Positions 1-64,000 of a stretch of DNA of 64,000 bases are shown here, piece after piece; position 1 is the first letter of the stretch, and every line of letters begins with the position of its first letter. The notes beneath the pieces were generated by a model that was not told the origin of the DNA, made no database searches, and saw nothing but the letters and a program-made list of their open reading frames with translations. The position numbers and the translations under genes were made by a program. This DNA comes from Chryseobacterium indologenes (GTDB lineage: Bacteria; Bacteroidota; Bacteroidia; Flavobacteriales; Weeksellaceae), in contig CP065590.1 in NCBI GenBank assembly GCA_016025055.1, positions 4,278,001 through 4,342,000 of the forward strand. Direction: 5' to 3'.

Positions 1-266
1 AGAATGTGCCCTGTAGAAGCGGAGATCACACACTGATATGGTTTTAACACTGAAGAGATTACAATAAGATTAGCTTGTGTTCCACCCGACACCAGATAAA
101 CATCAGAATCAGTTTTTTTTATTTTTTCTTTGATTAATTCTTTAGCCCGTAATGAGTACTTATCTTCGCCATAGCCAGCCTGCTGCTCAAGATTACATTG
201 TAAAAGGGTCTGTAAAATATGGGGATGACACCCTTCTGAGTAATCGTTTTTAAATGAAAATTTCAT
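1..266 (-). CDS. Low-specificity threonine aldolase-like PLP enzyme, N-terminal part (cut by window edge)
   Basis: The reverse strand reads from an ATG at 266 through the left edge of the window with no stop, giving 88 residues. The start MKFSFKNDYSEGCHP, the segment NLEQQAGYGEDKYS and the segment VSGGTQANL match the N-terminus of the beta-eliminating lyase / low-specificity L-threonine aldolase family, fold-type I PLP enzymes that cleave threonine or related beta-hydroxy amino acids to glycine and an aldehyde. The SGGTQAN stretch corresponds to the phosphate-cradle region of the cofactor site. The catalytic lysine lies beyond the window. Family assignment rests on recognition of these motifs. 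The exact substrate is inferred and unproven. Confidence 0.72.
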   Translation of the reverse strand, partial: MKFSFKNDYSEGCHPHILQTLLQCNLEQQAGYGEDKYSLRAKELIKEKIKKTDSDVYLVSGGTQANLIVISSVLKPYQCVISASTGHI

Positions 267-375
267 AAAGTAAAAATAAAAAAATACGAGAAGATTCCCC
301 CTACGAAAAAGAGTTAAAAATATCAGAAATAATAGTGTACCAAAACTATGATATAAGGAAATTTATTTCACAAAA

Positions 376-795
376 TCAATAGGCTGACCCACCTGATATT
401 CCCCACGGGGGTTTTATGTATATTTTATATTTTCTTTTACAGTTTTCTTTCAAAGGTTCAATATAATAAGCTTGTCCATTTTCCAGATAAGATCCTGTAA
501 GCTTTCCGGAAGCAATGGTGAGGGTCATCAGTTTCGTGCCATCTTCGGATTTCCCTTTGAAGGTGAATATTCTTGCTTTTCGTAGTGCTTCACTGGTTTT
601 ATCAAGCATAATATATTTTGTCTCTTTGCCTTCGATATCGTACAAGGGAAAAGTCAGTTTTCCAGAAGAAGCTGTATCCAGTTTATTTTCCTGTATGAAT
701 TTTTTAGGATTAAAAGAAAATATAAACTGACGTGATTGTCCTTGTAATCCACTACAAAAGAGGACAAAACAGAATAATAACAATATATTTCTCAT
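376..795 (-). CDS. Secreted protein resembling a stand-alone metalloprotease propeptide
   Basis: 139 residues with a clear signal peptide (hydrophobic stretch to about residue 17, then GQS). There is no catalytic domain. The middle resembles the propeptide of the neighbouring metzincin (881-3892, residues about 60-138): both run beta-strand, then 'TF.G.S.D', then 'LT.A..K.T', then 'Y.IEP.K' and '.Y.IY'. Here these are TFKGKSEDG, LTIASGKLTG, YYIEPLK and KYKIY. The protein ends soon after this block with GGSAY. It lies about 85 nt downstream of the protease gene on the same strand. It could be a propeptide-derived inhibitor or chaperone, or the remnant of a duplicated protease. Secretion is well supported; the function is unknown. 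Confidence 0.7.
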   Translation of the reverse strand: MRNILLLFCFVLFCSGLQGQSRQFIFSFNPKKFIQENKLDTASSGKLTFPLYDIEGKETKYIMLDKTSEALRKARIFTFKGKSEDGTKLMTLTIASGKLTGSYLENGQAYYIEPLKENCKRKYKIYIKPPWGISGGSAY

Positions 796-880
796 CCTTA
801 AATAATTTAATATCCTTTACTTATAAGCCTTAAAAAAGGGCTATATAAATATAACCCTTTTTTACATTGCTTTTTATCAA

Positions 881-3800
881 TTATTTTTTAATGACCTTTG
901 ATTGACTGATTATTGTCTTATTGTTCAACAATTTCAACATATAAACTCCTGTTTTAAATTTAGAGAAATTGATCTCAGAATTGTTCATGACATTTGTTTC
1001 CATCAGTCTTCCGGATGCATCATAAATTTCGTAATGGCTAATCTTTTCATCACTATAAATATGAAGATAGTCTTTTACCGGATTCGGTACAAGGCCGATC
1101 TGTTTTTTAGCAATATCCCCTGTTGCCAACGCTGCAGTAATAATCAGAGAAACATTATTTTTACTCAACTGGAGGCAGGTTTTGCTTTGGGTAAGCTCGG
1201 CAATAGATTTATTGAGAAGGTTAGCTGCAGTTCCCGTGTAAGAAATTCCCTGTACAGTGTAAGTTCCAACCGGTAAACTGGTGAAGTCGGCAGTTGTACT
1301 CTGCGCCACAATCGTATTGGTGGCTGTATTAATGGCTATATAGGTGTAGCTTAATCCGGCAGGCGTATCCATAACATTAAAGAAGCTTCCAGGTCCTTCA
1401 TTGCTCACTGTTACACTAGCCCCTATTGCAGTGCCGCCCAGGTTTTTTGCCGTCATAAAATACTCAACACCTTTTTCAAGGTTTACAGAGAATGATCTGT
1501 AGTAGCTCAAGCTGGTTCCTGTTCCACTATATACGCCGTTAGAAGTAACGAAATTTGCAACATTTACCTGATTTCCTTTATACACCGTCATGATTACGGC
1601 ATCAGGTGAAGGATAACTTATGGTATAGCTTCCTGTTTCCGTTACTTTAAATTTGTAAGGAATTAAACTTGTACTAGCCAGAATCTGATACGGAGCTGTA
1701 CTCGTCTGATTATAAATATATAATGGATTCGGGCTCATATTGGCCGTAGCAAAAGTGATTATTTTTGAGCTGTAAGAATCAGCAGAGGAAGTCTGCGGCT
1801 GTAGGTTTAGATTGGCCTGGGCACTTCCCTGGATAGCTGTTACCACTTTAGCATTTTCCACCATTACAGACGGGAATGCATTACAGGTTGAATTGATGGT
1901 AAAATTCGTATTCGATACATCAAAGAACTCTGCATAATTATTGATCACCGCAGTCACCTTTATTCTTGCTTTATCTGTATAAGGAAGAAACGGAATCAAT
2001 ACCGTAGCGGTACCATTATTAGGAACATCAGAAGCAAGAGTGTATGGGAAAGTATCACCTCCGTCTGTGGACAGAAGAATATTTACCGTATTCTTTAAGG
2101 TATTGGTCTGATTTACATCCCATGTTACATTCATATTAGTATCGTTATTCACCGTTACATTGGTGTTGGGATAGGTAACAGCTAAAGGTCCCTGGTCTGT
2201 TACGGTTACTACCACCTGATCAGAATCTGCTCCGCCGGAAACGGCACTGTTATCTCTTACCGTAAACCGCATTTTCATCGTTCTAGCTACGAGAGGTAAT
2301 GCTTCTGCGGCATTGGTAGGAGGAGTATTCTGATTATTGAGTACAAACCTCATTTTTGGGAAATACCTTTCCGTGGTCGTAGTGCTTTGTTCTGATCTGA
2401 ATAATGGCGCTGTAGTACTGTTTACGGCAGAATAGCCACCGACACCGTTTATCGTACTGCCAAATGCTCCCTTATCGTTGGCACTGGCTACATCTACCTG
2501 ATCCCAGGTATAAGAAAGATGAGTATCTTCTGCATCTGTTCCGATTCCTTTTAATTTGAAAGGAGTATTCTTTGGAATACTGATTGCCGTATTTCCTGCG
2601 TTGGCTACAGGAGGGGTATTGGCTACCGCTACTGCATTAAAGCAGGTAGAATATACACTCAGTGTATTGAGAATCTGGTCGATACTTTTCGCATGGAAAT
2701 AATTCAGTCCGTTATTGCCGGAGTTCGTCTGATCATTGGGCGTTGTACAGTTGTTTCCGTATGCCATAATGGTAGATCCCGCACCGGGCTCTACGGCAGA
2801 ATCACCATTCCAGCCCGCTGTACAGAAAGTCGGGCTTCCGGCAGATCCTCCAACGGCGTTGTATGTATGCCATGCGCCAAACTGATGGCCCATTTCATGC
2901 ACAATCAGGTTCGCTGTTAAAGATTTTGGCATTGAAAGCGTCCATTGGCTCCATGCTCTTGCTTTAAAAGAAGAATTACATGGCTGTGGCCCCGCCTGTC
3001 CCTGGGCACTGCCTCCTGCTCCCGGCATAATATTAAAGGTATGTCCGATATCATAATCTGCATAAGGAAGTGTACCGTTGGTATTCATAATGTCAAATCC
3101 TGCCTGAGAATTTGCTGCAGAAGCAAAAGAAGCATTAACAGTAAAAGGGTCTGTAGCCGCATCTGTAAATAAAAGGGTTTTGTCTGTCGTTTTACTGATC
3201 AGCGTAAAAGAGATAGACAGCTCAGATTCGTAGATCTGATTTATCAGGTTCATCATCGCTACCAGCTCAGCCAGTGCCGCATCCTGATTGCTGAAAGATG
3301 AAGTAAACTCACCTGTAGTAGCCACAGCCATTCTAAATGTTTTCATCTGACCTCCATATGGAAAACCCGTGACGGATTTCTGAACATTGAGTGCATGGCC
3401 GATAGCCTCAAGACTTTTTTTGAATTCCGTTTCATCGGTACCACACTGGAAATTCTCGCCGAACATCTCTGAGGAGTTATAAATTCTATATTCTCCAGCC
3501 TGCGTTTTGTAAGGTTCAATGATAAAGTATCCTTGGGCAGTTTTGATCATTGCCGTTACTTTATCCCCGGCCAGGGTAAGTTTTATTCTCGATTGCCTGT
3601 CTTTGGAATATCCGTCAAAAGTAACAATATCCTTTAATCTTTTGTTAACAAGGTTATTCTCAGACAAAATAAACTCCTGCTGTGATCCGTCAATAAGTGT
3701 CAAAACAATAGACTGGTCAGCAATTTTCGAGGAATTCTTTTTCTTGCTTTCCACATTTCTTTTGAAATTTTCGACATTAAGTTTAAAAGTCGTTCCCGGA

Positions 3801-3892
3801 AGATGGGTGGCACGCAGTTCATTCGTGTTGGAAATCTGTGCATTGATCAAAAAAGAGGCACAAACCGAAAGGAAGGTAATTTTCAATTTCAT
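881..3892 (-). CDS. Secreted reprolysin-like zinc metalloprotease with T9SS C-terminal sorting domain
   Basis: 1003 residues. Order of parts: signal peptide (1-18, ending INAQ), propeptide (about 25-140), metzincin catalytic domain (about 180-420), Ig/PKD-like beta modules (about 425-900) and a type A T9SS sorting domain in the last 75 residues (LVPNPVKDYLHIYS ... GVYMLKL). The zinc motif HEMGHQFGAWH is at residues 332-342 (HExxHxxGxxH), followed by a Met-turn IMAYG near 374-378. The protein should be exported by Sec, cross the outer membrane through the type IX system and be released or anchored after tail cleavage. Such proteases degrade host or environmental proteins. No defect is seen. 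The beta-module boundaries are approximate. Confidence 0.88.
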   Translation of the reverse strand: MKLKITFLSVCASFLINAQISNTNELRATHLPGTTFKLNVENFKRNVESKKKNSSKIADQSIVLTLIDGSQQEFILSENNLVNKRLKDIVTFDGYSKDRQSRIKLTLAGDKVTAMIKTAQGYFIIEPYKTQAGEYRIYNSSEMFGENFQCGTDETEFKKSLEAIGHALNVQKSVTGFPYGGQMKTFRMAVATTGEFTSSFSNQDAALAELVAMMNLINQIYESELSISFTLISKTTDKTLLFTDAATDPFTVNASFASAANSQAGFDIMNTNGTLPYADYDIGHTFNIMPGAGGSAQGQAGPQPCNSSFKARAWSQWTLSMPKSLTANLIVHEMGHQFGAWHTYNAVGGSAGSPTFCTAGWNGDSAVEPGAGSTIMAYGNNCTTPNDQTNSGNNGLNYFHAKSIDQILNTLSVYSTCFNAVAVANTPPVANAGNTAISIPKNTPFKLKGIGTDAEDTHLSYTWDQVDVASANDKGAFGSTINGVGGYSAVNSTTAPLFRSEQSTTTTERYFPKMRFVLNNQNTPPTNAAEALPLVARTMKMRFTVRDNSAVSGGADSDQVVVTVTDQGPLAVTYPNTNVTVNNDTNMNVTWDVNQTNTLKNTVNILLSTDGGDTFPYTLASDVPNNGTATVLIPFLPYTDKARIKVTAVINNYAEFFDVSNTNFTINSTCNAFPSVMVENAKVVTAIQGSAQANLNLQPQTSSADSYSSKIITFATANMSPNPLYIYNQTSTAPYQILASTSLIPYKFKVTETGSYTISYPSPDAVIMTVYKGNQVNVANFVTSNGVYSGTGTSLSYYRSFSVNLEKGVEYFMTAKNLGGTAIGASVTVSNEGPGSFFNVMDTPAGLSYTYIAINTATNTIVAQSTTADFTSLPVGTYTVQGISYTGTAANLLNKSIAELTQSKTCLQLSKNNVSLIITAALATGDIAKKQIGLVPNPVKDYLHIYSDEKISHYEIYDASGRLMETNVMNNSEINFSKFKTGVYMLKLLNNKTIISQSKVIKK

Positions 3893-4097
3893 TGTTGATG
3901 GTTTTTTTTTAAAGATAAATAATATATTAATACAAAATCACCAAATATTGTATAATTTATTGAAAATCAAAACAAAGACTGTATCAGTATCATTGAAATG
4001 ATAGCTACTCTCCTCCTCACTACTCACAGCTATTATAAAAAAAGCAGGCTAAGAATACACTACTTCACCTTTGATTATATGATTTCAATTTTATTTT

Positions 4098-4125
4098 GTT
4101 AGATTTGTATTGAAAATCATCTAAC
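4098..4125 (+). promoter_or_regulatory. -7 box and inverted-repeat candidate operator of the DtxR-type gene
   Basis: TAGATTTG at 4100-4107 fits the Bacteroidetes -7 consensus TAnnTTTG. It lies inside a perfect 7-bp inverted repeat, GTTAGAT (4098-4104) and ATCTAAC (4119-4125), with 14 bp between the arms. The TTG start codon is at 4129. A metal-dependent repressor bound here would block its own transcription. Promoter and repeat are seen; autoregulation is inference. Confidence 0.45.
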
Positions 4126-4128
4126 ATT

Positions 4129-4782
4129 TTGAAAACAACCCTAACAGAAGAAAATTACCTGAAAGCTTTGTTTCATTTAGTTGACAATGAAGGTAAGGTG
4201 ACGATTAATGAACTCAGCAAATTTTTAAATGTAAAAATGCCGAGCGTCAATAATATGATGAAGAAATTCGCAGAAAAAAAATGGGTCATTTATGAGACCT
4301 ACAAACCATTGATTGTCACTGAAAGCGGTAGACGAGAAGCTTCTCTGGTTGTTCGCAAGCACAGACTTACCGAAATGTTTCTCGTAAAGAAGATGAATTT
4401 CGGCTGGGAAAACGTCCATGAAATTGCAGAACAACTGGAACATGTGCATTCGCAAATCTTTTTTGACAAAATGGATGAAATTCTGGATTATCCTAAGTTT
4501 GATCCTCATGGGGAGCCTATTCCTGATAAAGACGGAAATATTATTGCTCAGGATCTGCAAAAACTGAGTACTTGTGAAGTTGGCGAAACAGTCGTTTTTG
4601 CCTCCGTTACTCTTTCGGATGATGCTTTTTTAAGTTACCTGAATGACAGAAAACTCCTTCTCAACACCAAAGTAAAAATCATTAAAATAGAAAGTTTCGA
4701 CAAGTCTATGACAATAGAAATCGGAAATTCCAAAGAGGTCCTCAGTAAAAAAGCTACTGAAAAGATTTTGGTTAAAAAATAA
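4129..4782 (+). CDS. DtxR/MntR-family metal-dependent transcriptional regulator
   Basis: 217 residues from a TTG start; no ATG gives a complete winged helix. Residues 1-65 form the helix-turn-helix (ENYLKALFHL ... TINELSKFLNVKMPSVNNMMKKF), typical of DtxR/IdeR/MntR/SirR repressors. Residues about 70-140 form the metal-binding and dimerisation helices with His and Glu ligands (for example RKHRLTEMFL and HEIAEQLEHVHS). The C-terminal 70 residues look like a FeoA/SH3-like domain. The protein should sense Mn(II) or Fe(II) and repress metal uptake genes. No transporter is adjacent, so its regulon lies elsewhere. A strong hairpin terminator follows at once, so it is probably monocistronic. Confidence 0.85.
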   Translation: MKTTLTEENYLKALFHLVDNEGKVTINELSKFLNVKMPSVNNMMKKFAEKKWVIYETYKPLIVTESGRREASLVVRKHRLTEMFLVKKMNFGWENVHEIAEQLEHVHSQIFFDKMDEILDYPKFDPHGEPIPDKDGNIIAQDLQKLSTCEVGETVVFASVTLSDDAFLSYLNDRKLLLNTKVKIIKIESFDKSMTIEIGNSKEVLSKKATEKILVKK

Positions 4783-4784
4783 AA

Positions 4785-4820
4785 AATACCGGTGGATGAT
4801 ATCTTTACATCACCGGTATT
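4785..4820 (+). terminator. Hairpin terminator after the DtxR-type gene
   Basis: AATACCGGTG (4785-4794) pairs with CACCGGTATT (4811-4820) across a 16-nt loop, within A/T flanks on both sides. It lies directly after the regulator's stop codon and also downstream of the minus-strand lipoprotein at 4869-5027, so it may act in both directions. Confidence 0.65.
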
Positions 4821-4868
4821 TTATTTACTTCTTCTGCTACTATTTTCTCTGCAAATCCTGTTGTTGTT

Positions 4869-5027
4869 TTACTGACTCTTCATAGAATGTTGATCAATAC
4901 GGTCTATCTTTGCTCTTTCCGACCCAATTTTCATTGCAGGACTGGCGGTTTTACAGCTTAGCATGAAAATGACTGAGAGACCCAAAGTAAACAAACTAAC
5001 TTTTATTTTACTGACTAAAATTTTCAT
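4869..5027 (-). CDS. Small putative lipoprotein (52 aa)
   Basis: Read directly from the minus strand: ATG at 5027, stop at 4869-4871. The product begins MKILVSKIKVSLFTLG and has the lipobox LSC at residues 23-25 followed by KTASPAMK, so it should be exported and lipid-anchored. After the stop, another frame stays open to 4805 and encodes a plausible tail (KTTTGFAEKIVAEEVNK). The gene may therefore really be about 73 residues and be broken by one extra base near 4870. The reading of the N-terminus as a lipoprotein signal is good; the function is unknown. Confidence 0.5.
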   Translation of the reverse strand: MKILVSKIKVSLFTLGLSVIFMLSCKTASPAMKIGSERAKIDRIDQHSMKSQ

Positions 5028-5366
5028 ATATACTTTTTCTAAATAAAAACAAACTGAACAAAAAACAGAGATAACATCATGTTTATCAATACAAAAAAAA
5101 TAATTACACGTACTATAATTTTGACTTTATTGGGTTAATTTTTCTACAATTTTTAATTATGTATTTTCATTTCTAATTAAAAATTGTCTTTAAGTAAAAT
5201 CACTGCACAAAACTTCTTTTTAATCTGCTGAAGCGTTAAAAAACGGTTAAATAGCTGTAAAGAAACAAACTTGTATTTTTATTTTAATTAGGTTTGCATA
5301 TCTATCTGCCAAGACTTTCAGTCGATCCGGAAAACAGCAAATTTTAATTATTTCTCCATAAAAATT
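5028..5366. other. Intergenic region with a long inverted repeat upstream of the carbapenemase gene
   Basis: This 339-nt, very AT-rich stretch separates the divergent small lipoprotein and metallo-beta-lactamase genes. It holds a perfect 14-bp inverted repeat, ACAATTTTTAATTA (5146-5159) and TAATTAAAAATTGT (5174-5187), separated by 14 nt, and the -7 box listed separately. No other open frame worth calling was seen. Confidence 0.5.
5289..5296 (+). promoter_or_regulatory. -7 promoter box of the metallo-beta-lactamase gene
   Basis: TAGGTTTG matches TAnnTTTG. A TTG is present at 5271-5273, but its spacing (15 nt) is shorter than the usual 17-20, so no -33 element is assigned. The ATG follows at 5367, leaving a leader of about 65-70 nt. 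Confidence 0.45.
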
Positions 5367-6098
5367 ATGAAAAAAAGTATTCAGCTTTTGATGATGTCAA
5401 TGTTTTTAAGCCCATTGATCAATGCCCAGGTTAAAGATTTTGTAATTGAGCCGCCTGTTAAACCCAACCTGTATCTTTATAAAAGTTTCGGAGTTTTCGG
5501 GGGTAAAGAATATTCTGCCAATGCTGTATATCTTACCACTAAGAAAGGAGTTGTCTTATTTGATGTCCCATGGCAAAAGGAACAATATCAAACCCTTATG
5601 GACACCATACAAAAGCGTCATCACCTTCCTGTAATTGCTGTATTTGCCACCCACTCTCATGATGACAGAGCGGGCGATCTAAGCTTTTACAATCAAAAAG
5701 GAATTAAAACATATGCGACCGCCAAGACCAATGAACTGTTGAAAAAAGACGGAAAAGCAACCTCAACCGAAATTATAAAAACAGGAAAACCTTACAAAAT
5801 TGGTGGTGAAGAATTTATGGTAGACTTTCTTGGAGAAGGACATACAGTTGATAATGTTGTTGTATGGTTCCCCAAATATAAAGTACTGGACGGAGGATGT
5901 CTTGTAAAAAGCAGGACAGCCACTGACCTGGGATATACAGGTGAAGCAAACGTAAAACAATGGCCGGAAACCATGCGAAAACTAAAAACGAAATATGCTC
6001 AGGCCACTCTGGTAATCCCGGGACACGACGAATGGAAAGGCGGTGGCCATGTACAGCATACTCTGGATCTTCTGGATAAGAATAAAAAGCCGGAATAA
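5367..6098 (+). CDS. bla: Subclass B1 metallo-beta-lactamase, IND/CGB type (carbapenemase)
   Basis: 243 residues, the usual length for the chromosomal IND/CGB enzymes of Chryseobacterium. A signal peptide (cleavage after about residue 20, INAQ) sends it to the periplasm. All zinc ligands are present: H96, H98 and D100 in HSHDD, H159 in GEGHT, C178 in DGGCLVK and H220 in IPGHDE. K181, which contacts the substrate carboxylate, follows the cysteine by three residues. The enzyme hydrolyses penicillins, cephalosporins and carbapenems but not aztreonam, as known for the family. The closest recalled alleles are CGB-1 (C. gleum) and IND types; the allele cannot be fixed without a database. There is no mobile element nearby, so the gene is intrinsic. 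Confidence 0.95.
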   Translation: MKKSIQLLMMSMFLSPLINAQVKDFVIEPPVKPNLYLYKSFGVFGGKEYSANAVYLTTKKGVVLFDVPWQKEQYQTLMDTIQKRHHLPVIAVFATHSHDDRAGDLSFYNQKGIKTYATAKTNELLKKDGKATSTEIIKTGKPYKIGGEEFMVDFLGEGHTVDNVVVWFPKYKVLDGGCLVKSRTATDLGYTGEANVKQWPETMRKLKTKYAQATLVIPGHDEWKGGGHVQHTLDLLDKNKKPE

Positions 6099-6162
6099 TG
6101 TAAGACATTAAAATGGTTCGGAAAAAATCGAAAGATTTTTATAAAGCCTATTATTTATACTT

Positions 6163-6196
6163 AAAAAATCCCGAATTTTCATTCGGGATTTTTATT
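6163..6196. terminator. Bidirectional terminator between bla and tssK
   Basis: AAAAATCCCGAAT and ATTCGGGATTTTT form a 13-bp perfect stem with a TTTC loop, between the convergent bla and tssK genes. T-runs occur on both strands. Confidence 0.8.
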
Positions 6197-6212
6197 TTTA
6201 TAATGTATTTTA

Positions 6213-7352
6213 TTAATCTAGTACACTCCAGCCTCTCTTTGGATTGGTATTGGTAGAGACCTCTTGTTCGTTGACAATGATATTTTCTTTTCTCTGACCG
6301 ATATAATCCAGTTCACTTAATTTAGAGAAGATCGTTTCCAAACTTCTCAACATCTGCTGGATATATAATAAAGGTTCTCCGCAATTATGGTGATCGTAGT
6401 TGGTCTCCGCTACGATAGAAAGCTGGTTCAGTAAGGTGTGAGGGGCAATTTCGCTCCATTCCAGACTGTAATTCAGCATTTCTTCCAGTTCGGCAGGAAC
6501 CAGTAGCTGGGTCGAGTTATATAAATGAAGAGCCAGTCTCGCAAAAGACTCGATCAGATATACCGGCGGTTGCCATGGCGTGATATTTCTGAATTGGAAA
6601 TACATATCTCCAAAGGTATTGACCATAGTAGTACATAGAAACTTAACGTTTTGGGCCAATGCTGTGTTCTGGTTCTTATGGGAAGCTTTTTGAATAATTT
6701 TAAAAGCATACTGCTGTAGGTTACCAATAGACTTCGCATAGCTGTTATAATACTCTATCAGAGCTGGATGGCTCTGAATGGAAGTACAGGGCGGGATAAA
6801 ATTAGAATCTACCTGAGCAATATTCGCCCTTAGATCTACCTTTCCGATGATCAGATAATTACCTCCGGAATAACTGCTGTTTAAAGAGCTTACAGGAAGT
6901 AGTTCTATGTGGTGATTAGGTTGCGCGTTAGGATGACGGGGCGGAATTTCTTCAGGATCGATATCACCGAAAGGTACTTTATCAAAAGGATTAACAGAGA
7001 TAAGGATGTAATAATCTCCGTCTGCCTGTTCCTCGTTCATGGATTTCGCCAATGACTTTACACTGATTCTTCTGTCGGTAAGCTCTATACGGTAACCTGC
7101 CATCGTCACGGCGCTGCATCTTTTGATTACAAGTTGTACATCATTGGTGGCAGTATTATGAACATCAAAAATAGTACGATCTGTGTATTCGTTGGAAATA
7201 GGCAAAAGACCGTAATTATATGTAGTAATTCCAAGTGAGTTGGAATCTCTGATGGTATCAATTAAGAAATTATCCTGATCGTTAAGGTGTCTTTGGGAAA
7301 CTTTCATCCCATCCACCCAGTTGATCGCAAAATGTTTAATAGGCTGTATCAT
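6213..7352 (-). CDS. tssK: Type VI secretion baseplate protein TssK
   Basis: 379 residues. The N-terminal region (IKHFAINWVDGMKVSQRHLNDQD) matches TssK of the Bacteroidetes T6SSiii: a beta-rich N-terminal shell domain that opens with a 'W..GM....H...Q' pattern. The rest is a mostly helical shoulder and head. TssK trimers connect the baseplate to the membrane anchor. The gene is the last of a minus-strand run tssG-tssN-tssK (26 nt after tssN). TssN is found only in the Bacteroidetes subtype, which supports the assignment. The sheath, Hcp, VgrG and ClpV genes are not in this window, so the system is encoded at more than one place or continues elsewhere. Confidence 0.82.
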   Translation of the reverse strand: MIQPIKHFAINWVDGMKVSQRHLNDQDNFLIDTIRDSNSLGITTYNYGLLPISNEYTDRTIFDVHNTATNDVQLVIKRCSAVTMAGYRIELTDRRISVKSLAKSMNEEQADGDYYILISVNPFDKVPFGDIDPEEIPPRHPNAQPNHHIELLPVSSLNSSYSGGNYLIIGKVDLRANIAQVDSNFIPPCTSIQSHPALIEYYNSYAKSIGNLQQYAFKIIQKASHKNQNTALAQNVKFLCTTMVNTFGDMYFQFRNITPWQPPVYLIESFARLALHLYNSTQLLVPAELEEMLNYSLEWSEIAPHTLLNQLSIVAETNYDHHNCGEPLLYIQQMLRSLETIFSKLSELDYIGQRKENIIVNEQEVSTNTNPKRGWSVLD

Positions 7353-7378
7353 GTTAATACTTTTTAATTTTTTTGTGT

Positions 7379-8281
7379 TTATGCTTTTCTTACAACTCCT
7401 TCCTCTTCATGCTGAATCACTCTCTTACAGATCACCACTTCATTCTCGGAAATGCTGTTGGTAGAAATGTCCTGGTCGAAATCAATATATTTTCTGAAGC
7501 TGAAAAATGATTTTTTTGTATAGAAAATCCAGTAATAAGGCTCTCTCTCTTCGTCAGAAAGATGGATGATAGACCCCGGATTCTTATGATTGTAATCGTC
7601 TACTACTCTGTAAAACCAGTCTCCAAAAGTAACTCCTGTCGGAAGAGTTTTCGCTTTAATTCTGAATCTGTTGGAGTCTTCTAAATTTTTGCTCAGCTCA
7701 ACATTCAGTACCATTAACCGGTCAAAATCTGCGCCTTCAAAATCCGGCAGCTTTTGTTCAGGAGAATATCTCCATGTTTTATAAATATCAAAAGGTATGC
7801 TGATAAACTGAATATAGCAGTAATAAAATACCATGGGAACCACAAAAATCAACATACTTGTAGCCGCCATGACAGCGTATCCCGTTCCTTTGCTCATAAA
7901 GTTGAAAAGCAGAGTAAACAGATAGCCTCCTAAGGCAATACAGGTAAGTGAAAGTATCGATTCAAACAAAATGCTCATTGCCACGGAATCAATATGTTTT
8001 TTGAAATACTTATGCAGCAGATTAACATGAATAATCCCGAAAATAAGATAGATAATCTGTGCAATAAGGTACCAGTAAGGATTAAAAAGATTGCCGGCAA
8101 ACCCAAAAATTCCCGGAATGGCCAGACACAAACTGCATAGTAGGACGTATACTATAATTACTTTAATCTTGATCGCAGGTTTATTTCTCCTGATTATACC
8201 CAGTATAACCATCATTATAATTGCGATTAAAGGCATTAAAATATACCTTAAAAAAATACCTTTTACTGAAGAAATTTCCAT
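7379..8281 (-). CDS. tssN: Type VI secretion membrane protein TssN
   Basis: 300 residues. About five to six hydrophobic segments occupy residues 10-165, followed by a soluble domain of about 130 residues rich in charged and aromatic positions (for example FGDWFYRVVDDYNHKNPGS). This layout and its position between tssG and tssK fit TssN, a membrane component specific to T6SSiii that replaces parts of the TssJLM complex of proteobacteria. Spacing is 54 nt from tssG and 26 nt to tssK, so one transcript is likely. The assignment rests on layout and context more than on a sharp motif. Confidence 0.78.
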   Translation of the reverse strand: MEISSVKGIFLRYILMPLIAIIMMVILGIIRRNKPAIKIKVIIVYVLLCSLCLAIPGIFGFAGNLFNPYWYLIAQIIYLIFGIIHVNLLHKYFKKHIDSVAMSILFESILSLTCIALGGYLFTLLFNFMSKGTGYAVMAATSMLIFVVPMVFYYCYIQFISIPFDIYKTWRYSPEQKLPDFEGADFDRLMVLNVELSKNLEDSNRFRIKAKTLPTGVTFGDWFYRVVDDYNHKNPGSIIHLSDEEREPYYWIFYTKKSFFSFRKYIDFDQDISTNSISENEVVICKRVIQHEEEGVVRKA

Positions 8282-8335
8282 TTGTTTCTTTTCGAATTTA
8301 TACTTTGTTGGTAGTTGTAAATATAATAAAATAAT

Positions 8336-9276
8336 TTAGAGGAAAGTAGAGTATCCAAGGCGGCTGGCATTTCTTTCATCATCCTCAAGACTGAAGGAAT
8401 ATTCAACCTTTTCTGTCACAAAATTCTCTTCCACATCCACTGTTACAGGAAGAAAATAATCATACAGCGCCTGAAGTACTTTTCTGAAAGGGCTTCCGGG
8501 AATATATTTCTCCATATCCTCATAAGGAATAGGCCCGATATTCACCACCCAGTTCCGCTGCCCGTCCATGTGCTTTCCACTCGGAATATACGTTACTCCC
8601 AATCTGGAATTTCCCAATAACATAGAATCGTCATTTTTCTCTATTTCATCAATAATGTTCGGAGAAAAAGTAACGACTACAGGCACCTGTAAAAAGGCTG
8701 TCATACATCTTTCAAACCATTTTTTACTTCCTCTTATCTGATGAAAAAACGGCAGAATATGCATAAAGATGTATGCGTTTTGCTTATCCAGCATGGTAAT
8801 CAAAGGCCAAAGCTCACTTACCGTTTCCAGCAAGGCATCTGTATTACTCGTAATATCAAACTCTGATTCTTTCAGTAAGGAACTGATCTCTGTAAAAAAA
8901 ACTTCCAGCTCAAAAGGACGGAAAAATTTTCTGGCGTCCTCTTCTACTCTTTTTGTCTTCGGATTTCCCTTACAACGGTATCAACATTTTTTCTGGAGGC
9001 TCCAAGGGACGGAGGATGAAAAAGACCTTCAGGAAGATAGTCATAAATACCTTCTCTATAACTTTCTATCGTAAATACTTCCTCATCAAAACCTAAGTAA
9101 CTGCTGGTAATACTTTTAATATCCTTAAGATAGGCACGGTCATTCACGCCGACTCTTTCAATAAAAATATTACTTACAGCCCGGTGGTATTTCAGCAGAT
9201 TGACTGCCACAGCTTCAGCCTTGAAGTCGGTCTGGAGCTTATTGTAATTCATGTCTACAATATTATTCTCATGCAT
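8336..9276 (-). CDS. tssG: Type VI secretion baseplate protein TssG (frameshifted)
   Basis: Two overlapping-frame segments make one gene of about 313 residues. The N-terminal part (9276 to about 8955) holds ESYREGIYDYLPEGLFHPPS. The C-terminal part continues as KRVEEDARKFFRPFELEVFF and ends RLGYSTFL, close to the usual TssG end. The break falls in a run of five T on the plus strand (8950-8954): one more base restores a continuous frame. TssG is part of the baseplate wedge with TssE, TssF and TssK. The gene leads the tssG-tssN-tssK cluster. A sequencing error and a genuine mutation are both possible; a real break would disable the secretion apparatus. Confidence 0.75.
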
Positions 9277-9747
9277 AGTGTTTCCTGTGATTATGACTTG
9301 TAAAGATAATATATCTCATAAGTTTGAAAAAATATTTTAACAATAATTTTATTCTAAAAATACTAATTTATTGATATTAGTAAGAAAATTTTTCTGCAAA
9401 TACCGTAAAGATACGGAGAAAAGCCGGGTAAATCAAAGTTTATAATTTACATTTTAAAGTTCATAATCAGGTATTTAAACGAGAATATCCCAACACAATA
9501 TGTACATTTTAATGATCAAATAAGTTTTTGTTTAAAATCATTAATTAGCGTTATCAATTGATTGACCCTATCTATAATTTTGAACTGCCACTTCCCTGTT
9601 TGTCCAAAAGTTCTACAAATCTGAGAATTTTCTCATGGCCGGAAGGTTAAATTTTATTAACATAATATTATAACAATAAATCGGCGATAGGTAATGCTCA
9701 TTCCGAACGTGGGCCGTATCTTTGCAGACTGAAAATTGTTATTTAAA
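9277..9747. other. Intergenic region between the T6SS cluster and the nuclease gene
   Basis: 471 nt between divergent genes, very AT-rich. On the minus strand a weak -7-like box, TATCTTTA (plus coordinates 9301-9308), sits about 25 nt before the tssG start. A small perfect hairpin, CCGTA/TACGG, lies at 9403-9416. The nuclease promoter is listed separately. No coding sequence is seen. Confidence 0.4.
9717..9724 (+). promoter_or_regulatory. -7 promoter box of the S1/P1 nuclease gene
   Basis: TATCTTTG matches TAnnTTTG exactly, 23 nt before the ATG at 9748. No clear -33 TTG was found at the usual distance. Confidence 0.5.
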
Positions 9748-10539
9748 ATGAAAAGTATTTATTCTAAAATTCTGATTTTAGCATTCATCGCCTCTTCACT
9801 TTATTCTTATGCGTGGGGATTAACGGGACACAGAGTTATCGCTGAAATCGCCCAGAACCACCTTTCCGGAAAAGCAAGAAGAGAAATCAGAAAGATCATG
9901 GGAAAAGAACGTCTTGCGTACTGGGCCAACTGGCCGGATTTTATCAAATCTGATACAACAGGAGTATGGAAGCAGGCTTCATCATGGCATTATGTAAACA
10001 TTGATCCTCAGACTGATTTTAAAAATTTCGGAGATAATCTGAAAATGCAGGCCGGACCTAGCCTTTATACCCAGGTAAACACCCTGTCAAGCCAGATTAA
10101 AGACAAAAATACATCTGAAAAAGACAGAAAAATTGCTTTAATTTTCCTTATTCACATCATGGGAGATCTGGCACAGCCTTTACACGTAGGAAGAGCAGAT
10201 GATTTAGGCGGAAATAAAATCAATGTCACTTATTTCGGAGATAAAACCAATTTGCATTCCGTTTGGGACGGAAAATTAGTAGATTCCCAGAAGTACAGTT
10301 ATACGGAATATTCCAGACTTCTGGATATTAAATCGAAAGAAGAAGTAAAGCAGATTCAATCCGGAACCCTGGAAGACTGGTTATATGATTCTCATAAAAT
10401 TGCCAATAAAATCTATGCACAGACACCTGACGGTTCAAAATTATCCTATGACTATCAGTACAAGTTTAATGAAACGCTTGAAAGACAACTTCTATATGGA
10501 GGATTGAGACTGGCAAAAGTTTTGAACGAACTTTTTTAA
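9748..10539 (+). CDS. S1/P1-type zinc-dependent nuclease
   Basis: 263 residues from ATG 9748; a TTG at 9736 would only add MLFK and is less likely. The signal peptide ends at about YAW, which makes Trp the mature N-terminus, as required in this family where the N-terminal Trp binds zinc. Zinc ligands follow in order: WGLTGHRVI, WHYVNID, HIMGDLAQPLHVG and NLHSVWD. The enzyme cleaves single-stranded DNA and RNA and releases 3'-terminal phosphate from nucleotides. It should act in the periplasm or outside the cell for nutrient recovery. It has its own -7 box and a strong terminator, so it is monocistronic. Confidence 0.92.
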   Translation: MKSIYSKILILAFIASSLYSYAWGLTGHRVIAEIAQNHLSGKARREIRKIMGKERLAYWANWPDFIKSDTTGVWKQASSWHYVNIDPQTDFKNFGDNLKMQAGPSLYTQVNTLSSQIKDKNTSEKDRKIALIFLIHIMGDLAQPLHVGRADDLGGNKINVTYFGDKTNLHSVWDGKLVDSQKYSYTEYSRLLDIKSKEEVKQIQSGTLEDWLYDSHKIANKIYAQTPDGSKLSYDYQYKFNETLERQLLYGGLRLAKVLNELF

Positions 10540-10862
10540 ATCAAAATTATTTTCAACAATTATATATATAAACGGGACTTCGGTTTCGTTTTTTTTTTCA
10601 CAATCGTGAAGACTCATCAATCATAATTTTTCATAAATCTGCAAACAGATGATCATAATATACCGGCAGGTGGAATAATTTTTGCTTGTATAACAGTGAA
10701 GAAAAAACACAAAACCTACTATTTATCAATGACTTAAATTGAATATTTTAGTTTTTTACTGTATTTTACATCATGCAAAATATAAAAAAGTAAATCTTGT
10801 GTAACCTTTTTACCTTTTCAAACGTATATTATATAGTAACTCTTTTTTGAGGATAAAAATAA
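10540..10862. other. Intergenic region upstream of rpoD
   Basis: 323 nt. Apart from the terminator of the nuclease gene it is AT-rich with no open frame of interest. No exact TAnnTTTG box was found before rpoD, so its promoter cannot be placed. Confidence 0.4.
10571..10598 (+). terminator. UUCG-tetraloop terminator of the nuclease gene
   Basis: AACGGGAC (10571-10578), a TTCG loop and GTTTCGTT (10583-10590) form an 8-bp stem with two G-U pairs, followed by eight T. This is a textbook intrinsic terminator. Confidence 0.88.
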
Positions 10863-11728
10863 ATGAGACAATTAAAGATCACTAAGCAGGTTACCAATAG
10901 GGAAACTGCTTCATTAGACAAGTACTTGCAGGAAATTGGTAAAGTAGAACTGATCACTGCGGACGAAGAAGTAGAATTGGCACAAAGAATACGTGCTGGC
11001 GACAGAGCTGCACTTGAGAAATTAATCAAAGCCAACCTTCGTTTCGTAGTTTCCGTATCTAAACAATACCAGAATCAAGGCCTTTCTTTACCCGATTTGA
11101 TTAATGAAGGTAACTTAGGATTGATGAAAGCGGCAAAAGGTATGATGAAACTAGAGGTTTCAAATTTATCTCTTATGCAGTATGGTGGATCCGTCAATCA
11201 ATTTTGCAGGCGTTGGCTGAGCAATCAAGAATTGTAAGACTTCCGTTGAACAAAATTGGTTCCATCAATAAAATTAATAAAGCATACGCTCACCTTGAAC
11301 AGGAAAACGAAAGACCACCTTCTCCGGAAGAATTGGCCGAAGTTCTTGACATGAGCGAGGAGGATATCAAAGAATCTATGAAAAACTCCGGAAGACACCT
11401 GTCTATGGATGCACCTTTAGTAGAAGGTGAAGATTCTAACCTTTATGATGTATTGCGTTCAGGAGAATCACCAAGCCCGGATAAAGATCTGATGCTTGAG
11501 TCTCTGCAAATCGAGATTGAGAGAGCATTGAATACTCTGACTCCAAGAGAGGCTGATTTGGTAAGATTATACTTCGGACTGAACGGGAAACACCCAATGA
11601 CTTTAGAAGAAATTGGTGAAACTTTCGACCTTACAAGAGAGAGAGTACGTCAGATCAAAGAAAAAGCGATCAAGAGATTGAAACACAACACCAGAAGTAA
11701 GATTCTGAAATCTTATTTAGGTAAATAA
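10863..11728 (+). CDS. rpoD: Principal sigma factor RpoD/SigA (apparent one-base frameshift)
   Basis: The composite product is 288 residues, the normal size of the Bacteroidetes primary sigma factor, which lacks region 1.1. The first frame gives regions 1.2-2.2 ([20 protein letters not shown] ... [17 protein letters not shown]). The second gives regions 2.4-4.2, ending in the -35-binding HTH ([19 protein letters not shown]). The frame breaks at 11135-11138, where AAAA stands for an expected AAAAA. Adding one A restores the [20 protein letters not shown] core of region 2.3-2.4. Because the gene is essential, an uncorrected base-call error is the best explanation. It directs transcription from the TAnnTTTG promoters seen throughout the window. 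Confidence 0.92.
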
Positions 11729-11749
11729 TTTTCGCGTACAATGTAACAG

Positions 11750-11782
11750 GCGGAGTTTGATTTTCAAACTCCGCTTTTTTTT
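11750..11782 (+). terminator. rpoD terminator
   Basis: GCGGAGTTTGA (11750-11760) pairs with CAAACTCCGC (11765-11774), followed by eight T. Confidence 0.85.
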
Positions 11783-11916
11783 GTAACAATATCCGAAATA
11801 TAGTCAACTAATTAAAATCATAGTTCAAATAGGAACTGAAGAGAATTTAAATGCGTATTTTTAAATATTGATGCAGAATGATTTTCTATAGTAAACACCG
11901 TTAACAAAAACAATCT

Positions 11917-12510
11917 ATGAAAAAAATGATCTTCGCCTCTGCCATAGCTCTTTCTTTATTTTCCTGCAGAGAAAACAAACCGGAAAATGCCGTAGAAGAT
12001 AATGCCGTTGACAACGCAGAATCTTCAGTGTCAGCCTCATTTAAAAGTTATCGTGGGAATGACACAACCGTTGATAATATCTATTTTGAACTGATTAAAA
12101 ATGATAAAAAGCTGACCGACCTCAACACCAAAATTGTGAAAACATTTGAGGAAACAGGAAAAGCTTTAGCTCAATATAAAAGTGTTTTAAACACCTCAGC
12201 ATCATTTTATCAGGATGCAGCCCAGCAGACAAAACAGATTCAGGATACCCTGATCAGGCAGCAGATAGAACAGGAAATTCTGGCCAGCTCGGAACAGTAT
12301 GATCTTAAAGTTAAAAATATTACAGATCGTATCAACCAGATTACCAAAAACAATGAAACACTTACTAACTTATATACTGCTTTTAAAATCAGAAAAACGC
12401 TTCCCGAAATTGAAAAATATCAAAATGCACATCCTTTAAAAACAGATAGCCTGGATAGCTTTATCAGCAGGCAAAACAAACTTCTGGAAGAACTAAAAAA
12501 TGTAAAATAA
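11917..12510 (+). CDS. Hypothetical lipoprotein, mostly helical
   Basis: 197 residues. The signal peptide ends in a lipobox LFSC (Cys at residue 17), so the mature protein is lipid-anchored, facing the periplasm or the surface. The rest is strongly charged and Gln/Lys/Asn-rich, with long helical stretches (for example residues 75-165) likely to form coiled coils. No enzyme motif is seen. It ends 8 nt before the acetyltransferase gene at 12519, and the two may share a transcript. No function is proposed. Confidence 0.75.
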   Translation: MKKMIFASAIALSLFSCRENKPENAVEDNAVDNAESSVSASFKSYRGNDTTVDNIYFELIKNDKKLTDLNTKIVKTFEETGKALAQYKSVLNTSASFYQDAAQQTKQIQDTLIRQQIEQEILASSEQYDLKVKNITDRINQITKNNETLTNLYTAFKIRKTLPEIEKYQNAHPLKTDSLDSFISRQNKLLEELKNVK

Positions 12511-12518
12511 CACCTCTT

Positions 12519-13019
12519 ATGAATTATACTACGAAATGGCTTACAGATAAAACACGTGTTGAAGAACTCGTAGATTTTTTTATTACCCACAAAACAGATT
12601 CCTATATTTCCCACAGTGAAATTATGTATGGCAGAGCTCTTGATTCCGAACACTGGAATCCTGATCTGAGAGCAGTACTGAGAGCACAACTGATGGAAGA
12701 TTATAACTATGATGAGACGTCAAAATTAAAGATTCTCATTGCAGAAGATGAAAACGGAAAAATTGCAGGAATGCTTGTTTTCAATGTAATCAGCAGTCCT
12801 TTTAAAAAATATGCGGTTTTAGAAGATATGCTTTTGGATCAGTCTGTGAGAGGCCAGTCTCTGGGAAGTAAATTGCTGCAGGAAGTAATTGAAGATTCCA
12901 AAAACTGGGGCATCAGCTTTATCATGCTGGAAAGTGGAGTCAACAACCATGGTGCTCATCATTTTTTTGAGAAGTATGGATTTCAGAAAGTGTCTGAAAG
13001 TTTTATGTTAACATTATAA
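12519..13019 (+). CDS. GNAT-family N-acetyltransferase
   Basis: 166 residues. The acetyl-CoA-binding motif A is clear in the middle (EDMLLDQSVRGQSLGSKLLQ, a Q/RxxGxG/A-type loop), followed by motif B around HHFFEKYGFQKVSES near the end. The substrate, an amine on a small molecule or protein, cannot be read from the sequence. It sits 8 nt after a lipoprotein gene and 23 nt before a flavin monooxygenase gene, so a small operon is likely. There are no signs of truncation. Confidence 0.82.
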   Translation: MNYTTKWLTDKTRVEELVDFFITHKTDSYISHSEIMYGRALDSEHWNPDLRAVLRAQLMEDYNYDETSKLKILIAEDENGKIAGMLVFNVISSPFKKYAVLEDMLLDQSVRGQSLGSKLLQEVIEDSKNWGISFIMLESGVNNHGAHHFFEKYGFQKVSESFMLTL

Positions 13020-13042
13020 TGTAAACTTAAAAAAGTATCCTG

Positions 13043-14161
13043 ATGAATTCAATTTCAATAATCGGAGCCGGAATCGGTGGATTGACTCTTGGGAATGTTC
13101 TCAAGCAGCATCAATACGATTTTACCATCTACGAATCTGCCCATGAAATAAAACCTGTTGGAGCCGGGATCATGATGGCAGTCAATGCAATGCAGGTTTT
13201 TGACCGGCTAGGACTAAAAGAGAAAATTGAAAGTGCAGGAAACAAAATTCACAGAATTACGATAGCCGACGAATCCTTACGGACGATTTCACAGACAGAA
13301 ATTCTTGACCTGGAAAAACAATACAACTCTTGCAATGTAGCCATTCACCGCGCTGAACTTCAACGGATTCTTGCCGAAAACCTCAAAACAGAAGACATTC
13401 TTCTCAACCATTCTCTGCAAAAAATTGAAAAAAAAGAAAACTACATTATAAATTTTGAAAACGGAACCCGGATAGAAACCAAAGTTGTTTTCGGAGCAGA
13501 TGGTATAAAATCCAAGGTAAGAAATCAGATTCTGAAAACCGGTACCATCAGAAGTGCAAACCAAAAGTGCTGGCGTGGTCTGGTGGATTTTGAACTGCCC
13601 GAAAAATATCATCAGGAAGCTTTTGAAATGTGGGGCAAAGGAAAAAGGTTTGGCTTTGTAAAAATTTCTGATAAAAAAGTCTACTGGTATGCCTGCATTA
13701 ATGAGAAAAGTTTTAGCCGACACGCAATGATTTCTGATATTTTCAGTGATTTTGATTCTTTAGTTCTGCATATTATTGACTCTACTGCAAAGGAAAATAT
13801 TATTTGTAATACTATTTCTGACCTCTCTCCCATCCCGGACTGGTATACTGAAAATCTATGCCTGATCGGAGATGCGGCCCACGCTACGACGCCCAATATG
13901 GGACAAGGTGCCTGCCAGGCGATTGAAGATGCGTACATCATCGGCAGGCTACTGGAAAAAACCGATGATTTCAATGTAATATTTGAGGAATTTCAGAAAA
14001 TAAGAAGAAAAAAGGTAGATTATATCGTTAATACAAGCAGAAATATCGGAAAAATTTCTCAATGGGAAAAAGGAAATACTTTACGTAACTTCTTCATGAG
14101 ATTGATTCCGGATAGCACCCAAGAAAAAATGGCTCGTAAAATTATTGAACTGGAAATGTAG
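13043..14161 (+). CDS. FAD-dependent aromatic-ring-type monooxygenase (PHBH fold)
   Basis: 372 residues. The Rossmann motif GAGIGGLTLG is at residues 8-17, a DG-type motif (GADGIKSKVR) is near residue 150, and the second FAD motif (LIGDAAHATTPNMGQGACQA) is near residue 275. This set defines group A flavoprotein monooxygenases related to p-hydroxybenzoate hydroxylase, which use NAD(P)H and O2 to hydroxylate aromatic or other electron-rich substrates. The tetracycline-inactivating Tet(X) enzymes share the fold, but nothing here points specifically to Tet(X). It follows the acetyltransferase by 23 nt and precedes the S9 peptidase by 39 nt. Confidence 0.85.
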   Translation: MNSISIIGAGIGGLTLGNVLKQHQYDFTIYESAHEIKPVGAGIMMAVNAMQVFDRLGLKEKIESAGNKIHRITIADESLRTISQTEILDLEKQYNSCNVAIHRAELQRILAENLKTEDILLNHSLQKIEKKENYIINFENGTRIETKVVFGADGIKSKVRNQILKTGTIRSANQKCWRGLVDFELPEKYHQEAFEMWGKGKRFGFVKISDKKVYWYACINEKSFSRHAMISDIFSDFDSLVLHIIDSTAKENIICNTISDLSPIPDWYTENLCLIGDAAHATTPNMGQGACQAIEDAYIIGRLLEKTDDFNVIFEEFQKIRRKKVDYIVNTSRNIGKISQWEKGNTLRNFFMRLIPDSTQEKMARKIIELEM

Positions 14162-14200
14162 TATTTATGTAAATTTAATAACCTTGAAAATAATAAAAAA

Positions 14201-16234
14201 ATGAAAAAAATCTTTTATGCATTACTCCTCATGTTAGGGTTTCAGAGCTTACAGTCACAAGACATCCCGCTATTGGACAGGGCACTTTTTTTTGGAAATC
14301 CTGAAATTTCAGGAGGCAAACTGAGTCCTGACGGAAAATGGATTTCTTTTACAAAAGAGTATGAAGGAATCATGAACATCTGGGTAAAAAAAATTGATGA
14401 ACCTTTTGAAAAAGCACGCCCCCTGACAGATAGCAAAAGACCGTTGAACGGATACTTCTGGTCTGATGATGGGAAGTACATCCTGTACGTGAAAGACAAA
14501 AACGGTGACGAGAATATGAATATTTTTGCCGTAGATCCAATGGCAAAAGCAACCAAAGGCGTGCCCGAATCAAGAAATATCACACCTCTACAAGAGGTAG
14601 CTGCACAGATTTATATGGTCAGTAAAAAAGATCCTGATCTGCTCATGATAGGATTAAATAACCGTGATAAAGCATGGCATGACCTGTATTCTTTAAAAAT
14701 TTCTACAGGGGAACTGAAAAAAATATTTGAAAATACGAACCGCATCACAAGATATAATTTTGACTGGGATGAAAAACTCAGAATAGTAAATAAAACTGAT
14801 GAAAAAGGAAATACCCAGTTTCTGTATAAAGATGGAGATCAACTAACGCCGATCTATGAGACATTGGTTACAGAGGAAGCATATATTCCCAGCTGGAACG
14901 AAGATAATTCTAAATTCTATCTGGTGACAAATAAAGGAGACATCGATAAGTCTACCCTATTTTTAATGGATCCGAAGACTAAAAAGACGACCAAAATAGA
15001 AAGTGATCCCAAAGGAAAAGTAGATTTCGGCAACCTATTTATAGACCGCAACACCAGAAAAATCATTGCAACGTCTTATACCGGTGATAAGACTGAAAAT
15101 TACTGGAAAGATAAAACATGGGAAGACAATTACAAATTCCTCCAGAATAAATTTCCTGGAAGAGAGATAGACTTCTCCAGTTCTACAAAAGATTATTCTA
15201 AATCTTTAGTGACAGCCTGGGGAGATCAATATGCTTCCGAATCTTACTTCTTTGATGCAAAAACCAAAGAGCTGGTTTTTCAGTACACGCCAAGAGCGGA
15301 GTTAAAAAAAGTTGAAAAGTATCTTGCTTCTATGACTCCTATCACGTACAAAAGTAGTGATGGTCTTGAAATTCCGGCTTATCTTACTTTACCGGCAGGA
15401 TCAACGGGCAAAAATGTACCCATGGTCGTTCTCGTTCACGGAGGGCCAAAAGGACCCAGAGATTATTGGGGCTACAACTCTATTGTACAGTTTTTGGCGA
15501 ACAGAGGTTATGCGGTATTGCAACCTAATTTCAGAGCCAGCGGAGGTTACGGCAAAAAGTTTCAGAATGCAGGAGATTTGCAATGGGGAAAGCTGATGCA
15601 GGATGACATCACCTGGGGAGTTAAACACTTGATAGAAAAAGGAATCGCTGATAAAAACAAAGTAGTTATCATGGGTGGAAGCTATGGTGGCTATGCAACA
15701 TTGGCAGGCTTAGCCTTTACCCCCGAAGTGTATGCTGCCGGAGTAGACATTGTAGGACCTAGTAATCTTTTTACTTTACTGGATTCGGTTCCTGCTTACT
15801 GGGAATCTTTCCGGGCGGCATTATACGGAATGGTAGGAGATCCTAAAACAGAAGAAGGTAAAAAACGTATGTACGAAGCAAGTCCTTTATTCAGTGTAGA
15901 CAAGATCAATAAACCATTATTGATTGTACAGGGTGCCAATGATCCGAGGGTTAAACAGGCCGAGGCAGACCAGATTGTCATTGCTCTTCGTGAAAAAGGT
16001 AAAAAAGTGAACTATATTCTCGCAGATGATGAAGGCCACGGATTCCGTAAACCGGTGAACAGTATGGCCATGTATGCTGAAACTGAGAAATTCCTTTCTG
16101 AAGTTATCGGAGGAAGATATCAGAAAGATATGCCGGAAAATGTGGCAAAGCGACTGAAAGAAATGACCGTCGACATAAAGTCTGTTACCTATACCCCGGC
16201 AAAAGACACCAAAGAACAAAAAGTTTCAAAGTAA
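14201..16234 (+). CDS. S9 family prolyl-oligopeptidase-like serine peptidase
   Basis: 677 residues. A signal peptide (to about residue 20, QSLQSQ) is followed by an N-terminal beta-propeller of repeated WD-like blades (residues 25-380) and a C-terminal alpha/beta hydrolase domain. The catalytic triad is visible: Ser494 in GGSYGGY, Asp581 in ANDPRVK and His613 in DEGHGF. Members cleave peptides after Pro, Ala or acidic residues and act as dipeptidyl- or acylaminoacyl-type peptidases. Export suggests a role in periplasmic or external peptide breakdown for nutrition. The precise specificity is not readable. A clear terminator follows. Confidence 0.92.
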
Positions 16235-16252
16235 GACTCAAATGTATAAAAC

Positions 16253-16286
16253 AAAGCCACTTCAGCAATGAAGTGGCTTTAATTTT
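16253..16286. terminator. Terminator between the S9 peptidase and multicopper oxidase genes
   Basis: AAAGCCACTTCA (16253-16264) and TGAAGTGGCTTT (16269-16280) form a perfect 12-bp stem with a GCAA loop and a T-rich tail, between convergent genes. Confidence 0.85.
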
Positions 16287-16335
16287 TCAAACAAGATGTA
16301 TGCAAAAGATGTTTGAAACTTATTGTACTATAAAT

Positions 16336-19098
16336 TTAATAGGTTAAGGTAACACCTGCTCCCCAGCCCATTTCATTATCATAATTTCCCGAAAGTGATA
16401 ACCACTTTTGTACGATATACCTCAATCCGGTTGAAAACTCTCCGTCCGAATTCACACTGAAATTACCCCTTAACCTTCTTGAAAGCGGAATATCTTCCCG
16501 GCTCAGTTCCAGCAATACTTTTCCATTTTGGTCGACACTTGCATCAGCAGTAATCAACATAGGTAATACATACTGCATCCCGACTATAAAGGCAAACTTA
16601 TTTTTTGAAGCTTTCTGTTGTCCAAACCATGTTTTCTTTCCGTTGAAGCTCATTCCCATACCTTCAGCCATCTGCCTTTCCATAATTTCGTGGTTCTTTT
16701 GAACCCTGAATCCGGCATATGGAAGCGCCCACTGGAATTTTCCTAAAAATCTACCCACTTTTGCACTTCCTTCAAAATGATCAAAGTTCCAGTTTGAATG
16801 AAATTCATTAAGATTGGCCCATCTTGGTCCGAACATCGTCATGGTTTCAGCATGTATTTTATTGCTTGCTACATCCAGCATCGCCATTGAGCTGATCATC
16901 TGGTTATCTTTCATAAAATTCTTCCAGGCCAGTTTCCTGTTTGGAAGCTGTGGATTGGGTTTTGAATTTTCATAACTGAATATTCTTCCCATTCCTGCCA
17001 TCATATGGTATAAAATATGGCAGTGGAAAAACCAGTCTCCATCCTGGTTAGCCGCAAACTCAATCGTTACGGTTTCCATTGGCATAATATCTACTACATT
17101 TTTCAACGGAGAATAGTCTCCTTTTGAATTGATAAGCCTGAAATCATGACCGTGAAGGTGCATCGGGTGGCGCATCATGGAGTTATTATACAATTTGATT
17201 CTTAAAATCTCTCCTTTTTTAATTAAAATCTTATCCGTTTCAGTTACTGTTTTATTATCAAGGGTCCAAAGATAATGGTTCATATTTCCTTCGAGGGTAA
17301 ACTTCATTTCACGAAGGCTGTCGGTAGGAAGTATTGTTTTTTCAGGAGATTTTAAAATATTGTAAGAAAGCCTTTTGATGGTTTTCTCTTCTTTCATATC
17401 CATCCCTGAGTGCTGAGAATGATCTTCTATCTTGTCTTCCCTGGTTTTTACACCCATCATTTCATTCATATGTTTCATGGTGGTTTTTCTTTGATTTTCA
17501 GATAATTCCGGATACATTACCTCGTTCATGTCCATCATCTGATTTCCCATTGTCATATTCATCGGCTTCATATTTCCGCTCATTTCCATCATGCCGTTCA
17601 TCATTTTCATGCCTTCAAAAAGCATCAGCCTCGGTAAATTGGGGGCTTCCACTTTCTCTCCGGAGCCCAGCCAAAGGGAAGCATGACCGATTCTGTCTTC
17701 TGATGTAGCACGGAATTCAAAGCTTTTATTTTCCGGAATGGTAACTTCAATATCATAGGTTTCTGAAACCCCGACAATCAGTCGGTCCACCTCTATCGGA
17801 ACCACATCATTTCCGTCATTTCCAACTACCTTTATTTTTCCTCCGCCATAATTTAGCCAGAAATAGGTTGATGAACCTCCATTGGCAATTCTTAACCTCA
17901 CTTTATCACCGGCTTTCAGATTGGAATAATCTGAACTTGGAACTCCGTTGATCAGGAATTTATCGTAGTATACATCACTTACATCCATTGCTTCCATTCT
18001 TTTCCATTCATTCAGGGCTTTGGTTCCCAAATTCCCGGACTTGATTGCCTCCCAATAACTTTGCACAGCATTTTTCTTTACAGCATACCAGTCTGTATTG
18101 GCCATATGAAGTCTTCTGGCAATCTGCATGGGATCATCATCACTCCAGTCTCCCAACAATACAGGAATCTCTGCATTATATTCAGTTTTCGGTTCCCCTT
18201 CTCGTTTCTTGAATACCAAAATACCATTCATCCCTATTTGCTCCTGAAGGGCCTCGTGAGAATGATACCAATAGGTTCCGTTTTGAGAAATTTTAAACTT
18301 ATATAGATGGGTTTCACCCGGCTTTACAGGTTTTGTGGTTAAGTAAGGAACTCCGTCATGTTCATTGGGCAAAATAACTCCATGCCAGTGAAGTCCGGTA
18401 TTTTCCTTGAGCATATTGTGCAGATAAATTTCTGCGGTATCTCCTTCTGTAAAGTATAAAGTCGGGGCCTGAAGTTTACCGTTAATCGCCAATGCTCTGC
18501 GATTTTTACCTGTAAAATTGACAATCGTGTCTTTGACATATAAATCATAACGAATGGTCTTTCCTCCAAAGGTTACCTTACCGTTCTCTGAATTTCTTTT
18601 CAAAGCTCCACTTTCATTGGGTTGCTTCTCTGCAGCAACATGATTATGGTTTTCTTTTTCAACCAGTTCCATTCCGCACTTAGGGCATTTTCCCGGTTTA
18701 ACAGAAATTACTTCGGGATGCATAGAACAGGTGTAAGCCGTTTGAGATAAAATTTCAGTCTGGCCGGTTAATGTAGTGCCCTGGGCCGATTTTATTTGTC
18801 TTATGGCATTTGTCTTTTTAGCTTCTTCAGGCTTCTTTGCCTTTTTAATATCAGCCTTGGTTTTATGGTTTTGGGGTTCTGTCGGCTTTATTTTTCCCTC
18901 TGATTTAGGAATCGGTTGAGCAGGTACTGATTGTACTGCAACAGTTTTTTTCACCAAAGACATTCCACATTTAGGGCAGTCTCCAGGTTTTGAAGAGACC
19001 ACTTCGGAATGCATCGGGCAAGTATAATACGTCTTCGTTGCTTGAGCAAAAGTAAAAACAGAGAATAAAAGTAACAGAAACATTATTATCTTTTTCAT
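16336..19098 (-). CDS. Multicopper oxidase with two heavy-metal-binding modules and a CopB-like C-terminal extension
   Basis: 920 residues, far longer than a usual CopA oxidase of about 600. Order: signal peptide; metal-binding module 1 (residues 26-46, TCPMHSE ... CPKCGM); a Lys-rich linker; metal-binding module 2 (124-143, TCSMHPE ... CPKCGM); cupredoxin domains with HWHG at 237-240 and WYHSH at 277-281; a Met-rich stretch (many MM and MxM); then the C-terminal copper motifs HPMHLHGH and HCHILYH. About 170 residues beyond the last copper site look like a CopB-type outer-membrane beta domain (alternating strands ending GWGAGVTLTY). Likely role: oxidation of Cu(I) and copper tolerance at the envelope. 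It is the last gene of a copper operon. Confidence 0.9.
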   Translation of the reverse strand: MKKIIMFLLLLFSVFTFAQATKTYYTCPMHSEVVSSKPGDCPKCGMSLVKKTVAVQSVPAQPIPKSEGKIKPTEPQNHKTKADIKKAKKPEEAKKTNAIRQIKSAQGTTLTGQTEILSQTAYTCSMHPEVISVKPGKCPKCGMELVEKENHNHVAAEKQPNESGALKRNSENGKVTFGGKTIRYDLYVKDTIVNFTGKNRRALAINGKLQAPTLYFTEGDTAEIYLHNMLKENTGLHWHGVILPNEHDGVPYLTTKPVKPGETHLYKFKISQNGTYWYHSHEALQEQIGMNGILVFKKREGEPKTEYNAEIPVLLGDWSDDDPMQIARRLHMANTDWYAVKKNAVQSYWEAIKSGNLGTKALNEWKRMEAMDVSDVYYDKFLINGVPSSDYSNLKAGDKVRLRIANGGSSTYFWLNYGGGKIKVVGNDGNDVVPIEVDRLIVGVSETYDIEVTIPENKSFEFRATSEDRIGHASLWLGSGEKVEAPNLPRLMLFEGMKMMNGMMEMSGNMKPMNMTMGNQMMDMNEVMYPELSENQRKTTMKHMNEMMGVKTREDKIEDHSQHSGMDMKEEKTIKRLSYNILKSPEKTILPTDSLREMKFTLEGNMNHYLWTLDNKTVTETDKILIKKGEILRIKLYNNSMMRHPMHLHGHDFRLINSKGDYSPLKNVVDIMPMETVTIEFAANQDGDWFFHCHILYHMMAGMGRIFSYENSKPNPQLPNRKLAWKNFMKDNQMISSMAMLDVASNKIHAETMTMFGPRWANLNEFHSNWNFDHFEGSAKVGRFLGKFQWALPYAGFRVQKNHEIMERQMAEGMGMSFNGKKTWFGQQKASKNKFAFIVGMQYVLPMLITADASVDQNGKVLLELSREDIPLSRRLRGNFSVNSDGEFSTGLRYIVQKWLSLSGNYDNEMGWGAGVTLTY

Positions 19099-19187
19099 AA
19101 TATTTCGAACTTTTTAAAAGCTGCATAGATTAAAGTAACATTTACATTAACCCATGCAACTGTTTGTTATATAAATAAATACGGTAT

Positions 19188-19662
19188 TTATTTAATTTCT
19201 GACTTTACGCTTCCGCATGAAAGCATGGATTTACCATAGTATGGATTAGCAATCTGCTTTTCATTGCTCAACCAGCTTGCATCAGCCATTGGGCAATATT
19301 GTACATATACAGGTTTTTCAGACAGCTTAAATTGTTTTGTCAACGCGATCATATTATCAGAAAGATTCATAAAATTTTCTCTCTGAGCTGTAACAGTTCT
19401 GGCTTCGGAAATTGAAGACGCATCTTTTCTAAGAATGTTAAGATTACCTTCGGAGACCTGTTTATAATCAATAGTTGAAGCGGTTTTGATAAACTCTGTA
19501 GCGGCTTTTGAAGTTTTATCTGCATCATCTGAAGCTAATGCTGCTTTAATAGCAATATAGTTCTGATACAATTTGGAAACCTGGGCATCTTTTTTTAGAC
19601 TGCGCTGAAAGTGAAATAACTGAGAATAAAGATAATGCTGCTGTAATGATATACTTTTTCAT
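19188..19662 (-). CDS. DUF3347 family secreted protein (frameshifted)
   Basis: The start at ATG 19662 gives a signal peptide (MKKYIITAALSLFSVISLSA). The frame then breaks in a T7 run on the plus strand (19590-19596), and the rest (YQNYIAIKAALASDDADKTS onward) continues in another frame to 19188. Removing one base (or adding two) gives one protein of about 157 residues. The body matches DUF3347, a helical periplasmic domain common beside metal efflux and copper genes in Bacteroidetes, with conserved Met/Cys/Trp positions near the end (YCPMADASWLS). It lies between the HYC_CC_PP gene and the multicopper oxidase, so it is part of copper handling. Confidence 0.8.
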
Positions 19663-19781
19663 TGTTGTAAATTTTAGAATTAATTTTTTAAATAGAGAAT
19701 AATTAAGCACAAAGGAATATGCGCCAGAACATGTCGTCATTGTACCGATATGATGTTCATACCAACAACGACTGACGAATT

Positions 19782-20162
19782 CTAAATTCTAAAATTACAA
19801 TGATTGATGTAGATAGGTACCGGCCGGAATTCCGGCGGTGCATTGATCTGGATCTGAGTGAATTTGGTAGCTGAAAAAGACCTATCAATAAAAGCAAACT
19901 GGTGCTTCACCGGGACTTCTGAAATCTGCCCTAAAAACTCAAGATGTAGCAGATCTGATTTTTGGGAATCATCAACTTTTACAATTTTGATTTCTGTTTT
20001 GCAGCATTCCTTTTTATTTTTAACGCCACATTTTCCACAGATATCATCTGCTTTCTGACTTACAGAAACCAATTCTTTCATGCAATAGTGAATGCTAAAA
20101 GCCGCTCCGGAAGAAAACCCGAAGTAGAAAATAGAAAACAATATGGCAAGAATCTTTTTCAT
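19782..20162 (-). CDS. HYC_CC_PP family protein, putative copper-related secreted protein
   Basis: 126 residues. A signal peptide (residues 1-22) is followed by the family signature: HYC at 25-27, a CGKCG pair at 42-46, CC at 53-54 and a Pro-rich APPEFRP near the end. The His and Cys residues suggest binding of copper or a related metal. In Bacteroidetes such genes lie beside copper efflux and multicopper oxidase genes, as here: it is the first gene of a three-gene minus-strand operon. A -7 box is at 20171-20178. The biochemical role is not established. Confidence 0.82.
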   Translation of the reverse strand: MKKILAILFSIFYFGFSSGAAFSIHYCMKELVSVSQKADDICGKCGVKNKKECCKTEIKIVKVDDSQKSDLLHLEFLGQISEVPVKHQFAFIDRSFSATKFTQIQINAPPEFRPVPIYINHCNFRI

Positions 20163-20170
20163 TGGTAGAA

Positions 20171-20178
20171 CAAAGTTA
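20171..20178 (-). promoter_or_regulatory. -7 box of the copper operon
   Basis: TAACTTTG on the minus strand (CAAAGTTA on plus) matches TAnnTTTG and lies only 8 nt before the ATG of the HYC_CC_PP gene, implying a very short leader. Confidence 0.4.
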
Positions 20179-20383
20179 AAAATATCAGTGAGATCATTGT
20201 TATAAAATTTGGTAATGTTGTTACAAAATTCAGGAAACAGAATAAAACTTCAATTTTAACAGACTCAGGATTTGGTACATCAGTTTTAATAAATTTACAA
20301 ACAGTTTCATGATAAGAACAAAAAATTTTCAGAAATTAACTTTTCAATAGTTCTCATTGGCTCCTCAATTACGCTTTTTCATT

Positions 20384-20830
20384 TTAATAATCTCTTTGGA
20401 TTATAAACGCTTCTGAAATTCTTTTCATCCCAATTTTATCGTAGAAATTTAATGCATCTTCTGAAGAATGGAGAATTATTTTACATTCTTTTCCTGCATG
20501 TTCTCTTGTTATTTCAATTAATCTTTTTCCAATATTTAAATGCCTAAATTCTTTGTTCACACAAATATCAGATAGGTAACAACAATAGCTAAAATCGCAT
20601 AATGACCGGGCAATACCTACTAATTTATTTTCTGACCAGGCAGATACAACAAGATTTGCATTATCAAACATTTTCTGTAAACGAAGGTCATCATTCATAT
20701 TGCTAATTGGTAAATAATCGGACATGAAAAACAGATCTTTAATTGTTTTAATTTCTATCTTTTCGTTTATTTTAAATATAATATTGCTCATATCATTTTT
20801 ACTAACCTTCAAATTTACATATTCCATCAA
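20384..20830 (-). CDS. GNAT-family N-acetyltransferase
   Basis: 148 residues. The acetyl-CoA motif is in the middle (LSDICVNKEFRHLNIGKRLIE, a variant in which the last glycine of the usual RxxGxG loop is retained as IGK) and the C-terminal strand is FYDKIGMKRISEAF. It is flanked by intergenic DNA on both sides and stands alone. Its local base composition is lower in GC than that of its neighbours, so recent acquisition is possible but unproven. The substrate is unknown. Confidence 0.8.
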   Translation of the reverse strand: MMEYVNLKVSKNDMSNIIFKINEKIEIKTIKDLFFMSDYLPISNMNDDLRLQKMFDNANLVVSAWSENKLVGIARSLCDFSYCCYLSDICVNKEFRHLNIGKRLIEITREHAGKECKIILHSSEDALNFYDKIGMKRISEAFIIQRDY

Positions 20831-20964
20831 TATAATATATACCTTTACATTTATAAATTAACTAGTTTAAAATCAATCAATTGTTGTTATTATAATGTAC
20901 ATCTTGAAAAATAGGAGTTGTCTATATCAGAAAAACCATAGTTATAAAATTCCGGGCAAATAAA

Positions 20965-20996
20965 ATCCTCTGAATTGTTTTTCAGAGGATCTTTTT
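20965..20996 (-). terminator. Terminator after the TonB-dependent receptor gene
   Basis: ATCCTCTGAA (20965-20974) pairs with TTCAGAGGAT (20981-20990), a 10-bp perfect stem downstream of the receptor's stop codon, with a T-rich minus-strand tail. Confidence 0.7.
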
Positions 20997-21036
20997 ATGT
21001 TTTATCTACCCGCAGATAATTCTGATTAAGTAAACT

Positions 21037-23273
21037 TTACAGTTTAAATTCTAACTTCACATTAAAGAAACGTCCTGTAAGGCGAACCGGAACAGGATAC
21101 ATATAATTGGTATTGTAATCTGTTACCCATTGGTTGGCAACTGTATTATTAATATTAAATGCATTGAAAACCTGAACTCCTAATGTCAGCTCCTGGAAAT
21201 TTCCCCAGAAACCGGACGCTTTATTTTTATTTTTCGGATCGATAAATACTTTCGTTAGCCCGATATCTACCCTTTTGTAAGCAGGTAATGTCTTCTGATA
21301 AGTATATGCAGAATTAAAGTCAGGTTGCCCGTTGCTGTCAAACATTACAGGAGCTCCCGTAGGTAATCCCATTGCATAGACCAGTGTAAGGTTAACTCTC
21401 ATTGATGGAAACTGCGGCATATAATCCTGATAGAACATTGCAAACCTGAAACGCTGATCGGTTGGTCTCGGAATATTTCCTTTTCCATCAATATTCTCAT
21501 ATACTCTGGCATAACTGGCAGATAACCAGGAATCTACCCCGGGAACAAACTCTCCGAATAAACGGGTATCAATTCCATAGGCGTATCCTTTAGAATTATT
21601 CTGTCCTGAATACCGGATTCTTACATTATCCATATAATAAGGAATCAGGTTATCCATCTTTTTATAATAAAGTTCTGTGGTAAGCTTAAATGGACGGTCA
21701 TACATCTGAAACTCATAATCATTGGCAAGAATCAACTGTATGGAACGCTGTGATTTTATATTGAAATTGAAGTTCCCATCCAGGTCTTTAATTTCCTTAT
21801 AAAAAGGTGCCTGATAATAAATTCCTCCTGAAAGCTTAAATAACATATCGCTATCCCAGTCCGGTTTTATGGCAAACTGAACTCTTGGGGAAAAAATGGT
21901 TTCTTTATTGAAACTCCAGTTGGCTACACGTACCCCGGCATTCACAAATACCTTGCTGGCTCCCCAGTAAAACTTCTGGGAATATTGTGCATAAGCAGAC
22001 AGTCTTGTAGGTTCAATATTGTTTCTTCCTGCAATATAATAAGCCAGCTTGATGTCTCCGGTGGCACCTGTTCTCGGATCGATAACTTCCGGTCTCGGAA
22101 GGCTGTATCCTGCAGAATCAATTAATTTCCATTCATTGGTAAAGTCTTTCAGATTTTCTTTTTCATATTTAAATCCGACTTCAATATCAGTATTTACATT
22201 AGGTGAAAATTTTGCCCTGAACTGAGTTCCGTAGGTTCTTACAAACAGATCATTCCGGGCATGTTCTATCTGTCCGCCGGTATCAAATGATGAAACCGGT
22301 TCTTTGGTTACAGGATCAAAAGTCTGCAGTTCGTATCCGGATTGTATCGAATAGTATTCTCTTTCCCTGTTCTGATAAGCGAACGCATCCAATGTAAGTT
22401 TCCAGTTATCCGCCGGCTTATAATTCATTGAAAACGTTCCCATCATATTTTTGTACTTGTCATTTTCTTTACCATCATACCCGATATTAACAGTAATGGG
22501 CTGCTGAAGGCTTCCAAATGTAACACTTTTGTACTTGGGAATCATCTCATAATCATTCTTAGAGTAATAGCCTATGAATGACATGGAGAGTTTATCACTG
22601 ACATGGTAATTAAGGTAAGACTGAAAATCCCAATAGGTAGGATTAAAGTCTGTATCTTCCTTTAATGTATTGAGAACAAGGTTGGTATTTCTATATCTTC
22701 CTGAGAATAAAGCGGTAAACTTTTTGTTTTTTGACGCAAGGCCTGTTGTAAGTCTTCCTCCGATTAAACTCGCTTCTCCTGAAACCTCAAATTTTTCAGG
22801 TTCACGGTAATAGATATTTAAAGCAGAAGACATTTTATCACCATATCTGGCTTCAAATCCTCCTGCTGAGAAATTCACTGTTGAGACCATATCCGGATTA
22901 ATGATACTCATCCCCTCCTGTTGAGAGTTTCTGATCAGGAAAGGTCGGTAGATTTCAATATCATTAATGTAGATAAGGTTTTCATCGTAGTTTCCACCAC
23001 GTACCATATATTGGGATGAAAGCTCAGTATTGGAGTTTACAGAAGGTAAGGTTTTGATAAGACCTTCAATTCCTCCACTGATAGAAGCCACTGCTTTGGC
23101 CTCTTTTGCTGAAATTTTCACGTTGGTAAGGTCGTTGGTTCTTCCTGTCGTTTTTTTCTGGAATACAACTTCCTCTATATCGGTCACTTTAGTGATTACC
23201 GTATCTTTTTTCTCTGCTGAGAAAAGAACAGTACGGGAACCAAAAGGCTAAGCGGTAAAACTAGTTTTTTCAA
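21037..23273 (-). CDS. TonB-dependent outer-membrane receptor (frameshift near N-terminus)
   Basis: The open part gives 716 residues: plug domain (residues 1-120, with VSKKEA-like motif AKEAKAVAS, LIKTLPSVNSN and YMVRGGNYDENLIYIND) and a 22-strand-type barrel ending NVKLEFKL with a terminal aromatic/hydrophobic strand. The natural start has no signal peptide. One is found in another frame from a TTG at 23273 (MKKLVLPLSLLVPVLFFS), joined by adding one base near 23210-23222, for a total of about 745 residues. The substrate cannot be told; there is no SusD neighbour, so a glycan utilisation locus is unlikely. It follows kdsA by 43 nt on the same strand. Confidence 0.85.
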
Positions 23274-23316
23274 AAGAAATATTTTAGAATTTCTAAAATT
23301 AATGTTTTTTTAACAA

Positions 23317-24125
23317 TTACAAAATCGATTCTCTAATTCTCGTTAATTTTTGTAATAAATCTTCTAATAAATCTAATCTTAACATGTTGGCACCATCAGA
23401 AAGTGCTGTTTCAGGGGTAGGATGTGTTTCAATGAAAAGTCCGTCTGCCCCCACTGCAATTCCCGCTTTAGCAATCGTTTCAATAAGTTCCGGTCTTCCT
23501 CCGGTAACCCCGGAGTTCTGGTTAGGTTGTTGTAAAGAATGCGTAACATCCAGAATGACAGGTGCATATTCTCTCATGGTAGGAATTCCTCTATAATCTA
23601 CAATCAGGTCTGTATATCCGAAAGAATTTCCTCTCTCGATAATGGCAACTTTCTGATTATCTGAATCTGTTACTTTCTGAACGGCAAATTTCATGGCTTC
23701 CGGGGAAAGGAATTGTCCTTTTTCAACGTTACACATTTTCCGGTTTTTGCTGCTGCAACCAAAAGGTCTGTCTGGCGTACTAAGAATGCCGGAATCTGAA
23801 GAACATCTACATATTGTGCTGCCAATGCCGCATGCCCATTTTCATGAATATCCGTTGTAGTAGGAATATTGAAGGTTTCACCAACTTTTTTAAGAATTTC
23901 AAGAGATTTTTCTTCACCAATGGACGTAAAAGAGTCCACGCGGCTTCTGTTGGCCTTTTTGAAACTTCCTTTGAAAATATAGGGAATATTATATTTGTCT
24001 GTGATGGTAATAACTTTCTCTGCAATTCTCAATGCCATATCTTCTCCCTCAATAATACAAGGTCCTGCAATAAGAAAAAAGTTTTTTGAATCTTTGTGCG
24101 AAATATTATCTAAATACTGAATCAT
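23317..24125 (-). CDS. kdsA: 3-deoxy-8-phosphooctulonate synthase KdsA (frameshifted)
   Basis: Composite protein of 269 residues, normal for KdsA. It condenses phosphoenolpyruvate with arabinose 5-phosphate to give Kdo-8-phosphate for lipopolysaccharide. The first frame contains FFLIAGPCIIEGED, IFKGSFKKANRS and TTTDIHE; the second contains KGQFLSPEAMKFA, ERGNSFGY and the C-terminal GADGLFIETHP. The break lies at 23729-23730, where one A is missing on the coding strand: adding it gives the conserved GKxVNVxKGQF sequence. The enzyme is normally essential in Gram-negatives, so a sequencing error is likely. kdsB for the next activating step is at 44661-45383. Confidence 0.92.
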
Positions 24126-24429
24126 TTTGTTGTAATTAAAAAGTTCAGTAAAAATACTGAGAAAGTTTTAGAAATGGAAATTATTTGAGAAGAGATCGGA
24201 TGTAAGGTTGCCGCTTGCAAAAGGCAGCTACCCTATTTTGCTTCTGAGCCTACACTCCTAGTGTAATGACCAAGATTACGGATAACTTTTATAAAGTCTG
24301 CGTTATCTGCAAGAGCAAAAACAGGGTAAAATATAAGGTCTGAATCATGATGAAATAGCCGATGGAATTTTGATAAAAAAGAACAGGCTAAAGCCCGTTA
24401 CCATTGACTTTTTATATTGTAGATAAGAA
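24126..24429. other. Intergenic region with a REP-like palindrome
   Basis: 304 nt upstream of kdsA and downstream of the DUF1697 gene. It contains the palindromic core GGCTAAAGCC at 24386-24395 (repeat listed separately) and no credible open frame. No TAnnTTTG box for kdsA was found. Confidence 0.45.
24382..24408. repeat. REP-like palindromic repeat, copy A
   Basis: AACAGGCTAAAGCCCGTTAC is a near-palindrome around GGCTAAAGCC, followed by CATTGA. The same core and flank (CGTTxCxATTGA / CGTTTCTAATGA) recur at 36925-36953. Confidence 0.6.
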
Positions 24430-24957
24430 CTACCCCATCTTTTTCAAGACCTTTTCAAATGTATTGATATTCCTGCTGGTAAACTGATCTTTGAGATTTT
24501 TCTTTCCGAGCACCTTTCCAAAAGTTGAATCCAGTGTATTTCCTTTCGGAACCTGCCAGTAAAACATATTGTCAACGATTTCCGCCTGCTCGTTGTCTGC
24601 CTGTGCGGCTTTTTGAAACTCTTCCATCAAAACATTTTCTACTCCCGGGATCCCGACAAAAGCATAAATATGGGCATCATCTTTCTTTTCGAAAGGTATA
24701 CCGTTCCAGAAATTTCGGGTTTCTTCTTTAGATTTTACAAATAAAAAGGCTTCATAGGCAAAGTGTTCCGACATTGCTTTTTCAAGGATTGATTTTAACT
24801 CATCAGCATTTTTGTCGGAAGAGAAAACAATATTCCCGGAAGCCAGCACCGAGCTCACTTCTTTCATTCCCGCTTCTTTAAAAACCTGGCATACATCTGC
24901 CATTTTCATATTGGTTCCCTTTACATTAACACCGCGGAGGAAAGCACAGTATTTCAT
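24430..24957 (-). CDS. DUF1697 domain protein
   Basis: 175 residues covering the whole family length. The N-terminus MKYCAFLRGVNVKGTNMKM and the block VLASGNIVFSS are the hallmark of DUF1697, a conserved bacterial protein with two alpha/beta subdomains and no proven activity. The C-terminus (SRNINTFEKVLKKM) also fits. It lies 87 nt downstream of the membrane glycosyltransferase-like gene on the same strand. There is no signal peptide, so it is cytoplasmic. Confidence 0.88.
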   Translation of the reverse strand: MKYCAFLRGVNVKGTNMKMADVCQVFKEAGMKEVSSVLASGNIVFSSDKNADELKSILEKAMSEHFAYEAFLFVKSKEETRNFWNGIPFEKKDDAHIYAFVGIPGVENVLMEEFQKAAQADNEQAEIVDNMFYWQVPKGNTLDSTFGKVLGKKNLKDQFTSRNINTFEKVLKKMG

Positions 24958-25044
24958 AAGTTTGAGAGATTTGAGTTTTGGTTAGAGAGTATTAGTGAGA
25001 GAATTCCTCAATAATCACTTTTGACTTTAATACTCTTTAGTTTT

Positions 25045-26536
25045 TTAATCAATTCTAATATATAGATTATAGTCTGTTCCCGAAGGTTTCAGATGGTAAA
25101 TTTTTTCCAGCATTTTATAGTCACTGTACAGGTGATCTTTTACCCTGAACTCCTTTAATATTCTATAATGGGTCTGATAATAAAGAGCATCAGCGGTGTT
25201 TCCTTCGTACAGGTTTTTATAGGAGAGAAGGTACTTTGGTTTTCTGGTTTTTACCGTATTGATCCAATAATTCTTTTTGTCTTTTTTGATTTCTTCCTGA
25301 ACCTGTTTATCTACCAATCCTACCTCATCAATGGTTTTTAATCCTGAAAAGTAAGGTACATAGCCGGCTGGTTCCAGTAAAATCCATTGGTTTTTGTCCT
25401 TTTCATATTGGTTTAAAAATACTCCGATTGTTCTGCGGTAATTCCATTCTCCGTTTCCGGTTGCAATGGCATGAATGGTCTGAAAAGCCAGCATAGGAAG
25501 AATATAAAATATAGCCAGTAATGAAAGCCATAGATTTCTTTTCTCTTTCTGTTCCAGCACAAATATCAGTACAGGTACAAAAGGAGAAGCTGGGGAACCC
25601 AGTAATACCAGTCGAATAAACTCTTTTGCGAGATAAAAATAATCTGCTTTGCCCATCCGAAAATGAAAATTATCCATAGGAAATAATTCCTGTTTTGTCT
25701 CTGTCTTACTAAGTAAATAAAACAAAGTAATTCAAAAATCAATACGATAATGGTTACCGGATTAAAATTGCCCGGAACTTTCAACATTCCCCAGAAGTTT
25801 CCGAAACTTATCAGGAAGTAATCTATGTTTTGCTGAAAGGTAAAGCTCTGCTCATACAAGAGTTTCTTTGCAGTAATGGTATTATTCACAAGTTCTCCGA
25901 AGTAGAACCAGTTAAAAGCAACGGTAATTAAAACGCCCCAGATCCCGCCAAAGACGTAATTCCATCTTATTTTTTTGTTCCAGAATACATCTACAAGAAA
26001 TACGATTCCTAAAAAGATGACCGTATCAATCCTGGTGAACATAATGAGAACCGGAAAAAGGGTCAAAACCCATTTTTTCCCTTTATGAAAGCCATAATAC
26101 AAGAGACACATTTCCAGAAAAAACAAAATTCCGTATTCCATTCCGAGGATGGAAATTTTAATGGACGGTGGAAGGATTCCTATTAAAAATATAAAAACAG
26201 CCTTTTGTAAAGGATTTTTAAGAACCAAATGAGACAACAGTAATGTGCCTATGGTGAAAAGCACTGAATTGAAAATTAAGAGTGGCTCAATAAAGTTTTC
26301 TTTGCCAAAAACCAGATTGAAGAGATAAGACACAAAAACATACAAATGAGTAGTAGAAGCCGATATTTTAGTATCACCATTGAAGCCTATTACTCCGTAA
26401 TCCAATAGATTCTGGGCAACTCTCCAGGTGATAAAAGCATCTTCCTGAATATAATGTGTTAATAAAAAAGAAGTTTAACAACAACTGTAAAAATTACAGC
26501 ATAAATTGGGAACTTTTTGTTCTTTGTGTCAACCAT
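25045..26536 (-). CDS. Multi-pass membrane glycosyltransferase-like protein (two frameshifts)
   Basis: Three frame segments make one protein of about 497 residues. The start ATG at 26536 gives MVDTKNKKFPIYAVIF. One T is missing from the coding strand at 26464-26469, after which the frame continues as HYIQEDAFITWRVAQNLLDYG and through about eight membrane helices. A second T is missing at 25579-25582, after which the soluble C-terminal domain begins (PVLIFVLEQKEKRN) and runs to 25045. The early acidic motif (EDAF, with an RVAQN loop) and the helix pattern resemble GT-C-type lipid-linked mannosyltransferases. The sugar and acceptor are unknown. Two independent breaks in one gene mean real pseudogenisation or poor base calling. 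Confidence 0.68.
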
Positions 26537-26555
26537 TATGTATTTTTAAGTTTCA

Positions 26556-26563
26556 CAAATATA
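26556..26563 (-). promoter_or_regulatory. -7 box upstream of the membrane glycosyltransferase-like gene
   Basis: TATATTTG on the minus strand matches TAnnTTTG, 19 nt upstream of the inferred ATG at 26536. This supports that start over the downstream one at 26405. Confidence 0.5.
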
Positions 26564-26594
26564 GTCTTAAAATTCAGTATTCCCAATAATAAAA

Positions 26595-26616
26595 AAACGG
26601 AACCGAAGTTCCGTTT
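26595..26616 (-). terminator. Terminator of the DUF2723 gene
   Basis: AAAACGGAAC and GTTCCGTTTT form a perfect stem with a CGAA loop; on the minus strand the tail is T-rich. It lies 11 nt after the DUF2723 stop codon. Confidence 0.8.
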
Positions 26617-26626
26617 TAAAAGTCTT

Positions 26627-29600
26627 TTATTGTGTTGCTTTGATTATTGCTGAAGTAATCTGATTTTCTTTTTCTTTTGAATAGGTAGAATCAAAAGGCT
26701 CCATGACATCAAACATATATTGGTAGAAAGGGGTGATTTTCTGAACCTCTTCAGATTCTTTCATAGCTTTCTCTTTGCCCATCTGCTGCAGATCTTTTAC
26801 AAAAGCATTGAACTTTTTATCAATCGGCTCGATGGATTTAACCAGATAAGCATACGCTTTTTCTTTCTGTCCGATTCTGGTATAAGCATCGGTAACGGCT
26901 GCTACAACCAGAGAATATTCCATCGGTTTCGTTCTCATTTGTCTTCTCAGGTAGCTTTGATCTGATTTTGAAAGGCTGAAATAATAGTCGTACTCTTCAA
27001 AAATTCCTTTTTTAAGTACTTCTGCCAACTGAAGACCTTTCTGCTCCTGACCTGCGATAATATATCCTGATACAATAGAGCTTAGCGAGCGTGGATCATT
27101 ATATTTCTCAGCCGGAATTTCTTTTGCAGCAAGATCCAATAATTCCAACGCTTTTGCTTTCTGTCCGCTTAATGCCAACGCAGAAGCAGCTCTGCTTGCT
27201 GACATTCTGTAGCTGATAATATTTGATGTAGCCGTTTCGTCAAAATGGGCATTTAGATCTTTAAAGTTCCCCCATCTGAAGTTTTTCACCACATTATAAA
27301 GAGAATTGGCATCTACTCTTCCCATATCTCCATCAGCAGTCTGAGGGGTATGAATTGGAATCAGTCTGTAACTGAAACCGTCAAACTGAAGATATTCATT
27401 AAGGTAGAAAATATTTTCGCTGTCATAAATTCCTCCTGAAGAGAAGTTAATAGGACGCTTCCAGTCAAAGTTTGCCAACATATCCAGTAAGATCAGATTG
27501 TTTTTGTACAATGTGTTTCCTTTGTAAGTAATCATAATCTGATTCACTACATTCGGAAGATCCGCCTGATTGATGATTCCTGCTTTTAAAGCATTTTCTT
27601 TATTAACAGGAAGAATAAATTTGTTGACAGGAAGAATGTTATATTTTTCATATTTCTCTTCTCCGAAATACATCTTCAAAAGCTGATCTTTTTCAGGAGA
27701 TTTGAATTTGATAAAATCAATAGCTTGTTTCAGTGTCAGAGAGTCTTGGGTAAGATATTTTCTGAATGACTGGAATTCTGTTTCAGGAGCTCCCTGTTCT
27801 TTCAGCATAGAAAAAACGCCTTTCCAATCCTCTTTTTTCATCATATAGATCTGGTCGTTGACGCCATCTCTGTAATCTTCATGAGTCAGCTGACTTGGAA
27901 TTCCCATCGCGTTATAGGTTCTTCTCTTCACCTGATCTAAGTTCCATGGTGTAGAGGCCAGTGTAAAGTTAACCACCTTTACATCATCTCTGAACCTTTC
28001 CGTTTCCTGGATGGCCCAAACCGGATAAGTATCATTATCTCCGTAAACGAATAAAATATCATTTTTCGGCAATGATTTCAGTACAGAATAGGCATAATCA
28101 TAAGCAGTATATCTGTTACTTCTGTCATGTACATTGTAATTCTGGAAGCCCATCATAAATGGAACTCCTAATAATACAACACCTAAAGCGATATTCGCGC
28201 CGTTAGATTTTATTTTAGATTGAAGAAACCATAGAATAGCTCCTGCCCCCAATCCGATCCAGATCGCAAATGCATAGAAGGAACCTACCATTGCATAATC
28301 TCTTTCTCTTGGTTCAAATGGTTTTACCCCTGTATAGAAAATAATTCCGACACTTGTTATAATGAACAATGATAATAGGGCGTAGAATCTTCCAAAATCT
28401 CTGTTCAACTGGAAAAAGAATCCTATTAAACCTAAAATTAAAGGAAGGAAGAAGAATTTTACCGTACTTTCATTTTTAAATTTAGCAGGCATTTTATCCT
28501 GATTTCCTACAATCGCATTATCAATAAAAGGAATACCGGAAATCCAGTTTCCGTTGGTACTTTCCATATTCCCTTCCAGGTCGTTTTGTCTACCTACGAA
28601 GTTCCACATCAGGTATCTTACAAAATAATATCCGTTCTGGAAAGAAATGAAATAATCCATATTCTGAAGCAATGAAGGCTTCTGAACATTGATCAGGTTA
28701 TAAGGTTTTACTTTCAAATAGTCTGCTGCCGTAATCGACTTGTCTTCATACTTTGCTCGCAATTCATCAAAAATCTGCTTAGCCTGTGGATTATCTGCCA
28801 CATCTTCATTAGCATAATTGAATGTAAAATCAGGAGCTCCATACATTGAAATATAATTAGCCATTACACTCTTATCCTCATTAAACATTCTAGGCATCAG
28901 GCTTATCTGAGACTTGCTGAATACATAATTGAAACGGTCTCCTGTTTTTCTATACGTTCCGGTTTTCTCATCTTTTTCATAGATTTCACCGGTTTTCTGT
29001 GTTTTAAAACTTCCGTCTTCATTCTTTTCGATTCCGTTTGCATCAAGGAATGCCGTGTAATTCTGCCCGTAAATAGTCGGCCAGTCACCATACTGTTCCC
29101 TGTTGTAATAATCCAGCATACCAATTGCCGTATCCGGGTCATTAAGGTTCATCGGCGGATTAGCATTGGCTCTGATAGGAATCACCATCCAGCAAGAAAA
29201 ACCAATAATCATAAATACCACTGACAAAGCCGCGGTCTGATAAAGTTTTTTCTTAGCTTTTCTCGCATATTTAATAATAAAATAACAGATCGCAGTCATC
29301 AGAATAAACGCTGCAATTGTTCCTGAATGGAAAGGGAGTCCGAGACCGTTGACAAAGAAAATTTCCAGTCTTCCGAACATGGTCATAATTAAAGGGAAGA
29401 TAATTTTAAAAACAACAATCAAAATTCCCAATGTAATAAGGTTGGCCCAGATGAAGTTCTTCCAGGTAAACTTATAATTTCTTGCATAGTATACAAGACA
29501 TACCATAGGAGTTGCCAGCATACACATCATGTGTACCCCAACCGAAAGTCCCAAAACAAAGAAAATAAGAATAATCCATCTTTCACTGTCTGCTGCCTGA

Positions 29601-30112
29601 TACTCATTTTCCCATTTCGTAATCAACCAGACCAAAAGAGCGATGAACATTGAAGCCATCGAATAAACCTCTCCCTCTACTGCAGAGAACCAGAATGTAT
29701 CCGAAAATGTGAAGCACAATGCTCCCACTGCTCCGGCAAATAAAATAGAGATTTCCTGATGTTTCGTAATTTCTTCGAAATCTTTGTTTAAAAGTCTTCT
29801 CACCAAATGAGTGATCGTCCAAAACAAAAATAAAATAGTCAGCGCGCTGAACAATGCAGACATCGCGTTGATTACGATGGAATAATGTTCGCCATTTCCT
29901 AATGCAAACATGGCTGCCACAGCACCCACAATCTGGAATAATGCTGCCCCGGGAGCGTGCGTTACTTCAAGTTTTACTGCAGAAGAAATGTACTCGCCAC
30001 AATCCCAGAAACTGAAATTGGGTTCTATTGTGGACAAGTACGTGAAAAACGCAATGACGAAAATCACCCATCCTAAAACGGTGTTCCATTGCCTAAAAGT
30101 CCAATTTTTCAT
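26627..30112 (-). CDS. DUF2723 (GT117-like) large membrane protein
   Basis: 1161 residues. The N-terminal half has about 12 membrane helices; the start (WVIFVIAFFTYLSTIEPNFSFWDCGEYISSAVKLEVTHAPG split over residues 15-55) has the acidic FWDCGE loop and HAPGAALF motif typical of DUF2723, proposed to be protein O-mannosyltransferase-like (family GT117). The C-terminal 450 residues are soluble, with a helical repeat region (residues 980-1090) that resembles TPRs. It probably transfers a lipid-linked sugar to proteins at the periplasmic face, which in Bacteroidetes would suit general O-glycosylation. It has its own terminator and stands alone. Confidence 0.85.
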   Translation of the reverse strand: MKNWTFRQWNTVLGWVIFVIAFFTYLSTIEPNFSFWDCGEYISSAVKLEVTHAPGAALFQIVGAVAAMFALGNGEHYSIVINAMSALFSALTILFLFWTITHLVRRLLNKDFEEITKHQEISILFAGAVGALCFTFSDTFWFSAVEGEVYSMASMFIALLVWLITKWENEYQAADSERWIILIFFVLGLSVGVHMMCMLATPMVCLVYYARNYKFTWKNFIWANLITLGILIVVFKIIFPLIMTMFGRLEIFFVNGLGLPFHSGTIAAFILMTAICYFIIKYARKAKKKLYQTAALSVVFMIIGFSCWMVIPIRANANPPMNLNDPDTAIGMLDYYNREQYGDWPTIYGQNYTAFLDANGIEKNEDGSFKTQKTGEIYEKDEKTGTYRKTGDRFNYVFSKSQISLMPRMFNEDKSVMANYISMYGAPDFTFNYANEDVADNPQAKQIFDELRAKYEDKSITAADYLKVKPYNLINVQKPSLLQNMDYFISFQNGYYFVRYLMWNFVGRQNDLEGNMESTNGNWISGIPFIDNAIVGNQDKMPAKFKNESTVKFFFLPLILGLIGFFFQLNRDFGRFYALLSLFIITSVGIIFYTGVKPFEPRERDYAMVGSFYAFAIWIGLGAGAILWFLQSKIKSNGANIALGVVLLGVPFMMGFQNYNVHDRSNRYTAYDYAYSVLKSLPKNDILFVYGDNDTYPVWAIQETERFRDDVKVVNFTLASTPWNLDQVKRRTYNAMGIPSQLTHEDYRDGVNDQIYMMKKEDWKGVFSMLKEQGAPETEFQSFRKYLTQDSLTLKQAIDFIKFKSPEKDQLLKMYFGEEKYEKYNILPVNKFILPVNKENALKAGIINQADLPNVVNQIMITYKGNTLYKNNLILLDMLANFDWKRPINFSSGGIYDSENIFYLNEYLQFDGFSYRLIPIHTPQTADGDMGRVDANSLYNVVKNFRWGNFKDLNAHFDETATSNIISYRMSASRAASALALSGQKAKALELLDLAAKEIPAEKYNDPRSLSSIVSGYIIAGQEQKGLQLAEVLKKGIFEEYDYYFSLSKSDQSYLRRQMRTKPMEYSLVVAAVTDAYTRIGQKEKAYAYLVKSIEPIDKKFNAFVKDLQQMGKEKAMKESEEVQKITPFYQYMFDVMEPFDSTYSKEKENQITSAIIKATQ

Positions 30113-30296
30113 AGTATTAAATCAATTATGCGAAAATAGGGCTTTTATATTATTTTATGTTGGTTTTAACAAAATTTAAAAAATTGGCGTGGAATTTGCG
30201 ATTATACTCGTGCTAAAACTATAAACCTGAAAATAAATTTTTACAAAACGGGCGTCTAGAAATCAAACAAAAGTTTAGTAATTATTTATTTTTTTG

Positions 30297-30304
30297 TATT
30301 TTTG
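30297..30304 (+). promoter_or_regulatory. -7 box of the capA gene
   Basis: TATTTTTG matches TAnnTTTG, 31 nt before the ATG at 30335. The -33 region is only weakly matched. Confidence 0.5.
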
Positions 30305-30334
30305 CAGTCAGATTTTTATTGAAAATAACAAATA

Positions 30335-31372
30335 ATGAGTAATGTTTACGATAATATCCTTGGCCTAATAGGACACACTCCTATGGTGAAGCTAAATACT
30401 GTCACAAAAGATATTCCAGCAACCGTTTATGCCAAGTTAGAATCATATAATCCTGGACATTCCACCAAAGATCGAATCGCTCTTCATATTATAGAAAACG
30501 CAGAGAAAAAAGGCTTATTAAAAGAAGACTCTGTAGTTGTAGAAACTACTTCAGGAAACACTGGGTTTTCTATTGCGATGGTATGTATCATCAAGGGATA
30601 TAAATGTATTCTCGCTGTTAGCGACAAAACCAAACCGGAAAAAATTGCCTATCTGAAGGCATTGGGAGCTACTGTATACATATGTCCTGCGAATGTACCG
30701 GCGGATGATCCGAGATCATACTATGAAGTGGCTAAAAGGATCGCACAGGAAACACCGAATTCCATTTATATCAACCAGTACTTTAATGAGCTCAATATTG
30801 ACGCCCATTATCAGACTACAGGTCCTGAAATCTGGGAACAAACAGAAGGAAAGATCACTCACCTTTTTGCTTGTACCGGAACAGGAGGAACACTATCGGG
30901 TTCAGCGAAATTTTTGAAGGAAAAAAATCCGGATATTAAGATTATCGGAGTTGATGCAGATGGATCAATATTGAAAAGCTATCACGAAACAGGAGAAATT
31001 CATAAGGAAGATGTACATCCTTATCAGATTGAAGGAATGGGAAAAAACCTGATTCCAGCCGCTCTTCTTTTCGACAAGGTAGATGAGTTTGTAAGAGTAA
31101 ATGATGAAATGTCTGCGTACAGAACCCGTGAAATTGCTTTGAAAGAGGCTATTATGGGAGGTTATACAACCGGAGCCGTAACGCAGGGACTTATACAATA
31201 TGCACAGTCTCATGAATTGACTGAAAATGATGTAGTCATTTTAATATATCCTGATCATGGCTCAAGATACATCACCAAAGTATACAGTGATAAATGGATG
31301 GCCGAACAGGGATTTGTCAACAACTGTGTTCACAATTACGACGAAGTTTTCAAAACAGAGTTTATCAAATAA
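30335..31372 (+). CDS. capA: Cysteate synthase of sulfonolipid synthesis (CapA; cystathionine-beta-synthase-like PLP enzyme)
   Basis: 345 residues, fold-type II PLP enzyme. The cofactor lysine is K45 in NPGHSTKDRIA; TSGNTGF (72-78) binds substrate and the Gly-rich TGTGGTLSG loop holds the phosphate. The protein resembles cysteine synthase and the catalytic core of cystathionine beta-synthase. Just downstream is an AONS-type acyltransferase. This pairing matches the capnine pathway described for Capnocytophaga and other Bacteroidetes: CapA makes L-cysteate from O-phosphoserine and sulfite. Plain cysteine synthase activity is the alternative, but the neighbour argues for cysteate. The third enzyme, a dehydrocapnine reductase, was not found here. 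Confidence 0.78.
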   Translation: MSNVYDNILGLIGHTPMVKLNTVTKDIPATVYAKLESYNPGHSTKDRIALHIIENAEKKGLLKEDSVVVETTSGNTGFSIAMVCIIKGYKCILAVSDKTKPEKIAYLKALGATVYICPANVPADDPRSYYEVAKRIAQETPNSIYINQYFNELNIDAHYQTTGPEIWEQTEGKITHLFACTGTGGTLSGSAKFLKEKNPDIKIIGVDADGSILKSYHETGEIHKEDVHPYQIEGMGKNLIPAALLFDKVDEFVRVNDEMSAYRTREIALKEAIMGGYTTGAVTQGLIQYAQSHELTENDVVILIYPDHGSRYITKVYSDKWMAEQGFVNNCVHNYDEVFKTEFIK

Positions 31373-31397
31373 GAACAAATAAAATCACGATATAAAT

Positions 31398-31433
31398 AAA
31401 GCCTTTTGCGTGTTCTACAAAAAAGGCTTTTTT
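31398..31433 (+). terminator. Terminator or attenuator between capA and capB
   Basis: AAAGCCTTTT (31398-31407) pairs with AAAAGGCTTT (31421-31430) across a 13-nt loop and runs into six T. It lies inside the capA-capB interval, so it should lower capB expression relative to capA or mark separate transcripts. Confidence 0.65.
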
Positions 31434-31452
31434 ACTTAAAAATTACGAAACA

Positions 31453-32727
31453 ATGTTGGATATTTTTGAAAGAATAAAAGAAAATCCAGGACCACTTGGA
31501 CAATTTGCAGATTATGGAGAAGGATATTTTATCTTCCCTAGATTGGAAGGTCCTATCGGCCCTAGAATGCAGTTTCAGGGTAGAGAAGTAATTTTCTGGA
31601 GTGCCAATGATTATTTAGGATTATGTAACCATCCTGAAGTAATAGAAGCGGATGCAAAAGCGGCTGCAGAATATGGAATGTTTTATCCGATGGGAGCAAG
31701 AGCGATGTCCGGAGAGACAGACCAACACCTTCAGTTGGAAAGAGAATTGGCAGATTTTGTACAAAAAGAATCAGCATACTTACTGAATTTCGGTTATCAG
31801 GGGATGGTTTCTACCATTGATGCTCTGGTAAGCAGAAATGATGTCATTGTTTATGATATGGATTCTCATGCCTGCATCGTAGATGGAGTGAGACTTCATT
31901 CAGGGAAGAGATTTACCTATAAGCACAATGACATGGAAAGCCTTGAGAAAAACCTTCAGAGAGCAACGAAAGTAGCGGAAGAAACAGGAGGAGGAATCCT
32001 TGTGATCACGGAAGGAGTTTTCGGAATGAGAGGACAGCAAGGTAAGATCAAAGAAATTTGTGACCTTAAATCAAAATATCAGTTCAGACTTTTAGTAGAT
32101 GACGCCCACGGATTCGGAACACTTGGTAAAACAGGTGCCGGAGTTGGTGAAGAACAGTGCTGTAATGATCAGATTGATGTCTACTTCTCTACTTTTGCAA
32201 AGTCAATGGCCGGTTTCGGAGCCTTCCTTGCAGGAGATAAAGAGATTATCAGATATCTGAAATTCAACCTGAGATCACAAATTTTTGCGAAGTCTCTTAC
32301 GATGCCGATGGTAATCGGAGGTTTGAAAAGACTGGAACTTTTAAGATCCAGACCTGAGATCAAAGCTAAGCTTTGGGAAAATGTAGACAAATTACAGAAT
32401 GGGTTAAAGGAAAGAGGATTTAATATTGGAGATACCAATACGTGTGTGACTCCGGTCATGATGCAGGGAACTCCGGTAGAGGCTACTCTTCTTGTAAAAG
32501 ATTTAAGAGAAAACTTCGGGATCTTCACATCGGTCGTTGTATACCCTGTGATTCCGAAAGGAATGATTCTTTTAAGATTAATTCCTACAGCTTCTCATAC
32601 CGATGCCGAGATTAATGAAACACTGGCAGCCTTTGAAGCGATTCACGATAAATTAGTAAGTGGTTACTATAAAGAGCAGGAGCAATTATTACTGCAGGAA
32701 CAGGGATTAAGTTTTAAACCGATTTAA
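31453..32727 (+). CDS. capB: Cysteate C-fatty acyltransferase (CapB/SulA; AONS family)
   Basis: 424 residues, alpha-oxoamine synthase family. PLP site features: H139 in SHAC, DDAHGFG at 216-222 and the Schiff-base lysine K250 in STFAKSM. Relatives include serine palmitoyltransferase, KBL and BioF. Position directly after the CapA-type gene suggests condensation of L-cysteate with a long, probably iso-branched, acyl-CoA or acyl-ACP to give 3-dehydrocapnine, the first committed step of sulfonolipids that replace sphingolipids in the outer membrane of gliding and related bacteria. Serine palmitoyltransferase is the main alternative. Length and motifs are intact. Confidence 0.8.
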   Translation: MLDIFERIKENPGPLGQFADYGEGYFIFPRLEGPIGPRMQFQGREVIFWSANDYLGLCNHPEVIEADAKAAAEYGMFYPMGARAMSGETDQHLQLERELADFVQKESAYLLNFGYQGMVSTIDALVSRNDVIVYDMDSHACIVDGVRLHSGKRFTYKHNDMESLEKNLQRATKVAEETGGGILVITEGVFGMRGQQGKIKEICDLKSKYQFRLLVDDAHGFGTLGKTGAGVGEEQCCNDQIDVYFSTFAKSMAGFGAFLAGDKEIIRYLKFNLRSQIFAKSLTMPMVIGGLKRLELLRSRPEIKAKLWENVDKLQNGLKERGFNIGDTNTCVTPVMMQGTPVEATLLVKDLRENFGIFTSVVVYPVIPKGMILLRLIPTASHTDAEINETLAAFEAIHDKLVSGYYKEQEQLLLQEQGLSFKPI

Positions 32728-32740
32728 TTCATACCATACA

Positions 32741-32772
32741 AAAAACCACTGATTGATTCAGTGGTTTTTTTA
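32741..32772 (+). terminator. capB terminator
   Basis: AACCACTGA and TCAGTGGTT form a 9-bp stem (extended by A-T pairs), followed by a T run. It closes the capA-capB region. Confidence 0.82.
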
Positions 32773-32802
32773 TTTTAAAAACTATAAAAGCTATTAAAAC
32801 AA

Positions 32803-33681
32803 ATGAAACTTAGAGGGTATATACTGGGCGTTTTATCAGCCGTTTCTTATGGATTGATTCCTATTTTTATCCTGCCCATCAAGCAGGCTCATTTTTCGAT
32901 GGATATTACACTGTTTTACAGATTTTTCTTTTCAGCACTGATGTTGGGTGGATATCTGATTTATTCCAGACAAAATTTCAGGATCAATAAAAAAGAGGCT
33001 TTGATCTTGGCTATTTTGGGAATATGCTATGCCCTTTCCTCTGAATTTTTGTTTTTAGGATACGATTTTCTTACCCCCGGAATTGCCTCCACAGTTCTGT
33101 TTATCTACCCTATCATTGTAGCGTTGATCATGTTCTTTTTTTATAAGGAGAGGCTTACCAAATTATCTGTAGGGTCATTGCTTCTTGCCTTTATAGGGGT
33201 TATCATTTTATGTTTAAAAGGCAACGGATTCGAAATTAATTTTGCCGGACTCGGGATTGTCATGCTCAGCTCATTATTTTATGCGCTGTATATGGTGATT
33301 GTCAATAAATCCCATCTTAAAGTTTCAGGGTTTAAGCTGACTTTCTATTCAATGCTTTTTACCTCCCTGTTTTTTATGACCAAATCTTTTATAGGCCATG
33401 AATCATTTGTTATTCCTTCAACCACTATCTTTTTTAACTTTCTTATTTTTGCTTTTCTTACTACAGTGATATCCAGCTTATGTCTGGTATATGCTATTAA
33501 AAATATCGGTTCTACACCGGTAGCTGTTTTGGGAGCACTGGAGCCTGTAGTGGCGGTCATGGTAAGTGTATGTATGTTTAACGAAAAATTCACCTTCAAT
33601 CTGTTGATCGGGATCACCCTTATTTTACTGGGAGTTATCCTGAATGTTATTTCTGATCGTAAAAATACGGCTCATGCTTAA
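32803..33681 (+). CDS. EamA/DMT-superfamily transporter
   Basis: 292 residues with ten predicted membrane helices arranged as two five-helix EamA repeats (residues about 5-140 and 150-285). The conserved second-repeat end, in which a Pro-Val-Ala segment (STPVAVLGALEPVVAV) precedes the last two helices, is typical of the family. Members export or import amino acids, nucleotides or other metabolites; the substrate is unknown here. It lies 30 nt after the capB terminator and 10 nt before the next gene, so it may be cotranscribed with 33692-34432. Confidence 0.85.
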   Translation: MKLRGYILGVLSAVSYGLIPIFILPIKQAHFSMDITLFYRFFFSALMLGGYLIYSRQNFRINKKEALILAILGICYALSSEFLFLGYDFLTPGIASTVLFIYPIIVALIMFFFYKERLTKLSVGSLLLAFIGVIILCLKGNGFEINFAGLGIVMLSSLFYALYMVIVNKSHLKVSGFKLTFYSMLFTSLFFMTKSFIGHESFVIPSTTIFFNFLIFAFLTTVISSLCLVYAIKNIGSTPVAVLGALEPVVAVMVSVCMFNEKFTFNLLIGITLILLGVILNVISDRKNTAHA

Positions 33682-33691
33682 ATAGTAAACT

Positions 33692-34432
33692 ATGCAGAGG
33701 TTACAGCAAATAACGAAGGAGCAACTATATCTCTATTTAAAAAATCAATCAGAAAATTTCTATTCTGTCGTTTCTTCAGCACTTGATTTTACAATTTTCG
33801 GAGAACAGTCTTCAGATGATGAGGATCTTTCCGAATTTCTTGAAATGCTGGATAAAGAAACTGCAGAAAAAATAAGAGCAGTATCTTCACAACCCGATGA
33901 AGGCAATCTTCATACAATTGTTCTGGCACAAAATGAAAGTTCGACCACTCTGGATATAGTGTCTGAGGATGATGAGGGATACAAAATTATCCTTCTTGGC
34001 AAGGATCTTGATCTCTCTGAAAATCTCTTTGTAGAAGAATACACGGTTCTGATTGTCATGGGAAATATAAAGGCTGAAAATATCGTGGTCAACGGTTCCC
34101 TTTACTGCTCCGGAAGCCTGTCCTGTTCCGTATTATTTGGAGCATCGGGTAATGATAATGAAACATATGTTGAAGAAAATATATCCTCAGATCTTATTGC
34201 TGAAAATGGACATTATACGGTAGCTGAAGGGAGTATCCATTCGAAATATTTAATAAGCCTTCACAATGAGATTCAGGGAAAAGCCGGAAGATTTGTTGAA
34301 AACATACGTCTGGATGGCTTCAATGACCCGGAAGTTCTGTCGGATAAAATTTTGGATGAAAATGGCTATTTCCATGAAGGCTATTTTCTTGAATTTATCC
34401 GTAATAATACTCCCGATGCTGTATTTAAATAA
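33692..34432 (+). CDS. Hypothetical protein with a beta-helix-like region
   Basis: 246 residues, no signal peptide, no membrane helix. Residues 110-205 hold short beta repeats of the type 'V.GN(I/L)..EN(I/L)VVNGSLY.SGSL', which may form a small right-handed beta-helix as in polymer-forming cytoskeletal (bactofilin) proteins. The similarity is only in pattern. The N-terminal 90 residues are helical and acidic (many Glu/Asp and Ser). It starts 10 nt after the EamA gene. No function can be assigned from sequence. Confidence 0.72.
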   Translation: MQRLQQITKEQLYLYLKNQSENFYSVVSSALDFTIFGEQSSDDEDLSEFLEMLDKETAEKIRAVSSQPDEGNLHTIVLAQNESSTTLDIVSEDDEGYKIILLGKDLDLSENLFVEEYTVLIVMGNIKAENIVVNGSLYCSGSLSCSVLFGASGNDNETYVEENISSDLIAENGHYTVAEGSIHSKYLISLHNEIQGKAGRFVENIRLDGFNDPEVLSDKILDENGYFHEGYFLEFIRNNTPDAVFK

Positions 34433-34586
34433 TTTTTGTTCAGGATAAAATAAGCTAATTTTTTTACATCTATGAATACAGTGATATACGGAAGAAATTG
34501 TTTGGCATATAAGCAAGTCTGTATAACAATATTTCAACCCTGTATATAATCAGGAGCAAAAATTTTTTTCTGAAAAAACTTTGGAA

Positions 34587-34594
34587 TAACTTTG
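34587..34594 (+). promoter_or_regulatory. -7 box upstream of the radical SAM gene
   Basis: TAACTTTG matches TAnnTTTG, 13 nt before the TTG start at 34608. The leader would be under 15 nt, so the start is close to the cap end of the transcript. Confidence 0.5.
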
Positions 34595-34607
34595 CAAAAA
34601 ATTTCTG

Positions 34608-36797
34608 TTGAAAGACCTGCTTCTTATTACTCCGCCTTTTACCCAACTTAATACTCCTTATCCTGCCACTGCTTATATTAAAGGATTTTTAAATACCAAA
34701 AATATTTCAAGCTATCAGGTTGATTTGGGGATTGATGTTATTTTGGAATTATTTTCAAGAGACGGACTTGAAAAGGTTTTCAGTATGAAAACAGACCCCG
34801 CAAATGCATCTGAAAATTCCCGGAGAATCTTTGCATTACGGGAAGAATATTTAAAAACGATAGATCAGGTTATCCCCTTCCTGCAGGGAAAAACACCTAC
34901 ATTGGCAAGACAGATCTGCAGCATGAATTTTCTTCCGGAGGCTTCCCGTTTCAACCAGTTGGATGATATGGAATTCGCTTTCGGGAATATGGGTTTACAG
35001 GATAAAGCCAAACATCTGGCAACATTATACCTTGAGGACATCTCTGATTATATTGTTGAGAATATGGATGCAGACTTCGGCTTCAGCAGATATGCAGAGC
35101 GTCTCGGAAAAAGTGCGAACTCTTTTGATGAATTATATTCAAAATTATCCGGTGAACAGACATTTATCGATGATTTTACTTTAAAAATTCTTCGTGAAAA
35201 AATAGAAGCTGTGGAACCAAAGCTTGTCTGTTTTTCCGTTCCGTTCCCAGGCAATTTATATTCCGGTTTCAAATGTGCCCAGTTTATAAAAAAGAATTAT
35301 CCTCACATTAAAATTGCTATGGGAGGAGGATTTCCTAATACAGAATTAAGGGAAGTACAGGATCAGAGGGTTTTTGAATTTTTTGATTTCATCACATTGG
35401 ATGACGGTGAAGTTCCGCTCGAGCTTCTTTGTGATATTGTAGTGCATTCCAAAGAAAATCCTGAATATAAAAGAACTTTTTTGCTTGAAGATCAGCAAGT
35501 CGTTTATAAAAACAATTCAAAAAAACACGATTATAAACAAGCAGATATCGGAACTCCGGATTACACCGATTTGAAGCTGGATCAATATATTTCGGTCATT
35601 GAAATTGCCAATCCTATGCACAGCCTGTGGAGTGACGGACGATGGAATAAGCTCACCATGGCCCATGGCTGCTATTGGGGAAAATGTACTTTCTGTGATA
35701 TCTCGCTGGATTATATTAAGATCTATGAACCTGTTTCTGCCAAAATTCTTGTTGACAGAATGGAAGAGCTTATCAAAACAACCGGCGAAACAGGTTTCCA
35801 TTTTGTAGACGAAGCTGCACCTCCGGCTCTGATGAGAGAGGTTGCTCTGGAGATCCTACGAAGAAATCTTGTCGTTACCTGGTGGACGAATATTCGATTT
35901 GAAAAAAGCTTCACGAGAGATCTTTGTTATCTGTTAAAACTTTCGGGTTGTGTTGCTGTTTCCGGAGGACTTGAAGTAGCCAGTGACAGACTGTTGAAAT
36001 TAATCGACAAAGGAGTTTCCGTAGAACAGGTTGCCAAAGTGACCAGAAATTTTACCGAAGCAGGTATTATGGTACACGCGTATCTGATGTATGGCTACCC
36101 TACCCAAACTGTTCAGGAAACAGTGGACTCTTTAGAAATGGTCCGCCAGATGTTTGAAATGGGAATTCTCCAAAGTGGATTCTGGCATCAGTTTGCCATG
36201 ACTGCCCATTCACCGGTCGGGATGAGTCCTGAAGATTTCGGGGTCGTTCCGGTAAAACAGGAAATTCACTTTGCCAACAATGATATCGATTTTAAAGATA
36301 AAACCGGAATCGACCATAACAAATTCAGTTTCGGCCTCAAGAAGTCTCTTTTTAATTATATGCATGGAGTGAATTTTGAAATGTCACTCCAGGAATGGTT
36401 TGATTTCAAAATTCCGAGAACAAATATTCATCCCGACTATATTCACGATTGTCTTTTAGAAGAAAATGAATTTGTTTTTAAAGGAAATTCAAAAATTGTT
36501 TTTTTAACCAAAAACGTAATCGCTGAGAATCGGATAAAAAATAAAAAGAAATATTCCGGTGCGTATAGCCTTCTGACATTCCACTTAAAAACCAATATTG
36601 TAACGGTGGAACTTGAGCAGGAAAAGGCTGAGTGGCTGATGAAAATTCTGGAAGAACATGCCATTGAAAATTTAAAAAAACCTACAGTTCAGCAACTTAA
36701 AAATAATTTTGAAGAAAATTTTGAAGATTTTGAGTTATTTTGGTTTTCGAAACCCATGCAGCAATTGAAAGAAAATGGGGTGATTTTAAGTTTATAA
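34608..36797 (+). CDS. B12-binding-type radical SAM enzyme with CX4CX2C cluster motif
   Basis: 729 residues from a TTG start supported by the adjacent -7 box. The N-terminal third resembles the Rossmann-like B12-binding domain of the class B radical SAM enzymes (LLITPPF at the start, GGGFPNTELRE near residue 240, LDDGEVPLELL near residue 265), though no DxHxxG base-off motif is seen. The cluster ligands are C355, C360 and C363 in GCYWGKCTFCD: CX4CX2C rather than the canonical CX3CX2C. The C-terminal part has the TIM-barrel continuation (SGGLEVASDR, HAYLMYGYPTQT). The substrate is unknown. It may modify lipids, cofactors or peptides. No partner gene is adjacent. Confidence 0.8.
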   Translation: MKDLLLITPPFTQLNTPYPATAYIKGFLNTKNISSYQVDLGIDVILELFSRDGLEKVFSMKTDPANASENSRRIFALREEYLKTIDQVIPFLQGKTPTLARQICSMNFLPEASRFNQLDDMEFAFGNMGLQDKAKHLATLYLEDISDYIVENMDADFGFSRYAERLGKSANSFDELYSKLSGEQTFIDDFTLKILREKIEAVEPKLVCFSVPFPGNLYSGFKCAQFIKKNYPHIKIAMGGGFPNTELREVQDQRVFEFFDFITLDDGEVPLELLCDIVVHSKENPEYKRTFLLEDQQVVYKNNSKKHDYKQADIGTPDYTDLKLDQYISVIEIANPMHSLWSDGRWNKLTMAHGCYWGKCTFCDISLDYIKIYEPVSAKILVDRMEELIKTTGETGFHFVDEAAPPALMREVALEILRRNLVVTWWTNIRFEKSFTRDLCYLLKLSGCVAVSGGLEVASDRLLKLIDKGVSVEQVAKVTRNFTEAGIMVHAYLMYGYPTQTVQETVDSLEMVRQMFEMGILQSGFWHQFAMTAHSPVGMSPEDFGVVPVKQEIHFANNDIDFKDKTGIDHNKFSFGLKKSLFNYMHGVNFEMSLQEWFDFKIPRTNIHPDYIHDCLLEENEFVFKGNSKIVFLTKNVIAENRIKNKKKYSGAYSLLTFHLKTNIVTVELEQEKAEWLMKILEEHAIENLKKPTVQQLKNNFEENFEDFELFWFSKPMQQLKENGVILSL

Positions 36798-36890
36798 AAC
36801 CGGTTAGTTTTTTCTCAAGGATTTTTGAAAACTCGCTTTTTTTCTGAAACGGCTATAAATTTCTGTCATTCCGTAGGAATATTTTATGTT

Positions 36891-36953
36891 TTGGCTAAAG
36901 CCAATGAATGTGGAATTCTTATGTAAACGGGCTAAAGCCCGTTTCTAATGATG
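36891..36953. repeat. REP-like composite repeat, copy B (two palindromes)
   Basis: Two palindromes lie in tandem: TTGGCTAAAGCCAA (36891-36904) and AAACGGGCTAAAGCCCGTTT (36925-36944), both with the GGCTAAAGCC core. The second shares its flank with copy A at 24382-24408. Such pairs look like REP/BIME elements, presumably mobilised in trans or used as transcript ends. Confidence 0.62.
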
Positions 36954-36989
36954 CTTATTTTCCCGCAGATCGCATTTTCCAATCTTTTT

Positions 36990-37808
36990 CTAATGGGGCT
37001 GCTCTTTTACCACAGGACCTACAGATACCTTTTCCTGTATTTTAATAAAAGTAGGATCCATAATGGCCAGCCTTTCAGCAAGTGCTTTATAGGTAGGAAA
37101 TTTCAAAATGGAAGCTCTGCCTGACATTTCCTTATAGATCGTGAAAGACTTTCCTCCAGCAGTTTTTAATTGTTTTGTAGTGGTTATATATTTTCCGATA
37201 TACTTACTTTTGGCATCATAGATTTCGATATCAACGAAAGTCTTATCCATAATCGTATCATCTGAACCGAAACTTACCGGCAAATTGGTAAAATATCCTA
37301 CCGGGACACCATTGCTTAAAATTTCGCCTACCTTATTGACTTCAATATTCATTTTATCAATTTTGGTTTTCACTGTATATCCTTCCTTGGTTTTGGTGTC
37401 AAGTTTTCGTTTCGGAGGATTGGCAAATAGTTCATCGAGGTTTTTCACATTGATTCCTTTATTATCAATGATCTTTAATCCTTTTATAGAAGTATAGACT
37501 GCGGACTTTTCTTCTCCTGAAAATGCAGAAGGGGAAATATAATCCAATTCAAGGGTTTTATCTCTGTTGTATACCCGGTTAATCTGAATATAGCTGTCAC
37601 GAACGGAGTCGACAACGCTTTTATCAATAAACTTTATAGTATACAGAGGGGTTTCCTTCAAATCCAAAAAAGTATATTCACTGGATTTGTGGGTAAGTTT
37701 TGCTACCGGGATTCCGTCTAAATTAATAATTCCTCTTTTGGTCTTGATATTCTGTGCATGAAGGGAAATGACCAGAAGTGTAAAGAATATGATTATACTT
37801 TTCTTCAT
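36990..37808 (-). CDS. Hypothetical secreted protein
   Basis: 272 residues. A signal peptide (residues 1-18, ending LHAQ) is followed by a largely beta and charged domain with no recognised motif. Two imperfect repeats are seen: 'RGIINLDGIPVAKL' near residue 25 and 'GEILSNGVPVGYF' near residue 165, each followed by 'F.D(L/I)' segments, so the protein may be a duplicated domain of about 130 residues. It lies after the atpD-atpC terminator on the same strand. No function is proposed. Confidence 0.7.
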   Translation of the reverse strand: MKKSIIIFFTLLVISLHAQNIKTKRGIINLDGIPVAKLTHKSSEYTFLDLKETPLYTIKFIDKSVVDSVRDSYIQINRVYNRDKTLELDYISPSAFSGEEKSAVYTSIKGLKIIDNKGINVKNLDELFANPPKRKLDTKTKEGYTVKTKIDKMNIEVNKVGEILSNGVPVGYFTNLPVSFGSDDTIMDKTFVDIEIYDAKSKYIGKYITTTKQLKTAGGKSFTIYKEMSGRASILKFPTYKALAERLAIMDPTFIKIQEKVSVGPVVKEQPH

Positions 37809-37833
37809 AGAATCAGACTTTTACATACATAAA

Positions 37834-37858
37834 AAAGTGTAACACAAAGTTACACTTT
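37834..37858 (-). terminator. atpDC terminator
   Basis: AAAGTGTAAC (37834-37843) and GTTACACTTT (37849-37858) form a perfect 10-bp stem with a 5-nt loop. On the minus strand it is followed by T residues and lies just beyond atpC. Confidence 0.8.
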
Positions 37859-37887
37859 CTTGAAAATATATTTAGCTTTTCATTTAA

Positions 37888-38169
37888 TTATTCACAAAGG
37901 ATAATTCCTTTATTATGATTAAATTCTACAACACCGCTTTTGATAGCATAAGCAAAAACAGAGTCTTTTCCAGCTTCTTTGGTAAAGTTTTTAGCAAAAG
38001 CTTCATCAATAGAATTAGCAAATAGCTTTACCTCACCTCCGATCAAAGAAGAAACGATTCCCGCGTGGTTTTTCATGATGTGAAATTCACCATTTTTCCC
38101 AGGCAATAATACAGATTCTACTTCTCCTTCAAAAACTACATATTCTGGTGTTAAAATTTTTATATTCAT
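37888..38169 (-). CDS. atpC: F-type ATP synthase epsilon subunit (short form)
   Basis: 93 residues, the N-terminal beta-sandwich alone (ILTPEYVVFEGEVESVLLPG, GEFHIMKNHAGIV). The C-terminal helical hairpin of the Escherichia coli subunit is missing, which is normal in Bacteroidetes. The subunit joins the central stalk and couples gamma rotation to catalysis. Without the helical hairpin, the usual epsilon inhibition of ATP hydrolysis cannot occur in the same way. It follows atpD by 89 nt. As in many Bacteroidetes, atpD and atpC stand apart from the other ATPase genes, which are not in this window. Confidence 0.93.
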   Translation of the reverse strand: MNIKILTPEYVVFEGEVESVLLPGKNGEFHIMKNHAGIVSSLIGGEVKLFANSIDEAFAKNFTKEAGKDSVFAYAIKSGVVEFNHNKGIILCE

Positions 38170-38258
38170 TTTAATTTAGATTTGAAGATTTCAGATTTCA
38201 GATTTCAGACAACCTTAACGTCTCATGTCTAGTATCTGATCTCTTTATGTCTAATTTA

Positions 38259-39817
<1,559 letters not shown>

Positions 39818-39922
39818 TTGGTAAAAAAAGATTTTTATCATGCTTTTATAAATTTCCCTATGCAGGAATTTTCCAATGTAGGAATGATTTTTTCCGGTCA
39901 AAAATATTGCGACATTGTTATA

Positions 39923-39953
39923 TTGATAGATTGTTACATTATATCTATATTTG
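39923..39953 (+). promoter_or_regulatory. ribF promoter
   Basis: TTG (39923-39925), 20 nt, then TATATTTG (39946-39953). It lies inside the upstream part of the open frame, which shows that translation starts later, at the TTG at 39974. Confidence 0.62.
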
Positions 39954-39973
39954 CAATCAAAAATTTCTCCGTT

Positions 39974-40894
39974 TTGAAAGTTTTCAAGAATTTTAAAGAT
40001 TATTCCTCTCAGAAGCCTTTAGCATTGTCTCTGGGTATGTTTGACGGGGTACATCTTGGGCATAAAAGTATTATTGATGAACTGATAAAAGTAGGTGCAG
40101 ACAACAATCTGGAAACTGCCATCCTTACTTTCTGGCCCCATCCCAGGTTTGTTTTCAATCCCAATGAAGATTTAAAACTTCTGAATACTTTAGAAGAAAA
40201 GAAACAACTGATAGAAAAATATTGCATTGATAACCTGTTCCTGAAAGAATTTGATGAAGAATTCAGAAACTTGACAGGCGAAGAATTTGTACGCCAGATT
40301 TTAATTGACAAACTGAATGTAAAATACCTTATTATAGGTTATGACCATTCTTTTGGAAAGAATAAAAGCGGAAATTTTGACCTTCTGGTAAAATTATCCA
40401 AAGAGCTTGGCTTTGAAGTAGAGCAAATGGAAGCTATTAATATTCATGAAAATAACATTAGCTCTACAAAGGTTCGCAATGCCCTTTTAACCGGAGATAT
40501 TAAGGAAGCCAATGAAATGTTGGGATACTCCTACTCTGTTTCCGGAACGGTAGTCCACGGTAAGAAAATCGGGAGAACAATAGGCTATCCTACTGCGAAT
40601 ATCGATACTGAATCATTAAAACTTCTTCCTAAAAAGGGGGCTTATATCGTTGAAGTTGACGTAAAAGGACAACACTACAAGGGAATGTTGAGCATTGGGA
40701 CCAATCCTACCGTAAACGGTGAAAAATTAACCGTTGAAGTTTATATCCTTGATTTTGATGAGGATATTTATGATGAAAGAATTACGGTAAGATTCAGGGA
40801 TTTTCTCCATGATGAAATCAAATTCGAAGGTATTGAAAAGCTGATTGAAAGACTCGACGAAGATAAAAGATTAACAGAAGAATTTAATTTCTAA
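39974..40894 (+). CDS. ribF: Bifunctional riboflavin kinase / FMN adenylyltransferase RibF
   Basis: 306 residues from TTG 39974. The frame is open upstream to 39818, but that stretch contains the promoter and has no family similarity. The N-terminal FAD synthetase domain has LGMFDGVHLGHKSII (nucleotidyltransferase HxGH-type) and GYDHSFGKNKSG, then the ISSTKVRNAL motif. The C-terminal riboflavin kinase domain has HGKKIGRTIGYPTANI and the conserved SIGTNPTV. The enzyme phosphorylates riboflavin to FMN and then adenylates it to FAD. Divergent from atpD. A strong terminator follows. Confidence 0.95.
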   Translation: MKVFKNFKDYSSQKPLALSLGMFDGVHLGHKSIIDELIKVGADNNLETAILTFWPHPRFVFNPNEDLKLLNTLEEKKQLIEKYCIDNLFLKEFDEEFRNLTGEEFVRQILIDKLNVKYLIIGYDHSFGKNKSGNFDLLVKLSKELGFEVEQMEAINIHENNISSTKVRNALLTGDIKEANEMLGYSYSVSGTVVHGKKIGRTIGYPTANIDTESLKLLPKKGAYIVEVDVKGQHYKGMLSIGTNPTVNGEKLTVEVYILDFDEDIYDERITVRFRDFLHDEIKFEGIEKLIERLDEDKRLTEEFNF

Positions 40895-40901
40895 AAGATA
40901 C

Positions 40902-40937
40902 AAAAAAGGCTGTCTCACTATGGGGACAGCCTTTTTT
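40902..40937. terminator. Bidirectional terminator after ribF
   Basis: AAAAAAGGCTGTC and GGACAGCCTTTTTT form an 11- to 13-bp stem between the convergent ribF and lipoprotein genes. Confidence 0.85.
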
Positions 40938-40973
40938 CCTATTTTCTATTGGTTAAAATCCTATTGTAAGGGT

Positions 40974-41474
40974 TTATTTCAATACCTTCAAATATACCTT
41001 CTGGGTTTCTCCATTCAGTTTTACGTTAGGGAATTGCTTATCGTGATCGATAAAGATATCTCCTTTCTCACCCGCTTTTCCGTTGCCGTCTGAATCCCAA
41101 CTTACGGCAACATAGTATTTAACAGGTCCTGCCGGCTTCGGATTAATTTTACTTTCAGCATCTTTCGGAACGGCAAGATCTATGGTAAACGGAACAGATT
41201 TTTGTTCAAATTCCTGTTCTGTAATTAATGTTGCCGGCGCATCTGCCAATCTTTCATCTGCTCCGTACAGACTCACTTTGAATTTAGGATTTTTAATCAC
41301 AAACTTGTCTGTCCCGGAAAATTCCAATTTCAGATTGTCGGAACCTTCTGCTGCAGTCGCAGTTTCTGTAGGTGGAGTTTCGGTAGTACCGGCGTTGTCT
41401 TTTGGAGCCGGCTTATTGCAGCTTGTCAGCATCAATGTACCAGCCGCCATGAATAATAAAAGGTGATTTCTCAT
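40974..41474 (-). CDS. Hypothetical lipoprotein
   Basis: 166 residues. The lipobox LTSC places the lipidated Cys at residue 19. A Thr/Pro/Ala/Glu-rich linker (residues 20-45) precedes a compact beta-rich domain with a DSDGNGKAGEKGDIF segment that resembles a calcium-binding loop. The domain looks like a small Ig-type or YbaY-like fold, though no family could be fixed. It is convergent with ribF and stands alone. Confidence 0.74.
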   Translation of the reverse strand: MRNHLLLFMAAGTLMLTSCNKPAPKDNAGTTETPPTETATAAEGSDNLKLEFSGTDKFVIKNPKFKVSLYGADERLADAPATLITEQEFEQKSVPFTIDLAVPKDAESKINPKPAGPVKYYVAVSWDSDGNGKAGEKGDIFIDHDKQFPNVKLNGETQKVYLKVLK

Positions 41475-41566
41475 TTGTTCTTTATTTTATTAATGTTGAT
41501 TTAGTATTTCACTCCTATTTGATAACAAATTTCGTACCTAAAAGAAATCAATTTAAATGTACAGTT

Positions 41567-41919
41567 TTATGAATTATTCACCAGATCCCGGGCTTTTTTA
41601 GTCAAAGACTTAAAAACCAGATTATAGGACTGGTCGATGAGTTTAAAAATTAAATCTTTTTTCAATCCATCAAGCATCACGGAGTTCCAATGGGTTTTAT
41701 TCATATGATAGGCACCGGTAATCTGAGGATGTTGTTCCCGTAATTCTGCACTCCATTCCGGATCAGTTTTCACGTTAATTGATAATGGCTTCTTTTCAAG
41801 CCCCATCAGTAAGAACATTTTAGTATCTACTTTTAACACAAGTGTTTCGTTATCAAAAGGAAAACTTTCAGTAACCCCTTTTTAGCAAGACAATAGTCTA
41901 AAACTTCGTTGGCATCCAT
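41567..41919 (-). CDS. MmcQ/YjbR family protein (frameshifted)
   Basis: Composite product of about 117 residues. ATG at 41919 gives MDANEVLDYCLAKKG. The frame then breaks in the run CCCCTTTTT on the plus strand (41875-41883), and the rest (VLKVDTKMFLLMGLEKKPLS ... YHMNKTHWNSV) is in another frame. Adding one base gives the usual start '..YCL.KKGVTESFPFDNETL'. The family (YjbR, MmcQ, CyaY-like fold) is small and cytoplasmic; the fold suggests DNA or protein binding but no activity is established. Divergent from 42026-42682. Confidence 0.78.
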
Positions 41920-42025
41920 GGTATAATTGTGAATAATGAATAATGGTTGATAATATTCTTTTAGTCTTTCAATCAAATTTAGTAAATTTAAGAAGAGAAA
42001 AAAAGTTTCACCAATCACAATTATT

Positions 42026-42682
42026 ATGAAAGCTTTGGTAATCGGTGCTACAGGCGCTACAGGAAAAGATCTGGTCAACCATTTACTCAACGATAAAGAT
42101 TTTGAGGAAGTTGATATTTTCGTAAGAAAACCCGTCAATATTCAAAATGACCGGCTGAATGTGCATGTGGTCAATTTTGAAAAACCTGAAGAATGGAAAG
42201 AAATGGTGAAGGGAGATGTAGCCTTTTCATGTCTTGGTACTACTTTAAAAGCCGCTGGAAGCAAGGAAGCACAGAAAAAAGTAGACTTTGATTATCAGTA
42301 TGAATTTGCAAAAGCAGCGAAGGAAAATAATGTTGAAGACTATATTCTGGTTTCCGCTTACGGTGCGAACCCGACATCGAAAATTTTCTACTCTAAAATG
42401 AAGGGTGAGCTTGAAGAAGCCGTAAAGCAGCTTCATTTCACCAAAATAACCATTTTTAAACCGGGAATGCTCGAAAGGAAAGATTCTGAACGGACCGGGG
42501 AAGTTTTAGGAAGCAGGATTATAAAATTTGCTAACAAACTGGGACTGCTGGAAAGCCAGAGGCCCTTACCTACTGATATTTTAGCAAAGGCCATGATCAA
42601 TTCTTCAAAGATTAAAAGCAATGGGTATTCCAGTATCAAACTGGGGAATATATTTTGTTTTGCAGAGAAAACAACTACGTGA
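42026..42682 (+). CDS. NAD(P)-binding atypical short-chain dehydrogenase-like protein
   Basis: 218 residues. The N-terminal Rossmann motif GATGATGKDL (residues 7-16) binds the nucleotide. SCLGTTLKAAG and the catalytic-type YILVSAYGAN with FYSKMKGELE (YxxxK as Y...KMKGE) recall the TIP30/HTATIP2 group of atypical SDRs. The substrate is unknown. A role as the missing dehydrocapnine reductase was considered but not supported. There is no signal peptide or membrane helix. It stands alone, divergent from the YjbR-like gene. Confidence 0.8.
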   Translation: MKALVIGATGATGKDLVNHLLNDKDFEEVDIFVRKPVNIQNDRLNVHVVNFEKPEEWKEMVKGDVAFSCLGTTLKAAGSKEAQKKVDFDYQYEFAKAAKENNVEDYILVSAYGANPTSKIFYSKMKGELEEAVKQLHFTKITIFKPGMLERKDSERTGEVLGSRIIKFANKLGLLESQRPLPTDILAKAMINSSKIKSNGYSSIKLGNIFCFAEKTTT

Positions 42683-42704
42683 TCATGAATGGAGTGAGTA
42701 TCAA

Positions 42705-43220
42705 TTATTTTGTGGTGGTACTTCCCATTTTCTGTCCTAATTTTTCGTACTCGATATCATTAGGCTCCCAGAGTTCTATTTTGTTTCCTTCAGGATCCAT
42801 TATATGGGCGAATTTTCCATATTCATAGGTCTCTATCTTGTCAACGATTGTTACATTTTCTTTTTTAAGTTGTTCAATGAGTTTTTCGAGATTATTTACC
42901 CTATAATTAATCATAAAATCTTTTTCAGAAGGCTGAAAGTATTTTGTCTTTTCACTGAATGGACTCCATTGGCTGAATCCTTTTTTGGAATTGTCAGCGC
43001 CCTGGAACCATTCAAACACGGCACCATATTCGTTGGTAGCAAGGCCTAAATGGTCTTTATACCATTCTCTCATTTTCTTAGGATCTTTAGATTTAAAAAA
43101 GATTCCGCCAATGCCGGTTACCCTTTTCATATCATCAGATTTAATTTCAGTAACCGCTTTAAATGCAAATCCTGACATAAATGAAGCCAGAATGCAAAGG
43201 ATAAAAATTATTTTCTTCAT
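42705..43220 (-). CDS. VOC (glyoxalase-like) family protein with signal peptide
   Basis: 171 residues from ATG 43220. The frame is open further up to 43403, but that part has no family similarity, while MKKIIFILCILASFMSGFAF is a good signal peptide. The body is one vicinal-oxygen-chelate domain with two beta-alpha-beta-beta-beta modules: GIGGIFFKSKDPKKMREWY, FMINYRVNNLEKL and a C-terminal MDPEGNKIELWEP (metal-ligand Glu). The family holds glyoxalases, dioxygenases and resistance proteins. The role is unknown. A periplasmic location for a VOC protein is somewhat unusual. Confidence 0.82.
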   Translation of the reverse strand: MKKIIFILCILASFMSGFAFKAVTEIKSDDMKRVTGIGGIFFKSKDPKKMREWYKDHLGLATNEYGAVFEWFQGADNSKKGFSQWSPFSEKTKYFQPSEKDFMINYRVNNLEKLIEQLKKENVTIVDKIETYEYGKFAHIMDPEGNKIELWEPNDIEYEKLGQKMGSTTTK

Positions 43221-43297
43221 GGATATTTGAAATTGGGTTAAAAATAAAAAAAAGCGGATGTAAAACACCCACTTTGTAAAAATATACTTTTTTATCT

Positions 43298-43872
43298 TTA
43301 TTTCAGATATTTTGTAACCGCATCGTCTGTCGGCTTCGTTGTGCTTACAAAAGTATCGATTAGTTTTCCATTCTCGTCCAGTAAAAACTTGGTAAAGTTC
43401 CAAAGGATTGTTGTATTCTTTACCCCGTTGAGTTCCTGCTCTGTCAGATATTTAAAGATAGGTGCCGTATCATCTCCTTTTACTGAAACTTTAGCAGCCA
43501 TCGGAAATGTAACGCCATAATTTTTCTGGCAAAATGCACCGATTTCAGTATTGGTACCAGGCTCCTGTCCTCCAAAATTATTGGCCGGAAAACCTACGAT
43601 AACTAATTTATCTTTATACTGTTCATATACTTTTTCCAGGTCTGCATACTGGGGAGTAAATCCGCATTCTGAAGCGGTGTTAACGATAAGGATTTTTTTC
43701 CTTTAAAATCGGCAAAATTAATTTCTTTCCCGTCAAGGCCTTCTACTTTGAAATCATATATTGTTTTTCCCATAAGTTCTTTGGTTTTAGCTTCAGAAAT
43801 TTCAGTTTTTTGGTTGGTGCAGCTTTGCAGAAAAGCAATTGCGGAAAGCAGCATTAAAAAAATATTTTTCAT
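43298..43872 (-). CDS. Glutathione peroxidase family thiol peroxidase (frameshifted)
   Basis: Composite protein of about 191 residues with an N-terminal lipoprotein signal (lipobox LQSC). The first segment ends in GKEINFADFKGKK. One base is missing from the T7 run on the plus strand (43693-43699); restoring it gives ILIVNTASECGFTPQY with a cysteine in place of selenocysteine. The middle contains the GFPANNFGGQEPG motif and the third segment (from 43501) WNFTKFLLD. The enzyme reduces peroxides and lipid hydroperoxides, normally with thioredoxin in bacteria. The break is probably a base-call error. Confidence 0.84.
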
Positions 43873-43908
43873 TTCTTATTCATTTTATACAGTATGACTG
43901 CAATTAAT

Positions 43909-44571
43909 TTAAAATTTAAAAATATTAGCCGGAAAAACTTTGTTGACATCAATTTTATTGAATAGCATTACATAGTCACCGTCTTTTTTAGGGCTTGAAG
44001 ATTCAATTCTGAAAGGCATTACAAGATTTCCTACTTTTTTATAATCGGAATATACAACCGTTTCATCTTTTTTCACTTCTTTTAAAAGCATATATGTATT
44101 AGTATCAAAAAAATACAAATTTTTGTTCACATTCTTGGTCAGCTCTACTTTATGGCAATAGATCTCTCCTACTTTTTCTTTTCCAAGATATTTTGCGGCA
44201 AAACCTTTATTTTCCCAGTCGATGAAATCATTGTCAAAGCTTTCGGGAATATATTCAGGGTATACCTGAAGTTTGTTGGCTGCATAATTCATTGCATAGC
44301 CTTTTGTTCCGTCAAAACCTTCAATAGCAGTTTCTTTTCCACCGGTTGTAATTAATGTTTTCGTAAGGTTAGGACGTTGCTGGTAAATCTTTATAGGATA
44401 TTCATCTTTAATTCCCAGGACTACTTTTCCCTGAAGCAATACTGAGTTTAAAAGTTTCCAATTGGTTAATCCTCCGGATAATTCAATGTTTTTGTCTATA
44501 ATTTCTTTTGCGGTTTGTGCAAAAACTAAATGTGAACATATCAGGCCAAATACTAGCAGTAACTTCTTCAT
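43909..44571 (-). CDS. Outer-membrane lipoprotein-sorting (LolA-like) secreted protein
   Basis: 220 residues. A signal peptide (1-18, LVFAQ) is followed by a helix (AKEIIDKNIELSGGLTNWK) and a half-open beta-barrel-type domain with repeating strands (for example YHKVELTKNVNKNLYFFD). This is the layout of the LolA/LolB-like family in Bacteroidetes, annotated as outer-membrane lipoprotein-sorting protein. True LolA function is not implied. A -7 box is at 44590-44597. It lies upstream of the GPx gene on the same strand (36 nt). Confidence 0.7.
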   Translation of the reverse strand: MKKLLLVFGLICSHLVFAQTAKEIIDKNIELSGGLTNWKLLNSVLLQGKVVLGIKDEYPIKIYQQRPNLTKTLITTGGKETAIEGFDGTKGYAMNYAANKLQVYPEYIPESFDNDFIDWENKGFAAKYLGKEKVGEIYCHKVELTKNVNKNLYFFDTNTYMLLKEVKKDETVVYSDYKKVGNLVMPFRIESSSPKKDGDYVMLFNKIDVNKVFPANIFKF

Positions 44572-44589
44572 TAATTTTATTTATAAATT

Positions 44590-44597
44590 CAAATATA
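44590..44597 (-). promoter_or_regulatory. -7 box of the LolA-like gene
   Basis: TATATTTG on the minus strand matches TAnnTTTG, 18 nt upstream of the ATG at 44571. Confidence 0.5.
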
Positions 44598-44660
44598 AGG
44601 GGATTTGAGATAAAAAGCAAAAACGTCGAATTGCCCTATTCTTTTTGAAATGATTGCATT

Positions 44661-45383
44661 TTAAATTAATTTCCTTGCTTTTTCCAGATCTTCAGGCGTA
44701 TCAATGCCTACTCCCACGAAATTCGTTTCCACCATTTTTATTTTCATTCCATATTCAAGATAGCGGATGCATTCTATCTTTTCTGAAATTTCCAGAGGTT
44801 TCATTTCCAGTTTTGAAAACTGAAGCAAAGCTTCTTTCCTGAAAGCGTATACACCGATATGTTTATAATAGTTTATATCATAGGACACCTCCCGGTGAAA
44901 CGGTATCACAGAGCGGCTGAAATAAAGGGCAAACCCATTATTGTCGGTAATTACTTTTACGTTATTGGGATTTTCAATTTCTTCTTTTTCAAATAATTGA
45001 ATTTTTAAAGAAGCCAGAGAAATTTCTTTGCGGTCATCATTTTTAAAAACTTCTATTAATTGCTTTAAAGGGTCCAGTTTAAGAAACGGTTCGTCTCCCT
45101 GGACATTGATAACGATATCACAGTCAATATTCTGTACCGCCTCAGCAATCCGGTCACTTCCCGTTTCATGTTGTCCCGTCATTACTGCTTTTCCTCCGTT
45201 TTTTACAATTTCATCTAAAATGATTTCAGAATCTGTTGCGACAAAAACTTCATCAAACAAACCGGTTTCAACAACATTCTGATAGGTAGTTGTGATAACA
45301 GTTTTGTCTCCTAAAATCTGCATCAGTTTTCCCGGGAAACGGCTTGCCTCATAGCGTGCAGGGATGACAGCGATAATTTTCAT
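44661..45383 (-). CDS. kdsB: 3-deoxy-manno-octulosonate cytidylyltransferase KdsB
   Basis: 240 residues, usual length. The N-terminal [15 protein letters not shown] is the nucleotide-binding signature of CMP-Kdo synthetase; [24 protein letters not shown] and NVQGDEPF are the Kdo- and metal-binding motifs. It couples CTP with Kdo to give CMP-Kdo, the donor for lipid A core synthesis. It complements kdsA at 23317-24125. The gene is intact and stands alone on the minus strand; KdsC and KdtA are not in the window. Confidence 0.96.
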
Positions 45384-45539
45384 TCAGTACAATATTAATT
45401 AAGTATCTTCAGGCCAATATCTCCAAAAAAAGATGATATGGCTTATTCAGACCAAAAATAGTGAAAAGTATTTTAGTTTGATCTATAAAATGTGGTATTC
45501 TGCCCCATAGTCTTCATAAATCCTTCGAATTCTGCCTTT

Positions 45540-45582
45540 TAAAAAAACAAAATTCCCACATTTTCATTAAAAATGTGAGAAT
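45540..45582 (-). terminator. Terminator of the PAP2 phosphatase gene
   Basis: ATTCCCACATTTT and AAAATGTGAGAAT form a 12-bp stem with one mismatch; the minus-strand tail is TTTTGTTTTTTT. It lies 34 nt after the stop codon. Confidence 0.72.
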
Positions 45583-45615
45583 AGGGTATAGATTTTTATT
45601 AAATGAGTCAATAAA

Positions 45616-46623
45616 TTAAAAAGAGAGTTTCACTCCTACCATATTGTATTCCCATTGACGGGATGCCATAAGGTCAAATTTATATTTTGTTTTTCCTATA
45701 GTCCCTTCTGTTGAAGTGTATCTGCTTTTTGAGATGGTTTTTCCTATAAAATATCCCATCAATAATGCCAACGGGTAATCTGAAGCCCAGTGTACTTTGC
45801 TTTGCATCATTTGAAAGCATAATGCTCCGGCCAGGGTGTATCCAACAGGTTTTATCCATTTTGCATCAGGATAATTGTCTGCAATAACTGTTATACCGGC
45901 CATAAATGTTGTTAAATGACCTGATGGCATGGCATCGTAATTGGAGGTATTTTTGCTGAAGGCCGAAAAACTTGGAAAAGGATTCCATGCCCCTCCTTTG
46001 TTACCATTTTCTTCTGCAATAAACGGGCTTTCTCTTCCGGTAATCCTTTTAATGGTCTGAGTGAAAACTCCGGAAAGAATTAAACTTTCCATCAATCCGC
46101 TCGCTGTAGCCTGTGCTCTGTAGTCATTTTTGATTAAACCGTAAGTCCCGAAACCAATTCCCAACAAAACCAGTGTAGAACCGTTTCCGATAAGGTAAAG
46201 AGTGGACCCGATATCTTTGGGTATTTTAAAAACACCCCCAAGTTTGGTGTAATTGTTATCCTTGTCCATTCCCCATCTCTCACCGAGTTCCCTCGAATTA
46301 TCGATCAGTTTCTGATCAAAAGGTAACAGGATCAATGTGGAGGCCACTGCTCCACCTAAGTAATAAGCATGATCTTTTGCAACAAAATCTTTATTGGTAT
46401 CAATAAAATTTCGGGGTAATTTGGTTACAAAATCAAAAAGTTTGGGTTTAGGGTATGTTCTGACCGAACCATCTTTCAAAGTATAGGTTTGTACTTTCGG
46501 TGCATCCGTAGATAATTCCTGTTGTAATTCTTTTACCTGCAATGTATCCACTTCCTGTGCACATATCATTACAGAAAAAGGTAATAGCAAAAATCTCAGT
46601 TTTTTCATCGTTGTCGTTTTCAA
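45616..46623 (-). CDS. PAP2-superfamily phosphatase
   Basis: 335 residues with a signal peptide (residues to about 20, ICAQ). The three phosphatase motifs are recognisable: a first with GRESPF (motif KxxxxxxRP replaced by a K..GRESP type), PSGH in YDAMPSGHLTTF, and KVHWASDYPLALLMG with the catalytic His and Asp. Membrane helices surround the motifs. Members dephosphorylate undecaprenyl pyrophosphate, phosphatidic acid or lipid A, and which applies here is not determined. The product may start at either of two close ATGs (46623 or 46608). A strong promoter lies just upstream. Confidence 0.86.
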   Translation of the reverse strand: MKTTTMKKLRFLLLPFSVMICAQEVDTLQVKELQQELSTDAPKVQTYTLKDGSVRTYPKPKLFDFVTKLPRNFIDTNKDFVAKDHAYYLGGAVASTLILLPFDQKLIDNSRELGERWGMDKDNNYTKLGGVFKIPKDIGSTLYLIGNGSTLVLLGIGFGTYGLIKNDYRAQATASGLMESLILSGVFTQTIKRITGRESPFIAEENGNKGGAWNPFPSFSAFSKNTSNYDAMPSGHLTTFMAGITVIADNYPDAKWIKPVGYTLAGALCFQMMQSKVHWASDYPLALLMGYFIGKTISKSRYTSTEGTIGKTKYKFDLMASRQWEYNMVGVKLSF

Positions 46624-46647
46624 CCCTGTTTATTCTTATAAAAGCCC

Positions 46648-46679
46648 CAAAGGTACTTCCAACTTGACTGTACTACAAA
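46648..46679 (-). promoter_or_regulatory. Promoter of the PAP2 phosphatase gene
   Basis: On the minus strand, TTTG (plus 46676-46679) is separated by 20 nt from TACCTTTG (plus 46648-46655), one of the best matches to the Bacteroidetes promoter in the window. Confidence 0.62.
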
Positions 46680-46736
46680 ATGTTTAGCTGATTTTTAATT
46701 TTTATTTAATTTTTTTTCAAAAAAAGAGATCTATGA

Positions 46737-47327
46737 TCAATTCATATAATTAAGTAAAAAAATAATTCCATAGATCCAAAAAACATAGATGGAGGAGTAA
46801 AAAAAGCCCAATCCAAGACTTTTTAATATATTTCCTTTACATTTTCCCGAGTTCTTGAATACCAACCTCAATGCCTTGAAAAATATCCAGTACAACATGG
46901 CACTTAAAGACAAAACAGCAGACCAGAAAAAGAGTCCGAGTAATGGTAAAAGAAAAATGAGCAAAATTGAAAATACAATCTATAAAACAACAGAAAGCAC
47001 AGCGCCTCCTATTCCATCTCCTGCGTCGGGTAGATCAAAGTCAAAGCCATCTATTGTTGGAGCCTTATCTGCATAACGTTTAATTAGTTCTTTATTCAGG
47101 ATATTTCCTATATTATCTTTTAGTCTTAAACCATAATACAAACCAATGCTTATAAATAAGAAAAAAGATCCTGCAAGAATGGATGTTGATAAGATGGAAT
47201 TCTGGAATAAAGAACGATGAGAAGCCATCCCGGAAATCCACACACAAAGGATTACCAACGTAATGATTGCTAATGTAGAATAAAACAGAAGTTTTGTTGG
47301 CAGAAGTTGTTTCCCTGAAGGTTTCAT
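46737..47327 (-). pseudogene. Small multi-pass membrane protein interrupted by an in-frame TAG
   Basis: Two open segments, 47327-46980 (115 codons) and 46964-46737, are in the same frame and separated only by a TAG at 46980-46982. Ignoring the stop gives one protein of 196 residues with four membrane helices: two in the N-terminal part (residues 12-35 and 48-65), a Gly-rich loop DGIGGAVLSVV, then two more around FLLPLLGLFFW and YWIFFKALRLVFKNS. The second part's natural start would be TTG. A tyrosine codon changed to TAG is the simplest explanation; read-through is possible but unsupported. Function is unknown. Confidence 0.6.
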
Positions 47328-47351
47328 TAAATGAGATCCCTATTAAAAAAC

Positions 47352-47419
47352 TTTGGCTCCGTTCAGCCTGACGATGCTAATCCTATGGTTTTAACGGTGT
47401 CATGCTGAGCAAAGCCAAA
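47352..47419. repeat. Long imperfect inverted repeat (REP-like, second type)
   Basis: Arms at 47352-47372 (TTTGGCTCCGTTCAGCCTGAC) and 47399-47419 pair with four mismatches over 21 bp, separated by 26 nt. The right arm has the GTCATGCTGAGC motif found in many Bacteroidetes intergenic repeats. It lies between the membrane protein and aminotransferase genes. Confidence 0.55.
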
Positions 47420-47440
47420 GCATTTATTTTTGTTTTGAAT

Positions 47441-48694
47441 TTACTTTAAATTGTTCAAAGCATTTTCCAGTTTCGGAAGCATTACTTTGATTTCATCTAC
47501 AGCCAGTCCTCCTACTGAAGCGCGGAACCAAGGCTCTGATTTATCTTCTCCAAAGGCAGAGAATGGTACTAAAGCAACACCCGCTTCATTGATCAGATAG
47601 AATACAAGGTCGGAGGAGTTTTCAATGACAGCTCCGTCAGGTTTTGTTTTTCCGATATAGTCAAGTTTGATCGTAAGGTATAATGCTCCCATAGGCTCAA
47701 TGCTGTCTACTGCCAAACCTTTTCCTTTTAAATCCTGAACTCCGCCGTGAAGAACTTTTAAGCTTTCTTCCAGTTTCGCTTTGAAATCTTCTACGAATAC
47801 GTTTACGTTTTCAGGATTTTCATAAAACTTTGCAGTCGCTTCCTGTTCAGGTTTTGGTGCCCATGCTCCTACGTGTGTAAGCAGAGCTTTCATTTTATCA
47901 ATGATATGAGCCGGTCCGAATCCCCATCCTACACGTACTCCGGTTGCGGCAAGACATTTTGAAATCCCGTCGATATAGATGGTATAGTCTTTCAATTCAG
48001 GGAAAAGAGAAACCGGATCTACGTGTTCTGCACCAAAAGTAAGGTTAGAATAGATCTGGTCATACATAAGGTATAACGGTTTTTCATCTGCTCCTCTTTT
48101 TTTGTTTTCGGCAATGACCAATTCACAGATATCAGAAAGTTGCTCTCTGGTAAACATCGTTCCTGTCGGGTTCAATGGTGAACAAAGTGCCAATAGAACA
48201 GCCCCGTCCAGATGTGGTCTCAGGTCATCTGTTGTCGGAAGGAAATTGGTTTCAGGTTTTGTTTTTACTTCTACAGCATTGGCAGAAGTAAGGTACGCAT
48301 AGTGATTGTTGTTCCATGATGGTGTAGGATATACTACTTTATCTCCTTCATCAACGATTGTTTTGTACACAGCATAGATCAATGGTCTTGATCCTGCGGT
48401 AATCAAAATATCATTAGGGGAATAGTCCAGGTTCCATCTGTTTTTTAAGTCTTTGGAAACTTCTTTTCTTAAAGATAAAAGTCCGTTGGCAGGAGGATAA
48501 TTTGTCAGGTTATTCTGATAGGCTTTCTGAATCTCTTCCTTCAGCAATGCCGGAATAGGATAGATATTAGAATTCAGGTCACCAATAGTAAGATTGGCAA
48601 TTTCTGCTCCTTTTGCTTTTAGATCATTTACTTCGTTACCAATTTTTACAATTTCAGAACCGATCAGGTTCGCTGCTAATTTTGAAACTTTCAC
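47441..48694 (-). CDS. Class I/II PLP-dependent aminotransferase
   Basis: 417 residues. The fold-type I aminotransferase motifs are complete: SNIYPIPALLKEEI near the start, NPLNPTG-like SPLNPTGTMF around residue 175, DQIYSNLTF near residue 215, the PLP lysine in DGISKCLAATGVRVGW around residue 248, and a C-terminal arginine for the alpha-carboxylate in PWFRASVGG. The closest families are aspartate/aromatic transaminases. The preferred substrate cannot be read. It follows the phosphohexomutase gene on the same strand but with 237 nt between, so cotranscription is uncertain. Confidence 0.86.
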   Translation of the reverse strand: MKVSKLAANLIGSEIVKIGNEVNDLKAKGAEIANLTIGDLNSNIYPIPALLKEEIQKAYQNNLTNYPPANGLLSLRKEVSKDLKNRWNLDYSPNDILITAGSRPLIYAVYKTIVDEGDKVVYPTPSWNNNHYAYLTSANAVEVKTKPETNFLPTTDDLRPHLDGAVLLALCSPLNPTGTMFTREQLSDICELVIAENKKRGADEKPLYLMYDQIYSNLTFGAEHVDPVSLFPELKDYTIYIDGISKCLAATGVRVGWGFGPAHIIDKMKALLTHVGAWAPKPEQEATAKFYENPENVNVFVEDFKAKLEESLKVLHGGVQDLKGKGLAVDSIEPMGALYLTIKLDYIGKTKPDGAVIENSSDLVFYLINEAGVALVPFSAFGEDKSEPWFRASVGGLAVDEIKVMLPKLENALNNLK

Positions 48695-48931
48695 TTTATT
48701 CTTATTTAAAATTTACTAATATTTTTTTACATTGATTTCATTATCTATCTTATTTTCAGAAACATGAACATCAAATCGGCTATTAGTTCTTTAGTTTTTA
48801 TAGTTATAGGATTCACTAATTCCCGGAAGATAGTGTTGGAGTTTTCACCTCACAAACCGCAGTTTCCTTTTTACAGGAAACTATAGTAATGAACAGTATC
48901 AACTGTTGTTTTCAGGGTCTGCCAGTGAAGA

Positions 48932-50647
48932 TTAATCCAGTTGTAAATCTGTTTTAACTGCACCTATTTTAGCTTCCAATGATTTTAATTTGTCTCTGAA
49001 ATCAGCCTCAGAACTGATTGCATCTTTTACTGAAACATAGAACTTGATTTTCGGTTCTGTTCCTGAAGGCCTTACACATACTTTTGTTCCGTCCTGAGTG
49101 TAGTAAATCAATACATTCGAGGAAGGGATGTCATTCATTACTTTTTTCTCGTTTGTTGAAACGGTAAAGCTTGTTTGTTCTTTAAAATCCTTAATTTCTT
49201 CTACCGGAGAACCTGCCAGTTCTTTTGGTGGATTTTCACGGAAGTTTTTCATCATATTCTGAATTTCTTCAGCTCCTTCTCTTCCTTTTCTTACAATATT
49301 GATCAATCCTTCATAATACATTCCTAAGTCTTCGTAGATCTCAATCATGTATTGGTACATTGTTCTTCCATTGGCTTTGCACCATGCCGCAATTTCGCAA
49401 GCTAAAAGAATACTTCCGCAAGAATCTTTATCACGAACAAAATCTCCGGTCATAAATCCGAAACTTTCTTCTCCGCCACACACAAATTTTTGTGTTCCTT
49501 CGGCTTCACGGATCATTTTTCCGATCCACTTGAATCCTGTAAGACCTACTTTACATTCAACTCCGAACTTCTGTGCGATATCATAGAAAATGTCGGAAGT
49601 TACAATCGTAGAACCGATGAATTCTTTTCCGGTAATTCTTTCCTGTTTTCTCCATTCGTTCAGGATATAATACGTAAGGATTGTGTTGGTCTGGTTACCG
49701 TTCAGCAATTGCATTTCACCATCAAGATTTCTTACGGCAATTCCCAACCTGTCTCCGTCAGGATCTGTTCCTATTACGATATCTGCATTGGTGATTCTTG
49801 CGAGATCCATAGCCATTTCCAATGCTGCAGGTTCTTCCGGGTTTGGAGAATCTACTGTCGGGAAATTTCCGCTTGGAATCATTTGCTCTTTTACAAGATC
49901 TATTTTTTTAAATCCTGCCTTTTCAAGAGCTTTTGGAATGGTAGTATATGTTGTTCCGTGAATGGAAGTGAAAACAATGTTTAAGTTTTCTTTTCCTACA
50001 TTCTGATAGGTAGAGTTTTCGATGCAGGCATCGATGTACACTTCATCCTGCTCCTCTCCGATCCATTCGATCAGTTCGTCATTTCCGTCGAATTTAATTT
50101 CATCAAATTTTACAGAATAAACTTCTTTGATGATCGCTTCGTCATTGGGCGGAACAATTTGAGCTCCGTCATTCCAATATACTTTATACCCGTTGTATTC
50201 GGGTGGATTGTGAGAGGCTGTCAATACAATTCCTCCGTTACATTTTTTATCACGAACCGTAAAAGACAATTCAGGCGTAGGTCTGTGATCTTTGAAAAGT
50301 AGCACTTTAATTCCATTTGCTGTTAAAACATCAGCTACTAATTTTCCAAATTCTTTTGAATTGTGACGAACGTCGTAAGCGATTGCCACCTTAATCTCTT
50401 CTCCTTTGAACTGCTCCAGCATGTAGTTGGCCAATCCCTGAGTTGCCTGTCCCAGAGTATATTTATTTAAGCGGTTGGTTCCTACACCCATAATTCCACG
50501 CATACCTCCCGTCCCGAATTCCAATTCTCTGTAAAAAGAATCTTCAAGATCAGGGGAATTGCTGTCGATTAAAGCTTGTACTGCATTTCTCGTTTCTGCA
50601 TCGAAAGTATCACTCAACCAAAGTTTCGCTTTTTCTAATGTGTTCAT
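48932..50647 (-). CDS. Phosphohexomutase (phosphoglucomutase/phosphomannomutase family)
   Basis: 571 residues. The active-site phosphoserine S145 sits in TASHNPPE (residues 143-150). The metal-binding loop GTDPDGDRLG is near residue 295, the sugar-binding GGEESFGF near residue 393 and the phosphate-binding RPSGTEPK near residue 535. It interconverts glucose or mannose 1- and 6-phosphates, linking central metabolism to polysaccharide and LPS sugars. The long form (over 550 residues) is the PgcA/PGM type. It is followed by a hairpin at 48861-48882 that may end transcription. Confidence 0.92.
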   Translation of the reverse strand: MNTLEKAKLWLSDTFDAETRNAVQALIDSNSPDLEDSFYRELEFGTGGMRGIMGVGTNRLNKYTLGQATQGLANYMLEQFKGEEIKVAIAYDVRHNSKEFGKLVADVLTANGIKVLLFKDHRPTPELSFTVRDKKCNGGIVLTASHNPPEYNGYKVYWNDGAQIVPPNDEAIIKEVYSVKFDEIKFDGNDELIEWIGEEQDEVYIDACIENSTYQNVGKENLNIVFTSIHGTTYTTIPKALEKAGFKKIDLVKEQMIPSGNFPTVDSPNPEEPAALEMAMDLARITNADIVIGTDPDGDRLGIAVRNLDGEMQLLNGNQTNTILTYYILNEWRKQERITGKEFIGSTIVTSDIFYDIAQKFGVECKVGLTGFKWIGKMIREAEGTQKFVCGGEESFGFMTGDFVRDKDSCGSILLACEIAAWCKANGRTMYQYMIEIYEDLGMYYEGLINIVRKGREGAEEIQNMMKNFRENPPKELAGSPVEEIKDFKEQTSFTVSTNEKKVMNDIPSSNVLIYYTQDGTKVCVRPSGTEPKIKFYVSVKDAISSEADFRDKLKSLEAKIGAVKTDLQLD

Positions 50648-50706
50648 ATTTGTACGTTGTTCTTTTATAATTTGTAAAGTTCCTAGTTTAATGTATGCTG
50701 TTTTTT

Positions 50707-51408
50707 TTAATCCAGCTTTTTATTTTCAACCCTGGTGGTTTTTTCCACTTTAAATGCTCTGATCGGATCGTTGTAATAGATAAATTTTGCAGTGTTTTGA
50801 ATATGACCTTTTAAAGAATCTTTGACGTTTACTTCAGCATAATTCCCATTTTTAGAGTCAATATTCAGATTGGTGATTTTCCAGTAAGGAGCGATCAGAC
50901 TGGCTGTATCGGATATTTTAATTACTGCATCTTTTGTTAATCCCAAAAAGTTGGCTCTACTCCTGTTCTGCATTTCCACCTCTGCTCTTCTGGTATTCAC
51001 AGAACCCATGAAAGTAGCGTAATTTTTTAAATTCAGTTTAAAATTATCTGTTTTTATTTCACTTGAAATATTCATTTCCACAGAATCTGAAACGGCCACT
51101 TTTTCAAGATTATATTTTGAATAAATGGTTACATTGTAAAAATCAACCCCTTTTGTACCTCTTTTTTCTTTGATAGAAAGGGTTTTATCTTCCACATCCA
51201 CATCAAGGTTTCCTGCCACATTCGGGTAGGTTTCTATTTCTACAAAATTCTTTGGTCCTCTGGCATAAAATACACGGAATTTACCCTGTAGGTCCAGATT
51301 AACAAATTCGGGGACATCCACATCTTTCTTTTCAATATTCCCTTTCGGCGTAACTTTTCCACAGGAAACTACAGCAACCAGCATCAATGTGCATATTATT
51401 TTCTTCAT
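50707..51408 (-). CDS. GIN-domain (DUF2807) lipoprotein
   Basis: 233 residues from ATG 51408 (the frame is open to 51456 but that adds no signal). The lipobox VVSC places the Cys at residue 16. The rest is a beta-rich solenoid with repeated 'VE(I/M)......A.(F/I)' strands, as in DUF2807 (GIN) proteins, secreted beta-helix proteins common in Bacteroidetes. Its function is unknown; some relatives are linked to surface adhesion. It stands 59 nt upstream of the phosphohexomutase on the same strand. Confidence 0.78.
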   Translation of the reverse strand: MKKIICTLMLVAVVSCGKVTPKGNIEKKDVDVPEFVNLDLQGKFRVFYARGPKNFVEIETYPNVAGNLDVDVEDKTLSIKEKRGTKGVDFYNVTIYSKYNLEKVAVSDSVEMNISSEIKTDNFKLNLKNYATFMGSVNTRRAEVEMQNRSRANFLGLTKDAVIKISDTASLIAPYWKITNLNIDSKNGNYAEVNVKDSLKGHIQNTAKFIYYNDPIRAFKVEKTTRVENKKLD

Positions 51409-51630
51409 ATTTACTTTACAATATTCTGTTACTTCATGATTATTAAGCATGAACATTCTTATTGGGAGTTTTCAAAGTCATTTGAATGGCTCATTTCAGA
51501 AAACTCACAACATATTCTTTAACAAAAATAGGATTAAAATTTTTAAAAAACTTTGTCTTTTGGCAATAAAATACCTGATAATTGACAATTTTTTGCTTTT
51601 CAGTTTTTTTATTATTAGGTTCTATTAACA

Positions 51631-51664
51631 AAAACACCCCGGGAAAATTTCCTGAGGTGTTTTT
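51631..51664 (-). terminator. Terminator of the GT2 operon
   Basis: AAAACACCCCGGGAAA pairs with TTTCCTGAGGTGTTTT, 15 of 16 positions (one mismatch, one G-U). On the minus strand a T-rich tail follows. It lies beyond 51690-52082, the last gene of the run. Confidence 0.72.
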
Positions 51665-51689
51665 TATTTTTATTGATATTATTTATTGC

Positions 51690-52082
51690 TTATACCGTTT
51701 CAGCTGAAGCCGAACAGATAGCCAATGTTACAAGAATTGCCACCAGAATAAATCCGATAATTAAAGGTTTCCAGATGGGTTTCTTTGGATATTGCCATTC
51801 ATTGGGAAAATATTTCGGAACAAAATAATCGGATAATAAAGCTCCCCCTGCGAATCCGCAAACATATGCAATGGCACTGATAGGTTTTTCCGGAATATTA
51901 ATAACAATAGCCGTGAGTATCGTAATGACAACGGAAATTCCCAGTGTGGTATAAGCTTCTTTCTTCCTGTTGACGCTCATCAGGTTTTGAAACAACAGAA
52001 CGCCTCCAAACAGGGTGGAAAGAAAGATAGAAAATCCTAAAATTGCTTTTTTTGAATAGATTTCGGGCAGCTTCTCTTCCAT
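51690..52082 (-). CDS. Small hypothetical membrane protein
   Basis: 130 residues with four membrane helices (about 15-35, 45-62, 68-88 and 105-125) and a Pro/Trp-rich loop (FPNEWQYPKKPIWK) between helices 3 and 4. No family is recognised. Its start codon overlaps the stop of the upstream glycosyltransferase at 52082 by one base, so translational coupling is very likely and it may assist that enzyme. It ends an operon DUF4199 - GT2 - this gene. Confidence 0.7.
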   Translation of the reverse strand: MEEKLPEIYSKKAILGFSIFLSTLFGGVLLFQNLMSVNRKKEAYTTLGISVVITILTAIVINIPEKPISAIAYVCGFAGGALLSDYFVPKYFPNEWQYPKKPIWKPLIIGFILVAILVTLAICSASAETV

Positions 52083-53032
52083 TATATCACTTCGTCAATA
52101 TTGTAATTCTTATGCTCACGGTTAGTTCGGATGATCATCTCTCCTAAGAATCCGGCAACGAATAACAATGTTCCTAAAATCATCATGGTTAAGGCAATAA
52201 AGAACCACGGATTATTGGTAATTAAATGACCGTAAATTCCTCTGGCTACGTCAATAAGCTTTGAAATTCCCAGCCAAAGTGCCGAAAGAAAACCGAAGAT
52301 AAACATCAGCGTTCCTACAGCTCCGAAGAAGTGCATCGGTCTTCCTCCGAAACGACTCACAAACCAAAGGGTTACCAAATCAAGAAAACCTCTGATAAAT
52401 CTTTCAGTTCCAAATTTTGAAGTACCATACGGTCTTGCCTGGTGCTGTACTTCTTTCTCAGTAATTCTTCTGAATCCTGCATTAGCAGCCAATACCGGAA
52501 TATAACGGTGCATATCACCATATACATCGATGGATTTTACAACCTGCTTTTTATACGCTTTCAGCCCGCAGTTAAAATCATGAAGATAAACTCCTGAAAC
52601 TTTTCTTGCTGCTGCATTGAATAATTTTGACGGAACATTTTTGGTCATCACATTATCAAAACGTTTCTTTTTCCATCCTGAAACGATGTCATAATTATCG
52701 TTGGTCACCATTTTATACAGCTCAGGAATTTCTTCCGGAAAATCCTGTAGATCAGCATCCATGGTAATCACTACCTCTCCGTTTGTTCTTTCAAAAGCAG
52801 CATGAAGGGCTTGTGATTTCCCATAATTTCTGGAAAATTTAATCGCGTGGATCTGAGGATACTGTACTTTCAAATTCTCGATAATGCTCCACGACAAATC
52901 CGTACTTCCATCGTCTACAAACCAGATTTCATAGGATAAGCTGTTGGATCTGCAGACGTTATCAATTCTTGAAAAAAGCTCTTCCAGAGAGTCTTCTTCG
53001 TTCAGTAACGGAATAACTATAGATAAATTCAT
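52082..53032 (-). CDS. Membrane-anchored family 2 glycosyltransferase
   Basis: 316 residues. The GT-A domain has DDGSTD at 40-45 and DADLQD near residue 93 (metal-binding DxD), followed by two C-terminal membrane helices (about 230-255 and 270-295). This is the layout of DPM1/PglH/ArnC-type polyprenyl-phosphate sugar transferases. It probably moves a sugar from a nucleotide donor to undecaprenyl phosphate at the inner membrane. It is followed by a translationally coupled membrane protein gene and preceded by a DUF4199 gene, a frequent Flavobacteria arrangement. Confidence 0.9.
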   Translation of the reverse strand: MNLSIVIPLLNEEDSLEELFSRIDNVCRSNSLSYEIWFVDDGSTDLSWSIIENLKVQYPQIHAIKFSRNYGKSQALHAAFERTNGEVVITMDADLQDFPEEIPELYKMVTNDNYDIVSGWKKKRFDNVMTKNVPSKLFNAAARKVSGVYLHDFNCGLKAYKKQVVKSIDVYGDMHRYIPVLAANAGFRRITEKEVQHQARPYGTSKFGTERFIRGFLDLVTLWFVSRFGGRPMHFFGAVGTLMFIFGFLSALWLGISKLIDVARGIYGHLITNNPWFFIALTMMILGTLLFVAGFLGEMIIRTNREHKNYNIDEVI

Positions 53033-53049
53033 TTAATTTTTAATAAAAA

Positions 53050-53651
53050 TTAGGCTTGATTTGTTTCCTCGGGTTGATGAATTGTTCTTGTTCTGAAAAA
53101 TGCTCCGAAAAACACCGACAAAACTACGTAAAATATAAGAATTGCTGCAAAATATCCTGAAAAATGACTTGCGGTAAGCATATCTTTTCCTTTAACGGCT
53201 TCCGGTGTGAAGCTCTGTAACCTTTCTTTGTATTTCTGATCAAGCTCATCAATATCTTTCTGATGCTTCATAATCTTTCTTGCAGAAGTATATTCTGTAT
53301 CCAATTCTGATTTTTGTCTTTGAACGTACTGATAGTTTAAGAGTTTTTTTGCATCGGTGTCGGCAAAGTTTAAAAAGGCATAAATACTGAAAATGGAAAG
53401 AATTCCTCCGATAAACATCGGGACAAAAGCTCTTTTGAAAGCTTCTTTAAAGCTTACTACTCTATGGGTGTTCCAGTATGATTTTACAGACCAGAAAGCA
53501 GCTCCGGCATATAAAACAGGTAACACAAAAGCATTGGCCTTCAGTGAGATATCGAAATAATTAATTCCTGAGAAAAGGTATATACTACAAAGAAAACGAT
53601 CATTGTAGCGATAAAAAGTATAATTCCTAGTGTTGATGGACTTTTAGTCAT
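53050..53651 (-). CDS. DUF4199 family membrane protein (frameshifted)
   Basis: Composite product of 200 residues. ATG at 53651 gives MTKSPSTLGIILFIATM. The coding strand then lacks one T in the run at 53573-53576 (AAAA on plus); restoring it joins GINYFDISLKANAF to the long open frame from 53526 (LPVLYAGAAFWS). The protein has four membrane helices with a charged coiled-coil-like loop (residues 110-160). DUF4199 proteins have no proven role. It is the first gene of the GT2 operon, 17 nt before the glycosyltransferase. Confidence 0.8.
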
Positions 53652-53750
53652 ATTTAAATTTTTAGAAAAAAGTTGAAAAATTATTCCCCTTAATGTCAGC
53701 TGTTTAGCTCTACGACTGCATTTTTTCGACTAATTTTCTTTGATAAAGTT

Positions 53751-53779
53751 TTGAAGTTTATAAATATTTCCTACCTTTG
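53751..53779 (+). promoter_or_regulatory. Promoter of the SRP RNA gene
   Basis: TTG (53751-53753), 18 nt, TACCTTTG (53772-53779). The RNA's first paired base lies 5 nt after the box, which matches the usual start distance. Confidence 0.7.
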
Positions 53780-53783
53780 CAAC

Positions 53784-53876
53784 GGCAAGTCCTAAACAAC
53801 CAGCTCCTGAGAATCCTCCAGGGTGGGAACGCAGCAAAGGTAATCGGTCGTAGCGGTGTGATTTAGGTAGCTTGCC
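53784..53876 (+). ncRNA. ffs: Signal recognition particle RNA, small bacterial type
   Basis: About 93 nt. The ends GGCAAG (53784-53789) and CTTGCC (53871-53876) pair. The apical SRP54/Ffh-binding loop is clear: CCAGGGTGGGAACGCAGCAAAGG, with the GGGAA and GCAGCA internal loops characteristic of domain IV. A run of ten T follows at once and ends transcription. A good promoter lies directly upstream. The RNA joins Ffh to target nascent membrane and secreted proteins to the inner membrane. Confidence 0.92.
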
Positions 53877-53996
53877 ATTTTTTTTTGTTTTAAAGTAAGA
53901 AGAGAGGTAATTTGATAATTATCTTTTTTTGTTTTTAATACCTTACGCATCATTTTCATTTTTTCTAATTTTCAGTTTACCTCTGTCAATAATTGA

Positions 53997-54683
53997 TTAA
54001 AATTCGAATGTCTCTCCCAATTTTGGTAAAACAAGTTCTACATTTTTGTCTGCAAAATGCTTCAATGCACTTTCATGATTGATTTCAATCGCAGGGAATG
54101 TATCAAAATGACATCCGATTACTTTGGGAGTCTTTAATAATTCTGCCGCAGCAAAAGAAGCTTTTCTAGGACACATTGTATAGTGACTACCGATCGGAAG
54201 GATAGAAAGGTCTAAATTCCCGTATAATCTTGGGAACAGCTCCATATCTGCCATCACTCCGGTATCTCCCGCCAAATAGATATTCTTACCTTCAGGAAGT
54301 CTGAAGATATACCCTACAGGAACGCCTCCATAGCTTCCATCCGGGAAAGAACTTGTATGGTGAGCCGGAACCATGGAAATTTTAAGATCGTCGATTTTTG
54401 CCGATCCTCCTAAGTTCACATCATCAATATTTTTAGCCTGTTTGAAGTAACCACATACTTCCGGTACTCCGATCACGGTAGCTTCCGGATAATGCTGCAA
54501 CACTTCCGCTACATCTGCAATATGATCTCCATGGGCATGGGTCAACAGAATATAGTCGATTTTTTGTGCGGCAATATCAAAACCTGACTCCGCTTTTTTG
54601 TAATTGTAAAAAGGGTCGCTTAAAATGGTCTTGTCCTTGTAGGTGAACAAGAAGCAATTTTGCCCTAAAAATTGTATTTTCAT
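53997..54683 (-). CDS. UPF0173 metal-dependent hydrolase (metallo-beta-lactamase fold)
   Basis: 228 residues. The motif LTHAHGDHIAD (HxHxDH) near residue 48-58, followed by metal ligands in VPAHHTS, LAGDTGV and a terminal H in GCHFDT, define this UlaG/YcbJ-type group. Members act on phosphodiesters or lactones, though the substrate is unknown. It has no signal peptide, so it is cytoplasmic and has nothing to do with beta-lactam resistance. It lies downstream of the SRPBCC gene on the same strand, 138 nt away. Confidence 0.88.
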   Translation of the reverse strand: MKIQFLGQNCFLFTYKDKTILSDPFYNYKKAESGFDIAAQKIDYILLTHAHGDHIADVAEVLQHYPEATVIGVPEVCGYFKQAKNIDDVNLGGSAKIDDLKISMVPAHHTSSFPDGSYGGVPVGYIFRLPEGKNIYLAGDTGVMADMELFPRLYGNLDLSILPIGSHYTMCPRKASFAAAELLKTPKVIGCHFDTFPAIEINHESALKHFADKNVELVLPKLGETFEF

Positions 54684-54821
54684 TGTACGTTTAATTTTAA
54701 ATTATTATTATTAAACACAAATGACTCAAATGATTTCACCAATAACACCATAAGGATCGTGACATTCGTGAAAGCGTTTCTGTCATCTGTGTTTCTTTAA
54801 AACGCAAAGCGTTTAATTGAG

Positions 54822-55268
54822 CTATTTTGAAGGAAATTTATCTTCTATGAGCCTCAGGTTGATTCCATGTTCCAGATACGCCTTACAACCGTCCAAAACC
54901 GTCGTAAAACCACCTGTATTGTCATTAATCTGCTTAAGGAGTTCTTCGCCTGTCTGACGAAAGCCGGAGCTCTTAATTACCACAAGACTTCCGTTTTCCA
55001 TCTTCTTAAATTCATAGTCTACGTTTACTGACGGCTCGCCCCATTGTGTTTTGATGAGTTGGTTGGGAATAATCCGGAGAACGTTTACTACGTTTTTTAC
55101 GTTGTACATTTCCCACTCCCAGGTTATGGTCTTACCTTCTTCTAATTTTCCGGTAGATTTTGTAAACCAGAAATTAGTGGTCACTTCAGGGTTGATGAAT
55201 GCTTCAAAAACATCTTCAACAGGTTTTCTGATAAGCATTTGTGCTTCAACATAGACATTGGAACTCAT
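54822..55268 (-). CDS. SRPBCC (AHSA1-like) domain protein
   Basis: 148 residues, one START-like domain with a helix-grip fold: an N-terminal strand with IRKPVEDVFEAFINPEVT, the central FWFTKSTGKLEEGKTITW and the long C-terminal helix (EELLKQINDNTGGFTTVLDG). These proteins bind hydrophobic ligands or act as chaperone regulators, and no activity is proven. It sits between menA and UPF0173, 18 nt after menA, so it is probably in the men operon. Confidence 0.85.
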   Translation of the reverse strand: MSSNVYVEAQMLIRKPVEDVFEAFINPEVTTNFWFTKSTGKLEEGKTITWEWEMYNVKNVVNVLRIIPNQLIKTQWGEPSVNVDYEFKKMENGSLVVIKSSGFRQTGEELLKQINDNTGGFTTVLDGCKAYLEHGINLRLIEDKFPSK

Positions 55269-55286
55269 GATAATAATATTTTAGAT

Positions 55287-56216
55287 TTAGTTAAACAGAT
55301 TAAGACCTGCTGCTGTAAGGATAGCCATTACAAACGTCATAATTCCTACCTGCTTCAAATATTGATCAAGCTCCTTCGGCTCCTTTACAGACATGATATT
55401 TCTTCTCAGTTTTGCTAATGGAAACAACAGGATCATGACGATGAATACATAGTAATTTTGCGCCTGAATAAAGCCATTTACTCCTAAAAAGATCAGAATC
55501 AATACCAAAGGAAGCTGTAGCAGGATCATTTCATAGATCATTGCATTTTTGAAACCGATTCTCAATGCAAAACTGTTTTTTCCTGATAATTTATCGCTTT
55601 CAATATCTCGCATATTGTTGAGATTCAAAACGGCCATGCTCATCATTCCCACAGCTGTTCCGGGTAACAACATATCCCAGCTGAATGTTTTTGTAAACAG
55701 GAAATAACTTCCACATACGGAAACAAGTCCGAAAAAGATAAAAACAAAAACATCACCCAGCCCCATATATCCGTAAGGTTTCTTCCCTACCGTATATCCG
55801 ATCGCGGCTAAAATACATGCTACTCCCAACCCTATAAAAATGTAGAATTCATTCATATATTCAGGAATAAAAGCAACATATAATAAAGCAATAGTTGCAA
55901 TAAAAGACAGTACCGAGAAAAGAATGACCGCATTTTTCATTTGTTTTGCCGTAATTTTCCCTGATGCTACTGCTCTTGCTTCTGCTTCATTGATTCTTTT
56001 TGCATCGGTTCCTTTTACTCCATCACCGTAATCATTAGCATAATTTGATAGTATCTGATATAAAAGCGTTACCAAAAGTGCCAGAGCAAAAATTCTCCAG
56101 TCCCAGATTCCGCCTTCCTGATAAAGTCTCCATTTTGCAATGAAAGCTCCCATAATGATTCCGCTAAGTGATAACGGTAAAGTTCTGAGCCTCGCGGCTT
56201 TTATCCAATCTGTCAT
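55287..56216 (-). CDS. menA: 1,4-dihydroxy-2-naphthoate polyprenyltransferase MenA
   Basis: 309 residues with about nine membrane helices. The first aspartate-rich motif NYANDYGDGVKGTD and second motif LNNMRDIESDKLSGK (each with D-rich Mg2+-binding clusters) define the UbiA prenyltransferase family. MenA attaches a polyprenyl chain to DHNA, giving demethylmenaquinone, in the inner membrane. Together with menB just upstream (72 nt) it supports menaquinone synthesis, the only quinone in Bacteroidetes. An intact gene. Confidence 0.94.
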   Translation of the reverse strand: MTDWIKAARLRTLPLSLSGIIMGAFIAKWRLYQEGGIWDWRIFALALLVTLLYQILSNYANDYGDGVKGTDAKRINEAEARAVASGKITAKQMKNAVILFSVLSFIATIALLYVAFIPEYMNEFYIFIGLGVACILAAIGYTVGKKPYGYMGLGDVFVFIFFGLVSVCGSYFLFTKTFSWDMLLPGTAVGMMSMAVLNLNNMRDIESDKLSGKNSFALRIGFKNAMIYEMILLQLPLVLILIFLGVNGFIQAQNYYVFIVMILLFPLAKLRRNIMSVKEPKELDQYLKQVGIMTFVMAILTAAGLNLFN

Positions 56217-56288
56217 AATTTATAAGTAATGGGTAATGGGTAATAAGTAATGGTATTATGACGCATTATTTATTACGCATCACCAGTG

Positions 56289-57124
56289 TTATGATATCCA
56301 TTGATCTTCTCCGAAGTTTGGTTTTCTTTTTTCCAGGAATGCGTTTCTTCCTTCTTTAGCTTCTTCTGTCATATAAGCCAGACGGGTTGCTTCTCCTGCA
56401 AAAACCTGCTGTCCCACCATTCCATCGTCAGTAAGGTTCATTGCAAATTTCAGCATCCTGATTGACATCGGAGATTTTGCTAATATTTCCTGTGCCCATT
56501 CATAGGCTGTATCTTCTAATTCTGCATGGGGAACTACTTTGTTTACCATTCCCATTTCGAAGGCTTCCTGAGCTGAGTAGTTTCTTCCTAAAAGAATATT
56601 TCACGGGCTTTCTTCTGTCCTACCATTTTTGCCAGATAAGCAGAGCCATACCCTCCGTCAAAGCTTGTTACATCGGCATCTGTTTGTTTGAAAATAGCAT
56701 GTTCTTCACTTGCCAGCGTCAAATCACATACTACATGAAGTGAATGACCACCACCAACTGCCCATCCCGGTACCACGGCGATCACTACTTTTGGCATAAA
56801 ACGGATAAGACGTTGAACTTCCAGAATATTCAGACGGTGTCTCCCGTCTTCACCTACATACCCCTGATCTCCCCTTGCCTTCTGATCGCCTCCGCTACAG
56901 AAAGCCCAACCGCCATCTTTAGGACTCGGCCCTTCTCCTGAAAGCAAAACAACTCCTATTGAAGGATCTTCAGAAGCGTCATAAAATGCATCATACAATT
57001 CTGAAGTTGTTTTGGGTCTGAAAGCGTTACGCACTTCCGGTCTGTTAAAAGCAATCCTTGCTACTCCATTACATTTTTTATAGGTAATATCTTCGTATTC
57101 TTTAGCGGTTTTCCACTCAATCAT
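56289..57124 (-). CDS. menB: 1,4-dihydroxy-2-naphthoyl-CoA synthase MenB (frameshifted)
   Basis: Composite product of 278 residues, typical of MenB. The first frame holds [15 protein letters not shown] (the oxyanion and bicarbonate-binding loop) and [11 protein letters not shown]; it stops early at KKAREIFF. The plus strand has AAAA at 56590-56593 where five A are expected. Restoring one base gives [18 protein letters not shown] and leads into the second frame ([13 protein letters not shown] to 56289). It converts o-succinylbenzoyl-CoA to DHNA-CoA. Menaquinone synthesis is needed for respiration, so a base-call error is likely. Confidence 0.92.
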
Positions 57125-57141
57125 TTTGTAAAAATTTTTCT

Positions 57142-57149
57142 CAAAGATA
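57142..57149 (-). promoter_or_regulatory. -7 box of menB
   Basis: TATCTTTG on the minus strand matches TAnnTTTG, 17 nt before the menB ATG at 57124. Confidence 0.5.
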
Positions 57150-57208
57150 CGGAATTACAGAGAATTTTCGGGGTGAAATTTAGCATTCCGGGGTGTTCAT
57201 TTTTATAA

Positions 57209-57238
57209 AAAAACCGGAACATTTCTGTTCCGGTTTTT
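57209..57238 (-). terminator. Terminator downstream of the TPR gene
   Basis: AAAAACCGGAAC and GTTCCGGTTTTT form a perfect 12-bp stem with a 6-nt loop, between the TPR gene (ends 57261) and menB. Confidence 0.85.
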
Positions 57239-57260
57239 AATTGTGTAGTAAATACGAAGA

Positions 57261-58286
57261 TTATTTGGCTGCAGCGCTTAATTCAGCTTCTTTCGCTTTC
57301 ATTTCTTTTACTTTATCTATATTCTTTGTTACTACATAAATTTCTTTCAATGTAGTTACAGCATCAATGCTTTTTGGAGCTACTTTGTACCATCCTTCTG
57401 CGAATGGAAGAGCTTTAGTAAATCTTTCTCTTCTTGCATCAATGAGCTTAGAAGCTTCATCCGGCTTATCTTTTCTTAAAGCGTTGATATCTGCTACAAC
57501 TTTACCATCGTCTCCGATAGTTGTGTACACAAGATTCTGGTAAGCTTCAGCAAAATCAGGCTTAAGCTCTATGGCTTTTTTGAATGATTCCAGTGCATCG
57601 TTCGTTGTGGCAGGAGTTTTAGCCTGCATCACCCCAAGGTTGTACCAGTTGGTTGCATCGTTAGGGTTTTTAGCTAACTGCTCCTTCAGACCGGTAACAA
57701 ATTTATCTGTATTTCCTGACTGAAGATATGCTGTCGTCTGAGCTTCTTTAAGTTTAGCATTGTTTGGGAATTTTGCCAATCCTTTTTCAATGATAACAAG
57801 AGCTTCATTTGATTTTTTAGCATTAAGAAGCAATGAACTTAGTGTTTCATATAATTCATGTTCTATACTTGGAGTCTGTTCTGTTTTGAAATCAGAGTAT
57901 TCTGAATTCTTTTTCATAAGATCCCAGGTAGCTTTGTCTAAATTCACAACCTGTCCTGACTTCTTTTCCTTTGCAGTATAGGTAGTTTCTACCCCTGTAA
58001 ATCCGGAGTTAATCAGATCAGTATATATCTTGATAGATGCATCACTGTTGTTGGCTAATGCATGGCTAAGCCCTGCATAATACATATAAATTTTATTATC
58101 CTGACCATTTGCTTTCAATAAGTCGTAGATTTCTACAAACTTAGGGGCAGCAACGGCATAATTTTTAGCATTATATGCATCCATAGCAGCTTTGTTAGCA
58201 GCCTGGAGCTGAGCATTTATATCACCTTTCTGCCCGAAAGCAAAAGCTGAAGCTACGATAGCCATTCCTAAAATTAGTTTCTTCAT
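57261..58286 (-). CDS. TPR-repeat protein
   Basis: 341 residues. A signal peptide (1-19, FGQK) is followed by about six TPR motifs between residues 25 and 310; the clearest is NATNWYNLGVMQAKTPA... with the A-helix/B-helix pattern 'W..LG......A...F..A....P'. The protein is periplasmic or surface-facing and probably scaffolds protein contacts. It lies 29 nt after gyrA on the same strand, an arrangement seen in related genomes, and may be read from the gyrA transcript. Its role is unknown. Confidence 0.84.
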   Translation of the reverse strand: MKKLILGMAIVASAFAFGQKGDINAQLQAANKAAMDAYNAKNYAVAAPKFVEIYDLLKANGQDNKIYMYYAGLSHALANNSDASIKIYTDLINSGFTGVETTYTAKEKKSGQVVNLDKATWDLMKKNSEYSDFKTEQTPSIEHELYETLSSLLLNAKKSNEALVIIEKGLAKFPNNAKLKEAQTTAYLQSGNTDKFVTGLKEQLAKNPNDATNWYNLGVMQAKTPATTNDALESFKKAIELKPDFAEAYQNLVYTTIGDDGKVVADINALRKDKPDEASKLIDARRERFTKALPFAEGWYKVAPKSIDAVTTLKEIYVVTKNIDKVKEMKAKEAELSAAAK

Positions 58287-58315
58287 AATAACTATTTTAT
58301 ATTTAATTGTACAAT

Positions 58316-60916
58316 TTATTCTTCAGAATCAGAATTTCCGTTTTCTTCTGCAGAGGTTTCATTATCATCTTCAAGGTTATCAAATAATGAGCCTACTCCC
58401 TCTTCGATTTCCCCTTCCAGTCTTTCTGCTCCTTCTTCAATCTCTTCAGAATCATCTTCTACCTCCTTATCCATTTCTACTTTGGCAATGGCAGCGATTT
58501 CGTCATTTTTCTTAAGATTGATCAGTCGTACTCCCTGAGTATTTCTTCCCATTACTCTCATTTCATCCATTCCCATTCTGATGGCAACTCCTGATTTATT
58601 GATAATCATCAATCCATCTTCGTCTGTTACATTTTGAATAGCAATCAGATTTCCTGTTTTTTCGGTAATGTTTAGGGTAATAACTCCTTTTCCTCCTCTG
58701 TTCGTAATTCTGTAGTCTTCTACTGCAGTTCTTTTTCCATATCCTTTTTCAGATACTACAAGTACAGTTTCGTTCTCTACATCATTCACAACAATCATAC
58801 CAATAGCTTCATCACCGTCTTCAAGCAAGATTCCTCTTACCCCGATCGATCCTCTACCTACTTCTCTTACTTTTTCTTCAGGGAAACGGATACACTTACC
58901 GTTTTTAGTAGCAATCATAATCTGAGAAGATCCATTGGTAAGGTAAGCTCCTAATAACTGGTCATTATCTCTGATCTCAATGGCATTCACCCCGTTTACC
59001 CTTGGTCTTGAATAAGCTTCCAATGATGTTTTCTTAATAGTACCGTTTTTGGTTACCATTACAACACTCATCTGGTTTACGTATTCAGCATCCTTAAGGT
59101 TGTTGGTTCTGATGTATGCTTTAATTTTATCATCCGGTTCAATATTGATCAGGTTTTGCACTGCTCTTCCTTTTGCTGTTTTTGAACCTTCAGGAATTTC
59201 AAATACTCTTAGCCAGTAACATCTTCCTTTTTCAGTAAAGAACAACATATACTGGTGGTTGGTTGCGGAAACAATGTACTCCAGGAAGTCAGAATCCCTT
59301 GTTGTAGCCGCTTTGTTTCCTACACCTCCTCTACTTTGGATTTTATATTCTGAAAGAGAAGTTCTCTTCACATATCCGGCATGTGAAATCGTAAGAACTA
59401 CGGATTCGTTCGGAATAATATCTTCAATAGACATTTCTCCTCCTGAATAGTCGATTTCCGTTCTTCTTTCGTCGCCGTATTTTTCTTTGATTTCAATCAA
59501 TTCATCCTTGATAATCTGGAATCTTCTTGGCTCATTGGCTAAGATATCTTCTAAATTCTCAATCTCTTTCATGATGGCATCATATTCGTCACGGATCTTA
59601 TCAAGCTCCATTCCGGTCAGACGAGCCAATCTTAGATCAAGAATTGCCTGGGCCTGGATTTCAGATAATTCAAAGGCTTCAATCAAGCCTTCTTTTGCAG
59701 CCTGAGGGTTTGCACTGTGACGGATAATAGAAATCGCTCTGTCAAGAGCATCTTGGGTCCCGATCACTTTCATGAATCCTTCCAGGATATGGGCTCTTTC
59801 TTTCGCTTTCTTAAGCTCAAACTGGGTTCTTCTTACAATAACCTCGTGTCTGTGATCTACAAAGTGATGGATAATATCCTTCAGGTTCAGCTGCTCAGGT
59901 CTTCCGTGTACCAATGCAATATTGTTGACACTGAAGGAAGTCTGAAGAGCGGTATATTTATATAAAAGGTTCAGAACAACATTCGGGATCGCATCATTTT
60001 TCAATTCATATACAACACGAAGTCCTGTTCTGTCTGATTCATCTCTGATCTCGTGGATTCCCGGAATTTTATCGTCTTTCACAAGCTCGGCAGTTCTGGC
60101 AATCATATCTGCCTTGTTGACCTGATAAGGAACTTCGGTAACGATAATAGCGTTTCTGTTTCCGATTTCTTCAAAATTAACTTTAGCTCTTAGCACCACT
60201 CTACCTCTACCGGTATGGAAAGCATCCCTCACTCCGTCATATCCGTAGATAATCCCACCTGTAGGGAAATCCGGAGCAATGATGTGCTGCATCAGTTCGT
60301 CGATGGTGATTTCTTTATTGTCGATATAAGCACAGATAGCATCTACAGACTCGGATAAGTTGTGCGGTGCCATATTGGTTGCCATACCTACAGCAATCCC
60401 TGATGTTCCGTTTACCAAAAGGTTGGGAACTTTTGTTGGCATTACCGTTGGCTCCTGCAAGCTATCATCGAAGTTATTCTGGAAGTCAACCGTTTCTTTA
60501 TCAAGGTCTGAAAGAACCTCATCAGAGATCTTTTTTAATCTTGCCTCCGTGTAACGCATTGCTGCAGGCGGGTCACCATCCATTGAACCGAAGTTACCCT
60601 GTCCGTCTACCTGAGGATAACGTAGGCTCCAGTCCTGCGCCATTCTTACCATTGCATCATATACAGAGGAATCTCCGTGTGGGTGATATTTACCCAAAAC
60701 ATCCCCAACAATTCTAGCAGATTTTAAATATTTTCTATTAGAAAAAACCCCTAATCCATACATACCATAAAGCACTCTTCTATGAACGGGTTTCAAGCCA
60801 TCTCTTACATCAGGTAACGCTCTTGAAACGATAACTGACATCGAATAATCGATATAAGATGACTTCATTTCATCAACAATGTTGATAGGAATCAGTCTTT
60901 CTCCTTCTTTTTGCAT
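58316..60916 (-). CDS. gyrA: DNA gyrase subunit A
   Basis: 866 residues from ATG 60916 (a TTG two codons earlier is less likely). The catalytic tyrosine is Y122 in AMRYTEARL, numbered as in Escherichia coli. The quinolone region [17 protein letters not shown] keeps Ser83 and Asp87, the susceptible state. The C-terminal domain forms six beta-pinwheel blades, with a variant GyrA box QSRGGVG near residue 540, and ends in a strongly acidic tail. With GyrB it introduces negative supercoils. An 8-bp hairpin sits in the leader at 60941-60964. Divergent from DUF4286. Confidence 0.97.
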
Positions 60917-60940
60917 AAACAAATTTTATTATAATGATAG

Positions 60941-60964
60941 TCAGGCTTTTAGCTGTAAGCCTGA
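60941..60964 (-). promoter_or_regulatory. Hairpin in the gyrA leader
   Basis: TCAGGCTT and AAGCCTGA form a perfect 8-bp stem with an 8-nt loop, 25 nt before the gyrA start. It may affect translation or bind a regulator; no function is shown. Confidence 0.35.
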
Positions 60965-61064
60965 AAATTATTTATTTCCAATTTTTATTAACGGGCTAAT
61001 TTACGAAAAAAATGCCGATTTTTGCCCTAGAATTTATCCACAAAATCTTAAAAATTCTTAAAAT

Positions 61065-61379
61065 ATGAGCGTATTAAGTATAACTTTCCACTGCACGAAA
61101 GATAATCTAGAAGAATGGGAAAATTATATTGATGAAACCCTGGTTTTGATGACCGAAAATCTTATGGATGTCAACAAATATATTTTATCTGAAGTTCATA
61201 GTGATTATATTGATGAAGGAAAAAATTATAATTTGCTGTTGGTCTTTGATAATGATGAACTGAGAAATGATTTTCTTGAAAGTGAATTGAAAAATATAGC
61301 GGAGCGAATTGAAGCTCAATTCGGACAGGAAGTACTGATCTTCGACACGCTCCTGAATCCGAAGAAATCTAAGCTGTAA
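61065..61379 (+). CDS. DUF4286 family protein
   Basis: 104 residues, the full length of DUF4286. The N-terminus MSVLSITFHCTKDNLEEWENYID and the centre NKYILSEVHSDYI match this small cytoplasmic family restricted mostly to Bacteroidetes. The predicted fold is a ferredoxin-like alpha/beta sandwich. The family has no experimental function. It is divergent from gyrA and ends in a strong terminator. Confidence 0.88.
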   Translation: MSVLSITFHCTKDNLEEWENYIDETLVLMTENLMDVNKYILSEVHSDYIDEGKNYNLLLVFDNDELRNDFLESELKNIAERIEAQFGQEVLIFDTLLNPKKSKL

Positions 61380-61386
61380 CGCTACA

Positions 61387-61420
61387 AACAAAAAGCACTG
61401 AAATTTCAGTGCTTTTTGTT
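61387..61420. terminator. Bidirectional terminator after the DUF4286 gene
   Basis: AACAAAAAGCACTGAAATTTCAGTGCTTTTTGTT in two halves (61387-61403 and 61404-61420) is an exact 17-bp palindrome between convergent genes. Confidence 0.85.
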
Positions 61421-61634
61421 ATCTGTGATGTCTATGGCCACGACCTTTGTGGTGATGCCCGCGATCGTCATAAATATATACCCGGTCTGCATGACCAGGA
61501 GCATAATACCTGGCACTTCCTCCATATACTCTTTTTGCATGCCCGGGAGGCATTCCTCTTCTGTCATGAACCACACATGATGATAACATGACCACCATCA
61601 CTACGCCCGATGCAATTTTCAACATACTTTTCAT
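61419..61634 (-). CDS. Small basic lipoprotein, copy 1
   Basis: 71 residues. Lipobox LSSC (Cys at residue 20) and a short mature part rich in Gly, His, Tyr and Arg, ending HHKGRGHRHHR. The core PPGHAKRVYGGSARYYAPGHADRV shares its pattern with the neighbouring copy 2 (61715-61910). The His-rich end may bind metal. The family, common in Chryseobacterium and relatives, has no known role. The start at ATG 61634 gives the best signal peptide. Confidence 0.75.
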   Translation of the reverse strand: MKSMLKIASGVVMVVMLSSCVVHDRRGMPPGHAKRVYGGSARYYAPGHADRVYIYDDRGHHHKGRGHRHHR

Positions 61635-61714
61635 TATTTCACTTTTTCAAACTTAGTAGCAAAATATATCAATGTTGATGCCAAATCGACTTATTAATTT
61701 TTCCGGTTTTTTCT

Positions 61715-61910
61715 TTAATATCCTCTTCTCTTTTTAACCTGTCCGGGAGCATAATCTTTAGCGCTTCCTCCATAGATTTTTTTGGCTTGTCCGGGAGGAA
61801 TTTTATTTCCATTATGATAGCCATTATATCCCCCTATTGTCGTATGCCACACATGATGTTAACATCAATGTCACAATAAGGACTCCTGTAATTTTACCTA
61901 TATTTTTCAT
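61715..61910 (-). CDS. Small lipoprotein, copy 2 (frameshifted paralogue)
   Basis: ATG at 61910 gives MKNIGKITGVLIVTLMLTSC, a lipoprotein signal, then VAYDNRG and a stop. A second frame carries GYNGYHNGNKIPPGQAKKIYGGSAKDYAPGQ to a stop at 61715. Removing one base from the C5 run on the plus strand (61830-61834) joins them into a 64-residue protein. The PPGxAKxxYGGSAxxYAPG pattern is the same as in copy 1, so this is a tandem duplicate. Function unknown. Confidence 0.65.
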
Positions 61911-62023
61911 TATTTTCACTTTTCCAGTCTTAACGGTGAAATATATCAATGTTGATGCCAAGATATTTTTAACGTAAGAATTGTAAATAAATAGTTGATA
62001 AAATCAAACCAGGATGATGATAT

Positions 62024-62515
62024 TTATAGCATTTCACTTCTTTTTTCAAACATGATAACGTCTTTCCATACACCGTTGAGTTTTCCTAATCTTTTGCGAA
62101 CTCCCACTATTCTGAAGCCGTTTTTCTGGTGAAATTTAACTGAAGCGTCATTGTCAGAGAAGATGTTGGTCTGTAATGTCCAGAATCCGTGGTCCTCGCT
62201 ATCTAAAATCATCTTTTTAAGCAATACCGAACCCAATCCCTTTCCCTGATATTCATTATCGAAATAGATACTTACTTCCGCCACTCCTTTGAAACATTCT
62301 CTTTTGCTTACCGGCTTTAGGGCACACCATCCCACGACTTTATTATCTTCGTTTTCGAGTACCCAGCGGCAATCATTAAAATATTCCATATCCCAGGCCT
62401 CAGCGGTTGGAATTTCTGTTTCGAAAGTGGCCATTCCGCTATCCACACCTTGTTTAAAGATTTCCAGCACACGGCTTTCGTCGCTGGGAAGCATTTCTCT
62501 TAATTCGTAATTCAT
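62024..62515 (-). CDS. Phosphinothricin-acetyltransferase-like GNAT protein
   Basis: 163 residues. The order of motifs is that of the PAT/YncA group: SGMATFETEIPT near residue 27, WCALKPVSKR near residue 63, the acetyl-CoA loop YFDNEYQGKGLGSVLL (QxxGxG) near residue 90, and FHQKNGFRIVGVRKRLGKLNGVWKDV near residue 130. Members acetylate phosphinothricin or methionine sulfoximine/sulfone, and some act on other amines. It follows DUF421 by 5 nt, so the two are one transcript. Confidence 0.86.
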   Translation of the reverse strand: MNYELREMLPSDESRVLEIFKQGVDSGMATFETEIPTAEAWDMEYFNDCRWVLENEDNKVVGWCALKPVSKRECFKGVAEVSIYFDNEYQGKGLGSVLLKKMILDSEDHGFWTLQTNIFSDNDASVKFHQKNGFRIVGVRKRLGKLNGVWKDVIMFEKRSEML

Positions 62516-62520
62516 TGCGT

Positions 62521-63033
62521 TTAGTGATATTTTCTTTTTATTTTTCTTTTAATCCTTGCATAATGGGTCTGTTTACTTTTTCCGTCTTCAGAAACCACAC
62601 TGATATTCCCGTCTACTTCCAGAACAGATAATTTTACATGTTTTATATCTTCAATACCATGTTCACGAATGGCTTCCTCCAGTTCGTCCTGTGTAATTTT
62701 TACACGGTTTAAAGCCGTCTGATCCGCAATTCCGTCCCTAATCAATATGACAGGTTCATCTTCCATAAAGGTTTCGAAAGAACGGCTTGAGAACATTAAC
62801 CGTTTCAAAATGAAATTAGCTAAAAACAGGACGAGCGCAGCCACAATGCCACCTTGTAATGATGTGTCGGGTCCTACCATTGCGTTTTGAACTGCATTGG
62901 AAATCAAAAGCAACAAAACAACATCCCCGGCATTAAGCTGAGAAAGCTGATTTTTTCCAAACAGACGAATTCCGATTACCATAAACAGGTAAACACAAAG
63001 GGAACGGACTGCAACATTGAGAATAGGATCCAC
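62521..63033 (-). CDS. DUF421 (YetF/YcaP-like) membrane protein
   Basis: 170 residues. Two to three N-terminal membrane helices contain the family signature GIRLFGKNQLSQLNAGDVVLLLLIS split over residues 20-48, then a soluble DUF421 domain (EPVILIRDGIADQTALNRVKIT and ELEEAIREHGI). YetF-type proteins are widespread in Gram-positives and Bacteroidetes; suggestions include a role in membrane stress, but none is proven. It is first of a two-gene operon with the acetyltransferase. Confidence 0.86.
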   Translation of the reverse strand: MDPILNVAVRSLCVYLFMVIGIRLFGKNQLSQLNAGDVVLLLLISNAVQNAMVGPDTSLQGGIVAALVLFLANFILKRLMFSSRSFETFMEDEPVILIRDGIADQTALNRVKITQDELEEAIREHGIEDIKHVKLSVLEVDGNISVVSEDGKSKQTHYARIKRKIKRKYH

Positions 63034-63222
63034 TATTTTTTTATCTACTCAAATGTATTGATTTTTTACGATTGATGCGAAAAGTATTTATTGCATTTAC
63101 GGAATAAAATATACAAAAGCATTCAGGATAAAATCCTCCTGTAAGAGACTTTGCCCGTTACTTAAATATATTACAGCTTTGGTATATATTTTGAACCCAA
63201 AGTGTGAGTAAATACACAAATC

Positions 63223-63771
63223 ATGATGAAACAATTTCTGGTATATCTTGGTATTTTATTTTTCGCTATCTCCTGCAATAAAAAGGGAGAGTCAGCTGCA
63301 TCAGTCAGTGACAGCATTAGCATTACAGCAAAGATCAATGCACTGTACAGCCAGTATGGGAAGTCTAATGAAATGGTTTACAAGCAACCAATTCCGGGCG
63401 ATTTATTTTCCGAAAGCCTGAAAAAAGAACTGGAAAAAGCCATAGAAACTTCAAAAGCAGATATGGAAAAAGTGAAAAAGAGCGCCCATCCGGATGAGAA
63501 ACCCCTGATATTTGAAGGAGCCATTTTTTCAAGTTTATATGAGGGCTTTACCAGGTATAAGATTCAATCCACAGATATTCATGATACAACAGCTGATGTG
63601 ACGGTTCAGTTTGAATATAATCAGGCTACTCCTCATGTAGTATGGACGGATAAGGTACATTGTATCAAGGAAAATAACCAATGGAAAATAGACAATATCA
63701 GTTTTGATCCGATAGGGAATTCAGGAAACCTGAAGATAAGACTTTCTGATTTTATTCAAAATACGCCTTAA
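63223..63771 (+). CDS. Lipoprotein of DUF3828 type
   Basis: 182 residues. The lipobox AISC places the Cys at residue 18. The mature part is a mixed alpha/beta domain, with an early helix (ISITAKINALYSQYG) and a closing strand pattern (DKVHCIKENNQWKIDNISF) as in DUF3828 and related SnoaL-like secreted proteins. Function unknown. It runs toward the bacteriocin-like peptide gene and shares a bidirectional terminator with it. Confidence 0.78.
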   Translation: MMKQFLVYLGILFFAISCNKKGESAASVSDSISITAKINALYSQYGKSNEMVYKQPIPGDLFSESLKKELEKAIETSKADMEKVKKSAHPDEKPLIFEGAIFSSLYEGFTRYKIQSTDIHDTTADVTVQFEYNQATPHVVWTDKVHCIKENNQWKIDNISFDPIGNSGNLKIRLSDFIQNTP

Positions 63772-63775
63772 TAGA

Positions 63776-63799
63776 AAAACCGCTTTTGGAAGCGGTTTT
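63776..63799. terminator. Bidirectional terminator at the right edge
   Basis: AAAACCGCTT (63776-63785) and AAGCGGTTTT (63790-63799) with a TTGG loop, between the convergent DUF3828 and peptide genes. Confidence 0.8.
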
Positions 63800-63807
63800 A
63801 TATTTTT

Positions 63808-63942
63808 TTACGGACATTGAACGATTGGAACGTCACTGCAAAAAACTTTATTTGCCCATTCGCAATACGTGCAGTATTGTTTAGGTTCTCCTCCGTACAC
63901 TGATTTCAAATCTGACTTCGTCAGTTTCTTTACATTTTTCAT
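63808..63942 (-). CDS. Double-glycine leader, Cys-rich bacteriocin-like peptide (44 aa)
   Basis: Read directly from the minus strand: ATG 63942, stop 63808-63810, 44 residues. The leader MKNVKKLTKSDLKSVYGG has the pattern 'LT...LK.V.GG' of double-glycine leaders cut by C39-peptidase ABC transporters. The core after GG is 26 residues, acidic to neutral, with four cysteines (24, 27, 35 and 43) that could form two disulfides. Such short peptides are frequent in Chryseobacterium and are annotated as bacteriocin-like. A -7 box is 23 nt upstream. No peptidase or transporter is in the window; whether it is toxic, a signal or a scaffold for modification is unknown. Confidence 0.7.
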   Translation of the reverse strand: MKNVKKLTKSDLKSVYGGEPKQYCTYCEWANKVFCSDVPIVQCP

Positions 63943-63965
63943 ATGGTTTTAATTTTATGGTATTT

Positions 63966-63973
63966 CAAAAATA
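63966..63973 (-). promoter_or_regulatory. -7 box of the double-glycine peptide gene
   Basis: TATTTTTG on the minus strand matches TAnnTTTG, 23 nt before the ATG at 63942. The -33 region falls at the window end and could not be judged. Confidence 0.5.
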
Positions 63974-64000
63974 TATCTATTTTATGCCTAAAATATTATA

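Follow-up and report, generated by a model that had tools for sequence, protein, structure and literature searches.

Genomes of Chryseobacterium encode tens of leader-bearing peptide precursors each, so far named merely 'bacteriocin-like', and a short gene in the DNA analysed here, a 64,000-nucleotide stretch of the Chryseobacterium indologenes chromosome (G000:C1:4278001-4342000; hereafter the window), raises the question of whether its product is one more of these or a peptide with a role of its own. The gene lies at 63808–63942 on the minus strand (stop codon included) of a 4.92 Mb single-contig genome. As a preliminary description of this DNA had reported, the frame, opening with ATG and closing with TAA, encodes a 44-aa precursor composed of an 18-aa leader with a double-glycine end, MKNVKKLTKSDLKSVYGG, and a 26-aa core with four cysteines, EPKQYCTYCEWANKVFCSDVPIVQCP.

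The 44-aa precursor and its gene

Because homologues occur across the genus, the product is fixed at 44 aa, the cysteines do not vary and dN/dS is low, 63808–63942 is a genuine gene. Pooled over orthologous loci, dN/dS is 0.122 for the core and 0.157 for the leader, as calculated from sequence pairs with pS < 0.5 (426 of 3655 pairs for the core and 959 of 3655 for the leader). Product length is 44 aa, with zero length variants, in all 89 parsed loci, comprising our own, its 29 best matches and 59 of 60 loci picked across the identity range. A frame-broken copy in one genome (G164), and the 33 of 173 genomes counted as lacking the peptide, might suggest that the ORF is spurious or decaying, or that the conserved element is non-coding; this has next to no probability, being ruled out by codon-level constraint (dN/dS of 0.12–0.16) and by the constant length in 89 of 89 loci.

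Double-glycine (C39) leaders are defined by GG at positions -2/-1 and hydrophobic residues at -4, -7, -12 and -15. Judged by its residues, the leader studied here (63889–63942, minus strand) is of this canonical form, and alignment across the genus, as proposed in the preliminary description, bears this out: GG is present in 89 of 89 orthologues, hydrophobic residues occupy -15, -12 and -7 in 89 and -4 in 88, and D or E is found at -8 in 84. The peptide had also been called unannotated, which holds for its 26-aa core, matched by no Pfam or NCBIfam model, but not for its leader. The latter passes the cut-off of NCBIfam NF047798 (leader_Chryseo, 'bacteriocin-like protein'; 26.2 bits against 23.5), a model spanning the 18-aa leader only and leaving the core outside its reach, and the two relatives found in databases go under the names 'bacteriocin-like protein' and 'protein with bacteriocin-type signal sequence'. 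A second family, NF047792 (CCPGW family putative bacteriocin), has a similar leader that aligns over positions 1–19, but the peptide reaches 15.5 bits where 80 are required, through the leader alone and with its core unmatched, and falls outside that family.

Also borne out were the gene's own -7-like box and a shared terminator-like hairpin. Bacteroidota promoters carry the -7 pattern TAnnTTTG, and a promoter-like box of this kind, TATTTTTG, lies at 63966–63973 (minus strand), 24–31 nt before the ATG. The strict pattern occurs in 31 of the 89 orthologous loci, and the relaxed form TAnnTTT[G/A], starting between -45 and -22, in 73, compared with 9.3% of shuffled stretches. Upstream of the box, TTG is found at a spacing of 24–25 nt in 43 box-bearing loci and of 16 nt in 4, with spacings of 16–27 scored, and a -33 element is not clear from these sequences. 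A terminator-like hairpin at 63776–63799, with a T-rich tail on either strand, sits between the peptide gene and a convergent 182-aa gene and would be common to both; 73 of 89 loci have a similar hairpin 3' of the peptide gene. The stretch from -18 to -1 before the ATG is A-rich and strongly conserved among the 89 loci (about CCATAAAATTAAAACTAT), and perhaps serves strong translation.

Within the core (63811–63888, minus strand) the cysteines, at precursor positions 24, 27, 35 and 43, are invariant in the 89 orthologues, as are P20, Y23, S36, Q42 and P44, and net charge ranges from -1 to +2 (median 0). For the core of the host genome the calculated monoisotopic mass is 3045.32 Da when two disulfides are formed and 3049.35 Da when reduced. 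An AlphaFold2 model built from 34 sequences, of modest confidence (mean pLDDT 69.4, pTM 0.35), predicts a helix at residues 9–16 of the leader and strands at 23–27 and 32–36 (block means 81 for residues 21–40). The predicted hairpin would set Cys24 opposite Cys35, leaving Cys27–Cys43 as the other pair, and the core probably carries two disulfides. A Foldseek search of the PDB with the precursor model gave nothing convincing (best E 1.9).

Chromosomal slot, neighbours and distribution

The peptide gene occupies a recurrent slot, ordered uvrA, often sec134 (a 134-aa secreted-looking protein), the peptide, often the convergent 182-aa gene (lipo182), YetF/DUF421 and GNAT. Among the 89 loci, uvrA was found in 67, sec134 in 59, lipo182 in 64, YetF in 74 and GNAT in 70, all of them lower bounds, 29 loci reaching just 1.5 kb per side. 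The YetF/DUF421 protein (62521–63033, minus strand; PF04239) and the GNAT acetyltransferase (62024–62515, minus strand; PF00583) serve as slot markers and stand outside the mechanism proposed below. A YetF match was also found in 29 of the 33 peptide-less genomes: in 24 of these 29 loci sec134 ends 95–117 nt before YetF with no double-glycine precursor between, and the remaining five run into a contig end, have a disrupted YetF or show a wider gap.

Several further features of the surroundings were observed. To the right of the window, uvrA (L017:6757-9704) is divided into two frames of 722 and 221 aa, and in related loci, where covered, it is one long frame; two other C39 exporters (L174, L175) have broken frames too, and either assembly indels or decay could account for both. 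About 5 kb upstream of the peptide gene, at L017:10771-13117, are type VI secretion genes that encode baseplate proteins similar to TssF and gp25. At 61419–61961 (minus strand) of the window are two small adjoining ORFs of 71 and 45 aa, with a lipoprotein-like start, no Pfam match and repeated PPG[HQ]AK..YGGSA..YAPG-like stretches; an ORF resembling this pair adjoins YetF in another genome (G137).

As the preliminary description expected, homologues that share leader and cysteine spacing exist, and 140 of the 173 genus genomes have one. At E ≤ 1e-3 the tally was 141, from which one genome (G143) was dropped for a match at the level of the leader only, and the 140 take in three incomplete or doubtful copies: a match to residues 1–31 at a contig end (G003), a copy with stop codons in its frame (G136) and the frame-shifted copy in G164. 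Genomes carry a single full-length copy, except for second ones in G071 and G034, and in G126 a divergent paralogue of 44 aa lies some 2.1 kb away. A search with the aligned peptides listed 80 loci in named genomes, every one titled Chryseobacterium. Among family genomes of other genera, with at most 22 candidates scored per genome, 8 of 147 had peptide matches (best E 2.6e-9 to 2.3e-5; intact orthologues score 3.1e-23 or better). The best of these (G247) is a different 51-aa precursor, and the candidate of a full orthologue outside the genus was rejected. On a tree of 101 YetF proteins (a single 170-aa protein, midpoint-rooted), the presence and absence of the peptide needs five changes, or four without G021, and most peptide-negative genomes fall in one clade of 20 and one of five.

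The frequent, though non-obligatory, neighbour lipo182 (63223–63771, plus strand), a putative lipoprotein, brings in the possibility that the two genes form a functional pair, either toxin and immunity protein or signal and surface receptor. Of 108 genomes with a lipo182 match, 105 are among the 140 that carry the peptide and 3 among the 33 that do not, and in 103 of those 105 the gene is convergent with and adjacent to the peptide gene (median gap 48 nt, range 39–439), as favours a pair. However, lipo182 is unmatched at E ≤ 1e-5 in 35 of the 140 genomes with the peptide, and in many loci YetF starts just 236–441 nt past the peptide ATG, leaving no room for it. Conversely, G146 and G154, the genomes examined among the peptide-less ones without a YetF match (G030 and G130 were left out), keep lipo182 and have no peptide. 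These genomes, together with peptide loci devoid of lipo182, rule out an obligatory pair, and the counts ignore kinship, common location and descent accounting for most of the association. Since each gene occurs alone, shared location comes first as an explanation, and a partnership, although possible, is improbable. Searches of defence families gave no match for the peptide, lipo182 or sec134.

A candidate export operon and the precursor repertoire

The preliminary description had proposed a C39 exporter in the genome while calling the exporter undescribed; the first part was confirmed, and for the second a candidate can now be named. The host genome has four C39 domains, three elsewhere and one within a conserved operon comprising a VKOR-thioredoxin fusion (505 aa), an NF047798-leader precursor (54 aa), a C39 ABC exporter (733 aa) and an HlyD protein (432 aa). 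The exporter gene (G000:C1:2393922-2396120) lies outside the window, about 1.9 Mb from the peptide gene, and its listed orthologues in the genus are 89–97% identical. Among the matches listed, the exporter is preceded at 186–425 nt by a same-strand leader-family match in at least 13 genomes, including our own. The fusion (L172:8461-9978, minus strand) heads the operon; some 140 aa at its N terminus are additional and match nothing in Pfam.

By leader family and by the make-up of this operon, the peptide would be exported by the VKOR/C39/HlyD machine, and export with leader cleavage is very probable. Further, the presence of a VKOR-thioredoxin oxidase fits pairing of the cysteines. This oxidase, encoded in the likely export operon, argues against a different reading, in which none of the four cysteines is paired and the peptide, once secreted, binds a metal or heme. 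Such binding would suit the CxxC spacing at 24–27 and the invariance of the cysteines, but profile searches for solved relatives and metal-binding proteins yielded no convincing match (best E 0.33), and we regard it as highly improbable.

The view that the peptide is simply one more of many such precursors is not supported by comparison with others of the leader family, which reaches 47 matches at E ≤ 1e-3 in one genome of the genus. When the cores of 18 precursors of the host genome were searched against 15 genomes (E ≤ 1e-5), the peptide was found in 11 and a paralogue, p1511026 (G000:C1:1511026-1511184; L177), in 14, whereas the other 16 cores were found in 0–9 genomes, among them the precursor beside the exporter in 3; the 15 genomes were chosen as peptide-positive and all carry its gene, so that short cores are under-detected and the patchiness of the others is a lower bound. 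The paralogue shares the leader family and a cysteine-rich core with the near-universal 44-aa peptide, and differs in its 35-aa core, five cysteines, net charge of -4 and location at another locus. At E ≤ 1e-8 it was found in 153 of 173 genus genomes, corresponding to 153 of 163 with the exporter and 0 of 10 without. The idea that the 44-aa peptide is uniquely conserved was dropped, p1511026 being at least as widespread in both the 18-core control and the genus search. These core comparisons point to a small conserved set within a largely patchy precursor repertoire. With at least two near-universal peptides set against a mostly patchy remainder, probable weapons can be told from peptides that probably serve housekeeping or signalling. 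This yields a short list of peptides and genes, and the leader-family set as a whole gains an exporter and an oxidase as candidates.

Co-occurrence with the exporter was also examined across the genus. The exporter was counted as present at a best E of 0, plus one broken copy (G128, 6e-138), and as absent in six genomes with a weaker match (1e-203 to 1e-225) and four with no match at E ≤ 1e-100; these calls rest on best E, the identity of the best match being listed for part of the genomes (G106, G085 and G088 not among them), and a few of the present calls may be paralogues. The leader family is matched in 160 of 173 genomes, of which 159 belong to the 163 that have the exporter and one to the 10 that lack it. 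The peptide itself is found in 140 of the 163 and in 0 of the 10 (Fisher p 2e-8), leaving 23 exporter-positive genomes counted without it, one of which (G021) is not a firm negative. In a tree-aware independent-pairs test the peptide gave 0 pairs in the same direction, 0 opposite and 4 without difference, and p1511026 and the leader family a mean of 2.7 of 4 pairs the same way and 0 opposite, a lean in the expected direction short of significance, with four supported pairs only and p never below 0.25. For the peptide the pairs are uninformative, and its co-occurrence with the exporter, although it fits export by this machine, was not taken as a demonstration of exporter dependence.

Proposed mechanism, roles and known systems

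Taken as a whole, these observations are best explained by an exported, probably two-disulfide peptide of the widely shared genome with a conserved extracellular role, a reading to which we assign a probability of about 0.5. The peptide gene would be driven by its own promoter-like box and end at the shared terminator. Recognised by the C39 peptidase of the ABC exporter, the 18-aa leader would be cut off after Gly-Gly, as leader family and machine suggest, and the 26-aa core would leave via the exporter and its HlyD partner, with the VKOR-thioredoxin helping cysteine pairing, most simply as Cys24–Cys35 and Cys27–Cys43. The released core would act under stabilising selection, most likely on the producer's own kind or its own envelope. 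Four points appear to be new, namely that the core is conserved throughout the genus, that its gene keeps to one locus, that an operon for export and oxidation can be proposed and that p1511026 is conserved as well: searches of the open-access literature listed no paper on any of these, on the 44-aa peptide or on leader model NF047798.

As to what the core does, a non-toxin extracellular role, as a signal or an envelope-acting factor, has a probability a little short of even, and an antibacterial role is a tentative alternative close behind it. We lean slightly towards the former because the gene is carried almost universally and at one locus, its product has a constant length and a charge close to neutral, selection on it is purifying, and no partner is obligatory. 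Conservation at a fixed locus without such a partner weakens the case for an arms-race toxin, killing being still compatible with it, and conservation alone may be compatible with a bacteriocin that has a conserved target. The antibacterial alternative would take the form of a class II-like, bacteroidetocin-like bacteriocin that is exported, disulfide-bonded, lethal to related Bacteroidota through a conserved surface target and devoid of a dedicated immunity gene. The leader family bears the name 'bacteriocin-like', and the export operon holds functional counterparts of the bacteroidetocin exporter and oxidoreductase. Near-constant sequence and length at one fixed locus across the genus speak against it, as do exporter genes that are not adjacent to the peptide gene and a core of just 26 aa with a net charge of -1 to +2, class II bacteriocins usually having cationic cores. 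Precedent lends this alternative some weight, in that bacteroidetocins kill Bacteroidales via a conserved target, the essential BamA (PMC8546649), and PMC6671954 reports that no immunity gene was found.

A broader scheme, in which one disulfide-forming C39 machine ships two conserved signals or envelope factors (the 44-aa peptide and p1511026) along with patchy, fast-changing, cysteine-rich weapon peptides, is rather doubtful at present. If true, it would place the conserved pair among the first genus-wide peptide signals in Bacteroidota, of which, to our knowledge, few or none were previously known.

Comparison with known systems sets the peptide apart from several groups. In streptococcal pheromone systems the peptide gene adjoins that of a cognate sensor kinase or regulator; no such gene is among the neighbours of the 44-aa peptide gene. 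Class IIa (pediocin-like) bacteriocins are distinguished by a YGNGVxC motif (as given in PMC6671954), which is absent from the core. The closest likeness is to the bacteroidetocins, also of Bacteroidota, which combine a double-glycine leader and four cysteines with a C39 ABC exporter and a thiol oxidoreductase (PMC6671954), features with counterparts in the system described here; where bacteroidetocins have four cysteines, and at least two, the peptide has four that are invariant. In the same source, the five best-aligned bacteroidetocins have leaders of 15–16 aa and cores of 42–48 aa, their exporter genes adjoin the peptide gene, the neighbours comprising an ABC transporter/peptidase, a TM protein and mostly a thiol oxidoreductase, and killing was demonstrated for four. 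In contrast, the 44-aa peptide has an 18-aa leader, a 26-aa core and, as neighbours, uvrA, sec134, lipo182, YetF and GNAT, its candidate export operon lying elsewhere. On leader length, core length and gene neighbourhood we rejected its assignment to the bacteroidetocins; it may still work like one.
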